The position numbers were made by a program, and so were the translations under genes. From positions 1 through 64,000 of the forward strand of contig CAMCUD010000005.1 of assembly GCA_945878865.1 (NCBI GenBank): a DNA stretch of 64,000 nt, read 5' to 3'. Numbering within the stretch: position 1 is the stretch's first letter; the number at the start of each line of letters is the position of its first letter. Below are positions 1-64,000 of this stretch, one piece after another. This DNA is from Bifidobacterium breve (GTDB lineage Bacteria; Actinomycetota; Thermoleophilia; Solirubrobacterales; Solirubrobacteraceae). The notes below the pieces were generated by a model. That model had not been told where the DNA came from. It ran no database searches and saw nothing but the letters and a program-made list of their open reading frames with translations.

Positions 1-473
1 TGCACACCGGCGACATCGGATCGATCGACGAGGACGGCTTCCTCTCGATCACCGGCCGCAAGAAGGACATCATCATCACCGCGGGCGGCAAGAACCTCAC
101 GCCGGCGAACATCGAGAACGACCTCAAGTCGACGCGGTGGATCAGCCAGGCCGTCATGCACGGCGACCGGCGGCCGTACCCGGTCATCCTCATCACGCTC
201 GACGAGGAGGAGATCGTCCCCTGGGCCCAGCAGCAGGAGGGCATGCCGACGACGGTCGCCGAGCTCGCGGCGCACCCGAAGGTCATCGAGATGATCCAGG
301 CCGAGGTCGACAAGGCCAACGAGAAGTACGCCCAGGTCGAGCAGGTCAAGAAGTTCGCGATCCTGCCCGCGGACCTCTCGCAGGAGACCGGTGAGCTGAC
401 GCCGACGCTGAAGGTCAAGCGCAACGTCGTCAACGAGAAGTACGCCGGCGTGATCGACGAGCTGTACGGCTGA
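1..473 (+). CDS. Long-chain acyl-CoA synthetase, C-terminal part (5' truncated by window)
   Basis: The open frame enters at base 3 and ends at a TGA. It reads HTGDIG, then [14 protein letters not shown], then the [11 protein letters not shown] segment. These are the A8 hinge and C-terminal lid of the AMP-binding (ANL) superfamily, closest to long-chain fatty acyl-CoA synthetases of the FadD15/AMP-forming type. The enzyme adenylates a fatty acid and transfers it to CoA. The catalytic Lys region (TPTLKVKR) is present near the end. Only about the last 156 residues are in the window, so chain-length preference cannot be judged. It converges with the minus-strand gene that follows, across a perfect hairpin. 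Confidence 0.9.
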
Positions 474-485
474 CGTCCTGCGGAC

Positions 486-522
486 GGTGACGTTCGTCTC
501 GCTGAGCGCGACGAACGTCACC
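486..522. terminator. Bidirectional terminator hairpin
   Basis: A perfect 12-bp inverted repeat (486-497 with 511-522, 13-nt loop) sits between two convergent stop codons. No T-run follows on either side, as is common for stem-only terminators in high-GC actinobacteria. Confidence 0.65.
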
Positions 523-532
523 GAACTCGTCG

Positions 533-1360
533 TCAGCAGTCGCGGGCGACCTGATCGCGGGCGCGGACCATCGCGGCCTCCCGCCGCTTCATGGCCCGGC
601 GCAGACGCTGGCGGCGGGCGCCACGAGCACGGCGGTAGGCGCCGCGCGCCCGGCGGTACGACGCGGTTCGCAGCGTCCGCGCGCGGTGCGCGTCGGCGCA
701 GGCCTGCGAGACAGTGACCTGCGTCTCGAGCAGCGCCAGCTCCTCGGCCTGTCGGGGGCGCGCGCACACCCGGTAGGTCCCCGGCACCATGATCGGTCCG
801 AGATCGATGATCGCACCGGCAGTTCCGCTGACACTGCCGGAGGTCTGGTCGCCGATCCACGGCGCGTCGGAGCACGGCGGACCGTCGACCGGCCGTGGCC
901 ACAGCCACAGCTGCGTCTCGGTGTCGACCTGGCCGAACACCCGCACCCGCACGGGCTCGCCGACACCGACGACGGGGTGGACCGGTGCCAGCGCCAGCTG
1001 CACCACGCCCGCGCGGAGCTCGATGATCGCGGATGCCTGCTCGAACCCCGGCGCGTCGTACTCGTCATCCTCACCGACCAGGCGCGCGCACAGGGCCCAT
1101 GGCCCAGGCGCCTGCTCGGCGAACGTGAACGTGTGGCTGAACGGACCCGAGACCGCCTCCTGGTCACCGGAAAGGGGATCGCAGACCGTCCCGGGCTGCG
1201 CGTGGAAGCGCACCCGCGCGGCGAACGGTCCGGTGCCGCTCACGGTCACCGTGTACACCTCGCCGGTGACACCCTGCGTGGGCGCGGTGACCCGCACCTC
1301 CGCCATCGCGGGCGCCGCAGCCACCAGCGCCAGGGCCCAGCACACCACCAACATCCTCAT
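533..1360 (-). CDS. Secreted protein of unknown function with Arg-rich C-terminal tail
   Basis: 275 residues. Residues 1-20 form a signal peptide (MRMLVVCWALALVAAAPAMA, cleavage likely after AMA). The body looks like beta-sandwich repeats (VTGEVYTVTVSGTGPF), with paired Cys that could form disulfides in the exported protein. The last ~45 residues are strongly basic (YRRARGAYRRARG and similar) and predicted helical. The ATG is preceded by GGTAGGACGC, a usable ribosome binding site. No catalytic motif or known family was recognised. An Ig-like envelope or surface protein is the best guess. Confidence 0.75.
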   Translation of the reverse strand: MRMLVVCWALALVAAAPAMAEVRVTAPTQGVTGEVYTVTVSGTGPFAARVRFHAQPGTVCDPLSGDQEAVSGPFSHTFTFAEQAPGPWALCARLVGEDDEYDAPGFEQASAIIELRAGVVQLALAPVHPVVGVGEPVRVRVFGQVDTETQLWLWPRPVDGPPCSDAPWIGDQTSGSVSGTAGAIIDLGPIMVPGTYRVCARPRQAEELALLETQVTVSQACADAHRARTLRTASYRRARGAYRRARGARRQRLRRAMKRREAAMVRARDQVARDC

Positions 1361-1432
1361 GCGTCCTACCTTTGGTCGGGGTCTCTCCCCTCCCGTAGGC
1401 GCGACCGCGCGGAAACTCGCCCCCCCGGACGC

Positions 1433-2683
1433 TCAGTCCGCGGCGGACTGGCGCAGCAGCGTGCCGGTGGTCTGCTCGAGGATCTTGCGCCACGCCCGCG
1501 TGCGCTCCTCTTCCTGCGCGAAGTGGCGCACGACCTTGCGCACCCGCGTGGCGGAGATCTCGATGCCGTGGCGCTGGCAGATCTCGTAAAACGAGTCGTA
1601 CTCCTCGGCGAGCTTGAGCGTGACCGACTGGAAGCCGTGCCGGGCGATGTCCACGCGCTTGGCGTAGTTCATGATCGAGGTCTCGAACATGAGCTCGTCG
1701 TCGGGCTCGGGCTCGATGAGGACGATGTCGACGCCCGGGTAGCGCTTCTCCCACTGGCGCGCCATCTCGTGCAGGCGCTGGTAGGCCAGCAGCTTGAACG
1801 TCTGGTAGCCGATCTGCGGGAAGCCCATGTCGCTGATCTTGCGCGGGCGCGTGCCGAACAGCGTGCGGTGCGGCTTGGAGAAGTCGTTGACGTACGGGAC
1901 GAGCGGGTTGACGACGACGATGAACTTCGCGCCGGCCTCCACCGCGATGTCGAGGTTCGTCGTCGAGACGATGCCGCCGTCGACGAGCTCGCGGCCGCGG
2001 ACCTCGACGGGCTTATAGACCATCGGCAGCGCCGTCGAGGCCGAGACGGCCTTGGAGATCGGGACGTCGCTCCACTCCTCCGTGCCGAAGACGATGCGCT
2101 CGCACGTGTCGAGGTCGGTCGCGGCGAGGTAGAGCTCGGGGTCGAGTTCGCGGAAGTCGTTCGTGCGGTCCGGATCGGAGAGGACCGTGCGCAGGTAGCG
2201 CTCGATGCCCGCGCCGGAGTACGCGCCGGACGGCAGGCCCTCGGCCACGCCGAGGACGAGGTCGAGCGCGGAGACCTGGCCGAGATCGCCGGCGAGCTGG
2301 CGCAGGAGCTTGACGGTGTGCCACGGCAGCTGCGCGCCCTTGCGGACGAACTCGCCGAGGTTCGGCTGGAGCAGGCTGGCGAGAGACACGTCGCGGAACG
2401 GCGTCGGCACCTGGTTGTTGACGACGCGCATCATCTCCTCGGGCGTGATGCCGTTGGCCGCCAAGGAGGCGACGAACGAGCCCGCGGAGGTGCCGACGTA
2501 GACGTCGAACTCGTTGACCGTCCGGTTGACCGAGAGGAGATCGAGCGCGCGCAGCGCGCCGATCTCGTAGACGCCGCCGGTGAAGCCGCCGCCGCCGAGT
2601 ACGAGGGCGGTCTTCGACCGCTTCGCGCGGCGCTTGCCGCGTGGGCCTCCGCTTCCCGGCTCGAGGTTGACGACCTTGCCCAT
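1433..2683 (-). CDS. Patatin-like phospholipase / acylhydrolase
   Basis: 416 residues from the ATG at 2683. That ATG has GTGGAG six bases upstream and is preferred to the in-frame GTG at 2695. The patatin signature is complete: an oxyanion-hole glycine run (LGGGGFTGG, ~30-37), nucleophile elbow GTSAGS (Ser66) and the dyad Asp in VDGG. A Ser-Asp dyad lipid acyl hydrolase is expected. There is no signal peptide or membrane segment, so it is cytoplasmic or peripheral. The N-terminal ~22 residues are basic (GKRRAKRSK), consistent with membrane-surface binding. It is divergent from the DacB-type gene, with only ~90 bp between the two starts. Confidence 0.92.
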   Translation of the reverse strand: MGKVVNLEPGSGGPRGKRRAKRSKTALVLGGGGFTGGVYEIGALRALDLLSVNRTVNEFDVYVGTSAGSFVASLAANGITPEEMMRVVNNQVPTPFRDVSLASLLQPNLGEFVRKGAQLPWHTVKLLRQLAGDLGQVSALDLVLGVAEGLPSGAYSGAGIERYLRTVLSDPDRTNDFRELDPELYLAATDLDTCERIVFGTEEWSDVPISKAVSASTALPMVYKPVEVRGRELVDGGIVSTTNLDIAVEAGAKFIVVVNPLVPYVNDFSKPHRTLFGTRPRKISDMGFPQIGYQTFKLLAYQRLHEMARQWEKRYPGVDIVLIEPEPDDELMFETSIMNYAKRVDIARHGFQSVTLKLAEEYDSFYEICQRHGIEISATRVRKVVRHFAQEEERTRAWRKILEQTTGTLLRQSAAD

Positions 2684-2776
2684 AGCGATCTCCACTGCAG
2701 TGTAGGAGTTGGACAGACGTACAGCACCAGGGAGAACCCGCAGACCGCATCCCGTCCAACCCCTGTGGTGTTCTAG

Positions 2777-3982
2777 GTGATCGTGCGACGTTCGGCGTTC
2801 TTGATCACGCTCTCAGCGGCCTTTTTCGCCGCGGCATCCCCGGTTTCGGCGATGTCCGCGGGCACCCTCCGGGCGAAATTGAGCAAGGAGATGCGCTACG
2901 CGGGCGGCCTTTCGGGCGCCTACGTGCGAGACATCGGCTCGGGGCAGCAGCTGTTCAGCTGGCGCGCAGACGCTCCTCGCGTCCCCGCATCCGTGGAGAA
3001 GCTCTACACCACGTCCTCCTCCCTGCTGCGCGACGGTCCCGCGTACACGCTGCCGACCGCCGTGACGGCCTCCGCCGCGCCCGACGAGACGGGCGCGATC
3101 GACGGGGATCTCTACCTCGTCGGCAGTGGCGATCCGACGCTCTCAACGCCCGGCATCCAGCGCCTGGCCGAAGACGTGGCCGACGCGGGCGTCACCCGCG
3201 TGCGGAAGGTCTTCGGCGACGACAGCGCCTGGGACCGCCGGATCGGCGGACCGGATTCGTCCTTCGGCTACGACCGGTATCTCGGGGGCCAGCTGGGTGC
3301 GCTCTCCCTCAACCGCGGCTGGAACGGCGGCAAGCTGCAGCCGACGCCGGCCACGTTCGCCGCGACGAAGCTCGTCAGTGCGCTCCGCACCGCCGGGGTG
3401 AAGGTCGGCGCGGTCGGCGGGTCCGGCACCGCCCCGCAGGGCGCCACCGAGCTCGCCCGGATCACGTCACCGCCCCTGCGCGATCTCGTCCGCGCCACGA
3501 ACGTGCCCTCGGACAACTACCTCGCGGAGATGCTGCTGAAGGGCCTCGGCGACCGCTACGGCGTGCTCGGCACCACCGGCGCCGGCGCGGCGGTCGCGCG
3601 CGACACGCTCGACGACTTCGGGATCCGGCCGCGCATCGTCGACGGATCGGGATTGTCCCGGGGCAACCGCACCACGCCGCGACAGGTCGTCCGGCTGCTC
3701 GAACGGATGGCCGCGCAGGAGAGCGGCCCGGCGTTCGAGGGTTCCCTCGCCGTCGCCGGACAGTCCGGGACGATCCAGCGGCGGATGCGCGGAACCGCGG
3801 CCGCCGGGAACTGCCGGGCCAAGACGGGCACGCTCAACGGCGTGAGCGCCCTGGCGGGCTACTGCAAGGACCTCTCCGGCGGCCAGGTCGCCTTCGCGAT
3901 CCTCATGAGCCGGGTGGGCCTGTTCACCGCCCACGGCGCGCAGGACCGCATGGCCGCCGCGATCGCCCGCTACTCGGGCTGA
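2777..3982 (+). CDS. dacB: D-alanyl-D-alanine carboxypeptidase/endopeptidase, PBP4 (DacB) family
   Basis: 401 residues from a GTG start, with a signal peptide (~1-25, cleavage near PVSA). All three penicillin-binding motifs of the S13/PBP4 family are visible: SVEK (Ser72...Lys75), SDN (245-247) and KTG (349-351). The protein trims or cleaves peptidoglycan stem peptides outside the membrane. At ~400 residues it is at the short end of the family, which suggests a reduced insert domain between SxxK and SDN. The stop lies 13 bases inside the convergent VOC gene. Confidence 0.92.
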   Translation: MIVRRSAFLITLSAAFFAAASPVSAMSAGTLRAKLSKEMRYAGGLSGAYVRDIGSGQQLFSWRADAPRVPASVEKLYTTSSSLLRDGPAYTLPTAVTASAAPDETGAIDGDLYLVGSGDPTLSTPGIQRLAEDVADAGVTRVRKVFGDDSAWDRRIGGPDSSFGYDRYLGGQLGALSLNRGWNGGKLQPTPATFAATKLVSALRTAGVKVGAVGGSGTAPQGATELARITSPPLRDLVRATNVPSDNYLAEMLLKGLGDRYGVLGTTGAGAAVARDTLDDFGIRPRIVDGSGLSRGNRTTPRQVVRLLERMAAQESGPAFEGSLAVAGQSGTIQRRMRGTAAAGNCRAKTGTLNGVSALAGYCKDLSGGQVAFAILMSRVGLFTAHGAQDRMAAAIARYSG

Positions 3983-4464
3983 GCGCCGAGGCGCGCCTCG
4001 AGCTCGGCGACCCGCGCCGTCAGCTGCTGCACCGCGGTGACGAGATCACGCTCGCTCGGACGGTGGACCACCTCGAGCTTGAGACCGTCGGGATCGTGCA
4101 GGAACACGGCGTAGTAGCCGGGCGTGTACGCGTACTCCTGCGGCCCGCTCTCGATCTCGCCACCCGCACCGGGGACGTACGCGGCCACCTGGTCGACGAC
4201 CGCGCGTGACGACGCCGCGATGGCGATGTGGTGGATCCCGACGGCGTAGCGGTCGTACGGGACCTCGTGCGCGCCCGACTGGGCCTCGCGCAGGCTGATC
4301 GACCCCATCCCGCCGACCCGGCCGAGGTAGACGACGCGCTCGCCGCGCTCCCCCTCGATCGGCGATTCGCGGATGTAGCCGAGCGGGAGCAGCAGCCCCT
4401 TGTAGAACGCGAGGCTGCGCTCGAGGTCGGTGACGACGAGGTCGAGGTGGTCGATGCCGCCCAT
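3970..4464 (-). CDS. VOC (glyoxalase/bleomycin-resistance/dioxygenase) family protein
   Basis: 164 residues from the ATG at 4464 (MGGIDHLDLVVTDLERS). A longer open frame continues upstream, but it runs antisense through the next gene and lacks coding character. The fold is two betaalphabetabetabeta units: HLDLVVTDL with YKGLL first, then HHIAIAASS and FLHDPDGLKLEVVH. Metal-ligand positions (His near the start, His of GIHHIAI, Glu of KLEVVH) are retained, so a divalent-metal enzyme is plausible. The substrate cannot be inferred. The C-terminus adds a short heptad-like helix (VAELEARLG). Confidence 0.85.
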   Translation of the reverse strand: MGGIDHLDLVVTDLERSLAFYKGLLLPLGYIRESPIEGERGERVVYLGRVGGMGSISLREAQSGAHEVPYDRYAVGIHHIAIAASSRAVVDQVAAYVPGAGGEIESGPQEYAYTPGYYAVFLHDPDGLKLEVVHRPSERDLVTAVQQLTARVAELEARLGAQPE

Positions 4465-4539
4465 GCGACGGCGGAGGCTACGCGCCCCCGGGCGGCTGCG
4501 CCACCACTGTCGTGAACCTGACAGAGAGGCGGGGCGGGC

Positions 4540-4557
4540 GGATCTAGCGTCAGATCC
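4540..4557 (+). promoter_or_regulatory. 6-bp inverted repeat abutting a start codon
   Basis: GGATCT (4540-4545) and AGATCC (4552-4557) are exact inverse copies with a 6-nt centre, and the second arm touches the ATG at 4558. It could be an operator or a start-occluding hairpin. No -10/-35 with good spacing was found, so function is unproven. Confidence 0.3.
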
Positions 4558-6012
4558 ATGCGCCGAACCCTCCTCACCACCCTCCTCGCGGGCGTCGCGC
4601 TCGGCGCCACCGCAGCCCCGGCCGCGGCCGTCACCCTGCACGCCGCTCCGCGCGCGACCGCCACCGCACTGCCCTGCGCCGAAGCGGCCCCGTGCCGGAT
4701 CGACTACGCGCTGGCGGCCGCCGCCGCCGGCGACGACGTCCAGCTCGCGCCGGGCGACTACTACCTCACCGGGAGCACGCCGTTCGCCGGCTTGCCGGAC
4801 GTCGCCGCAGGCGTGGCGGTCCACGGCTCGCCGACAGGGCCGCGCCCGGTGCTGCACGGCGAGATCCTCGCCAACGCCGTGCCGTTCCTGCGGGTGGCCG
4901 GCAGGCTCTCCGACGTCACCGCCGACGTGTCGATCGGCACGGCGCCGGACATCGCCTACGCCCTGTCGCTCGCCGACGGCTCGCTCGCCGACCGCGTCAC
5001 CGTCCATGCCCACGGACGGGCGGGCAAGTGGCTGATGGCCTGCGCGTCGACCGGCGGCGCGATCCGCAACAGCGTCTGCCACGGCGACGGGCCCGGCCGG
5101 GTCGACGGCGTCAACGGCATCACCGGGAACCCGGTGACCTATGAGGTCCGCAACGTCACGGCGATCACCACGGCCGCCACGGGCTACGGCGTCCACGTCG
5201 GGCAGTCGAACAAGACGACGACGATGAACGTCACGAACACGATCGCCCGCGGCGTGACCGCCGACGTGAGCGCCACCGCGGGCCTGGCGGGCGGCCGGGC
5301 CACGATGAACATCGCCGCGAGCAACTTCACCACGCAGGACACCGCGGGAACCGGGACCGGCGTGATCGCGCAGGGCACCGGCAACCAGGTCGGCGGCGAC
5401 GCGCCGCGGTTCGTCGACGCCGCGGCCGGCGACTTCCGCCAGGCGGACGGCTCCCGCACGATCGACGCCGGCGTGACGGCGAGCGGCAACGGCCCGCTTG
5501 CGCTCGGCGGCACCCCACGCGAGGTCGGGCGCACGACAGACATCGGCGCCGATGAGTTCGTGCCCGCTCCGCCCGCCCCCGCGCCGCCGGCGGCGCCGGC
5601 CCCCACCGCCGATCCGTCACCGGACCCGGGCGTGGCCGGTAGCGCCGGCGGCGGGCCGAAGAGCGCCGAGACCGACACGCTCGCGCCGACGTTGTCGACC
5701 GTGCACCTCGCGCGCCGGTGGCGGACCTCGGCGCGCCTACGGTTCGTCCTCTCCGAGCCCGGGGTCGTCACCGCTCGGATCAGCTCGATGACCACGACCC
5801 GGTGCGGGAAGCCCAAGCCATGCACGCGTCTGCGGCCGCGCGGCCGGATCACGCTGCGCGCCGCGACCGCAGGCCGGCAGGCGCTGCGGCTCAGCCGCCG
5901 CCTTGCGGGCCGGCGGCTGGCGCCCGGCCTCTACCGGGTCGAGCTGTCGGCCGTCGACGCCGCCGGCAACCAGGCGGTGGCCAAGCGCCTGACCTTCCGG
6001 ATCTCGCGGTAA
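4558..6012 (+). CDS. Secreted right-handed parallel beta-helix protein with C-terminal Ig-like domain
   Basis: 484 residues. Signal peptide ~1-24 (LLAGVALGATAAPAAA). The N-terminal two thirds resemble the choice-of-anchor/pectate-lyase beta-helix proteins of actinobacteria: an AAAGDDVQLAPGDYYL start, repeated short beta turns, then FRQADGSRTIDAG and TDIGADEF near residue 330. A Pro/Ala linker (~335-375) leads to a basic Ig-like module ending in GLYRVELSAVDAAGN. It is extracellular. No enzymatic residues can be assigned, and adhesion or polysaccharide binding are both possible. It ends one base before the ligA stop, tail to tail. Confidence 0.85.
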   Translation: MRRTLLTTLLAGVALGATAAPAAAVTLHAAPRATATALPCAEAAPCRIDYALAAAAAGDDVQLAPGDYYLTGSTPFAGLPDVAAGVAVHGSPTGPRPVLHGEILANAVPFLRVAGRLSDVTADVSIGTAPDIAYALSLADGSLADRVTVHAHGRAGKWLMACASTGGAIRNSVCHGDGPGRVDGVNGITGNPVTYEVRNVTAITTAATGYGVHVGQSNKTTTMNVTNTIARGVTADVSATAGLAGGRATMNIAASNFTTQDTAGTGTGVIAQGTGNQVGGDAPRFVDAAAGDFRQADGSRTIDAGVTASGNGPLALGGTPREVGRTTDIGADEFVPAPPAPAPPAAPAPTADPSPDPGVAGSAGGGPKSAETDTLAPTLSTVHLARRWRTSARLRFVLSEPGVVTARISSMTTTRCGKPKPCTRLRPRGRITLRAATAGRQALRLSRRLAGRRLAPGLYRVELSAVDAAGNQAVAKRLTFRISR

Positions 6013-6013
6013 G

Positions 6014-8847
<2,834 letters not shown>

Positions 8848-8858
8848 GACCCGCAGGC

Positions 8859-8864
8859 AGTCTA
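8859..8864 (-). promoter_or_regulatory. Candidate -10 element of surE-ligA
   Basis: TAGACT on the minus strand lies 12 bases before the surE ATG, implying an almost leaderless transcript. No good -35 is visible. Confidence 0.3.
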
Positions 8865-8900
8865 CGGCCCGATCCGGGCGCTCCGGCTCCGTGCGCAGAG

Positions 8901-8933
8901 TCGGCGCAACGTCTGCGCAACATCGGTGCAGGC
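8901..8933. repeat. Three tandem degenerate 11-bp repeats
   Basis: TCGGCGCAACG (8901-8911), TCTGCGCAACA (8912-8922) and TCGGTGCAGGC (8923-8933) follow without gaps. An exact 11-bp period is typical of direct-repeat operators of OmpR/PhoB-type regulators. It sits in a divergent promoter region. Confidence 0.45.
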
Positions 8934-9172
8934 CGGCACACCAAACGGCGTGCGCGCGGGCGCCGCGCGCCAGAACGCGGCTGAAGGCGGGGGAAGGTGA
9001 CGGTCTGCGTCTCACGCGGGCGCCGCTGAGCCCGCGCGCACAGAGGTTCCGGATTCCGGTTTCTCCACAGTGTCGAATGCGACCCCCGCCGCTTCGGACC
9101 ACGGTCCGATAGCCCAGCGCCGAGGGGGTCGCAAAGGTCCGCGCTCCCACCCTCCCCCGACCCAGGAGCACG

Positions 9173-9433
9173 ATGGCCACCACGCCCGCGCCCACCGACG
9201 CCGAGCTCGACACACTCATCAAGGCCCGGCTGAACCTCATCGGCATCGACCTCACGCAGCTGCCGGAGAACGACCCCACGGCACCCGCCGACCAGACCCG
9301 GATCATGGCCTCGCTGCGCTCGTTCCTGCGCAGCACGCCGCCGGTCATCTCCAACTACAAGGCCGACCCCCAGAAGGCCATCCCGGCGGTCTACACCGCT
9401 CCGTTCAGCGCGTGGACGGAGATCGGCCGATGA
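9173..9433 (+). CDS. Small conserved-looking protein translated with the Tat amidase
   Basis: 86 residues (MATTPAPTDAELDTLIKARL...). The ATG has an excellent ribosome binding site (CCAGGAGCACG). The sequence is soluble, helical at the N-terminus (DAELDTLIKARLNLIGIDL), then proline-rich with an SFLRSTPPVISNYKADP segment. Its stop overlaps the amidase start by 4 bases (ATGA), so the two are co-translated and probably act together. The family was not recognised. A small accessory subunit or maturation partner is inferred from the coupling only. Confidence 0.75.
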   Translation: MATTPAPTDAELDTLIKARLNLIGIDLTQLPENDPTAPADQTRIMASLRSFLRSTPPVISNYKADPQKAIPAVYTAPFSAWTEIGR

Positions 9434-11076
9434 GCGAGCTCGAGGAGACCATCGGGAGCGGCGAGACCCCGACCGACCGGCGCATCGACCGGCGGGGCTT
9501 CATGACGCGCATGGCGGCCGCCGGCGCCGCAGCGACCGCCGTGCCGTTCGTCGCCGAATCCGTCGCGCAGGCGAACCCCCTGCCGCTGCTCATCCCCAAC
9601 GAGGACATCCGCCTCAGCGAGGTCAGCGACCTCACCGAGCTCACCCTCGCGCAGGCGGCCACCCTGATCTGGAAGTACAAGCTGAGCCCGGTGGACCTCG
9701 TCGAAGCGCACCTCGAGCGCATCGCGAAGTTCGACGGCACGTACAAGGCGTTCAACACCGTCCTGGCCGACCAGGCGCTCGCGCGCGCCAAGACCCTCTC
9801 CAAGCGGCTGCCACAGGGCCCGCTGCACGGCATTCCGCTCGCGATCAAGGACAACTACTACACGCAGGGCGTCAAGACGACGGCGAACTCGTACATCTTC
9901 GAGAACTTCGTCCCGGACTACGACGCCACGGCGGTCGAGCGCCTCCAGCGTCGTGGCGCGATCGTGCTCGGCAAGACGCAGATGGGCCCGCTGGCGACGA
10001 CCCGCGCGACGACGCCCGACGGCAAAGTCACCACGGTCAACGCGTGGACGCCGCAGACCCCGTCGATCGATCCGGGCGGCTCGTCCAGCGGGTCAGCCAC
10101 GGCCACCGCCGGCCGCATGGCGTGCTCGTCGATCGGCACGCAGACCGGCGGCTCGATCACTGCGCCGTCCAACGCGCAGGGCCTGACGGGCCTCAAGCCG
10201 ACGCACGGCCGCGTCTCGGCGTACGGCGTCATCCCCCTGACGTACTCGCGGGACCACCCCGGTCCGCTCGCCCGTGACGCCAAGGATGCCGCGTACATGC
10301 TTCAGGTCATGTGCGGCCCCGACCCCAACGACCCGCGGACGCTCGGACTGCCCTCGCCGCCGAACTTCGTGACGGCGGCGACTCCGTTCAGGCGCGGGGG
10401 CAAGGTGCAGGTCCGCTACCGCACGAAACTCGGCGTGCTGCCCGGCTACACAAGCGGCACCACGCCGACGGCCCTCGCGCGCAAGGCGATGCTCGACGCG
10501 CTGGCGAACGTCGGCGTCGACGTCGTGGACGTCACGCTGCCGGCCGAGTGGGACGTGCTCACCGGCAACGCGTTCAACAACGTCCGGCTGCCCGAGCGCA
10601 CCGAGCCGTTCCTCGACTACATGAAGCAGGACCTCAAGCTGTTCGGGGTCTCGCTCGGCTCCTGGATGCAGGGGCTGTTCATGTCCGGCGACGAGTGGGT
10701 CAAGGGCCAGCGCGCGAAGTTCATCCTGCTGCAGCGCGTGCTCGACGACCTCTTCGGCCAGTGCGACGCGGTCGTGCAGACGGGCCCGGTCCCGTTCGAC
10801 ATCCTCGGGCTGCCCGAGCTCGCCCTGCCGATCGGCTTCCAGCCGAACGCGACAGCGGGCACGGACATCCCGATCGGGGCGATCATCGGTGGCCAGCCGT
10901 ACGCCGAGGACCGGCTCCTGGCGATCGCGGCCGCCTACCAGGCGGTCACGGACTGGCACTCGCGCCGGCCCGCCGACCCGGTGGCGCCCGCTGCGACGCT
11001 GCGCGGTCTCCGTGACGCCGCGCCCGCCGAGGAGCTCACGCTCTCCCTGGAGGACGTCATCGCGACGACGCAGTAA
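9430..11076 (+). CDS. Amidase-signature family hydrolase exported by the Tat pathway
   Basis: 548 residues from the ATG at 9430. A twin-arginine signal is present (DRRGFMTRMAAAGAAATAV, ~20-38, cleavage near AQA 46-48). The Ser-cisSer-Lys triad of the amidase-signature family is visible: Lys140 in GIPLAIKDN, cis-Ser218 in DPGGSSSGSA, nucleophile Ser242 in QTGGSI. It hydrolyses an amide outside the cytoplasmic membrane; the substrate is unknown. A Tat signal means it folds before export. The last 20 bases overlap the convergent truA. Confidence 0.92.
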   Translation: MSELEETIGSGETPTDRRIDRRGFMTRMAAAGAAATAVPFVAESVAQANPLPLLIPNEDIRLSEVSDLTELTLAQAATLIWKYKLSPVDLVEAHLERIAKFDGTYKAFNTVLADQALARAKTLSKRLPQGPLHGIPLAIKDNYYTQGVKTTANSYIFENFVPDYDATAVERLQRRGAIVLGKTQMGPLATTRATTPDGKVTTVNAWTPQTPSIDPGGSSSGSATATAGRMACSSIGTQTGGSITAPSNAQGLTGLKPTHGRVSAYGVIPLTYSRDHPGPLARDAKDAAYMLQVMCGPDPNDPRTLGLPSPPNFVTAATPFRRGGKVQVRYRTKLGVLPGYTSGTTPTALARKAMLDALANVGVDVVDVTLPAEWDVLTGNAFNNVRLPERTEPFLDYMKQDLKLFGVSLGSWMQGLFMSGDEWVKGQRAKFILLQRVLDDLFGQCDAVVQTGPVPFDILGLPELALPIGFQPNATAGTDIPIGAIIGGQPYAEDRLLAIAAAYQAVTDWHSRRPADPVAPAATLRGLRDAAPAEELTLSLEDVIATTQ

Positions 11077-11803
11077 GCGTCCCGTCGGGATACGCGACGC
11101 TCGCGAGGGCGAGCCCGTGCGGCGGCGCCGTCACCCCGGCGGCGCTGCGCGGGGCGCCCGCGAGCAGGACGGTGAACTCCTCCAGCGTGCGCCGCCCCTG
11201 CGCGACGTCGAGCATCGTGCCGACGAGGACGCGGTTCATGTGGCGCATGAACGTGTCGGCGGTGATCCAGAACTCGAGCAGGTCGCCGTCGCGCCGCCAC
11301 TCCGCGCTGAAGACGTCGCGCTCGAAGCGGACGTGCTCGGTCTGCGTCGGGGTGAACGCGGTGAAGTCGTGGGTGCCGACCACGGCCGCGGCGCATGCGT
11401 GCAGGGCGTCTTCGTCCAGTCCGCGCGGGACCCAGACGGCGCGGTTGTGGGTCCAGACCGACCGCGCGCGTCGGGTGAGCAGGCGAAAGCAGTAAGTCCG
11501 CGACACCGCGTCGCGGCGCGCGTCGAATCCCGGCGCGGGCCGGCTGTCGAGCACCGCGATGTCGTCGGGCAGCAGCGCGTTGACGCGCAGCGGGTCGACC
11601 GCTTCGTGCGCGTACGAACAGACCTGGCCCCACGCGTGGACGCCGCGGTCCGTCCGGCCCGCGACCGTGACGGGCACCGACGCTTCGCGCAGCAGCGTCG
11701 CAAGCGCCCGTTCGAGCTCGCCCTGCACCGTACGCAGGCCGGGCTGGGCGGCCCACCCGTTGAAGTGCGTGCCGTCGTATTCCAGAAGGAGCCGCGAGTG
11801 CAT
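11057..11803 (-). CDS. truA: tRNA pseudouridine(38-40) synthase TruA
   Basis: 248 residues, normal for TruA. The catalytic Asp is Asp52 in AGRTDRGVHAWGQV, and the family motif FMRHMNRVLVGTMLDV follows near residue 190. It isomerises U38-U40 in the tRNA anticodon arm. In most actinobacteria truA follows rplQ directly. Here a plus-strand glycosylase gene separates them. The start codon is 29 bases from the divergent gene, so the mRNA probably has almost no leader. Confidence 0.95.
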   Translation of the reverse strand: MHSRLLLEYDGTHFNGWAAQPGLRTVQGELERALATLLREASVPVTVAGRTDRGVHAWGQVCSYAHEAVDPLRVNALLPDDIAVLDSRPAPGFDARRDAVSRTYCFRLLTRRARSVWTHNRAVWVPRGLDEDALHACAAAVVGTHDFTAFTPTQTEHVRFERDVFSAEWRRDGDLLEFWITADTFMRHMNRVLVGTMLDVAQGRRTLEEFTVLLAGAPRSAAGVTAPPHGLALASVAYPDGTLTASSR

Positions 11804-11832
11804 CGGGCCGAGAAGTCAACCATCATGCGGAC

Positions 11833-12696
11833 ATGCCCTTCCTCCTGACACCGCGGGGCGCCTTCTCCCTCGCCCAGGCGCGCGGGTTCCTCGACGCGTT
11901 CGGGCCATCGGGCCAGGAGGTCGGTGAGGATCCCGACGCGCTCATGCTCGCGGTGCCGGTCGACGGCGAAGACGCCGTGGCCGCGATCCGGGTGACGCAG
12001 GGCGACGACGGCCTGGTGGCCGGAGAGGTGATCGCCGTCGACGGCACCGCCGCCGACGAGGTGCTGCGCGGCCAGGTCGAGCGCATCCTGAGCCTCGACG
12101 TCGACGCAGCGCCGTTCGACGCGCTCGTGCGGACCGACCCGGTGCTCGCGGCGATCGCCGGGAGGCACGCCGGGCTGCGGCCGGTGCTGTTCAGCTCGCC
12201 GTACGAGGCGGCCGCGTGGTCGATCGTCAGTGCGCGCATCCGCATCGCGCAGGCCGTGGGGATCCGGCGGCGGATCGTCGAGGCCGCCGGCACGGTGGTC
12301 GGCGGCGCGCCCGCGTTCCCTCCACCGCAGCGCCTGGTCGAGGCCGCGCGTTCAGCCGGCGTTCCCGGGGTGAAACTGGAGCGCCTCGAGGCGGTGGTCG
12401 CGGCGGCGCTGGCCGGCGATCTCGACGTCGACGTGCTGCGCGGCGTGCCCCCGGAGGCGGCCGTCGAGCGCCTCCTGGCACTCCCCGGGATCGGCCCGTT
12501 CTACGCGGCGCTCATCCTGCTGCGCGGCGCCGGTGTGCCGGACGCGCCGGCGGAGGTCGACCCCGTCCGCGCGGCGGTCGCCCGGGCGTACGGGCGCCCG
12601 GAACTCGAGGGCCTGGCCGCCTACCGGGAGCTCGCCGACGGCTGGCGTCCGTGGCGGTCGTGGGTGGCGTTCCTCATCCGCGCCAGCGGCGCCTGA
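11833..12696 (+). CDS. DNA-3-methyladenine glycosylase II family (AlkA-like, HhH-GPD)
   Basis: 287 residues. An N-terminal TBP-like half (~1-105) precedes an HhH-GPD domain. The hairpin is LPGIGPFYAALILLRGAG, and the catalytic Asp follows in AEVDPVRAAVARAYG. SSPYEAAAWSIVSARI matches the start of the glycosylase domain in AlkA-type enzymes. It should excise alkylated purines. It stands between truA and rplQ on the opposite strand and so breaks a usually continuous cluster. Confidence 0.85.
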   Translation: MPFLLTPRGAFSLAQARGFLDAFGPSGQEVGEDPDALMLAVPVDGEDAVAAIRVTQGDDGLVAGEVIAVDGTAADEVLRGQVERILSLDVDAAPFDALVRTDPVLAAIAGRHAGLRPVLFSSPYEAAAWSIVSARIRIAQAVGIRRRIVEAAGTVVGGAPAFPPPQRLVEAARSAGVPGVKLERLEAVVAAALAGDLDVDVLRGVPPEAAVERLLALPGIGPFYAALILLRGAGVPDAPAEVDPVRAAVARAYGRPELEGLAAYRELADGWRPWRSWVAFLIRASGA

Positions 12697-12726
12697 CCGC
12701 CGCCCCGCCCTCCGGGCCGAACGTCA

Positions 12727-12826
12727 TTCCTGCGGGGCCAGAGCCCCGCACGACGTACGCTCGGCCGGTGCGCCGGATCGAGCGGTGTTCCTGCGGGGTC
12801 AGAGCCCCGCACGACGTACGCTCGGC
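12727..12826. repeat. Two 39-bp direct repeats, each containing a stem-loop
   Basis: Copies at 12727-12765 and 12788-12826 differ at one base and are offset by 61 bp. Each contains the stem TGCGGGG/CCCCGCA around a YCAGAG loop, followed by CGACGTACGCTCGGC. They lie in a convergent gap, downstream of the AlkA-like gene on the plus strand. An interspersed extragenic repeat or a doubled terminator is likely. Confidence 0.75.
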
Positions 12827-12847
12827 GCCGGGGAGGGGACAGAACGA

Positions 12848-12875
12848 CGACGGCCGCCCCAAGGGACGGCCGTCG
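12848..12875 (-). terminator. Terminator hairpin downstream of rplQ
   Basis: A perfect 9-bp stem (12848-12856 with 12867-12875) with a partly paired 10-nt loop. On the minus strand the stem is followed by TCGTTCTGTCCCCTC, a weak U-containing tail. It probably ends the alpha-operon transcript. Confidence 0.6.
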
Positions 12876-12890
12876 GAAGACCATGACGCC

Positions 12891-12952
12891 GGAAGAAGGG
12901 AGCGCCAGCGAGCTTCTTCCAATGTGATTCGAGGGCTCTGCCCGAGAATCAC
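12891..12952 (-). other. Two further stem-loops between rplQ and its terminator
   Basis: 12891-12898 pairs with 12913-12920 (8 bp). 12924-12930 pairs with 12946-12952 (7 bp), enclosing a second GGGC/GCCC stem and overlapping the rplQ stop codon. They precede the 12848-12875 terminator on the transcript and may protect the 3' end. Confidence 0.5.
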
Positions 12953-13302
12953 ACGAGTTCGATGTACACCATCTCCGTCGCGTCGCTGCGGCGCGGGCCG
13001 AGCTTCAGGATCCGCGTGTAGCCGCCGGGACGCTCCTGGTACCGCGGGGCGATCTCGTCAAACAGCTTGTGCACGGCGAACTTGTCCTGGCCGAGCGCCG
13101 AGAGCGCCTGGCGACGTGCGTGCAGGTCACCGCGCTTGGCGAGCGTGATGAGCTTCTCGACCTCGGGCTTGACGGCCTTGGCCTTCGCCTCGCTGGTCTG
13201 GATGCGCTCGTGCTCGATGACCTCCTTGCAGAGGTTGCGCAGGAGCGCCTTGCGGTGCGCGCTGTCGCGGCTGAGCTTGTGACGGGTCTTCTGGTGGCGC
13301 AT
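12949..13302 (-). CDS. rplQ: 50S ribosomal protein L17
   Basis: 117 residues, starting [20 protein letters not shown], the conserved bL17 N-terminus, and including [19 protein letters not shown]. It binds 23S rRNA near the exit tunnel. It is the last gene of the alpha cluster, 5 bases after the rpoA stop. Its own stop codon is inside a stem-loop. Confidence 0.97.
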
Positions 13303-13307
13303 CGGTT

Positions 13308-14288
13308 CTAATCGTCTCGCAGGTTCAGGCCGCGGGCGTGGAGCGTCTCGATGACCTCGTCGATCGACTTCTTGCCGAAGTTCGGGATCGCGTTGAGCTC
13401 GCCCTCGGACTTGCTGATGAGGTCGCCCACGGTCTGGATGCCCGCCCGCTTGAGGCAGTTGTAGGAGCGCACGCCGAGCTCGAGCTCCTCGATGAGGATG
13501 TCGTGCATGGGGCCGGCGGCCCCCGGGCCGGCGGCACCGCCGACGGCGGCCGCGCCGTTCGCACCCTCGAGGGCGCCCGCCGGGCCAGCGCGGAGCTCCT
13601 CGATGCGGTCGGCGTCGGTAAAGATCGCCAGCTGCTGGATGAGGATCTCCGCCGCCTCGCGCAGCGCGCTCTGCGGGTCGATCGACGAGTCCGTCTCGAT
13701 GTCGAGCGTGAGCTTGTCGAAGTCCGTCTTCTGACCGACGCGAGCCTGCTCGACCGCGTAGGCGACGCGCTTGACCGGCGAGAAGATCGAGTCGATCGGG
13801 ATGACGCCGATCGGCTGGTCCGGCGACTTGTTCTCCTCCGCCGGGCGGTAGCCGCGGCCGCGCCCGATCGTCAGGTAGAGCTCGAGCTTCGTCTTCTTCT
13901 CGAGCGTCGCGATGTGGACGTCGGGGTTGAGGATCTCGACGCCGGCCGGCAGGTCGATGTCCTTCGCGGTGATCTCACCCGGGCCCGTGACGACCAGCGG
14001 CGCCTCGATCTCCGTGGCGTCGGAGTGCATCCGGCAGACGATGCCCTTGAGGTTCAGGACGATGTCCGTGACGTCCTCGGTGACGCCCTTGATCGTCGAG
14101 AACTCGTGCGCGACCCCCTCGATCCGGACGCTCGTCACCGCCGCACCCGCCAGCGAGGAGAGCAGCACGCGGCGCAGGGAGTTCCCGAACGTGTAGCCGA
14201 AGCCACGGTCGAGGGGCTCGATGACGAACGAGCCACGGTTCTCCTCGACGGTTTCGCTGGTGATCCGGGGGATCTGGAAGTCGAGCAT
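13308..14288 (-). CDS. rpoA: DNA-directed RNA polymerase alpha subunit
   Basis: 326 residues from the ATG at 14288 (a TTG codon lies directly before it). The N-terminal dimerisation domain contains [21 protein letters not shown] Gly/Ala-rich linker of ~25 residues ([15 protein letters not shown]) leads to the C-terminal HhH domain ([19 protein letters not shown]), which contacts UP elements and activators. It lies between rpsD and rplQ in the standard order. AGGACC upstream serves as the ribosome binding site. Confidence 0.97.
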
Positions 14289-14369
14289 CAAAGGTCCTGG
14301 TTTCGTGGGGTTCGGAGGCGCTCTGGCGCGGTGGGCGGCCGCGCCGGCGCTTGGGGGGAAGCGGCGGGA

Positions 14370-14990
14370 CTACTTGGAGTACAGCTCGACGATGAGCTGC
14401 TCCTGCACCGGCGCGGCGATCTCGCGGCGATCCGGCTTGCGCAGCACCTTGGCGGTGAGCGCGTCATGGTCGGCCTGCAGCCAGGCCGGGACCTGCGCGG
14501 TGAGCTCGGTCGCGTCGCGGATGATCGGCTCGGCCGGCGTGTTCGCCTTCACCGAGATGATGTCGCCCTCGCGGACCTGGTAGCTCGGGATGTCCACGCG
14601 GCGGCCGTTGACCTGCCAGTGACCGTGGCGGATCAGCTGCCGGGCCTGGCGGCGCGACGAGGCGAAGCCGAGGCGGACAAGGACGTTGTCCAGCCGGGAC
14701 TCGAGCAGCGCGAGGAGGTTCTCACCCGTGATGCCGTCCTGGCGCGACGCCTTGTCGTAGTAGATGCGGAACTGCTTCTCCAGCACGCCGTAGTAGCGGC
14801 GGGCCTTCTGCTTCTCGCGCAGCTGCACGCGGTACTCGCTCTGCTTCTGACGGCCGCGGCCATGATCGCCAGGCGGGTACGCGCGGCGCTCGACGCCGCA
14901 CTTGTCGGTGAGGCAACGCTCGCCCTTGAGGAAGAGCTTCTGCCCTTCGCGGCGGCACTGCTTGCACTGGGCACCGGTATCTCGAGCCAT
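14370..14990 (-). CDS. rpsD: 30S ribosomal protein S4 (zinc-binding form)
   Basis: 206 residues. The N-terminus keeps four Cys (CKQC...ERCLTDKC), the zinc 'C+' form of uS4. The S4 RNA-binding domain follows ([22 protein letters not shown]). It nucleates 16S assembly, and in many bacteria S4 represses the alpha operon. It ends with ELYSK, the normal C-terminus. Confidence 0.97.
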
Positions 14991-15000
14991 CGTCGGGACC

Positions 15001-15396
15001 TCAGACGCGGCGCCGCTTGCGGGGGCGGCAGCCGTTGTGGGCTTGCGGGGTGACGTCCTTCACGCTCGTGACCTCGAGGCCAGCAGCCTGGAGCGAGCGG
15101 ATCGCCGTCTCACGGCCCGAGCCGGGGCCCTTGACGAAGACGTCGACCTTCTGGAGGCCCTGCTCGATGCCCTTGCGGGCGGCGGCGTCAGCCGTGACCT
15201 GGGCGGCGAAGGGCGTGGACTTGCGCGAGCCCTTGAAACCGGCGCCGCCGGCGGACTCCCACGCGATGACGTTCCCCTCGCGGTCGGTCAGCGAGACGAT
15301 CGTGTTGTTGAAGCTGGTCTTGATGTGGGCCTGGCCGACAGGGATGTTCTTCTTCGGCTTGCGGCGGCCGCGCGACGGGCGCTTGGGAGCGGGCAT
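15001..15396 (-). CDS. rpsK: 30S ribosomal protein S11
   Basis: 131 residues with the uS11 core ([20 protein letters not shown]) and the C-terminal [18 protein letters not shown]. It belongs to the platform of the 30S subunit near the E site. It lies 10 bases before rpsD and 16 bases after rpsM in the usual order. Confidence 0.97.
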
Positions 15397-15412
15397 CTAG
15401 GTTCTCGGTTCC

Positions 15413-15793
15413 TTACTTCTTTCCGGCCTTCTTCTTGCCCGCGACGGACATGCGCTTGGGCCCCTTGCGCGTGCGAGCGTTGTTCTTCGTGTTCTGCCCG
15501 CGGACCGGGAGGCCACGGCGGTGACGGAGACCGCGGTAGCTGCCGATCTCCATGAGGCGCTTGATGTTCTGCGACCGCTCGCGGCGCAGGTCACCCTCGA
15601 CCGTGAGCTCGTCGACGGCGTCGCGCAGCTTCGCGACCTCCTCCTCGGTGAGGTCGCGGACCTTGCGATCCGGCTCGACCCCGGTCTTGGCCAGGATCTC
15701 GTTCGCGGTCGGGCGACCGATGCCGTAGATGTACGTCAGCCCGATCTCGGCGCGCTTGTTCAGCGGAATGTTGATGCCGGCGATACGTGCCAT
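15413..15793 (-). CDS. rpsM: 30S ribosomal protein S13
   Basis: 126 residues. It starts [20 protein letters not shown] and contains [19 protein letters not shown], the uS13 C-terminal motif that reaches the decoding centre. The tail is Lys-rich ([11 protein letters not shown]). It follows rpmJ by 4 bases. Confidence 0.97.
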
Positions 15794-15797
15794 GGCG

Positions 15798-15911
15798 CTA
15801 CCCCTGCCGCTGCTTGTGCCGGGGATTGCTGCAGATGACCAGCACCGCGCCGTGGCGGCGGATGATCTTGCACTTCTCGCACATCGGCTTGACCGACGGT
15901 CGTACCTTCAT
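15798..15911 (-). CDS. rpmJ: 50S ribosomal protein L36 (zinc-binding form)
   Basis: 37 residues, [19 protein letters not shown] and onward, with the zinc ligands C-x2-C-x12-C-x4-H complete (CEKC, C of LVICS, H of PRHK). It is the normal bL36 length. GAAAGG precedes the ATG by a few bases. It is the first gene of the alpha cluster here. The usual upstream neighbour infA is absent, and the next gene upstream is on the other strand. Confidence 0.96.
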
Positions 15912-15977
15912 GGGGCCTTTCGGAGAGGAGAGGAAGAGCGCGCGCAGGACAAGGGTCCGCGACAAGCGCGACGAAGG

Positions 15978-15986
15978 AGCTTAGCA
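15978..15986 (-). promoter_or_regulatory. Candidate extended -10 promoter of the rpmJ-rplQ unit
   Basis: The minus strand reads TGCTAAGCT, an extended -10 (TGn plus hexamer). It lies ~70 bases before the rpmJ ATG. No clear -35 is seen. The same TGCTAnnnT form appears before fusA, rpsL and rpoB. With the plus-strand gene inserted upstream, this unit needs its own promoter. Confidence 0.45.
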
Positions 15987-16030
15987 CGGTCCGAACGCGG
16001 ACCCATTCAGGACTTAAACATCTGTCGAGG

Positions 16031-16058
16031 GATCAAGTGATCGGCTTCAGAAGCCGAT
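16031..16058 (+). promoter_or_regulatory. Two overlapping palindromes directly before a start codon
   Basis: 16031-16042 is GATCA-AG-TGATC. 16040-16058 is a palindrome with 9-bp arms (ATCGGCTTC/GAAGCCGAT) around a single base. The second ends at the base before the ATG at 16059. They look like operator sites of a dimeric repressor that would block translation or transcription start. The regulator is unknown. Confidence 0.45.
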
Positions 16059-17480
16059 ATGTATGAAGCCAGTATGTCGCTGCCGAGCCACATCACGGCT
16101 CCCCTCATCGGCTGCGTGACCACCTGCGGCGCAGTGTTCGCCATGGGCTCCCTCGTGGGCCCGCTGCTCCAGGGGCCCGAGCCGACAGGGAGAAGCCTCA
16201 CCGACGGGGCCTCCACGGTCACCCTTTCACCCGCGCTGCGCGCGCGCGATGAGCTGACGCTGGCCGGGGCGGCGACCGGCGACACGCGCCGCGCGCTGAC
16301 GCGCTCCCTGCTGACCGGCAGCAGCCCGGCGGCCGCACTGCCGCAGCCCGGTTCCACGGTGACACTGCCCGCCGCGGCCCTGCCGGGCACCACGTCGCAG
16401 TCCGGTGAGGCGAACGCCATCGGCACGCCGGAGCAGGAGAGCGCCACCGGCGGCGACAACGCCGGCCTCTCCGGCGGGCTGCCCGCGGAGAGCTCCGCAC
16501 GCCCGAACGACCCCGCCACGGGCCCCGCGCTTTCGGCCCCGGGCACGACGGTGGTCGACCTGCCCGCGGGCACGGTCACCCCGCCCGCCGACGCCGGGCC
16601 CAAGCGCTTCACCCTGCGCGTCGTCGGCCTCGAGCGCACCGACGACCAGGTCCGCGTCAAGGTCGCGATCGCGTCAGGCGGCGACGCGCCCGCCTCGACG
16701 ATGACCATCGCGCTGAAGCCCTCGGCGCTCACCCCCGTCGACGGGCAGGCCGTGAAGGTCTCGCTCGACGTCGTCACCGGCGACACCGTCGACGACACGA
16801 AGCTGCGCGTGCGCGTCACGCTCGTCGAGGACACCACCGGCGGCGAGCCCGTCGCGACCGAGGGCGGAGACAGCGGCACGAGCAACGTCGTGGACATCGC
16901 CGTGCCGGTCGCGCCCGCCGAGACCCCCGATCCGGGCGAGGAGCCGGCACCCCCGGCAGACCCCGCCGGCGGCGAGCTGCTCATCACCCTCGGCTCCGAG
17001 ACGTCGTCCGAGGGCACGGCCGCAACCCCGGAGGTCTCGGTCGGCGTCAGCGTGACGCCCGACCCGCCGGCGCCTCCGCCGACCGACCCGCCGACGGTCG
17101 CGCCCACGCCGGACCCGCCCGCCGCAACGGACACCCCCGCCCCGTCCCCGGATCCGCAGGACAGCTCCACGGCATCGGAGCCCGTCGAGGCCCAGACCGG
17201 GCCCGTCGTGGAGTCGACCACCCCGTCGGAGGCGACGAGCACGACCGCCGCGCCCACGGAGCCCGTGCAGGAGCCGGCTCCCGCGCCCGCCCCGGCCACG
17301 CCCGCCCCTGAGCCGACCCCCGAGGTCGCGCCGGCCCCCGCGCCCGCTGAGGCGCCCGCTCCGGCGCCCGAGCCCGCGCAGGAGCCCACACCGGCTCCGG
17401 TCGAGCCCGCGCCGTCGCCGGCGCCCGCCGAGCCGACCGGCACCGAGCCGGCGGCTGCGCCGCCCGTCCCCACGCCGTAG
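16059..17480 (+). CDS. Pro/Ala/Glu-rich putative cell-surface protein inserted in the ribosomal cluster
   Basis: 473 residues; an alternative start at 16074 would remove five. A hydrophobic segment (~12-36, IGCVTTCGAVFAMGSLVGPLL) may anchor it. The middle (~180-285) is folded-looking beta sequence (KRFTLRVVGLERTDDQVRVKV, then VKVSLDVVTGD). From ~290 to the end it is an acidic Pro/Ala/Glu/Thr low-complexity tail with PAPAP and PEPA runs, resembling wall-spanning stalks. The antisense frame is open for 488 codons but is only Gly/Ala/Ser repeats. It lies between rpmJ and map, where infA would normally be. No family was recognised. Confidence 0.7.
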   Translation: MYEASMSLPSHITAPLIGCVTTCGAVFAMGSLVGPLLQGPEPTGRSLTDGASTVTLSPALRARDELTLAGAATGDTRRALTRSLLTGSSPAAALPQPGSTVTLPAAALPGTTSQSGEANAIGTPEQESATGGDNAGLSGGLPAESSARPNDPATGPALSAPGTTVVDLPAGTVTPPADAGPKRFTLRVVGLERTDDQVRVKVAIASGGDAPASTMTIALKPSALTPVDGQAVKVSLDVVTGDTVDDTKLRVRVTLVEDTTGGEPVATEGGDSGTSNVVDIAVPVAPAETPDPGEEPAPPADPAGGELLITLGSETSSEGTAATPEVSVGVSVTPDPPAPPPTDPPTVAPTPDPPAATDTPAPSPDPQDSSTASEPVEAQTGPVVESTTPSEATSTTAAPTEPVQEPAPAPAPATPAPEPTPEVAPAPAPAEAPAPAPEPAQEPTPAPVEPAPSPAPAEPTGTEPAAAPPVPTP

Positions 17481-17495
17481 CGGCGGGTCGCGCGC

Positions 17496-18257
17496 TCAGT
17501 CCTCGAGCTCGTACCAGGGCGTGAGGACCCTGGGACCGTCGGCCGTCACGGCCACGGTGAACTCGAAATGCGCGGCCAGCGACCCGTCCTGCGAGTAGAT
17601 CGCCCAGTGGTCGTCGCCCATGCGCACCTGATGGCGCCCGGCGGTGACCATCGGCTCGATCGCGAGGACCATCCCCTCCTCGAGAACCGGCCCCTTGCCG
17701 GGCTCCCCGTAGTTGGGGATCTGCGGGTCCTCGTGCATCTCGCGGCCGATGCCGTGCCCGACGAGCGAGCGCACGATCGACAGGCCCTCGGCCTCCACGC
17801 ACGTCTGCACGGCGTTGGAGACGTCGCCGAGGCGATTGCCCGACCGCACCTGCTCGACGGCCTTGAAGAGCGATGCGCGCGTGACGTCGAGCAGCTTCTG
17901 CGCGACGGGCGTGATCGGGCCCACGGGATACGTCTTGGCCGCATCGGCGACCCAGCCGTCCAGGACGACGCCGCAGTCCACGGAGATGATGTCGCCGCGC
18001 TCGAGCGCGTACGGACCCGGGATGCCGTGGACGACCATGGAGTTCGGCGACGTGCACAGCGAGCCGGGGAAGCCCCGGTAGCCCTTGAACGCCGGGGTGG
18101 CGCCCTGCGAGCGGATGAACTTCTCTGCCGCCTCGTCGAGCTGCTCGGTGGTGACGCCCGGCCGGATCTTCGACTCGATGAGCTTGAGACAGCGGATGAG
18201 GATGTCCCCCGCCGCCGCCATCTTGTCGATCTCCTCGGGGGACTTCTTGACGATCAC
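17496..18257 (-). CDS. map: Methionine aminopeptidase, type I
   Basis: 253 residues from a GTG ([20 protein letters not shown]) that overlaps the adk stop by 4 bases. All five metal ligands of the pita-bread fold are visible: Asp in SVDCG, Asp in VADAAKT, His in VGHGIG, Glu in LAIEPM and Glu in FEFTVAV. It removes the initiator Met from nascent proteins. Its 3' end is 15 bases from the convergent plus-strand gene. Confidence 0.96.
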
Positions 18258-18928
18258 AGCTCGTCTTCGAGACGCAGCGTCGCGACGGTGGCGCGGATGT
18301 GGTCGTGCACCTCGGTCGGGTTGCGCGTCCCGTCGAACCGGCGCAGCAGGTCCCGCTCCTCGTAGTAGTCGACGAGCGGCTCGGTCTGCTCGTGGTACAC
18401 GTCGAGACGGTTCTTGATGGTCTCCGGCTTGTCGTCGTCGCGCTGGATGAGCCGCGAGCCGTCGACGTCGCACCGGTCCTCGTGCTTGGGCGGGTCGAAC
18501 TCGACGTGGTAGACCCGGCCGGTCTTCACGCTCACGCGGCGACCGGACAGGCGGCGGATGACCTCCTCGTCCGGGACGTCGATCAGCAGCACGGCCGTCA
18601 GCGCGCGGTCGAGCTCGGACAGCGCCTTGTCCAGCGCCTCGGCCTGCGGAATGGTCCGCGGGAACCCGTCGAGCAGGAACCCGTCGCGCGCGTCGTCGCC
18701 CTGGATCGACTCGAGGATCACCCCGATGATGAGATCGTCGGGCACGAGCTCGCCGCGATCCATGATGTCCTTGGCCTGCTTGCCGAGCTCCGTGCCCTCC
18801 GCGACCGCGGCGCGCAGCATGTTGCCCGTCGAGAAGTACGGCAGGTTGAAGTCTTCGGTCAGGCGCTCTGCCTGGGTGCCTTTGCCGGCGCCCGGCGGGC
18901 CGAGGAGGATGAGGTTGAGTTCAGACAC
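18254..18928 (-). CDS. adk: Adenylate kinase (long-lid type, no zinc)
   Basis: 224 residues from the GTG at 18928 ([19 protein letters not shown]), chosen because the P-loop then sits at the normal distance from the N-terminus. The NMP site (STGNMLR), DGFPRT and the catalytic Arg residues are present. The lid is the long form ([19 protein letters not shown]...) but lacks the four zinc Cys. It interconverts AMP, ADP and ATP. It sits in the standard secY-adk-map order. Confidence 0.96.
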
Positions 18929-19030
18929 GGATGTGAGGGTGCGACCTGGGGTCGCGGCCTCTTGACGGTGGAATCGGCCGGACATTAGACCAGGGAGCGT
19001 TGCAGGTGCGTGGCGGGTGTGCCACCTGGG

Positions 19031-20302
19031 CTATTTCAGGAAGCCCTCGTAGTTGCGCATCATGAGCTGCGCCTCGAGCTGCTTCATGGTGTCCAGCGCG
19101 ACGCCGATGACGATGAGCAGGGACGTCCCGCCGAAGTAGAAGTTCGCGGCCGTCTGGTTGATCAGCAGCGTCGGCAGCGCGGCGACCGCGGCGAGATACA
19201 GGGCGCCGGGGAACGTCAGGCGCGCGAGGATCCGGTCGAGGAACTCCGCCGTCGGCCGCCCCGGACGCACGCCGGGAATGAAGCCGCCGTACTTCTTCAG
19301 GTTGTCCGCCTGGTCCACCGGGTTGAAGGTGACCGCGGTGTAGAAGTACGTGAAGAGGATGATGAGCACCGTCTCGCCGATGAGGTAGGCGGCGCCGCTG
19401 GGCGAGAAGAAGCTCGCGAGGTCCTTGCCCCACTGCGCGTTGGTCAGCTGGCCGATCGTCGGCGGGAACGCCATGAGCGACGCGGCGAAGATGACCGGGA
19501 TGACGCCCGCCATGTTCACGCGCAGCGGCAGGTAGGTCTGGCCGCCCGACGTCATGCGCCGGCCGATCACGCGCTTGGCGTACTGGATCGGGATCCGGCG
19601 CTGACCTTCCTGGACGAACACGATCGCCGCGATGACCGCGAGGGCCAGGAACGGCATCATCACCTTGAAGACCGGGTCCGGGCTCGTCCACCACGCGTTG
19701 ATGCCCTGCGGGAGCCCCGACACGATCGACGCGAAGATCATCAGCGAGATGCCGTTGCCGATGCCGCGCTGCGTGATGAGCTCGCCGAACCACATGACGA
19801 GCACGCAGCCCGCGGTCAGGCACGTGACGATGACGAAGACGTGGAATGCGTCGAACTGGTCGATCAGCGGCTGGCCGGCCGACGCGGTGAACGAGCGGAA
19901 GAGGAAGACGTAGCCGATGGCCTGGCCGAACGCGAGGCCGACGGTGAGGTAGCGCGTGTACTGGGTGATCTTCTGCTGGCCGACCTCACCCTCCTTCTGG
20001 AGCTTCTCCAGCGAGGGCACCACGACGGTCAGCAGCTGCAGGATGATCGACGCGGTGATGTAGGGCATGATCCCCAGCGCGAACAGCGCGATCCGGCTCA
20101 AGCCGCCGCCGCTGAACGTGTTGAGGAAGTTCAGGACGCCGCCGCCGCCGAACTGCTCCTGGACCGACTGCACGGCCTCCGTGTTCACCCCCGGGACCGG
20201 GATGTGCGCGCCGAGGCGGTAGACCGCGAGCATCGCCGCCGTGAACAGCAGCTTCTTGCGGATGTCGGCGACCGTGAAGGCCTGGAGGATCGTGGAGATC
20301 AT
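19031..20302 (-). CDS. secY: Preprotein translocase subunit SecY
   Basis: 423 residues from the ATG at 20302 (MISTILQAFTVADIRKKLLF). The in-frame extension to 20356 would begin inside the tail of a terminator and is unlikely. Ten transmembrane helices are expected. The plug region (GGGGVLNFLNTFSGGGLSRIALFALGIMPYI) and the cytoplasmic loop IPIQYAKRVIGRR are typical. It forms the SecYEG channel. An intrinsic terminator separates it from rplO, so secY-adk-map probably has its own promoter. Confidence 0.96.
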   Translation of the reverse strand: MISTILQAFTVADIRKKLLFTAAMLAVYRLGAHIPVPGVNTEAVQSVQEQFGGGGVLNFLNTFSGGGLSRIALFALGIMPYITASIILQLLTVVVPSLEKLQKEGEVGQQKITQYTRYLTVGLAFGQAIGYVFLFRSFTASAGQPLIDQFDAFHVFVIVTCLTAGCVLVMWFGELITQRGIGNGISLMIFASIVSGLPQGINAWWTSPDPVFKVMMPFLALAVIAAIVFVQEGQRRIPIQYAKRVIGRRMTSGGQTYLPLRVNMAGVIPVIFAASLMAFPPTIGQLTNAQWGKDLASFFSPSGAAYLIGETVLIILFTYFYTAVTFNPVDQADNLKKYGGFIPGVRPGRPTAEFLDRILARLTFPGALYLAAVAALPTLLINQTAANFYFGGTSLLIVIGVALDTMKQLEAQLMMRNYEGFLK

Positions 20303-20356
20303 GGGGAGGTCGAAGCGTAGCCGAGTGGTCTGCGCGGGTGAGGGGACAGAAAGCAA

Positions 20357-20386
20357 CGAGAGCCCCGTCGCGGAACGGGGCTCTCG
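20357..20386 (-). terminator. Intrinsic terminator between rplO and secY
   Basis: A perfect 12-bp stem (20357-20368 with 20375-20386) has a 6-nt loop and is followed on the minus strand by TTGCTTTCTGTCCCC, a U-rich tail. It ends or attenuates the r-protein transcript before secY. Confidence 0.75.
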
Positions 20387-20416
20387 GACATCACATCAGG
20401 TTCGGGGCCGACACGC

Positions 20417-20926
20417 CTACTCGACGACGACGACAGTCCCGCCGGCGGCCTCGATGGCCTCCCGGGCGCTCGCGCTGAACTTGTGCGCGTGCACCGTGAG
20501 CGGCTTCGTGATCTCGCCCTTGGCGAGAATCTTGATCGGCACGCCCTTGCGGGTGCCCAGGCCAGCGGCGACGAGCGCCTCGACCGTGACGTCCGCGCCG
20601 GACTCGAAGCGCGCGTCGAGGTCCTTGAGGTTCACGGGCTGCGTGTGCGTCCGGAACGGCTCGAAGGGCATCGACATCTTCTTCGTCGGGCCACGCAGCT
20701 TGCGCATCCGCATGTGGATGGGCATCTGGCCGCCCTCGAAGCGCGCACGGTCCTTCGCGCCGGAGCGCGAGCCGTAGCCCTTCTGGCCGCGACCGGACGT
20801 CTTGCCCAGGCCCGAGCCCTCACCGCGGCCGACGCGCTTGCGCGCCTTGCGGCTGCCGGGGGCCGGCGCGAGGGTGTTCAGCCCGATGCGGACCTCGTCG
20901 TCCTCGGTCTTCTTCTCAGGACTCAT
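20417..20926 (-). CDS. rplO: 50S ribosomal protein L15
   Basis: 169 residues. The uL15 signature is seen in RKRVGRGEGSGLGKTSGRG and FEGGQMPIHMRMRKLRG. A short acidic extension ([13 protein letters not shown]) precedes the usual LNTLAPAPGSRK start. It overlaps rpmD by 11 bases and is followed by the 20357-20386 terminator. Confidence 0.96.
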   Translation of the reverse strand: MSPEKKTEDDEVRIGLNTLAPAPGSRKARKRVGRGEGSGLGKTSGRGQKGYGSRSGAKDRARFEGGQMPIHMRMRKLRGPTKKMSMPFEPFRTHTQPVNLKDLDARFESGADVTVEALVAAGLGTRKGVPIKILAKGEITKPLTVHAHKFSASAREAIEAAGGTVVVVE

Positions 20927-21094
20927 CGTCGACCTTCACGAGATGGCGGACGCGATGCAGGACACCACGCGAGGCCGGTGTGTCGTTGACCTCGACGGTC
21001 TGACCGATCTTGCGCAGGCCGAGCGTGCGCAGCGACTCGCGCTGCGCGTGGTTCGCGCCGTTCTTGGACTTGATCTGGGTGACCTTGAGCGAGC

Positions 21095-21098
<4 letters not shown>
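20916..21098 (-). CDS. rpmD: 50S ribosomal protein L30
   Basis: 60 residues from a [43 protein letters not shown]. This is the full uL30 short form. It overlaps the rpsE stop by 4 bases (GTGA). Confidence 0.96.
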
Positions 21099-21702
<604 letters not shown>

Positions 21703-21706
<4 letters not shown>

Positions 21707-22056
21707 ACGGCGAGCCCTCCCTCGCGGACGCCCTCGGCGAAGGCCTTCACGCGCCCGTGGTACTGGTAGCCGCCCCGGTCGAACACCGCGCGCTCGACGC
21801 CCGCGGCCTTCGCGCGCTCGGCGAGCAGCTGCCCGGCCTTGCCCGCGGCGTCGGCCGGCTTGAGGTCACGCAGATCCGGCTCGGTCCACTGGACCGACGC
21901 CAGCGTGTGCCCGGCCTCGTCGTCGATGAGCTGGGCAGAGATGCCCCGATTGGAACGGAAAATGGAGATGCGGGGGCGCGCGGCGGTCCCGACGACCTTC
22001 GCGCGCACGCGGCGCCGACGCTTGAGGCGGCGCGCCTGGGGGGTCTGGACGCTCAT
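21703..22056 (-). CDS. rplR: 50S ribosomal protein L18
   Basis: 117 residues. The [20 protein letters not shown] start and the [20 protein letters not shown] end are the uL18 signatures. It binds 5S rRNA together with L5. It has ATGA overlaps with rplF upstream and rpsE downstream. Confidence 0.96.
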
Positions 22057-22586
22057 GCGCGCTTGCCCACCTTCCTGGCGACGTACTCGCCCTCGTAGCG
22101 GATGCCCTTGCCCTTGTAGGGCTCCGGCGGACGCTGCTTGCGGATGATGGCGGCGATCTCGCCGACCTGCTGCTTGGAGATGCCCTTGACGACCACGCGG
22201 GTCGGCTGCGGCACTTCGAACTCGATGCCCTCCGGCGCCTCGATCGGCACGGGGTGGCTGTAGCCGAGCGCGAGCTCGAGGTTCTTGCCCTTGAGCGCGG
22301 CGCGGTAGCCGACGCCCTGGATCTCGAGCGCCTTGACGTAACCCTCGGTGACGCCGACGACCATGTTGGCGACCAGCGACCGGGTCAGCCCGTGCAGCGC
22401 ACGGTGCTCGCCGCGGTCGGTCGGGCGCGTGACGACGAGCTCGCCGTCCTGCTGCTCGACCGAGATGTCGCGGTTCACGCGCTCGGAGAGCTCGCCCTTC
22501 GGGCCCTTCACGGTGACGAGCTCGGGCTCGATCGTGACGGTGACGCCGTCCGGGACGGGGATGGGCTTACGACCGATTCGGGACAT
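22053..22586 (-). CDS. rplF: 50S ribosomal protein L6
   Basis: 177 residues from the ATG at 22586 ([20 protein letters not shown]), the conserved uL6 start. The end has the signature [19 protein letters not shown]. The open frame extends further upstream but overlaps rpsH out of frame and is not used. It lies near the sarcin-ricin loop. Confidence 0.97.
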
Positions 22587-22588
22587 GG

Positions 22589-22999
22589 CTACCAGACCTC
22601 CGCCACGACCTCGCCGCCCACGCCCTGCTGGCGCGCGGCATGGCCGGTCAGGACGCCCTTCGACGTCGAGACGATGACGGTGCCCATGCCGCCCTGCACC
22701 TTCGGGAGCTCCTTGGCGCCCGCGTAGTGGCGCTTGCCCGGACGCGACACACGGCGCAGGCCGTTGATCGCCGAGCGGCGGTCGGACGTGTACTTCAGGT
22801 TGACGCGGAGGACCGTGCCCGGGTGATCGGCGGTCGGCGCCTCCACCTCGTAGCCGGCGATGTAGCCCTCTTCCTTGAGGATGCGGGCGCACTCCGTCTT
22901 CAGCTTGGACGCCGGGATTTCCACGGTCTCGTGCGCCGCCTGGATGGCGTTGCGGATACGCGTGAGGAAATCGGCGATGGGATCAGTGCTTGAACTCAT
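22589..22999 (-). CDS. rpsH: 30S ribosomal protein S8
   Basis: 136 residues. [19 protein letters not shown] starts the protein. The C-terminal signature [33 protein letters not shown] is complete. It binds the 16S central domain and, in E. coli, represses the spc operon by binding mRNA near rplE. No such site was searched here. Confidence 0.97.
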
Positions 23000-23021
23000 G
23001 GATCTAACGGGTCCGCCTGGA

Positions 23022-23207
23022 TTACCAGGACGACTTCGTCATGCCGGGGATGTAGCCGTTGTGCGCGAGCTCCCGGAGGCAGATGCGGCAGACGCCAAAC
23101 TTCCGGTACACGGCGCGAGAGCGGCCGCAGCGGCGGCAGCGCGTGTACTCGCGAGTCTTGTACTTCGCGGGGCGCTGCTGGCGCACCCACTGCGACGTCT
23201 TGGCCAT
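23022..23207 (-). CDS. rpsZ: 30S ribosomal protein S14, short zinc form (type Z)
   Basis: 61 residues, [20 protein letters not shown] onward. Two Cys pairs (CRRCGRS and CRICLREL) form the zinc site of the short uS14 class. It is separated from rplE by one base, in the standard position between rplE and rpsH. Many actinobacteria carry a second zinc-free S14 elsewhere for zinc limitation. None is in this window. Confidence 0.96.
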
Positions 23208-23208
23208 G

Positions 23209-23781
23209 CTAGCTGCTCTCCTTGGCGAACGGCATACCGAACTCCTCGAGCAGAGCCCGTGCCTCCTCGTCGGTCTTCGCGGTGGTCGTGATCGTGATGT
23301 CCAGGCCCCGGACCTGGTCGATCGCGTCGTAATCGATCTCGGGGAAGATGATCTGCTCCTTGACGCCCATGGAGTAGTTGCCACGGCCGTCGAAGGACGT
23401 CGTCTTGAGGCCTCGGAAGTCGCGGATCCGCGGGATCGCGACGCTCATGAGGCGGTCGATGAACTCGTAGGCACGCTCGCGACGCAGGGTCACGGCGAGG
23501 CCGACCGGCATGCCCTCACGCAGCTTGAACGCCGCGATGGACTTGCGGGCACGGCGGATGTTCGGCTTCTGGCCGGTGATCTGCTCGAGCTGCTCAGCGG
23601 CGGCCTCGAGCTGCTTGGAGTCCTGCTTGGCCTCGCCGACACCCATGTTCACGGTCACCTTGACCAGCTTGGGCGCCTGCATGTCGGAGCTGTAGCCGAA
23701 CTGCTCGATGAGCTTCGGCTTGATCTCCTCGTAGTACCGGACCTTCAGGCGGGCCGGCGGAGTCTGCTGCTCGGTCGCCAT
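23209..23781 (-). CDS. rplE: 50S ribosomal protein L5
   Basis: 190 residues. The motif [16 protein letters not shown] and the region [22 protein letters not shown] identify uL5. [19 protein letters not shown] is in the C-terminal half. It binds 5S rRNA and contacts the P-site tRNA. Confidence 0.97.
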
Positions 23782-23783
23782 GC

Positions 23784-24098
23784 TCAGATCACCTCACCGG
23801 AGCGCTTGGCCACCCGGACGCGCTTGCCGTCACGGACCTCGACGCCGATGCGGGTCGGCTTCTTGGTCTTCGGGTCGATGAGCGCGACGTTCGACACGTG
23901 GATCGACGCCTCCCGCTCGATGACGCCGGCAGGCTGCGTGGAGCCCGGCAGCGCGCGCTGGTGGCGCTTGATGATGTTCAGGCCCTCGACGAAGACCCGG
24001 TCGTGCTCGGCGTCGACGCGCAGGACCTTGCCGGTCTTGCCCTTGTCCTTGCCGGAGATGACGATGACCTCGTCGTCCGTCTTGATGCGCAGCGCCAT
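23784..24098 (-). CDS. rplX: 50S ribosomal protein L24
   Basis: 104 residues. The KOW motif [19 protein letters not shown] opens the protein. The [19 protein letters not shown] segment is the bacterial uL24 end. It is an assembly initiator at the exit tunnel. It lies 2 bases from both neighbours. Confidence 0.96.
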
Positions 24099-24100
24099 GG

Positions 24101-24469
24101 CTAGAGCACCTCCGGAGCGAGCGAGATGATCTTCATGAAGTTGCGATCGCGCAGCTCGCGGGCGACGGGGCCGAAGATGCGGGTTCCGCGCGGGTTGTTC
24201 TGCGCGTCGATGATCACCGCGGCGTTCTCGTCGAAGCCGATGTACGTGCCGTCGTTGCGGCCGAACGGCTTCTTCGTGCGCACGACGACGGCCTTGACGA
24301 CCTCGCCCTTCTTGACCGTGCCCTGCGGGGTGGCGGTCTTGACGGTCGCGGTGATGATGTCCCCCACGCCCGCGTAGCGGCGCTTGCTGCCGCCCTGCAC
24401 ACGGATGCAGAGGATCTCGCGGGCGCCGGTGTTGTCGGCGACCTTGAGTCGGGTCTCGTTCTGGATCAC
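24101..24469 (-). CDS. rplN: 50S ribosomal protein L14
   Basis: 122 residues, the canonical uL14 length, from the GTG at 24469 ([20 protein letters not shown]). The ATG of the longer open frame is ruled out by the GTGA overlap with rpsQ and by length. [20 protein letters not shown] is typical. It is the first gene of the spc cluster, with no gap from the S10 cluster. Confidence 0.96.
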
Positions 24470-25032
24470 TTGGCGCGCTCCACGACCTCGACGAGCTTCC
24501 AGCGCTTCAGCCGCGACAGCGGGCGGCACTCCACGATCGTGACGACGTCGCCCTCGTTGGCGTCGTTCGTCTCGTCATGGGCGTGCAGCGTCGTCGAGCT
24601 GCGCACGATCTTCTCGTAGCGACGGTGACGCCGCGCGGTATCGATGCGGACGGTGATCGTCTTGTCGGGCTTCGCCGACACGACGGTGCCGCGACGCACC
24701 TGCGGGTTGCCGGCGACCTTCTCCGCGGGCGGAGTGGCAGCACCCTTCTCGGTCTTCTTCGCCTTCTCCTGGTCGCGGCGACGCTTGCGCGCCACGGCCT
24801 TCTGCTTGCGCAGAGCGACCCGCTCGGCGTGACGGTCCTCGTTGGACCGCTCGCTCTTGGCGGGACCGGTCGCCCGGGATCGCGCACGCTTGCGCGCCTC
24901 CTTCGGGTGGAGCTTCTCCTCGGGCTCAGCCGGCTCAGCGGCCTCCGCCGTCGGAGCGTCCTCGGAGGACTCGACGGCCTCTGCGGCCGCGGTCTCCTCC
25001 GTGGTCTCCTCGTTGGTCTCTTCGTCAGCCAT
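24466..25032 (-). CDS. rpsQ: 30S ribosomal protein S17 with a ~108-residue N-terminal extension
   Basis: 188 residues, more than double the usual ~85. Residues 109-188 are the uS17 OB fold ([19 protein letters not shown], ending [15 protein letters not shown]). Residues 1-40 are very acidic (Glu/Ala/Thr), and 41-108 are a basic, helical, Arg/Lys-rich stretch. The extended start is real rather than mis-called: its ATG overlaps the rpmC stop by one base (TGATG), and no other coding sequence fills the gap. The extension is predicted to be disordered. Confidence 0.93.
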
Positions 25033-25247
25033 CAGCTTTTCTGGTTGGTCGGAACGGTGATGCCGCGCTCACGGGCGACCGTGAGGGCGCGCGCAAGCTC
25101 GCGCTTGGCGGCGCGCAGCGCCGCGGTGTTCTCCAGCTCGCCGGTGGCGTGGGAGAACCGCAGGCCGAACAGCTCGCGGCGCTGCTCGGAGATCTTGGTG
25201 AGGAGCCCGCTCTCGTCGAGCTCCCGCAGGTCAGCAGCCGTGCTCAC
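25032..25247 (-). CDS. rpmC: 50S ribosomal protein L29
   Basis: 71 residues from a [43 protein letters not shown]. This is the two-helix hairpin of uL29 at the exit tunnel. A GTGA overlap with rplP upstream and a 1-base overlap with rpsQ downstream show tight coupling. Confidence 0.95.
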
Positions 25248-25659
25248 TGGCCATCCTCCCGCGTGACGAACTTGGTACGGACGGGCAGCTTGTGGCCGGC
25301 CAGGCGCATCGCCTCACGCGCGAGGGGCTCGGGCACGCCGGCCAGCTCGAACATGACGCGACCCGGCTTGACCACGCAGACCCAGCCTTCGGGGTTGCCC
25401 TTACCGGAGCCCATGCGGGTCTCGGCGGGCTTCTTCGTGACCGGCTTGTCCGGGAAGACGTTGATCCAGACCTTGCCGCCACGCTTGATCTTGCGGGTCA
25501 TCGCAATACGCGCGGCCTCGATCTGGCGGTTGGTCAGCCACCCGGCGTCGAGTGACTTGATGCCGTACTCGCCGAACTGCACGGTGGTCTGGCCGCGGGA
25601 GTACCCCGCACGACGACCACGGTGCTGCTTGCGGTGCTTGACGCGCTTCGGAGCGAGCA

Positions 25660-25660
<1 letters not shown>
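25244..25660 (-). CDS. rplP: 50S ribosomal protein L16
   Basis: 138 residues. It starts [20 protein letters not shown] and contains [20 protein letters not shown] and [12 protein letters not shown], all uL16 hallmarks. It lies at the A-site tRNA elbow. Its ATG overlaps the rpsC TAA by one base. Confidence 0.97.
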
Positions 25661-26562
<902 letters not shown>

Positions 26563-26570
26563 GAGTTCGG

Positions 26571-27287
26571 TCAGTCCTTGGGCGTGAGCGTGATCGTCAG
26601 GTGGCTGGTGCGCTTGCGGATCTTCGTCGCGCGACCCATCGCCCGGGGCTGGAAACGCTTGAGCGTCGGCCCCTCGTCAGCGGTCACGGCGAGAACCTTC
26701 AGGTCGTCGCCCACGAGCTCGTGGTTGTGCTCGGCGTTGGCGATCGCCGACTCGAGCAGCTTCGACCAGTCCCGCGCGACGGCGCGCTGGGTATGAGCGA
26801 GGATAGCGCGGGCCTCGTTGACGTCCTTGCCGCGGATGTGGTCGCACACGAGTCGCGCCTTGCGGGCGGACGTGCGGACGTACTTGGCCTGGGCGCGGAC
26901 GGTCGGGCGGTCGCCGTTGGAGGGCTTGGCCTTCGCGGGCTTCTCCTCGGCCTTCGGCTCCTCGGCCTTCTTGGCCGCGGGCTTCTTCGCCGCCGGCTTG
27001 CGCTTCGGCTTGGCGACGTCGGCGTCAGCCGACGTGGCGTCCTCGGCGACGGGCTCCTCGGCAACGGCCTCGGTGGGCTCGTCGGCCTCGGGGGCCTCCT
27101 CGGCGTCGGCGTCGGCCTTCTTGGCGGCCGGCTTCTTCTTCGCCGCCGGCTTGCGCTTGGGCTTGGGCTTCTCCTCAGCGGCGTCGGCGGCGGGCTCCGT
27201 GGACGTCTCAGCGACGGCTTCTTCCGTCACCGCGGTCTCCTCGGTCGCCGCCTCCGGCGTCTCCTCGTTCTTGGGATCGTCAGCCAT
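26571..27287 (-). CDS. rplV: 50S ribosomal protein L22 with a ~129-residue N-terminal extension
   Basis: 238 residues. The uL22 core begins near residue 130 (VRAQAKYVRTSARKARLVCD) and ends with RAMGRATKIRKRTSHLTITL. The extension alternates acidic Glu/Ala blocks with two copies of KPKRKPAAKKKPAAKK-like basic repeats (~42-57 and ~93-107), resembling histone H1-like tails. The start codon is 3 bases after the rpsS stop on the transcript, so there is no room for another gene. The core hairpin lines the exit tunnel. Confidence 0.93.
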   Translation of the reverse strand: MADDPKNEETPEAATEETAVTEEAVAETSTEPAADAAEEKPKPKRKPAAKKKPAAKKADADAEEAPEADEPTEAVAEEPVAEDATSADADVAKPKRKPAAKKPAAKKAEEPKAEEKPAKAKPSNGDRPTVRAQAKYVRTSARKARLVCDHIRGKDVNEARAILAHTQRAVARDWSKLLESAIANAEHNHELVGDDLKVLAVTADEGPTLKRFQPRAMGRATKIRKRTSHLTITLTPKD

Positions 27288-27289
27288 GG

Positions 27290-27562
27290 TCAGCGGACCT
27301 TCCCGGAGCCGGCGTGGCCCTTGTACGTGCGCGTCGGAGCGAACTCACCGAGCTTGTGGCCGACCATCGACTCGCTGACGAACACGGGGACGTGCTTGCG
27401 CCCGTCGTGCACGGCGATCGTGTGACCGACCATCTCGGGGAAGATCGTCGAGGTGCGCGACCAGGTCTTCACCATGGTCTTCGTATTCGCGGCGTTCTGG
27501 GCCTCGATCCGGGAGAGGAGACGCTCCTCGACCCACGGCCCCTTCTTGCTCGAACGGCTCAT
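27290..27562 (-). CDS. rpsS: 30S ribosomal protein S19
   Basis: 90 residues: [54 protein letters not shown] complete uS19 of the 30S head. ATGA overlap with rplB. Confidence 0.97.
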
Positions 27563-28398
27563 CGCTTCTTCCCTCGCTTGCGACCGCGCACGATGTAGCG
27601 ATCGGACGCCTTGTGCTTCTTGCGGGTCCGGTACCCGAGCGTGGGCACGCCCCAGGGGGTGACCGGATGACGGCCCGGCGTGGTGGAGCCCTCGCCGCCG
27701 CCGTGCGGGTGGTCGACCGGGTTCATCGCCGTGCCGCGCGTCTGCGGGCGGACGCCCATGTGACGCTTGCGGCCGGCCTTGCCGACCTTCACGTTCTGAT
27801 GATCGGCGTTGCCGATCACGCCGATGGTTGCGCGGCAGCTGTCGCGGACCATGCGCATCTCGCCCGAGGGCAGACGCAGCGTGGCCATCCCCTGATCCTT
27901 CGCCATGAGCTGGATCGAGGTGCCGGCCGAGCGACCGAGCTGGCCACCGCGGCCGGGCTCGAGCTCGACGTTGTGCACGACGGTACCCGTCGGGATGTTC
28001 GCCAGCGGGAGCGCGTTGCCGACCTTGATGTCGGCCTCAGGGCCGGACACGATCATCGTGCCGACCTCGAGCCGCGCCGGGGCCAGGATGTACGCCTTCG
28101 CGCCGTCGACGTAGTGCAGCAGCGCGATGTACGCCGAGCGGTTCGGGTCGTACTCGATGGCGGCGACCTTTGCGGGGACGCCGTCCTTCGTGCGCTTGAA
28201 GTCGATCTTGCGGTACAGCCGCTTGGCGCCGCCGCCGCGGTGGCGGGACGTCTTGCGACCGCGCGCGTTGCGGCCGCCGGACTTGGTCAGACCCTCGACG
28301 AGGGACTTCTCCGGCTCGGTCTTGGTGATCTCCGCGAAGTCCGCGTACGTCGAGAAGCGACGTCCGGGGCTCGTGGGCTTGGGCTTGCGAATCGCCAT
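27559..28398 (-). CDS. rplB: 50S ribosomal protein L2
   Basis: 279 residues. The conserved peptidyl-transferase-associated region [20 protein letters not shown] is intact, including the essential His. [19 protein letters not shown] and [14 protein letters not shown] also match uL2. It lies between rplW and rpsS in the S10 order. Confidence 0.98.
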
Positions 28399-28410
28399 CG
28401 TTCAGACTCC

Positions 28411-28710
28411 TCAGCCGTCGAGCCCCTGCAGACCCTGGAACACCGGGATCTGCTGGCCGGGCTTGACCTGGACGACGGCCTTCTTCCACGACCGCGTGCG
28501 GCCGGACGTGTAGCCACGGCGCTTCGGCTTGGACTTCACGGACATGGTGCGGACCTCGACCACGTTGACCTCGAAGAGCGCTTCGACGGCCTGGCGGATC
28601 TGGGTCTTGTTCGCATCCGGGTGGACGCGGAACGTGTACCGGTCGGCGCTCGCGAGGACGTACGACTTCTCGGAGACGACCGGGCGGATGATGACCTGGG
28701 TGTGCTCCAT
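28411..28710 (-). CDS. rplW: 50S ribosomal protein L23
   Basis: 99 residues. VIIRPVVSEKSYVLASADRY and FEVNVVEVRTMSVKSKPKRR identify uL23, the docking site for trigger factor and SRP at the exit tunnel. One-base TGATG overlap with rplD. Confidence 0.96.
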   Translation of the reverse strand: MEHTQVIIRPVVSEKSYVLASADRYTFRVHPDANKTQIRQAVEALFEVNVVEVRTMSVKSKPKRRGYTSGRTRSWKKAVVQVKPGQQIPVFQGLQGLDG

Positions 28711-29372
28711 CAGGCCGTCGCCTCCTTCTTCGTCTTGCGCGCCGCGCGGGCGGTGAGCGACTCGAGGGCGGCCTCGGTCACGAGCAGGCTGCCCGCGCCG
28801 ATGACGTCGGCCACGCCGACGGTGCTCGCCTCCGCGACGGAGACGCGGTCGATGTTGCGGAACGACAGGGCGGCCCGGCCGGCCTCGGTCTCACGCGCGT
28901 CGGCATCGAGATCCTCGATGACGACGAGCACGGACGGGGTGTCCTGCCAGCCCGCGAGGAGCTCCTTCGCCTGCTTCGTCGACGGCTCCGCGAACGGGGC
29001 CGGGTCGAGCACCGCGATCGAGCCGCGGTCGGCATGGACGGACAGCGCGCTGCGCAGCGCGGCGATCCGCTCCTTGCGGTTGACCTTGAAGGTGTAGTGG
29101 CGCGGGGACGGACCGAACACGGTGCCGCCGCCGGTCCACAGCGGGTTGCGCGAGGAACCGGCGCGTGCGCGGCCGGTGCCCTTCTGGCGCCACGGCTTGG
29201 CGCCGCCACCGCGGACGAGGCCGCGGGTCTTGGTCGCGTGCGTGCCCTGACGGCGCGCGTTCAGCTCGGCGCGGACCGACTCGTGGACGAGCGGGCCGTT
29301 GAAGGGCGCGCCGAAGACGGCGTCGTCGAGTGCGACCTTCTTCGAGCCGCCGAGAACGGGAGCATCAGCCAT
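28710..29372 (-). CDS. rplD: 50S ribosomal protein L4
   Basis: 220 residues from the ATG at 29372 (MADAPVLGG). The conserved tunnel loop is [20 protein letters not shown], followed by [20 protein letters not shown]. In E. coli L4 also represses the S10 operon through the rpsJ leader, and a hairpin in the rpsJ leader here makes some such control possible. It overlaps rplC by 8 bases. Confidence 0.96.
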
Positions 29373-29982
29373 CGGTGCGCACCTCCACCACGCCGTTGCG
29401 CGGGCCGGGCACGGAGCCACGGACGATCAGCAGGTTCTGGTCGGCGTCGATGCGCACGACCTCCAGGCCCTTCTGGGTAATGCGCTTGTTGCCCATCTGA
29501 CCCGGGCCGCGGATGCCCTTCATCACGCGCGCCGGCCAGGCGGACGCGCCGATGGAACCCGGCGCGCGCACGTTGTGCGAGCCGTGGCTCTTGGGACCGC
29601 TCGAGAAGTTGTGGCGCTTGATGGTGCCCTGGAAGCCCTTGCCCTTCGAGGTGCCGGCGACCTTCACCTTGTCGCCGACGTTGAACGCCTCGACGGTGAC
29701 GGTCCCCCCGACCTCCAGGCCCTCGCCCTCGTCGCGGAACTCCACGAGGTGGCGGACAGGCGGCGCGTCGGCCTTCTTCAGGTGGCCGAGCTCGGCCTTC
29801 GTCAGGTGCTTCTCCTTGGCGGCGCCGAAGCCGAGCTGGACGGCCGTGTAGCCGTCGCGCTCCTGCGTGCGCAGGGCGGTGACCGGACAGGGGCCGGCCT
29901 CCAGCACGGTGACGCGCTCGACCTGGCCGTCCTCGAGGAACAGCTGGGTCATACCGAGCTTCTTGGCAAGAATGGCGGGCAT
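29365..29982 (-). CDS. rplC: 50S ribosomal protein L3
   Basis: 205 residues. ILAKKLGMTQLFLEDGQVER starts it. The W-finger region KGFQGTIKRHNFSSGPKSHGSHN, with SIGASAWPARVMKG, is typical of uL3. It is an early 50S assembly protein. It lies 4 bases after rpsJ. Confidence 0.97.
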   Translation of the reverse strand: MPAILAKKLGMTQLFLEDGQVERVTVLEAGPCPVTALRTQERDGYTAVQLGFGAAKEKHLTKAELGHLKKADAPPVRHLVEFRDEGEGLEVGGTVTVEAFNVGDKVKVAGTSKGKGFQGTIKRHNFSSGPKSHGSHNVRAPGSIGASAWPARVMKGIRGPGQMGNKRITQKGLEVVRIDADQNLLIVRGSVPGPRNGVVEVRTDG

Positions 29983-29986
29983 AGGA

Positions 29987-30313
29987 CTAGGAGGCGAGAC
30001 GGATCTCGATGTCGACGCCGGCCGGAAGATGGTCCAGGCGCTGCAGCGAGTCGACCGTCTTCGGGGTCGGCTGGTGGATGTCGATGAGCCGCTTGTGGGT
30101 GCGGATCTCGAAGTGCTCCTGCGAGTCCTTGTCCTTGAAGGGCGAGCGGACGACGGCGTAGACGTTCTTCTCCGTCGGCAGGGGCACGGGACCGGAGACC
30201 GTCGCGCCCGTGCGCGTCGCGGTCTCGACGATCTCCTTCGCCGCCGTCTCGATGGCCGAGTGGTCGTAGGCCTTGAGGCGGATGCGGATCTTGTTTTGGG
30301 TGGCGGCGGCCAT
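29987..30313 (-). CDS. rpsJ: 30S ribosomal protein S10 (NusE)
   Basis: 108 residues. [20 protein letters not shown] and [20 protein letters not shown] are the uS10 signature. It is also the NusB partner in antitermination. It is the first gene of the S10 cluster, with its own leader after the tuf terminator. The GGGGAGG Shine-Dalgarno lies 12 bases before the ATG, inside a hairpin. Confidence 0.97.
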
Positions 30314-30325
30314 GGCGGTCTAGAA

Positions 30326-30343
30326 CCTCCCCTCCGGGGGAGG
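30326..30343 (-). promoter_or_regulatory. Leader hairpin sequestering the rpsJ ribosome binding site
   Basis: On the minus strand CCTCCCC, a CGGA loop and GGGGAGG form a perfect 7-bp GC stem. The 3' arm is the purine-rich Shine-Dalgarno of rpsJ. Such a stem can gate translation of the S10 operon. Confidence 0.5.
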
Positions 30344-30373
30344 GCAGGACGGAACTCCTGATTCGTATCGGTC

Positions 30374-30379
30374 TGTCAA
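30374..30379 (-). promoter_or_regulatory. Consensus -35 hexamer before rpsJ
   Basis: A perfect TTGACA on the minus strand overlaps the T-tract of the tuf terminator. No good -10 is found 16-18 bases downstream, so this is only a candidate promoter for the S10 cluster. Confidence 0.3.
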
Positions 30380-30386
30380 AACAGGC

Positions 30387-30411
30387 GGCCCGCGCCGAAG
30401 AGGCGCGGGCC
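30387..30411 (-). terminator. Intrinsic terminator after tuf
   Basis: A perfect 10-bp GC stem (30387-30396 with 30402-30411) with a TCTTC loop on the minus strand, followed by GCCTGTTTTG. It separates fusA-tuf from the S10 cluster. Confidence 0.8.
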
Positions 30412-30426
30412 GGCCTTACGAAACTG

Positions 30427-31611
<1,185 letters not shown>

Positions 31612-31673
31612 TTCTCTTCGTCTCCTCTAGCTCAAACTCTTGGGGGGCAACTGCGGAACGCTATCGAACATCC

Positions 31674-33788
<2,115 letters not shown>

Positions 33789-33824
33789 GAGAGCGGGGGC
33801 GTACCTTGCTTCGGGCAAAAGAAA

Positions 33825-33842
33825 CGGGCCCTCTCGGGCCCG
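33825..33842 (-). terminator. Terminator/attenuator hairpin in the fusA leader
   Basis: Minus strand CGGGCCC, GAGA, GGGCCCG, then TTTCTTTTG: a canonical intrinsic terminator. It lies 36 bases before the fusA ATG and downstream of the only good promoter, so it should attenuate fusA-tuf unless disrupted. Confidence 0.7.
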
Positions 33843-33876
33843 CGCGCACGACCGGTGGATGACCGGGGCCGACGCG

Positions 33877-33897
33877 CTATGTGCCGAGGGACTCCAT
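33877..33897 (-). CDS. Possible six-residue leader peptide (MESLGT) before fusA
   Basis: A minimal ORF, ATG through TAG, lies between the TGCTATAGT promoter and the terminator hairpin. Ribosome occupancy here could influence folding of the downstream hairpin. No clear Shine-Dalgarno precedes it, so its translation is unproven. Confidence 0.25.
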
Positions 33898-33933
33898 TCG
33901 TGAGGACCGCGCCGGAGAACGGCGCGACGGGTG

Positions 33934-33942
33934 ACTATAGCA
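33934..33942 (-). promoter_or_regulatory. Extended -10 promoter of fusA-tuf
   Basis: The minus strand reads TGCTATAGT: a TG extension and a near-consensus -10 (TATAGT). It predicts a leader of about 140 bases. No -35 match is seen at 17-18 bases, as usual for extended -10 promoters. Confidence 0.6.
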
Positions 33943-33996
33943 GCGCCCGGACGGCCCGAAGGCCGGTGCAATTCGCCGTCCGGATAGGGACGCGGG

Positions 33997-34560
33997 ATGA
34001 TGCCGGACGTGTCCCCCGCGCCGCGTGATAACCCCGAGTGGATGGCTGGTTATGCGGCGGGGACATCCGACGCGCACGCTGGGGAGACGGCCCAGATGCT
34101 GCGGCTCGATGAAGATCACGGCCTGACCTGGCATCGGGGGTACATGGTGGGCCGTCAGGCCCACCGCGACGTCGTGGCTCCTGCGGGCTGGCCGACGATC
34201 ATCGCCATCGCAGCCAGCGAGACGTTCGTCACCACGTCGACGGCGCGCTGGCCGCGGCCGGCGCGCCTCGCCGGGGCCCTGGCGGTTGGCGCGGCGACAC
34301 AGCGCCTGGGGGTGCGCAGCGGCCGACGGCGGGCGAACCGCCTCGGGTACATGCGGATGGGCGACCTCCCTCCGACCGACCCGATGGTCTCGATGATCGC
34401 GCCCGCCGTCGCGGTGTCGGTGGCGCGCCAGGCATGGTGGCGGTTGCGCCATGGACGCGCGGAGATGCCCCGGGGCCAACGCACGGCGCCACGCGAGCTG
34501 GCGCGCGGCGTGATCGTCGCGGGCGTCCTGCGCCTCGAATGGGACCGCCGCAACCGCTGA
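33997..34560 (+). CDS. Orphan protein of unknown function with paired W-x2-GY motifs
   Basis: 187 residues. AGGGA precedes the ATG by six bases. The N-terminal part has two similar stretches, [17 protein letters not shown] and [15 protein letters not shown]. The middle is hydrophobic or amphipathic ([18 protein letters not shown] and [13 protein letters not shown]). The C-terminal end is Arg-rich. Competing minus-strand frames are Arg-rich shadows. It lies head-to-head with fusA and tail-to-tail with the chemoreceptor-like gene. No family was recognised. Confidence 0.55.
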
Positions 34561-34621
34561 ACGTCCGATCACCGTCGCCAGAGCGACGGCGATCAGACGC
34601 TCGGCGCGAACGTGACGCGCG

Positions 34622-35818
34622 CTAGTACGTGAAGCGGGCGACAACCGCCTCGAGCGACGCCGCGCGCTCGTGGAGCTCCCGGCTCGACGCGGCGACCTGC
34701 TGGGTCGACGCGCTCGTCTCCTCCGCCGACGCCGACACCTCCTCCGTTGACGCGTTGGCCTCGGTCGCGACCGTCGCGACCTCGTCCGTGGCGGCAGCCA
34801 CGCGGTCGATGCAGCCCGAGACGTCCTGGATGCTCTGCGCCAGCCCCTCGAACGCGTCACGCGTCTTGGCGACGGTCTCCGCCGAGGACTCCGCGAGCCT
34901 GCGCACCTCCTCCGCGACCACCGCGAACCCGCGGCCGTGCTCGCCGGCGCGGGCCGCCTCGATGGCCGCGTTGAGCGCCAGCAGGTTGGTCTGGTCGGCG
35001 ATCGCCGCGATCTCCGCGGTGAACGCGACCCCCTCGTCGGCGACGCTCCGCGCCCGTCCGGCGAGGTCCACCGCCTCGCCCGTGACCTCGCCCACGGACC
35101 GCACCAGCTGGACCTGGCGCTGCGCCCCCTCGGCGACGGACCCCGACGCGACGGCGATCTGCTCGATCGCTGAGCCCGTCTCCTCGGTCGTCGTCGCCAT
35201 CTCGCGCGTGGCCTGGGTGAGATGCTCGGCGGTGTCGCTGAGCTCGTGCACCATGTCGGCGATCCCCAGCCGCGACGCGTCGTAGGCGCGCAGGCCGCCC
35301 TGCGCACGCGAGAGCATGTCGTTGAAGACCTCCGCGAGGTCACCGACCTTCTGGCCGGGCGCAGCGGTGATCGGCTCGGTCACCGGATCCGCCGTGACGG
35401 TCAGATCACCCGCGGCCATCGCCTCGAGACCCGCGCCCAGCCCCGTCAGGCAGTGGTCGTTGAGGCTGCGCATCCTTGCCCGCAGGTCGTCGAGCGAGGA
35501 CTGGTCGCCGAGCGCCTCGCGCAGCTGCTCACGCAGCGCCGTGTAGCTCGCGATCGCAGACTGGGCGCGGCGGAGCATCGAGTTGAAGACGCCGACGAGA
35601 TCGGCGAGGTCCTCGTCGTCGGTGGACAGTTCGATGGGCGCGGTCACGGGCACCACGTCCTGCGTCATGTCCCCGCGCGCCATCGCGGCAAGACTGCGCT
35701 CCAGTCCCGACAGGCAGTGCTCGTCGAGACTGTGCAGCCGCTCGCGCAGCGCCGAAACGACCGGGTCACCGGATGGCGCGGCGGGGGGTCGAGGGGCAGA
35801 ACGGCGGGAAATGGCCAC
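34622..35818 (-). CDS. Soluble chemoreceptor-like protein with two HAMP-like repeats (paralogue 1)
   Basis: 398 residues from the GTG at 35818, chosen for the AAGGA upstream; the frame is open to 35872. It has no membrane segment. Two tandem 88-residue-spaced modules ([21 protein letters not shown] and [21 protein letters not shown], Cys35 and Cys123) resemble poly-HAMP. A coiled-coil signalling domain follows, with the MCP hairpin tip [20 protein letters not shown] and [17 protein letters not shown]. It should be cytoplasmic. No CheA, CheW, CheR or CheB gene is nearby, so its output is unknown. It is about half-identical by eye to the next gene. Confidence 0.88.
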
Positions 35819-35966
35819 GGGCGACGGTCCTTGTCTGGCTGAGGCGGGGACGGACCCGCGGAACCGGGTCACCCAAGAAATCGGAGCCTCGCGCGCCGAC
35901 CTTGAGCGAGCCTTCCCGCGATCCGCCCCGCAACCAGCGACGGGAGGCCGCCCGCCGCCGCGGATC

Positions 35967-38003
<2,037 letters not shown>

Positions 38004-38011
<8 letters not shown>

Positions 38012-39473
38012 CAGCGGCCTCACGCGGAAGCTCGATGGTCACCGCGAGCCCGCCCCCGAAGGGCGCCCACCCGTGGGCACAGCCGCCATGCGCCTCGGCG
38101 ATCGTCCGGACGACGGCGAGCCCCAGGCCGGTGCCCTCCTTCCCACGCTGATCGCCGCTCTGAAAGAAGCGATCGAACAGCCGCGGGAGATCCTCGTCGG
38201 GCACGCCGGGTCCTTCGTCGCGGACCTCCAGCACGGCACGGCCGTCAGCCGGACGGACATCGACGACGATCTCCGTGTCCAGCGGTGCGTGCTTCAGCGC
38301 GTTGGACAGCAGGTTGTCGATGACCTGGCCGAGCCGGTCGACGTCCCCCCGCATGGGGACCGACGCCGCGCCTGTCTGGCGGATGCGGACCGAGCCGGCC
38401 GCGGCCGCAGGAGCCGCCGATCCGACCGCGTCGGCCGCGACCCGGACGAGATCGAGCGGTGCGACCTGCAACGCGACGCGATCGAGGTCGTCACGGGCGA
38501 GCAGCAGCAGATCGTCGACCAGGCGGATGAGTCGGCGAGCGTTGCGGTCCACGACCTCCAGCTGCTCGGCCTGCTCCTCGTCCGCCGGGTGCTGCCGCAG
38601 GAGCTCGACGAACATCGTCATCGCCGCAAGCGGCGTGCGGAGCTCGTGCGACGCCGACGCGATGAACAGGTCCTTCGACCGTTCCAGCCGTCGGATCTGC
38701 GTCAGGTCATGCAGCGTTCCGATGTAGCCGCACGGCTCAGAGGTCCCGGGGTCGCAGTCCCGGATCGGGACCGCGCAGCTCAACACGTTCCCGGTGCTGC
38801 CGTCGTGACGCACCACCCGGTACTCGTGCGCAAAGGCCTCGCCCCGCGCGCCGGTCGCCTGCCACGCCGCGCTCAGTCCTTCGAGATCCTCCGGATGGAC
38901 AGCTGCGAGCCAGCGTGAGCCGATGTCCCGGCCACGCGGATGGCCGAGGATCTGCCATCCGCTCTCGCTGACGAACGTCGCGCGGCCGTCACCGTCCAGC
39001 TCGTAGATCCCGATTGGCGAGCTCTGGACGAGTGCGCGGAAGCGCAACTCGCCGCGGCGCACCTGCTTGAGCGCGAACTCGCGTGCAGAGACATCGCGGT
39101 AGTGCCACAGGTGGCCGTGATACTCGTCGTCGATCCACAGCGGCACGTAGTCGCGTTCCAGACGCCGGCCCGCGGCCATGACCACCGGCTCTCCCGTGAC
39201 CTGCACGCGGTCGGCGAGGATCTCGTCGATGCGGGCGACGAAGCCCTCGGGATCCGCGAAGAGACCCGCTGAGGCCTCGGCCGCTCCCGCGCAGTCGGTT
39301 CCCACGAGGTCCTCCGGTGCGGCGGGGATGCCGAAGAGCTCGCAGAACGCCTGGTTGACGACGACGATGTGCCGCCGCTCATCCTCGAGCAGCACCCCGC
39401 CCACCAGGCCCGCGATCACCCGTGCGAGCCGGGGGTCTGCTGCTGCCGGAACGAGATCCGTCTCGCTCTCCAT
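38004..39473 (-). CDS. Soluble PAS-PAS histidine kinase
   Basis: 489 residues from the ATG at 39473 (MESETDLVPAAADPRLARV); the frame is open further upstream and the start is uncertain. Two PAS domains (~20-130 and ~145-260; the second contains IYELDGDGRATFVSESGWQI). HisKA has His276 in ASASHELRTPL. HATPase has the N box LLSNALKHA, G1 DEGPGVP and G2 GTGLGLAVV. It has no membrane segment, so it senses an internal signal or bound cofactor. It should phosphorylate the adjacent regulator. Confidence 0.92.
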
Positions 39474-39842
39474 ACGAGACACAACGGCTTGGCCCCGCCG
39501 GCAGGCCACCACTCGGCGTATTCCGGGGACGTCTGTTCGCCCGCGCATCCCGAGTTCCGGGGACCTCTGCATGGAGGCTCCGGTCGCGGGACCTCGGAGG
39601 GCCTGGTGTCCCGCGACCGGAGTGTTCCATGGCTTCTGCGAAAGCCGGGAGGCGGATCACGGCGCGCGGCTCCACCCTTGAGCGCCGCGACCGCCTCCCG
39701 GCGAACCACCCGGGGTGGTCCGTCCCGGGCTGCTCACTGGTCCTCGCACCGCAGGTATCGGCGCGGCAGGTATGGGTGAGGTTCCAGCTCCGTGACGGGA
39801 GCGTGTCAGCGGCGGCGCGACGTCAAAGACGCCGCGAGGGGA
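39474..39842. other. 369-bp intergenic region between rpsG and the histidine kinase
   Basis: It contains a long inverted repeat (39570-39631), two TTCCGGGGAC.TCTG copies beginning at 39531 and 39555, a short palindrome ACCACCC/GGGTGGT near 39705-39720, and a weak rpsG stem at 39817-39835 (one mismatch, AAA loop). No ORF with coding character was found. The kinase promoter must lie here, but no convincing -10/-35 was recognised. Confidence 0.6.
39570..39631. repeat. Long inverted repeat downstream of rpsG
   Basis: 39578-39592 and 39608-39622 are perfect 15-bp inverse copies with a 15-nt loop. Outside them CATGGA/TCCATG pair again after short internal loops. No T-tract follows on the minus strand. 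It could be a terminator, an operator or a mobile REP-type element. Confidence 0.6.
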
Positions 39843-40313
39843 CTACCAGCGGTAGTGGGCGAAGGCCTTGTTGGCCTGCGCCATGCGGAAGATGTCGTCC
39901 TTCCGCTTGAACGCGCCGCCCTGCTGGGACTGCGCGTCGAGCAGCTCGTTGGCGAGCCGCTGGGCCATCGTCTTCTCGCGGCGCTGGCGGGCGAACTCCA
40001 CGAGCCAGCGGACGGCGAGCGTGCGGGCGCGGCGCGCCGGCACCTCGACGGGGACCTGGTAGGTCGCGCCGCCGACACGGCGGGAGCGGACCTCGAGCGA
40101 CGGCGTCAGCGCCTTGATCGAGAGCTCCAGCTGCTCGATCGGATCCTTGCCGGTCTTCTCGCCCATGATCGCGAGCGCGTCGTAGACGATGCGCTCGGCG
40201 GTCGACTTCTTGCCGTCGAGCATCACGCGGTTGATGACCTGCGTGACGAGACGGGAGCGATGGACGGTGTCCGGCTCGATGGTCCGGATCTGGGCGGCTG
40301 CGCGACGGGGCAT
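39843..40313 (-). CDS. rpsG: 30S ribosomal protein S7
   Basis: 156 residues. [40 protein letters not shown] and [16 protein letters not shown] identify uS7, the head nucleator. It lies 34 bases after rpsL. Normally fusA would follow directly. Here ~6 kb of other genes intervene. Confidence 0.97.
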
Positions 40314-40347
40314 GAAGCTCTGGAGGTTCCTGAAGGTTCGGGCGGAG

Positions 40348-40743
40348 CTACTTCTTCTTGACGCCGTACTGCGAGCGGGCCTTCTTGCGATCGCTCACGC
40401 CAGCGGCGTCGAGCGTGCCGCGGACGACCTTGTAGCGGACGCCCGGAAGGTCCTTGACGCGGCCACCGCGCACGAGGACGACGGAGAGCTCCTGCAGGTT
40501 GTGGCCCTCGCCCGGGATGTAGGCGGTGACTTCGATCGACCCCGTGATCCGGACACGCGCGACCTTGCGCAGGGCGGAGTTCGGCTTCTTCGGGGTGGTG
40601 GTGTACACGCGGGTGCACACGCCGCGGCGCTGCGGGGCGGCGACCTTCTTCTTGCGACCCTTACCGGACTTGAGACCGGGGGTGGCGAGCTTCTTGGCCT
40701 TCGCCTTGCGGCCCTTGCGGACGAGCTGTGAAGTCGTGGGCAT
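40348..40743 (-). CDS. rpsL: 30S ribosomal protein S12
   Basis: 131 residues. The decoding-centre motif [17 protein letters not shown] is present, with Lys in the position linked to streptomycin sensitivity, as is the second motif [27 protein letters not shown]. The N-terminus has a slightly longer basic stretch ([17 protein letters not shown]) than in E. coli. A candidate -10 lies 10 bases before the ATG. Confidence 0.97.
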
Positions 40744-40753
40744 CGGGTCGAGG

Positions 40754-40762
40754 ATGGTAGCA
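40754..40762 (-). promoter_or_regulatory. Candidate extended -10 promoter of rpsL-rpsG
   Basis: TGCTACCAT on the minus strand, 10 bases before the ATG, predicts a leaderless or near-leaderless mRNA. It matches the TGCTAnnnT pattern of fusA, rpmJ and rpoB. Confidence 0.45.
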
Positions 40763-40771
40763 GCGTCCGAT

Positions 40772-41575
40772 TCACCGCCGGGCGACGCCGCGCTCCCAGG
40801 TCACGAGTCGGGCGATCCGGGTGAAGCCACGTGCGTTGGGATGCACGTCGAACGCCGCCGGATCCGCGGGGCACGCACGGGTCAGCCGGCACGTCATCTC
40901 GACGTTCAGGGGCACGGCGGTGCCCCCAAGCCCACCGGTCATCTGGAACTCCGCGACGCGGAAGTCCAAGGCGACGTCGGCCACCCGCCAGCCCTCGGCG
41001 CGGTAGGCCTTCTCCAAGGCCCGGTCGAACGCGAGCACGACCGGCACAGAGGCGCGTGCCTCATCCCTGCGGCCCTGAACCCAGTACCCCAGAAACGGGT
41101 CGTGATACGTGGTTGCCACGAGCGCCGCACCGCGTCCGGCCGCCGCCCGCAGCCGCCGCGCGATCGTCCGCACCTCGGCCACCACCGCCGGGAGCCGCTC
41201 CCGCAGGCACGCGGTGTCACCCTGCGCGACGCAGTCCTGCACGTCGTTGGCGCCGACCGTCAGGGTGACGAGATCAACCTTCCCGCGCCGCGCACGCAGA
41301 TCCGCCACCGCTGTCGCGAGCTGGCTGCCGGCCGCATACGCGCACGGTCCGCCACCGCGCACCACCTGCGCGGCTGTGATCCCCGGACAGCCGACGCGCC
41401 GCACGCGCAAGCGCGGCTGGCGCCGCCGCAGGTCCGTCGCGACCCGCGCGGGATACGTCTCGACCTGCTGAAACGGCGCGGTCATCGAATCCCCCGCCGC
41501 GAGGTACGTCGACCCGGCGACGGGTGCGGGCGCCGTCGCGGCGGCGATCGCCGCGAGGACGTGGCTGAGGCCCAT
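40772..41575 (-). CDS. Secreted SGNH/GDSL-type hydrolase
   Basis: 267 residues. A short hydrophobic start ([18 protein letters not shown]) could be a signal peptide. SGNH blocks: AAGDSM (nucleophile Ser), Gly in GCPGITA, Asn in VGANDV, and the C-terminal Asp-x-x-His in FDVHPN. Several Cys pairs suit an exported enzyme. An esterase or lipase on an unknown substrate. The ATG overlaps the ald stop by one base, so they are coupled. Confidence 0.87.
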
Positions 41576-42693
41576 CAGCCGGGCAGCGCCATCGCCGGGT
41601 CGACCGCCTCGAGACCCTGGTCGATGGCGACCGGCGCGTACGTCACGTGCCCGGCGTGCACGTTCAGGCCCTTCATGAACCCGGGATCGCTGCCGAGCGC
41701 GCGCCGCGGCCCGAGATCGGCGAGCTTGACGATGTACGGCATCGTCGCGTTCGTCAGCGCGTGCGTGCTGGTGATCGGCACGGCGCCGGGCATGTTCGCG
41801 ACGCAGTAGTGCGTGATGCCGTCGACCTCGTACGTCGGATCAGAGTGCGTCGTCGGGCGCGACGTCTCGAAGCAGCCCCCCTGGTCGATCGCGACATCGA
41901 CGAGCACCGCGCCCGGCTTCATGAGCTTGAGCTGCTCGCGCGTGATGACCCGCGGCGCCTTCGCCCCGGCGACGAGCACCGCGCCGATGACGAGATCCAT
42001 CTCGGGCAGGCGCTCCTCGATGTGCAGCGTCGAGGCAAAGCAGGTGTCCGCGCGACCGCCGAAGGCGATGTCGAGTTCGCGCAGGCGATCGATGTTGCGG
42101 TCGTAGACGAAGACCGTCGCCTCCATGCCGATCGCGATGAACGCGGCCTGCATCCCGACGACGCCGCCGCCGATGATCATGACGTTCGCCGCCGCCACGC
42201 CGGGGACGCCACCGAGGAGGATCCCGCGGCCGCCGAGCGGCTTCTCGAGCATGAACGCGCCAGCCTGCGTCGCGATCTTCCCGGCGACCTCGCTCATCGG
42301 AGCGAGCAGGGGCAGCCGTCCGCGCGCGTCCTCGACCGTCTCGTAGGCGATGCAGGTCGCGCCGCTGTCCATGAGGCCCCGGGTCAGCTCCGGGTCCGGC
42401 GCGAGATGCAGGTAGGTGAACAGGACGTGGTGCGGGCGCAGCCGCGCGACCTCGACCGGCTGCGGCTCCTTGACCTTGACGATGAGCTCAGCCTGCTCGA
42501 AGAGGGCGTCGGCGTCCGGGACGATCGTCGCGCCCTGCGCGACATACGCCTCGTCCTCGATCGCCGAGCCGACGCCGGCGCCCGCCTGGACGAACACCTC
42601 GTGGCCGTGGTCGTGCAGCTCGCGGACGCCGGCGGGGGTCAGCGCCACCCGGTACTCGTCCGTCTTGATCTCGGTGGGGACGCCGACCTTCAT
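41575..42693 (-). CDS. ald: Alanine dehydrogenase
   Basis: 372 residues, normal length. Start MKVGVPTEIKTDEYRVALTP. The catalytic Lys75 (IVKVKEPQ) and His96 (LFTYLHLAPD) fall at canonical positions. The Rossmann motif is IIGGGVVGMQAA. It oxidises L-alanine to pyruvate, ammonia and NADH, or the reverse. It follows the class III aminotransferase by 4 bases, which suggests recycling of the alanine that enzyme makes. Confidence 0.95.
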   Translation of the reverse strand: MKVGVPTEIKTDEYRVALTPAGVRELHDHGHEVFVQAGAGVGSAIEDEAYVAQGATIVPDADALFEQAELIVKVKEPQPVEVARLRPHHVLFTYLHLAPDPELTRGLMDSGATCIAYETVEDARGRLPLLAPMSEVAGKIATQAGAFMLEKPLGGRGILLGGVPGVAAANVMIIGGGVVGMQAAFIAIGMEATVFVYDRNIDRLRELDIAFGGRADTCFASTLHIEERLPEMDLVIGAVLVAGAKAPRVITREQLKLMKPGAVLVDVAIDQGGCFETSRPTTHSDPTYEVDGITHYCVANMPGAVPITSTHALTNATMPYIVKLADLGPRRALGSDPGFMKGLNVHAGHVTYAPVAIDQGLEAVDPAMALPG

Positions 42694-42697
42694 CGCG

Positions 42698-44086
42698 TCA
42701 GCCCTTCAGGCCCAGGCGACGCGACGCCTCTTCGAGGACGGGCCGCAGGATGTTGCCGATCTCCTCGAACTGCTCCGCCGTCGTGATGAGCGGCGGCGCG
42801 AGCTGGATCACCGGGTCGCCGCGGTCGTCGGCGCGGCAGATCAAGCCGCGGCGGTACAGCTCGCCTGACAGGAAGCCGCGCAGGAGCCACTCGGACTCCT
42901 CCTCGTCGAACGTCGCCTTCGTCTCGCGGTCCTTGACGAGCTCGACGGCCTGGAAGAAGCCCATCCCGCGCACGTCGCCGACGATCGGGATGTCGCGCAG
43001 CGATTCCATCATCCCGCGGAAGACCGGCTCGGTCCGCTTGACGTGGCCGAGCAGGTCCTCGTTCTCGAAGACGTCGATGTTCGCGTGCGAGACCGCGCAG
43101 GCCACCGGGTGGCCGGCGAACGTGTACCCGTGGAGGAACGAGTTGTGCTCCTCGAAGAACGGCTCGGCGAGACGGTCCGAGGCGATGAGCGCGCCCATCG
43201 GCGCGTACGCGGACGTGATGCCCTTCGCCGTCGTGATCATGTCCGGCTGGTAGCCCAGGCGCTGGCAGCCGAAGAACTCGCCCAGGCGGCCCCAGCTGCA
43301 GATGACCTCATCGCTGATGAGCAGGACGTCGTACTCGTCGCAGATCTCGCGGACCCGCTGCCAGTAGCCGTCGGGCGGGACGAAGCACCCGCCGGCGTTC
43401 TGCACGGGCTCCATGATCACCGCGGCGACCGTGTCGGGCCCCTCGAACTCGATCTTGTCCTTGATCGTCTCGGCGAGGTCCTCGGGCCGCATGTAGTGCG
43501 GCAGCCGGTAGAGGTTCGTGTTCGGCACATGGACGCCGCCGGGCGTCAGCGGCTCGAACGGCTCGCGCAGGCTCGTGATGCCGGTGGCGCTGAGCGCGCC
43601 GAGCGTCGTGCCGTGGTAGGCGATCTCGCGGGCGATGACCTTCGTCTTGTTCGGCTTGCCCGAGAGCTTCCAGTACTGGCGGGCGAGCTTGATCGCCGAC
43701 TCGACGGACTCCGCGCCGCCGTTGGTGAAGAAGACGCGGTTCAGGTCACCGGGCGCGAGGTCCGCGATCCGCGCGGCGAGCGTGATGGCCTGCGGGTGCG
43801 CGTAGGACCAGTTCGTGACGAACTCGAGCTCCTTGGCCTGGTCCGCGCCGGCCTGGGCGACCTCGGCGCGGCCGTGGCCGATGTTCACGCAGAACAGCGC
43901 CGAGAGGCCGTCGAAGTACTTGTTGCCCTTGTCGTCCCAGAGGTAGCACCCCTCGCCGCGCACGATGATCGGGATCTCGTGCTGGTCGTCGTAGCCGCCC
44001 ATGCGGCTGAAGTGCAGCCAGAGGTGGCGCCGCCCCAGCTCCTGCAGGTCGGTCGCCGCGGCGGCCCTGGATTCAGTGGTGGCCAT
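42698..44086 (-). CDS. Class III omega-amino acid:pyruvate aminotransferase
   Basis: 462 residues. Fold-type I PLP enzyme with Lys288 (TTAKGI) as Schiff-base residue and Asp259 (ISDEVICSWGRLGEFF). The WSYAHPQAITLA and FTNGGAESVESAIKLARQYW segments are typical of taurine/beta-alanine/polyamine:pyruvate transaminases. These use pyruvate and release L-alanine, and the adjacent ald would regenerate pyruvate. The amino donor cannot be fixed. GAGGAC provides the ribosome binding site. Confidence 0.9.
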   Translation of the reverse strand: MATTESRAAAATDLQELGRRHLWLHFSRMGGYDDQHEIPIIVRGEGCYLWDDKGNKYFDGLSALFCVNIGHGRAEVAQAGADQAKELEFVTNWSYAHPQAITLAARIADLAPGDLNRVFFTNGGAESVESAIKLARQYWKLSGKPNKTKVIAREIAYHGTTLGALSATGITSLREPFEPLTPGGVHVPNTNLYRLPHYMRPEDLAETIKDKIEFEGPDTVAAVIMEPVQNAGGCFVPPDGYWQRVREICDEYDVLLISDEVICSWGRLGEFFGCQRLGYQPDMITTAKGITSAYAPMGALIASDRLAEPFFEEHNSFLHGYTFAGHPVACAVSHANIDVFENEDLLGHVKRTEPVFRGMMESLRDIPIVGDVRGMGFFQAVELVKDRETKATFDEEESEWLLRGFLSGELYRRGLICRADDRGDPVIQLAPPLITTAEQFEEIGNILRPVLEEASRRLGLKG

Positions 44087-44168
44087 GTGGTCCTCGGTTC
44101 GGCGTCGGTGCCGCCGTCCACGCTAGCGAGCGCCCCGGAGCCCGGCAACCGGGGACTGGACCGGCGGG

Positions 44169-45677
44169 CTACGCGGGAACGGGCGTGGCGTCGGCGACAG
44201 ACACCTCGAGCTCCACGGGCTCGACGCGGCTCAGCGCCTCGCGGAAGCGGAACGTCTGGTCGGGCCAGAGCGTCGTGAGGTTGCCCTGCTTGTCGAGGTA
44301 CCAGCTCGAGCAGCCGCCCTGCAGCCACACCGTCGAGGCGCAACGGCGCTGGATGTCGTCGGCCCACGCCTGCTGGGCCTCGGGGCGCGGCTCGACCGCG
44401 TCGGCGCCGGTGGCGTCGAGGTGCTGGAGGACTTCCATCGCGTAGTGCGCCTGCGCCTCGGCCATGTAGACGACCGACGTGTGCCCGAGGCCGGCGTTCG
44501 GGCCGAGGATGAGGAAGAAGTTCGGGAACCCGGCGACCGTGGTGGCGCGGTGCGCGGCCATGCCGCCCTCCCAGTGCTCGGACAGCAGCCGGCCGTCCTT
44601 GCCGCGGACGTGGTGGGCGATCGGCACGTCGGTGACCTCGAAGCCGGTGCCCATGATGATCGTGTCGACCTCGCGCTCGCTGCCATCCGCGGCGACGACG
44701 GTCTTGCCGCGAACCTCGACGAGCCCCTGGTCGATGACCTCGACGTTGGGCTGGTCCAGGGACTTGAGGTAGACGTTGCTCAGCAGCAGGCGCTTGCACC
44801 CGGGCTTGAACGTCGGGGTGAGCTTCCGGCGCAGCTCGGGGTCACGCACCTGCGCGCGGAGATGCGCCTTGCCCATGGCGGCGACGACGCTCGTCAGCGC
44901 GGGGAAGCGCAGCGGCAGCGCCGCGCCCTCGCGCAGCCAGTAGACCCCGCGGCGCACGAGCCGCTGGGCGCCCGGCACGTTGCGGAAGAGGAACCGCTCG
45001 ACCGGCGTGATCGGGCGATCGGTGCGCGGCAGCACCCAGGCGGCGGTGCGCTGGAAGACGTGGAGCTCGCCGACCTTCGGCTGGATCGCGGGAATGAACT
45101 GGATGGCGCTCGCGCCCGTGCCGATCACCGCGACGCGCTCGCCGGCCAGGTCGTGGTCGTGATCCCACTGGGCGGAGTGAAAGAGGGTGCCCTCGAACTC
45201 GGCGAGCCCGGGGATGTCCGGGAGCTTGGGCTCGCTGAGCGGGCCGGCGGCGCTGACGAGCGCCTTGGCGACGAACGTGCCGCCGGACGTCGTGATCCGC
45301 CAGCGCTTGGCGCTGTCGTCCCACGCGGCCTCCTCGACCTCGCAGCCGAAGCGCACGTGCTCGCGCAGCCCCTCCTGGCGCACGACGTCCTGAAGGTAGG
45401 CCCAGATCTCCGGCTGGGGCGAGTAGGTCCGCGACCAGTTCGGGTTCAGGGCGAACGACAGGGAGTAGAGGTGGCTGGGCACGTCGCAGGCGCAGCCGGG
45501 GTACGAGTTGTCGCGCCAGGTGCCGCCGATGTCGTCGGCGCGCTCGAGCAGGACAAAGGAGCGGCGTCCCTCCCGCTTGAGGCGATGCCCCATCGCGATG
45601 CCGCCGAAGCCGGCGCCGATGACGGCGACGTCGACGTGCTCGGTGGCGGACGTGGACTCGGGTGAGGTGGTGGTCAT
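44169..45677 (-). CDS. FAD/NADPH-dependent Baeyer-Villiger-type monooxygenase
   Basis: 502 residues. FAD-binding GAGFGG (~21-26), NADPH-binding IGTGASA, and between them the type I BVMO fingerprint F-x-G-x3-H-x3-W (FEGTLFHSAQW) complete. DNSYPGCACDVPSHLYS and the C-terminal GPNAGLGHTSVVYM also match flavoprotein monooxygenases of the cyclohexanone/steroid type. It inserts oxygen into ketones or oxidises heteroatoms. It is divergent from a TetR gene that probably controls it. Confidence 0.92.
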   Translation of the reverse strand: MTTTSPESTSATEHVDVAVIGAGFGGIAMGHRLKREGRRSFVLLERADDIGGTWRDNSYPGCACDVPSHLYSLSFALNPNWSRTYSPQPEIWAYLQDVVRQEGLREHVRFGCEVEEAAWDDSAKRWRITTSGGTFVAKALVSAAGPLSEPKLPDIPGLAEFEGTLFHSAQWDHDHDLAGERVAVIGTGASAIQFIPAIQPKVGELHVFQRTAAWVLPRTDRPITPVERFLFRNVPGAQRLVRRGVYWLREGAALPLRFPALTSVVAAMGKAHLRAQVRDPELRRKLTPTFKPGCKRLLLSNVYLKSLDQPNVEVIDQGLVEVRGKTVVAADGSEREVDTIIMGTGFEVTDVPIAHHVRGKDGRLLSEHWEGGMAAHRATTVAGFPNFFLILGPNAGLGHTSVVYMAEAQAHYAMEVLQHLDATGADAVEPRPEAQQAWADDIQRRCASTVWLQGGCSSWYLDKQGNLTTLWPDQTFRFREALSRVEPVELEVSVADATPVPA

Positions 45678-45705
45678 CGGCTCGCTTCGCGACGGAACGG
45701 CAATG

Positions 45706-45732
45706 TACGGAAGTGTAACTTACGGAGGTGTA
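45706..45732. promoter_or_regulatory. Direct-repeat operator between the monooxygenase and tetR genes
   Basis: TACGGAAGTGTA (45706-45717) and TACGGAGGTGTA (45721-45732), offset 15 bp with one mismatch, fill the 72-bp divergent gap. A probable binding site of the adjacent TetR protein on both promoters. Confidence 0.55.
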
Positions 45733-45749
45733 GGGTAGCCGTCAACCCG

Positions 45750-46358
45750 ATGGCCGACCCCCTCGCCACCCGCCACCGCATGAGCGCCGCCGCACGGCGC
45801 GAGCAGCTGCTCGACGTCACCCGCGATCTCGTCGTCGAGCAGGGCTTCGGCGCCGTGTCCATGGAATCAGTCGCGCGCCGTGCGGGGATCACCCGGCCGG
45901 TGGTCTACGGCCACTTCCCCGAGCTGGGCGCGCTGCTCGACGCGATGCTCGAGCGGGAGTCGAGCCGCGCCCTGTCGCAGCTCGCCGAGGTGCTGCCCGG
46001 TCCCGACGCCGGGGGCACGCTGCGCGAGCAGCTCGGCGTCGCGATGGAGGCCTTCCTGCGCGCCGTCGAGTCCTCTCCCGTCACGTGGCGTCTTGCGCTC
46101 ATGCCGCCCGACGGCGCGCCGGAGCTGCTGCGCGCGCGCATCGAGGAGGGCCGCGAGGCCGTCATCGCCGTGCTGGCGGAGATCGCGAGCTCCGCCGAGC
46201 CCGGCGGCGTGCGCTCGCCGGATCCCGAGCTGACGGGACGGATGCTCTCGGCCGCCTCCGATGCCGGAGCACGGCTGCTGCTGACCGACGCGGAGCGGTT
46301 CCCCGTCACCAGGCTGATGGCGCACACGGAGTGGCTGCTGGCGCAGCTGCTGCCGTAG
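45750..46358 (+). CDS. TetR-family transcriptional regulator
   Basis: 202 residues. The N-terminal HTH is RREQLLDVTRDLVVEQGFGA, then MESVARRAGITRPVVYGHFP. A helical ligand-binding domain follows. It is likely a repressor of the divergent monooxygenase, and through it of the aminotransferase-ald-hydrolase genes. TAGGGT 13 bases before the ATG could be its -10, giving a short leader. Confidence 0.92.
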   Translation: MADPLATRHRMSAAARREQLLDVTRDLVVEQGFGAVSMESVARRAGITRPVVYGHFPELGALLDAMLERESSRALSQLAEVLPGPDAGGTLREQLGVAMEAFLRAVESSPVTWRLALMPPDGAPELLRARIEEGREAVIAVLAEIASSAEPGGVRSPDPELTGRMLSAASDAGARLLLTDAERFPVTRLMAHTEWLLAQLLP

Positions 46359-46360
46359 CG

Positions 46361-47254
46361 CTACGCCGCGGCAGCTGCAGGCGCTGAAGCGCGCGTGGCG
46401 GCGCGGACCGGTGCCGGCGTGAGCGCCGAGGCGACCACGACGAGCAGGAAGGCGAAGGCCTGGACGACGATGCCGAGCGCGGTGCCGGGCATCGGATCGC
46501 CGAAGACGAGGATGCCGCCGGCGATGACGCAGATCGTGGTGGCGGTGCCCGTGATCGTGATGACCGGGACCGCATCGCCGTCCTGCAGGGAGCGCGCGGA
46601 GGCATAGAACGCGCCGGCCGAGGCGATGAGCGAGGTGTAGAGCCACGGCTCGACGAGGATGCCGACGACGCCATCTTCGCCCGCGACGTGGGTCAGCGCC
46701 TTGACGCCGACGTTGCAGACGCCGAAGAGGATGCCGGCCGCGGCCGCGTACATCACGCCGTGATGCTCATGCGAGCCCGGGATGCGGGTGCCCATCGTCA
46801 GCAGCGCGCCGACGCCCAGGAGGCCCGCCTCGAAAGCGATGAGCGCGGGCAGCGAGTAGGCCGAGTGCGCGCCCTCGGTGTCCGGCATCGTGACGCCCAG
46901 GAGGATCAGGCCGGCCGCGATGCACGCGAGGCCCATCCACTGGCGGCGGCCGATGCTGAAGCCGAACATCTTGTCGGCCATCACGGCGAGCAGGACGATC
47001 CCGCCGGAGAGCACCGCCTGCACGACGGAGAGCGGGGCGAGCGAGATGGCGACCACGTGCATGATCCACGCGCCCGCGCCGATGAGCATGCCCACCGCGA
47101 ACCACTTCTGGCTCCACAGCGAGATGCCGGTGCGCACGGGGTGGCGGATGTCCACCTTCACGGCAGAGCAGGCGCCCCGGTGCTTGTAGAGGAACGCGAG
47201 GTTCGAAGCGAGGGCGCAGAGCAGCGCGAAGGTGATGCCGAGAATGAGCGTCAT
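46361..47254 (-). CDS. DMT-superfamily (EamA-like) transporter
   Basis: 297 residues with about nine or ten hydrophobic helices in two halves (LILGITFALLCALASNLAFL, VVQAVLSGGIVLLAVMADKM, then ITITGTATTICVIAGGILVFGD). This matches drug/metabolite exporters of the EamA type. The last ~25 residues are an Ala/Pro-rich tail. The substrate is unknown. It ends 2 bases from the TetR stop, tail to tail. Confidence 0.85.
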   Translation of the reverse strand: MTLILGITFALLCALASNLAFLYKHRGACSAVKVDIRHPVRTGISLWSQKWFAVGMLIGAGAWIMHVVAISLAPLSVVQAVLSGGIVLLAVMADKMFGFSIGRRQWMGLACIAAGLILLGVTMPDTEGAHSAYSLPALIAFEAGLLGVGALLTMGTRIPGSHEHHGVMYAAAAGILFGVCNVGVKALTHVAGEDGVVGILVEPWLYTSLIASAGAFYASARSLQDGDAVPVITITGTATTICVIAGGILVFGDPMPGTALGIVVQAFAFLLVVVASALTPAPVRAATRASAPAAAAA

Positions 47255-47416
47255 GCTGTGAGAAACCGGACGGGGGTTCGACTGCTGGCCCGCCCTCCCT
47301 GAAGGTCAATCGACCGCAGGGGGGACCGGCTTGACGTTCCCCGTGCCTGTATGGACCTTATCGCGGTCAGATCCGAGTACGGGGTTCTCCGCAGAACCTT
47401 TACCAATTCCTTAGTG

Positions 47417-47902
47417 ATGCAGCGCAAACCGATTCTCTTTGTTGACGTCGACGGCGTCATCTCGCTCTGGGGGTTCGATCCCGACGATCGTCCACCTGGC
47501 GCATTCGCGTCCGTCGACGGCATCATCCACTTCCTTTCGGCCGCGGCGGGCGAGCACCTCCTCGAGCTGCGCGAGGACTTCGATCTGGTCTGGTGCACAG
47601 GCTGGAAGGACCGCGCCAACGATCATCTCCCCCACCTTCTCGGCCTCCCGGAGCCCTTGCCCTGGCTGGATTTCGGGACGCCCGCGGAGCGCACGGCCCA
47701 CTGGAAGCTCGACGCCGTCCGGACGTACGCCCAGGACCGCCCAGCCGCCTGGATCGACGACGCCTTCGACGAGAGCTGTCACGCGTGGGCCGCCGAACGT
47801 GGCGTGCCGACGCTGCTGGTTGGCACGGAGCCGCCCACGGGGCTGCAGGCGCGCCACGTCATGGAACTCCGCGCCTGGGCGGGCACGCTGCTCACCAGCT
47901 AA
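47417..47902 (+). CDS. Small HAD-like phosphatase domain protein
   Basis: 161 residues from the ATG at 47417 (MQRKPILFVDVDGV); the frame is open 22 codons further up without coding character. Motif I is DVDGV (Asp10, Asp12). DLVWCTGWKDRAN and AAWIDDAFD correspond to motif II and the acidic motif IV of HAD proteins related to the HAD domain of Swiss-Army-knife RNA repair enzymes. Substrate unknown. There is no Shine-Dalgarno, so the mRNA may be leaderless. It overlaps the convergent M1 gene by 11 bases. Confidence 0.8.
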   Translation: MQRKPILFVDVDGVISLWGFDPDDRPPGAFASVDGIIHFLSAAAGEHLLELREDFDLVWCTGWKDRANDHLPHLLGLPEPLPWLDFGTPAERTAHWKLDAVRTYAQDRPAAWIDDAFDESCHAWAAERGVPTLLVGTEPPTGLQARHVMELRAWAGTLLTS

Positions 47903-49292
47903 CCGGCTTGCCGGCCGTGAACAGCCAGGTGTCGAAGAACGGCGAGAGCTCCTGGCCGCTCACCCGCTCGGCGAGCGCGATGAAGTCCGCGGTCGTCACG
48001 GTCTGCGCGCGTCCCTCGGCGAACCACGCGCGCAGGATCTGCGTGAAGGCCGGGTCGCCGACCTTCACCCGCAGCGCCTGCAGCGCCATCGCGCCCTTGA
48101 TGTAGGTCGACGAGGTGAAGAGATCCGCCGGGTCGGTGAGGCCGGCCACCGGCGGGCTCCAGATCGACGACGTCGGCGGCCGCGCGTAGAACCGGTCGAA
48201 CTGGTCCTGCACCGTCGGGCCGCCCGCCTCCTCGCCCCAGCGCCACTCCGCCCACGTCGCAAAGCCCTCGTTGAGCCAGATGTCCGGCCACGAGCCGAGC
48301 GTCACGCTGTTGCCGAACCACTGGTGCGCGATCTCGTGCGCGACGGTGTCTTCGTCGGGGACGCGGTCGTAGTTGGCCCGGCCCTGGGACTCCAGCGCGT
48401 AGCCGACGAAGTCCGCGTCGTCGACGATCGCGCCCGCGCTCGCGTAGGGATACGGCCCGAACAGCCCGCTGAAGAACGTGATGATGTCGCCCTGCTTGGC
48501 GAGCACCTCGTCGGCGGCGGCTTGGTCCTCCGGGCCGAAGGCGGTGTCGACGGCGTTGTAGATGGGAAGGCCACCCGGGCCGGTGGTCTTCCAGAAGCGG
48601 AAGTCGCCGTTCGTCGCGGTGGCGAGGTACGACGCCATCGGGTCGTCCTCCTTCCACAGCCACGTCGTCTTGCCGCCCAGCGTGACCTTTGAGACGAGCT
48701 TGCCGTTGGCCACCGCGGTCTTGCCCTTGGGGACGGTGATCGCGAACGCGTAGGTCGCCTTGTCGCGCGGCGTGTCGTTGACGGGCATCCACCCCGGCGT
48801 GCCCTGCGGTTCGCCCACGACGAACGCGCCGTCCGGCGTCGGGATCCAGCCCTCGATCGACTCGTCCGGGTCGACGACCGGCGTCGCCGTGCCGCCGTAC
48901 TCGACCAGGGCCGTGAAGGTGCGCCCCGCCCGCAGGCCGCCGCTCGGGGTGATCGTCAGCTCCTGCCCGGCCTGGCTGCGGTCCGCGAAGCGGCCGTTGA
49001 CGCGGACGCTGCGCACCTGCAGGCCCCGCAGGTCCAGATTGAAGCTCGAGAGGTCCTGCGTCGCCCGCGCGGTCATGAGCACCGTCCCGCGCAGGGACTG
49101 CGCGTCGTAGCGGTAGTCGATCGCCACGTCGTAATGCAGCGCGTCGTAGCCGCCGTTGCCCTGGTCGGGGAAGAACGGGTCGCCGAGCCCGGGTGCGCCT
49201 GGCGAGAAGGCCGCCGCAGCGGACGGGATGGCAAGGGCGACGGTGAGGGACAGGACGGCGGTGAAGACGCGGCGCACGGCGGACTCCTTCAT
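47892..49292 (-). CDS. Secreted M1-family metallopeptidase with divergent exopeptidase motif
   Basis: 466 residues from the ATG at 49292. Signal peptide ~1-28 (VFTAVLSLTVALAIPSAAAA). The N-terminal beta domain precedes the zinc site H319-E-I-A-H323 with Glu342 (WLNEGFATWAEW). The GAMEN exopeptidase motif is replaced by GYALES, with Glu301 kept. It is ~half the length of PepN, lacking the C-terminal helical domain. An extracellular aminopeptidase-like enzyme, perhaps with relaxed or altered N-terminus recognition. Confidence 0.92.
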   Translation of the reverse strand: MKESAVRRVFTAVLSLTVALAIPSAAAAFSPGAPGLGDPFFPDQGNGGYDALHYDVAIDYRYDAQSLRGTVLMTARATQDLSSFNLDLRGLQVRSVRVNGRFADRSQAGQELTITPSGGLRAGRTFTALVEYGGTATPVVDPDESIEGWIPTPDGAFVVGEPQGTPGWMPVNDTPRDKATYAFAITVPKGKTAVANGKLVSKVTLGGKTTWLWKEDDPMASYLATATNGDFRFWKTTGPGGLPIYNAVDTAFGPEDQAAADEVLAKQGDIITFFSGLFGPYPYASAGAIVDDADFVGYALESQGRANYDRVPDEDTVAHEIAHQWFGNSVTLGSWPDIWLNEGFATWAEWRWGEEAGGPTVQDQFDRFYARPPTSSIWSPPVAGLTDPADLFTSSTYIKGAMALQALRVKVGDPAFTQILRAWFAEGRAQTVTTADFIALAERVSGQELSPFFDTWLFTAGKPVSW

Positions 49293-49370
49293 GCGGGACC
49301 CCAACCGTACGCCCGCGGGGCGGCCGTCGCGCCCGACCGAGTGTCGAAACCGCACCGCCCCCAGCACGAC

Positions 49371-49397
49371 CGAGGGGCGCCACCTGGGCGCCCCTCG
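49371..49397 (-). terminator. Terminator hairpin after rpoC
   Basis: A perfect 11-bp stem (49371-49381 with 49387-49397) with a 5-nt loop, 36 bases past the rpoC stop. There is no T-run. It could serve both directions, since the M1 gene starts on its other side. Confidence 0.65.
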
Positions 49398-49432
49398 AAG
49401 CCGTTCAGCGTGATGTCAGCCGCGAGGCCGGA

Positions 49433-53533
<4,101 letters not shown>

Positions 53534-53577
53534 GGAAGGTTCCTCTGATTCGAAACTGATTCGTGGTCCTGGTGCGA

Positions 53578-57153
<3,576 letters not shown>

Positions 57154-57381
57154 GACAGCGGCTCCTCAGGGCGGTAGGAGGGGAGATCAGCGCGTACCGA
57201 GGCCCAGTACGCGGACTCGCCAATTTAGCACAACGAGGTGATGCCCCAGCAGGGGCAGTCGGTTCTCACGGACCCCGCTCCCGGGCCGCCGCGTATGTGG
57301 CGCGGCGTCGTGTCGTGTGCGACCGGAGCGGCTGCGGCTATTGACCGACGGGCGGAGTGTAGGGCATCCCCGCCGTTCTCG
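57154..57381 (-). other. 228-bp region upstream of rpoB
   Basis: Contains the TGCTAAATT promoter candidate (57222-57230), a small TGCCCC/GGGGCA stem (57242-57257) and the rpoB ribosome binding site. It must also hold the end of the cyclase transcript, but no strong terminator was seen. Confidence 0.6.
57222..57230 (-). promoter_or_regulatory. Candidate extended -10 promoter of rpoB-rpoC
   Basis: The minus strand reads TGCTAAATT, predicting a leader of ~60 bases. No -35 match is seen at normal spacing. Confidence 0.5.
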
Positions 57382-59103
57382 CTATCCGAGCGTCCAGGTC
57401 TTGACCTTCGCCTGTTTGCCGCGAACCTCGAGCTCGTCGACGAAGACGAGGCCCTCCGGGACCTGGTGCAGCTGCGCCCGGGTGCTGTCGCTGACGAACA
57501 GCTGATGCGGGGTGCCCTTCGTCATCGCCTCCAGGCGCGCGGCAGTGTTCGTCGTGTCGCCGATCGCCGTGTACTCCAGCCGGCGCTCGGACCCGACGTT
57601 GCCCGAGAGGACCATGCCGCTGTTCAGGCCGATGCCCATCTTGAAGCCGGCGCCCAGGCCCTGCTCGGCGATCCAGCCGTTGAATCGCTCGAGCCGGTCG
57701 AGCATGTCGCGCGCGGCGGCCAGCGCACGGTCGGCGTGGTCGGGCTGCGGGATCGGCGCGCCGAACACCGCCATGATCCCGTCGCCCATGTAGGCGACGA
57801 GCGTGCCGCCGTGGTCGAGGATCGCGTCGCTCATCTCGCCGAGGTAGCGGTTGAGGATGTCCACGACCTGCTCGGGGTCGAGATCCTCGGCGAACGAGGT
57901 GAAGCCGCGCAGGTCGCTGAAGAGCAGCGTGCTCTGCAGACGCACGCCGCCGAGGCGGACCGCGCCCCCGTCGGTCGCCTCGAGCACCTGGTCGACCACG
58001 GCGTCGGAGACGAAGCGCGAGAACACGTCGCGCACGCGCTCGCGCTCGAACGCGGCGGAGGCGGCGCTGACGCCGAGCGTGCCGATCGAGCTGAGCAGCA
58101 GCGCGAGGAGCGGGTAGACGACGCTGACGATCCAGCCGGCGCCGAACGCGAGCTGTGCGACGCCGGCGAACGCCAGGCCGATGAGCGCGAGGACGAGCAG
58201 CGCCCGGCCGGGGCCGAGCCGCAGGCTGACGAGCGGCGCGGCGAGGCCGAGCAGCACGATGAACAGCACGTTGACGACCGGCGGCACCTCGCGCAGCGGG
58301 CGGTCGTCGAGCACCGTGGAGATCGCGTTGGCCTGCAGCTCGGGACCCGGCATGAGCGTGCTGCCGCTGGTGGCGGTCGCGTGCGTGTCCTGCAGCGTCG
58401 GGTCGGTCGGGCCGACGACGACGATCTTGTCCTTGAAGGTGCCCGCCGGCACCTTGCCGCGCAGGACGTCGCTGTAGGAGATGACGGGGAACGTGCCGGT
58501 GGGCCCGCGGAAGGCGATCGGTGCCGGATAGCCGTCGGCGGAGACCTCCTCGCCCGTGTATCGCTCGGCCGCGACGACGCCGAGCAGCGGCAGGCGCGAC
58601 TGCGTGTGCTCCATGCGGCGGATGCGCCCGTCCGTGTCGTTGGGCAGGAGCGAGTTTCCGACCCGGGCCCCGACGTCACGCAGGAGGTCCGGGGTGTAGA
58701 CCGGCGTCTCCCCCGTCTTGGGATCGACCTCGCTGGAGGCGAGCACCACGTTCTGCGCGCGGTCCATCGCGTCGACGAGCGCGATGTCGTCCTCCTCGCC
58801 GCGGCTGCTGGGCTCGGTGAACTGCAGGTCGAGCACGATGACCTTCGCGCCGTCGCGCCGCAGCTGGTCGACGAGCTTGCCGTGCGTCGCACGCGGGAAC
58901 GGCCACTGCTGGCGCAGCGTCGCGAACGTCGGCTGGTCGATCCCGACGACCACGACACGGTCATCCGGCGCCTGGGCCCCGCGGATGGAGAACCGCGCGT
59001 CGACCGTCGAGAGCTCCTGCGGCCGCAGCGCGCCGAACCCGTAGGCCGCCAGCGCGATCGCCGTCATCGCAAGCGCGACGACGAACAGCGGCCGCCGGGT
59101 CAC
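57382..59103 (-). CDS. CHASE2-domain class III nucleotidyl cyclase
   Basis: 573 residues from the GTG at 59103, which overlaps the preceding stop by 4 bases; a GTG at 59112 is possible. One N-terminal helix (~5-25), an extracellular CHASE2 domain (~30-270; VVVVGIDQPTFATL, KDKIVVVGPTDPTLQD), three membrane helices (~277-345), a linker helix, then a cyclase domain. Metal Asp are in LFSDLRGF (Asp397) and YMGDGIMAVFG (Asp441). YTAIGDTTNTAARLE carries the Asn/Arg transition-state residues. The usual purine-selecting Lys before the GD pair is Ala, so activity or specificity may differ. Confidence 0.9.
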   Translation of the reverse strand: MTRRPLFVVALAMTAIALAAYGFGALRPQELSTVDARFSIRGAQAPDDRVVVVGIDQPTFATLRQQWPFPRATHGKLVDQLRRDGAKVIVLDLQFTEPSSRGEEDDIALVDAMDRAQNVVLASSEVDPKTGETPVYTPDLLRDVGARVGNSLLPNDTDGRIRRMEHTQSRLPLLGVVAAERYTGEEVSADGYPAPIAFRGPTGTFPVISYSDVLRGKVPAGTFKDKIVVVGPTDPTLQDTHATATSGSTLMPGPELQANAISTVLDDRPLREVPPVVNVLFIVLLGLAAPLVSLRLGPGRALLVLALIGLAFAGVAQLAFGAGWIVSVVYPLLALLLSSIGTLGVSAASAAFERERVRDVFSRFVSDAVVDQVLEATDGGAVRLGGVRLQSTLLFSDLRGFTSFAEDLDPEQVVDILNRYLGEMSDAILDHGGTLVAYMGDGIMAVFGAPIPQPDHADRALAAARDMLDRLERFNGWIAEQGLGAGFKMGIGLNSGMVLSGNVGSERRLEYTAIGDTTNTAARLEAMTKGTPHQLFVSDSTRAQLHQVPEGLVFVDELEVRGKQAKVKTWTLG

Positions 59104-59504
59104 CCGCCCCACCCCGCGGCGAGCAGCGCCAGCAGGTAGAGCGTCACGACGTGCGCGCTCTGGTCGACGAAGATCGCCGTCGTCTCATTCGTCGTCATGT
59201 CGAGCCCCTTCACGCGCAGCGCGAACGCCCGCAGCAGCCGTCCGTCGTCGGTGACGAGGTGCGTCACGGCGATGAGCGCCGCGGTCGCGAGCACGACGCC
59301 GACGGGCAGCTCACGCGTGAGCCACAGCAGCCCCGGGACGAACGCGAGGAGGTACGTGCCGACGTGCGCGAGGAGCGCGCGCCGCGCGACCGGGTCGGAC
59401 CCGAGCCCGCCGAACTTGTGCCGTGCCTGGTGGTCGGTCTGCAGCAGGAAGTCGCCGGCGACGTGGGAGACCAGGAACATGACGAAGATCTCGGTCGCCG
59501 TCAT
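59100..59504 (-). CDS. DUF3307-family membrane protein
   Basis: 134 residues with three or four hydrophobic helices. The DUF3307 pattern is seen: HVAGDFLLQTDHQA near the start, His in ALLAHVGTYLL, HLVTDD and the C-terminal FVDQSAHVVTLYLLALL. His and Asp on membrane helices could bind metal. Function is unknown. It lies between a secreted FecR-type protein and the CHASE2 cyclase, coupled to the latter by a 4-base overlap. Confidence 0.85.
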   Translation of the reverse strand: MTATEIFVMFLVSHVAGDFLLQTDHQARHKFGGLGSDPVARRALLAHVGTYLLAFVPGLLWLTRELPVGVVLATAALIAVTHLVTDDGRLLRAFALRVKGLDMTTNETTAIFVDQSAHVVTLYLLALLAAGWGG

Positions 59505-59523
59505 ACCGGGCGGCGCTGATCCG

Positions 59524-61698
59524 TCAGCACCGCTTGCGTCCCTTGGGCAGCCGCGCGAAGTACTGCTGGCCCTTGCGCAGCGTCACCGTCCGCTTCTTGC
59601 ACCGATCACGGACGACGACGACGCCGCGTGCGACCTTCGTCAGCGTGCCGTCGCTGTAGTCCTCGACGAGCCACTTCGTGCCGCGCACGCTCGCCGAGCT
59701 GCCGTTGCCCGCGGTGCGAAAGTCGCCCTTGCCGTCGCCCCACAGGCGGCGCTTGGGCTTGCGCTTCTTCTTCCCGGCGGCACTCGCGACCGGACCGCCG
59801 GCGGCGACCGCGCGCGTGGAGGCCTGCGGCAGCCCGGAGCCGGTGAGCGCCAGCCACGTGCTCAGCGGCGAGCCCTGCTGGTCCAGGACGAAGATCCCAC
59901 CGAAGAAGTCGGCCGACTGCGGCTGGCCGTTCGCGCCGATGACGAAGACGCCGACCCGGCCCTCGCGGGCGTCGATCTCCGAGCCGAGCGGGATCTGGGC
60001 GCCGGCGACGAGCGTGATCCACGGGCCCTTGCCGCCCACGCGGTACTTGATCGTGCCGGTGGCGCGCTGGACGTTGGCGGTCTCCTTGGCCTCGGGCGCG
60101 GGGAGCGCCTGACCGACGCGGATCGTCACCGTGGTCGCGACGCTCGTGCCGGCGGCCGTGGTGACGGTGTAGGTGAAGCGGTCCTCCCCGGCGAAGCGCG
60201 CGTTCGGGGTGTAGGTGAACGTGCCGTCGGCGCCGATGGCCGACAGCGTCCCGTTCGCCGGCGGCGAGACGACGCTGTAGGCGCCGCTGCCACAGGCCAG
60301 CTGCCCGCCCAGCGGCTTCTCGTAGCCGGTCGCGAGCACCGGCGCCGGGCAGGCCGGCGTATCGGCCGCGCGGACGCCGGGCGACGGCGCCGGAGGCTCG
60401 GGTGGCGCGGCGACGGTGATCGTCGCGTCGACCGGCGTGCTGGTGCCGTTGAGGCTGCGCGCGGTCAGGCCGACGGTGTCCGTCCCGGTGAAGCCCGGGT
60501 CAGGGGTGTACGTCGCCGTGCCGGTCGCCGGGTCGAAGCCGGAGAGCGTGCCGTGTTCGGGCGGGAACGGCACGGCGTACGTCAGGGCCGGGGCGTCCGG
60601 GTCGGCGCACGCGGCCGCGATCGCGGCGGTCGCGCCGGGGCTGATGGTGACCTCCGACGGCTGGCAGACGGGCGGCGGGCTGTAGGAGAAGCGCCACCCG
60701 ACGGGGCCCTGCCCCGCGAACACGGTGAGGGTGAGCACGCGCGCGCCGGGGTCCAGCGCGGCCTCGTAGACGGCGACCGCCCCGGCGAGCCCCTCCGACC
60801 GCAGGAGGCTCCGGGTGGCGAGGTCGTAGGTGGCCACGCTGCCGCCGGGCGGCGAGGTGTCGCGCACCGCGAACAGCACCCTGGCCTCGCGGTCGACCGC
60901 GAGGGCGTCGACGTAGCCGCTGCTGGGGATCTCGCCGACCTTCGCGCCGGACGCGGAGAACACGATGATGTTGGCGGGGCCCGACTCCTCGATCCCCTGG
61001 CTGTTGGCGACGAAGACCTGCCCGGAGACCGGATCGACCGCGACGGCGGTCGGGTTGTGCAGCACCGAGGCGTCGCCGAACGTCCCGAGCACGGTCTGCA
61101 GGTCAGGGGTGAACCGCTGGACCCGGTGGTTGCCGGTGTCGATGACCAGCACGCTGGACGTGTCGAGGGCGATGTCCGCCGGGCCGTCGAACCGCCCGGG
61201 GGCGGTGCCGGTGGGCGGAAAACACTCGGAGTAGCCGAGGTCGGTGCAGTAGCCCGGGCCGAGCGGGCCAGGGACGCTGAACGCGCCCTCGCTGTCGATG
61301 CCGGGGATCTGCGCGGTCCCAGCACCGGCGGACGTCAGCCGCACGAGACGGCCGTTCCGCGTGTCGCTGACATAGCGCGCGCCGGTCACGGGATCCGCGG
61401 CGAGGCCCCGCAGGGAGCCGAGGGTGATCGTCGGCGACGTCTTGATCTGCGGCCCGAGCGTCGTGACGTAGGTCTGTCCGTCGCGCGAGAACCGCAGGAT
61501 CCGTCCGGCATCGCCGCACCCGTCGACGACGTCCAGGGCGTCAGGGGTGACGGCCAGCGGGCCGGGGCAGAACGAGGGGACCGGCGGCGTCGCGATGTCG
61601 GCGAGCCGCGTCAGGGACGCGCCCGCAGCGGCCGGACAGGCCAGGAGGCAGAGGACGATCGCGGCGAGGCCGCGGCGCAACAGGCAGGTCACGGGCAT
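59524..61698 (-). CDS. Large secreted NHL-repeat / Ig-like / FecR-type domain protein
   Basis: 724 residues from the ATG at 61698. Signal peptide ~1-25 (CLLRRGLAAIVLCLLACPAAA). NHL-like beta-propeller blades follow (~30-330; RFDGPADIALDTSSVLVIDT, HRVQRFTPDLQTVLGTFGD), then two cadherin-like/Ig repeats ending in TYTPDPGFTGTDTVGLTARS and FTYTPNARFAGEDRFTYTVT. The C-terminus is a FecR-type module (WITLVAGAQIPLGSEIDA, LWGDGKGDFRTAGNGS, SVRGTKWLVEDYSDGT). First gene of a three-gene operon with DUF3307 and the CHASE2 cyclase. Confidence 0.87.
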   Translation of the reverse strand: MPVTCLLRRGLAAIVLCLLACPAAAGASLTRLADIATPPVPSFCPGPLAVTPDALDVVDGCGDAGRILRFSRDGQTYVTTLGPQIKTSPTITLGSLRGLAADPVTGARYVSDTRNGRLVRLTSAGAGTAQIPGIDSEGAFSVPGPLGPGYCTDLGYSECFPPTGTAPGRFDGPADIALDTSSVLVIDTGNHRVQRFTPDLQTVLGTFGDASVLHNPTAVAVDPVSGQVFVANSQGIEESGPANIIVFSASGAKVGEIPSSGYVDALAVDREARVLFAVRDTSPPGGSVATYDLATRSLLRSEGLAGAVAVYEAALDPGARVLTLTVFAGQGPVGWRFSYSPPPVCQPSEVTISPGATAAIAAACADPDAPALTYAVPFPPEHGTLSGFDPATGTATYTPDPGFTGTDTVGLTARSLNGTSTPVDATITVAAPPEPPAPSPGVRAADTPACPAPVLATGYEKPLGGQLACGSGAYSVVSPPANGTLSAIGADGTFTYTPNARFAGEDRFTYTVTTAAGTSVATTVTIRVGQALPAPEAKETANVQRATGTIKYRVGGKGPWITLVAGAQIPLGSEIDAREGRVGVFVIGANGQPQSADFFGGIFVLDQQGSPLSTWLALTGSGLPQASTRAVAAGGPVASAAGKKKRKPKRRLWGDGKGDFRTAGNGSSASVRGTKWLVEDYSDGTLTKVARGVVVVRDRCKKRTVTLRKGQQYFARLPKGRKRC

Positions 61699-61756
61699 GG
61701 AGACGGAGACGGGTGATACCCGGCGGCGTCGCGGGGACAGGAGCGACGCCGATGGG

Positions 61757-61810
61757 CTGACTTTCGGAGCGCCGGAGTGTATACAGCGATCGCGGATCTG
61801 CGAAATCCGC
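61757..61810 (+). promoter_or_regulatory. Sigma70-type promoter with downstream inverted repeat
   Basis: CTGACT (61757-61762), a 17-bp spacer and TATACA (61780-61785). An inverted repeat GCGGAT/ATCCGC (61792-61797, 61805-61810) covers the predicted start site and could be an operator. It should drive the 61878 gene pair. Confidence 0.55.
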
Positions 61811-61877
61811 ACGGAGCGGGATCGACGCCCGCGAAGGTCCGGATGCCGCCGACGGCGGTGGTAGCTTCGCTGACCCC

Positions 61878-62573
61878 GTGAACGTCGCCATGGTCGCCAG
61901 CCCCTCAGTTCGTTCGGTGCTCGCCTCGCACCACCCCGTTGGCGCCTCGACCGGGTGCTTTGCGCGGCTGCGCGGCGACTGGCCCGCGCAGGTCGCCGCG
62001 GCGCACGAGGTGTCGAGCTACGCCGCCGAGTTGGCCGCGCTGCAGGCGCGGGAGTTCGAGGGGCTGCTGGCCTACCTCGACCTCGAGCCCGCGCTGCCGT
62101 TCCACGACCTCTCCGTCCACGCGCCCACGAAGGGGCTGCGCGACGCTGCGCATCTCGCCGAGCTGCTGCATCGCCTGCCGCTGGGCATCGAGACGATCGT
62201 CGTGCACCCCGACACGCTCGGGGACTTCTCGGCGTTCGCCTCCCTCGGCTCACGGGTCGTCGTGGAGAACATGGATGCCCGCAAGGCGTTCGGCCAGCGC
62301 GCAGACGACCTCGCCGAGGTCTTCGCCGCCCTCCCGGACGCGGGCTTCTGCTTCGACATCGCGCACGCGTGGGCGATCGACCCCACGATGGGCCTCGCCG
62401 AGGAGCTGATCGACCGGTTCGCCTCGCGCCTGCGCGAGGTGCACCTCAGCTCGCTGAGCGAGGACAACCGGCACATCCCGCTCACGGACGAGCACGCGGC
62501 GCTGTTCGCGCCGCTGCTGGGCCGCTGCGTCGACGTGCCGTGGATCCTCGAAGCACCCGTCTCGACGAGCTGA
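61878..62573 (+). CDS. TIM-barrel sugar-phosphate isomerase/epimerase-like protein
   Basis: 231 residues from a GTG; an ATG at 61890 is the alternative. It has the pattern of xylose-isomerase-like TIM barrels: SVHAPTK, IETIVVHPDT, SRVVVENMD, GFCFDIAHAW, LREVHLSSL and VPWILEAPV. Glu, Asp/His and His at strand ends could bind a divalent metal. It is short for the family. The reaction is unknown. It overlaps the next gene by ~34 bases. Confidence 0.8.
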   Translation: MNVAMVASPSVRSVLASHHPVGASTGCFARLRGDWPAQVAAAHEVSSYAAELAALQAREFEGLLAYLDLEPALPFHDLSVHAPTKGLRDAAHLAELLHRLPLGIETIVVHPDTLGDFSAFASLGSRVVVENMDARKAFGQRADDLAEVFAALPDAGFCFDIAHAWAIDPTMGLAEELIDRFASRLREVHLSSLSEDNRHIPLTDEHAALFAPLLGRCVDVPWILEAPVSTS

Positions 62574-63556
62574 GCTCGGGCGGCGGCCTCGCCGCCCTGG
62601 CCGCCCGCGGCGGCGAGTCGCTGCCGCACCTCATGACGGCGCGCGCCCGCTCGCTGCGCGAACGCGACGCCGCGTCCGCGCGCCTGGCCGACCTGCCGCG
62701 CGATCCCGACGTCTCCGTGGTCGTGATGGGCTCGTGGGGCCGCCTGGAGCTCACGAGCGGCAGCGATCACGACTTCGTCGTGCTCGTCGGCGGCGCCGAG
62801 CGCGGCGCCGTCCTGCCCACCCCTGCGCAGGTCGGCGACGTCCTCGACAAGCCACCGAGCGCGTCCGGCGCGTTCGACGACATCGCCTTCGTCGAGCATC
62901 TGACGACGCGCATCGGCCTGCGCGACGACGACAACGACAACCTCACGCGCCGGATGCTCCTCGTGCTCGAGTCGATCGCCATCGCCGGGAGCGACGCGCA
63001 CGAGCGCGCACGCCGGTCGGTCATCGAGACGTACATCGACACGCGCGTGAAGGACTACCGCCCGCCGCGGTTCCTGCTCAACGACCTCATGCGCTACTGG
63101 CGCACGATCTGCGTGGACTTCGAAGGCAAGCAGCGCGACCACACCGACAAGTGGGCACTGCGCGCAGCGAAGCTCCGCACGTCGCGCAAGCTGCTCTACG
63201 CCAGTGGCCTGCTCCCCGTCCTGGAGTGCCACGACCTGCGGGCCGACGAGATGCGCACCTGGCTGGCCGAGACGTTCGCCGCGCCGCCGGTGGATCGCGT
63301 CGCCGACGCGTTCCTGCGCCACCAGGCCTACGACACCGGGATCCGCACGCTCACCGCGTACGACCGGTTTCTCGGCCGCCTCGACGACGGCGCCTTCCGC
63401 GACGAGCTGCGCCAGCTCGCGCGCGGAGAGGAGCACCGGTCGCCCGCGTGGACGGAGGCACGCCGGCTGGGACGCCAGATCGAAGAGGGCCTGCTCGCCC
63501 TGCTCTTCGACCGCGATGCGCTCGCCCGCCTGGTCCGCCAGTACGGGCTGTTCTGA
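62540..63556 (+). CDS. Nucleotidyltransferase-fold protein (GlnD/DUF294-like)
   Basis: 338 residues from the GTG at 62540; an ATG at 62633 would lose 31 residues. The nucleotidyltransferase motif is GSWGRLELTSGSDHDFVVL, with Gly64-Ser65 and Asp76/Asp78 as metal ligands. A helical C-terminal domain follows (YRPPRFLLNDLMRYWRTICV, DKWALRAAKLRTSRKLLYAS), like the helical partner domain of DUF294/GlnD-type uridylyltransferases. No HD or ACT domain is present. The target, protein or small molecule, is unknown. It is coupled to the TIM-barrel gene. Confidence 0.82.
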   Translation: MDPRSTRLDELSSGGGLAALAARGGESLPHLMTARARSLRERDAASARLADLPRDPDVSVVVMGSWGRLELTSGSDHDFVVLVGGAERGAVLPTPAQVGDVLDKPPSASGAFDDIAFVEHLTTRIGLRDDDNDNLTRRMLLVLESIAIAGSDAHERARRSVIETYIDTRVKDYRPPRFLLNDLMRYWRTICVDFEGKQRDHTDKWALRAAKLRTSRKLLYASGLLPVLECHDLRADEMRTWLAETFAAPPVDRVADAFLRHQAYDTGIRTLTAYDRFLGRLDDGAFRDELRQLARGEEHRSPAWTEARRLGRQIEEGLLALLFDRDALARLVRQYGLF

Positions 63557-63571
63557 CCCGACAGCGGACGT

Positions 63572-64000
63572 TCAGCCGCGGAACACCGTCAGCCCGGGAC
63601 GCAGCGCCGGCCCGCCCGCCGCCGGGGTCAGCCGCGGCTGCAGACGCAGGATGCCGACAGCCGGCCGGGCCGGAAGCGGCAAGGTGACCCGCCGTGCCTT
63701 CGGGCCGACCTTCACGGCGACCCCGCCGAGCCGCAGCACCGCCGGGACGTTCGTCGCCACGGTGACGACGACGCGCCGCGCCTTCGGCTTCACCCGAGCA
63801 GCGCGCAGCGTGCGCAGCTCGAGGGCGACCGGGTCGACACGGGTCGTGCGCTTCACGGTGGTCTCGCGGCCGAGCGTGTCGCGGGCGACGAGCCGGAGCG
63901 TCGTCCGTCCGCCCGGCAGGCGAACGCGAACGCGCTCACCGGTCCCGAGACGCTCCCGGCCGGCGAACCACGTCAGTGCGCGGCCGCGCAGCCGGCGGCC
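63572..64000 (-). CDS. C-terminal part of a surface/secreted protein with Ig-like domain (5' beyond window)
   Basis: The frame is open from the window edge to the TGA at 63572 (142 codons). It begins GRRLRGRALTWFAGRERLG, followed by GTGERVRVRLPGGRTTLRLV and ARDTLGR. This is the Ig-like 'extra domain' common at the end of secreted actinobacterial peptidases and lipoproteins. A second basic beta domain ends the chain. The catalytic or main part lies outside the window. Confidence 0.75.
   Translation of the reverse strand, partial: GRRLRGRALTWFAGRERLGTGERVRVRLPGGRTTLRLVARDTLGRETTVKRTTRVDPVALELRTLRAARVKPKARRVVVTVATNVPAVLRLGGVAVKVGPKARRVTLPLPARPAVGILRLQPRLTPAAGGPALRPGLTVFRG

What the first reader, a model, noticed from the sequence alone, without database searches (positions are those of the whole stretch)
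33825..33942. fusA-tuf leader looks like a transcription attenuator with a six-codon ORF
The sequence shows, in transcription order, an extended -10 (TGCTATAGT), a small GCGCCG/CGGCGC stem, a minimal ORF (MESLGT), a canonical intrinsic terminator (7-bp GC stem, GAGA loop, TTTCTTTTG) and then the fusA ATG 36 bases on. Terminator-in-leader plus a short ORF is the known layout of translation-responsive attenuators before genes for ribosome protection or translation factors. For native EF-G/EF-Tu this would be unusual; I know of no described example in this phylum.
Basis: partly seen in the sequence, partly recalled or inferred. Interest (0 to 1): 0.66.

Follow-up and report, generated by a model that had tools for sequence, protein, structure and literature searches.

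The report
Six-codon attenuator before elongation-factor genes
In one order of soil actinobacteria (Solirubrobacterales) the genes for the two main translation elongation factors are preceded by a conserved off-switch, a tiny six-codon reading frame followed by a transcription terminator, which probably lets the cell adjust these factors to how well it is translating.

Summary
On the minus strand a unique extended -10 (33942-33934), a 5' hairpin, a six-codon ORF (33897-33877), a second hairpin that starts at the stop codon, an intrinsic terminator (33843-33824) and the fusA ATG (33788) follow in order. It is not chance. 76 of 90 fusA leaders of the family and 15 of 18 of sister families in the order have the same arrangement: promoter, 5-7 codon ORF (85 of 91 exactly six; consensus M-E-T/S-x-x-x; stop TAG, TAA or TGA) and a terminator, usually 32 nt after the stop. 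A model of the leader finds one clear copy per genome, before fusA, and nothing outside the order. In silico, natural leaders fold away from the terminator when no ribosome is present and into it when a ribosome sits on the uORF stop codon; shuffled leaders do not switch. The region after the stop complements the terminator 5' arm in most genera. Best reading: a translation-sensing transcription attenuator with whiB7-like logic, acting on EF-G/EF-Tu and probably the S10 operon. The peptide beyond codon 3 is not conserved, so this is not an arrest peptide. Expression, trigger and direction are untested.

The parts
33934..33942 (-). extended -10 promoter element TGCTATAGT; predicted start of transcription about 33927
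   Evidence: Only TG.TAT..T in the 64-kb window; TGCTAT present about 43-86 nt before the uORF in nearly all relatives
33907..33927 (-). P1, 5'-terminal hairpin UCGCGCCG-UUCUC-CGGCGCGG
   Evidence: Folds; the region before the ATG is structured in relatives: mean z -1.58, 21 of 34 below -1
33877..33897 (-). six-codon uORF ATG GAG TCC CTC GGC ACA TAG (MESLGT*)
   Evidence: 91 of 108 leaders of the order carry a 5-7 codon ORF here (85 of 91 exactly 6); stops TAG 69, TAA 18, TGA 4; one GTG start; length changes only by whole codons
33842..33877 (-). P2 hairpin, begins at the G of the UAG stop and shares its last two bases with the base of the terminator
   Evidence: 88% of cells paired in 20 leaders, covariation score 0.241 against 0.175 shuffled (0/500), 0.134 at best when slid; terminator basal pairs use the same columns 37-38
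33824..33843 (-). intrinsic terminator stem-loop GCGGGCCC-GAGA-GGGCCCGU
   Evidence: a hairpin plus T-run found in 76 of 76 family leaders with the uORF, usually 32 nt after the stop
33817..33824 (-). U-tract TTTCTTTT; predicted 3' end of attenuated transcripts
   Evidence: Sequence
33822..33899 (-). predicted alternative (antiterminating) pairing: 33899-33884 (uORF) with 33837-33822 (terminator half and U-tract)
   Evidence: MFE -55.6 kcal/mol without ribosome against -53.6 with terminator forced; terminator forms when a ribosome is placed on the start or stop codon. Prediction only
31674..33788 (-). fusA, elongation factor G (first regulated gene)
   Evidence: TIGR00484 EF-G, 1115.6 bits
30427..31611 (-). 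tuf, elongation factor Tu, followed by the S10-type ribosomal protein genes

Best explanation
The leader is a transcription attenuator that reads out translation of a minimal uORF. SHOWN (sequence, comparison, computation): promoter, six-codon ORF, P2, terminator and fusA in that order across an order of bacteria; conserved start, stop, length and stop-to-terminator distance; two competing folds. INFERRED: a ribosome that starts on the uORF reaches the stop after five translocations and covers about 12 nt beyond it. That removes the strand that would otherwise pair with the terminator's 5' arm or base, so the terminator forms and most transcripts end near 33817. When ribosomes start or move poorly on the uORF (low EF-G or EF-Tu ternary complex, starvation, ribosome-targeting drugs), the post-stop strand pairs with the terminator 5' arm (in this genome also the uORF itself pairs with the terminator), RNA polymerase reads through, and EF-G, EF-Tu and the following S10 operon rise. 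This would be negative feedback from translation capacity to elongation-factor supply.
For: Conserved anatomy: 76/90 family and 15/18 sister-family leaders. ORF signs: fixed length, stop swapping TAG/TAA/TGA, one GTG start, in-frame length changes. One clear copy per genome, before fusA, absent outside the order. Switching: P(terminator) without ribosome 0.64 against 0.80 in shuffled leaders, with ribosome at stop 0.87 against 0.82; by genus (n=30) 0.57 against 0.78, p=0.006, and the ribosome effect exceeds shuffles, p=0.007, whereas blocking the 5' hairpin has no effect. Post-stop 20 nt complement the terminator 5' arm plus loop better than shuffled in 24/30 genera, p=0.0012, while uORF and upstream regions do not; in sister families this is CCGGGC with GCCCGG, changed together to CAGGGC with GCCCTG in G260. 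P2 covaries. Same logic reported for whiB7/wblC (PMC11550727).
Against: No transcript or ribosome data. Folding is thermodynamic, not co-transcriptional; in the window's own leader the alternative fold uses the terminator's 3' half and is only 2 kcal/mol better, so it may form too late. The post-stop/terminator pairing is not convincing in genus g1 or in several other genera, and g24 shows no switching. A Shine-Dalgarno-like sequence precedes only 24 of 91 uORFs. No excess of synonymous changes in the uORF. Some lineages keep promoter and terminator without the uORF (G002, G050, G318).
Confidence: 0.6

Rival explanations
1. Attenuator with the opposite sign: ribosomes stalled on or crowding the short uORF keep the terminator from forming, so slow translation or slow recycling at the stop codon directly gives read-through.
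For: Common layout for antibiotic-inducible leaders; the uORF ends in a rare NNA codon in 52 of 73 distinct ORFs against 2.7% NNA codons in window genes, which would slow ribosomes near the stop.
Against: A ribosome at the stop reaches about +12, and the terminator starts about 32 nt after the stop. Modelled ribosomes at the stop raise, not lower, terminator probability.
Confidence: 0.16
2. The terminator simply ends rpsL-rpsG or other upstream transcription and trims fusA expression by a constant amount; the ORF is not regulatory.
For: In many relatives rpsG lies not far upstream; a few lineages have the terminator without the uORF (G002, G050, G318).
Against: A conserved promoter lies between rpsG and the terminator. 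In this genome rpsG is 6 kb away with four signalling genes between. A uORF of fixed length and spacing would not persist across four families without a role.
Confidence: 0.1
3. Protein-binding leader: a ribosomal protein (S7, L4) or an elongation factor binds P1/P2 and controls termination, as in other str and S10 operon leaders.
For: A structured P1 hairpin is predicted in every clade folded; r-protein attenuators are known for these operons; downstream genes include S10 and L4.
Against: No Rfam family matches up to E = 1; P1 sequence differs widely between clades; this would not explain the ORF.
Confidence: 0.09
4. The conserved ATGGAG...ACATAG string is an untranslated RNA motif that only resembles an ORF.
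For: Weak or no Shine-Dalgarno before most uORFs; no synonymous excess; ACATAG conserved at nucleotide level.
Against: TAG swaps with TAA and TGA and not with a sense codon; ATG swaps with GTG once; all six length variants differ by whole codons.
Confidence: 0.05

Closest known systems
whiB7/wblC uORF attenuator of Actinobacteria (reviewed in PMC11550727; Lee et al. 2022 cited there)
   Same: uORF then Rho-independent terminator in the leader; full translation of the uORF reported to favour the terminator, impaired translation the antiterminator; same phylum
   Different: Regulates a resistance/stress regulator, not native elongation factors; here the ORF is only six codons, with a conserved frame but not a conserved peptide; sequence relation was not tested
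ilvB/ilvBNC and trp-type attenuators (e.g. M. tuberculosis ilvB1, PMC13236596)
   Same: Ribosome at the uORF stop masks the antiterminator so the terminator forms
   Different: No run of regulatory codons for an amino acid; codons 4-6 vary freely
rpsL-leaders and the streptococcal fusA attenuator (Naville and Gautheret 2010, PMC2965389)
   Same: Predicted transcription attenuators in the same operon, in streptococci directly before fusA
   Different: Those are discussed as possible binding sites of ribosomal protein S7 and no uORF is described; other phyla; no common sequence seen
S. meliloti DUF1127 uORF attenuator (PMC12218461)
   Same: Attenuation depends on uORF translation and is proposed to monitor ribosome availability
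   Different: Different gene; C-rich codons at the start of the uORF are the attenuation element

Membership tests
uORF-dependent transcription attenuator (whiB7/ilvB logic) | Promoter upstream of a short ORF, intrinsic terminator between ORF and gene | tested here: met
   Window and 91 leaders of the order
uORF-dependent transcription attenuator (whiB7/ilvB logic) | The short ORF is translated | tested here: inconclusive
   Comparative signs only: stop swapping, in-frame length changes, GTG start; no synonymous excess
uORF-dependent transcription attenuator (whiB7/ilvB logic) | Antiterminator exclusive with the terminator and masked by a ribosome on the ORF | tested here: inconclusive
   Statistical support across genera with shuffle control, P2 covariation; weak for the window's own genus alone
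uORF-dependent transcription attenuator (whiB7/ilvB logic) | Read-through changes with translation state | not testable with these tools
   Needs RNA ends or reporters
Amino-acid biosynthesis attenuator | Run of codons for the regulated amino acid in the leader peptide | tested here: not met
   Codon tables of 73 distinct uORFs
Nascent-peptide arrest leader | Conserved arrest peptide sequence | tested here: not met
   Residues 4-6 variable; 15 synonymous of 74 changes, expected 27%
Ribosomal-protein leader / Rfam family | Match to a described RNA family | tested here: not met
   No Rfam match up to E = 1 in 31000-37000
Ribosomal-protein leader / Rfam family | Binding by a product of the operon | not testable with these tools
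   Needs binding assays

The most novel reading that the evidence does not exclude
A dedicated feedback sensor for elongation capacity: a minimal six-codon ORF, whose peptide does not matter, ending in a rare NNA codon and an RF1-type stop, times ribosome passage (EF-Tu delivery, EF-G translocation and recycling) against RNA polymerase and so sets EF-G, EF-Tu and S10-operon transcription throughout the order.
Probability: 0.3. Interest if true: 0.8.

Novelty: new variant of a known kind. Interest (0 to 1): 0.64.

Why it matters
How bacteria match elongation-factor supply to ribosome number is an old question, and direct translation-sensing control of native fusA-tuf has not, to my knowledge, been described in Actinobacteria. 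This element would put EF-G, EF-Tu and probably the large S10 operon under one translation-sensing switch. The leader is only about 110-150 nt, so the idea can be tested with a reporter. The uORF is also unusually small and apparently peptide-independent, a simple system for studying how ribosome presence alone controls termination.

Tried and rejected
A pattern scan of 249 genomes of the class found nothing because my pattern had one N too few; it is void and was replaced by a covariance model. RNAalifold on all 73 leaders recovers only the terminator stem: P1 and P2 are too divergent to align across clades, so P2 was tested in a subset. A synonymous-change test for peptide conservation failed, which removes the arrest-peptide idea. 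Pairing of the terminator arm with the uORF or the 5' region is not better than shuffled across genera. N-terminal extension of EF-G: the uORF is out of frame with fusA (109 nt between start codons). Named-genome search returned few relatives; one, L092 (Solirubrobacterales MAG, DAIDJO010000030.1), has the leader with METLQN*. Literature searches for such an element in this group found none; one cited paper on M. tuberculosis uORFs is not held.

Full report
WHAT IS THERE. fusA is EF-G (TIGR00484), followed by tuf and the S10-type ribosomal genes. rpsG lies 6 kb upstream at about 40313-39843, separated by two chemotaxis-receptor-like genes, a response regulator and a histidine kinase. By itself the terminator is unremarkable, and so is the fold energy of the leader.

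CONSERVATION. fusA was located in 146 family genomes, and 90 leaders were read. 76 have the same order of parts. The ORF starts ATG (GTG in G130), almost always continues GAG, usually with ACN or TCN as third codon, and stops after six codons. Of 18 leaders from three sister families of the order, 15 have it as well. Over 91 leaders, 85 ORFs have six codons, 4 have seven and 2 have five; stops are TAG 69, TAA 18, TGA 4. In the window's own genes TGA is the commonest stop (22 of 42) and NNA codons are 2.7%, yet 52 of 73 distinct uORFs end in an NNA codon, mostly ACA or AGA. The terminator is present in all 76 family leaders with the uORF, usually 32 nt from the stop. In other orders of the class, in nine leaders read, fusA follows rpsG closely and there is no such leader.

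A covariance model of the leader gives one strong hit per genome, the fusA leader, at E = 4e-16 in this one, with only two marginal extra matches (E 0.02-0.03) in the panel; it hits none of the genomes outside the order (the 100-genome scan used stricter filters, and missed or lacked one order member, G150). A named relative, a Solirubrobacterales MAG (L092), places the element in that order.

IS THE ORF TRANSLATED? The signs are those of an ORF under selection for frame, start, stop and length: stop codons interchange, all length variants are in frame, and there is one GTG start. But single-base changes between near neighbours are not enriched for synonymous ones (15 of 74, expected 27%). So residues after M-E-T/S are free to vary. 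This argues against an arrest peptide and for a role of ribosome passage itself. Shine-Dalgarno-like sequences are recognisable before 24 of 91; in genera g10 and g17 a GGAGG lies in the 3' strand of the 5' hairpin, facing a CCTC-type strand.

HOW IT COULD SWITCH. P2 starts at the last base of the stop codon and ends on the bases that close the terminator. It covaries in 20 leaders, and the terminator's basal pairs use the same two columns. I asked whether leaders are tuned to respond to a ribosome. In the full ensemble the terminator has probability 0.64 without a ribosome and 0.87 with a ribosome on the stop codon; in leaders with a dinucleotide-shuffled upstream part the values are 0.80 and 0.82. 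Averaged by genus (n = 30) the no-ribosome deficit (0.57 against 0.78) and the ribosome effect both exceed shuffles (p = 0.006 and 0.007), while blocking the 5' hairpin has no such effect. The 20 nt after the stop are more complementary to the terminator's 5' arm and loop than shuffled in 24 of 30 genera (p = 0.0012); the uORF and the upstream region are not. In sister families the match is a clean CCGGGC with GCCCGG, and in G260 both sides change to CAGGGC and GCCCTG. For the window's own leader the no-ribosome fold (-55.6) pairs the uORF with the terminator and is 2 kcal/mol better than the fold with the terminator (-53.6); a ribosome on start or stop codon restores the terminator.

READING. 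I therefore take it as a translation-sensing attenuator in which uORF translation promotes termination and poor translation allows read-through, the logic described for whiB7/wblC in the same phylum and for ilvB1 in M. tuberculosis. Attenuators before rpsL, and before fusA in streptococci, were predicted by others without a uORF and discussed in terms of S7. No report of this element was found in the papers searched.

LIMITS. Nothing here measures RNA. The folding model ignores kinetics, and the window's own alternative fold may form too late. Sequences are related, so p-values are indicative even at genus level. The trigger (EF-G, EF-Tu, drugs, starvation) is inferred from the gene context only. 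That the switch also governs the S10 genes assumes read-through from tuf into rpsJ, which was not tested.

Noticed in passing
window 30426-30290 (tuf-rpsJ spacer, minus strand); L003, L006, L008, L009, L011-L014, L018-L020, L023-L028: The spacer between tuf and rpsJ carries GC hairpins (one terminator-like, 30412-30386) and a recurrent GATACGA motif in most family members read; possibly a second promoter or leader before the S10 genes.
   Followed up: partly
uORFs of L002-L091 and L172-L189: The last sense codon ends in A in 52 of 73 distinct uORFs (ACA, AGA mostly), although NNA codons are about 2.7% in window genes; stops avoid TGA. Unexplained.
   Followed up: partly
L067 (G002), L039 (G050), L186 (G318), L188 (G198): These fusA leaders keep the promoter and a terminator-like hairpin but lack the uORF block, as if the sensor was lost and a fixed terminator kept.
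   Followed up: no
L084, L089, L090 (genus g13) and L085-L088 (genus g21): These genera keep a GCTATAGT promoter but have a different leader without the uORF, with other conserved strings just before the fusA ATG.
   Followed up: no
window 34622-39572: Two chemotaxis-receptor-like genes, a response regulator and a histidine kinase sit between rpsG and fusA, splitting the str operon in this genome; in most relatives checked the gap is much shorter.
   Followed up: partly
L044, L052, L058, L061, L065, L070, L073, L076, L078, L080: In genera g10 and g17 the uORF's apparent Shine-Dalgarno (GGAGG or similar) lies in the 3' strand of the 5' hairpin opposite a CCTC-type strand, so initiation on the uORF might itself be controlled.
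   Followed up: no
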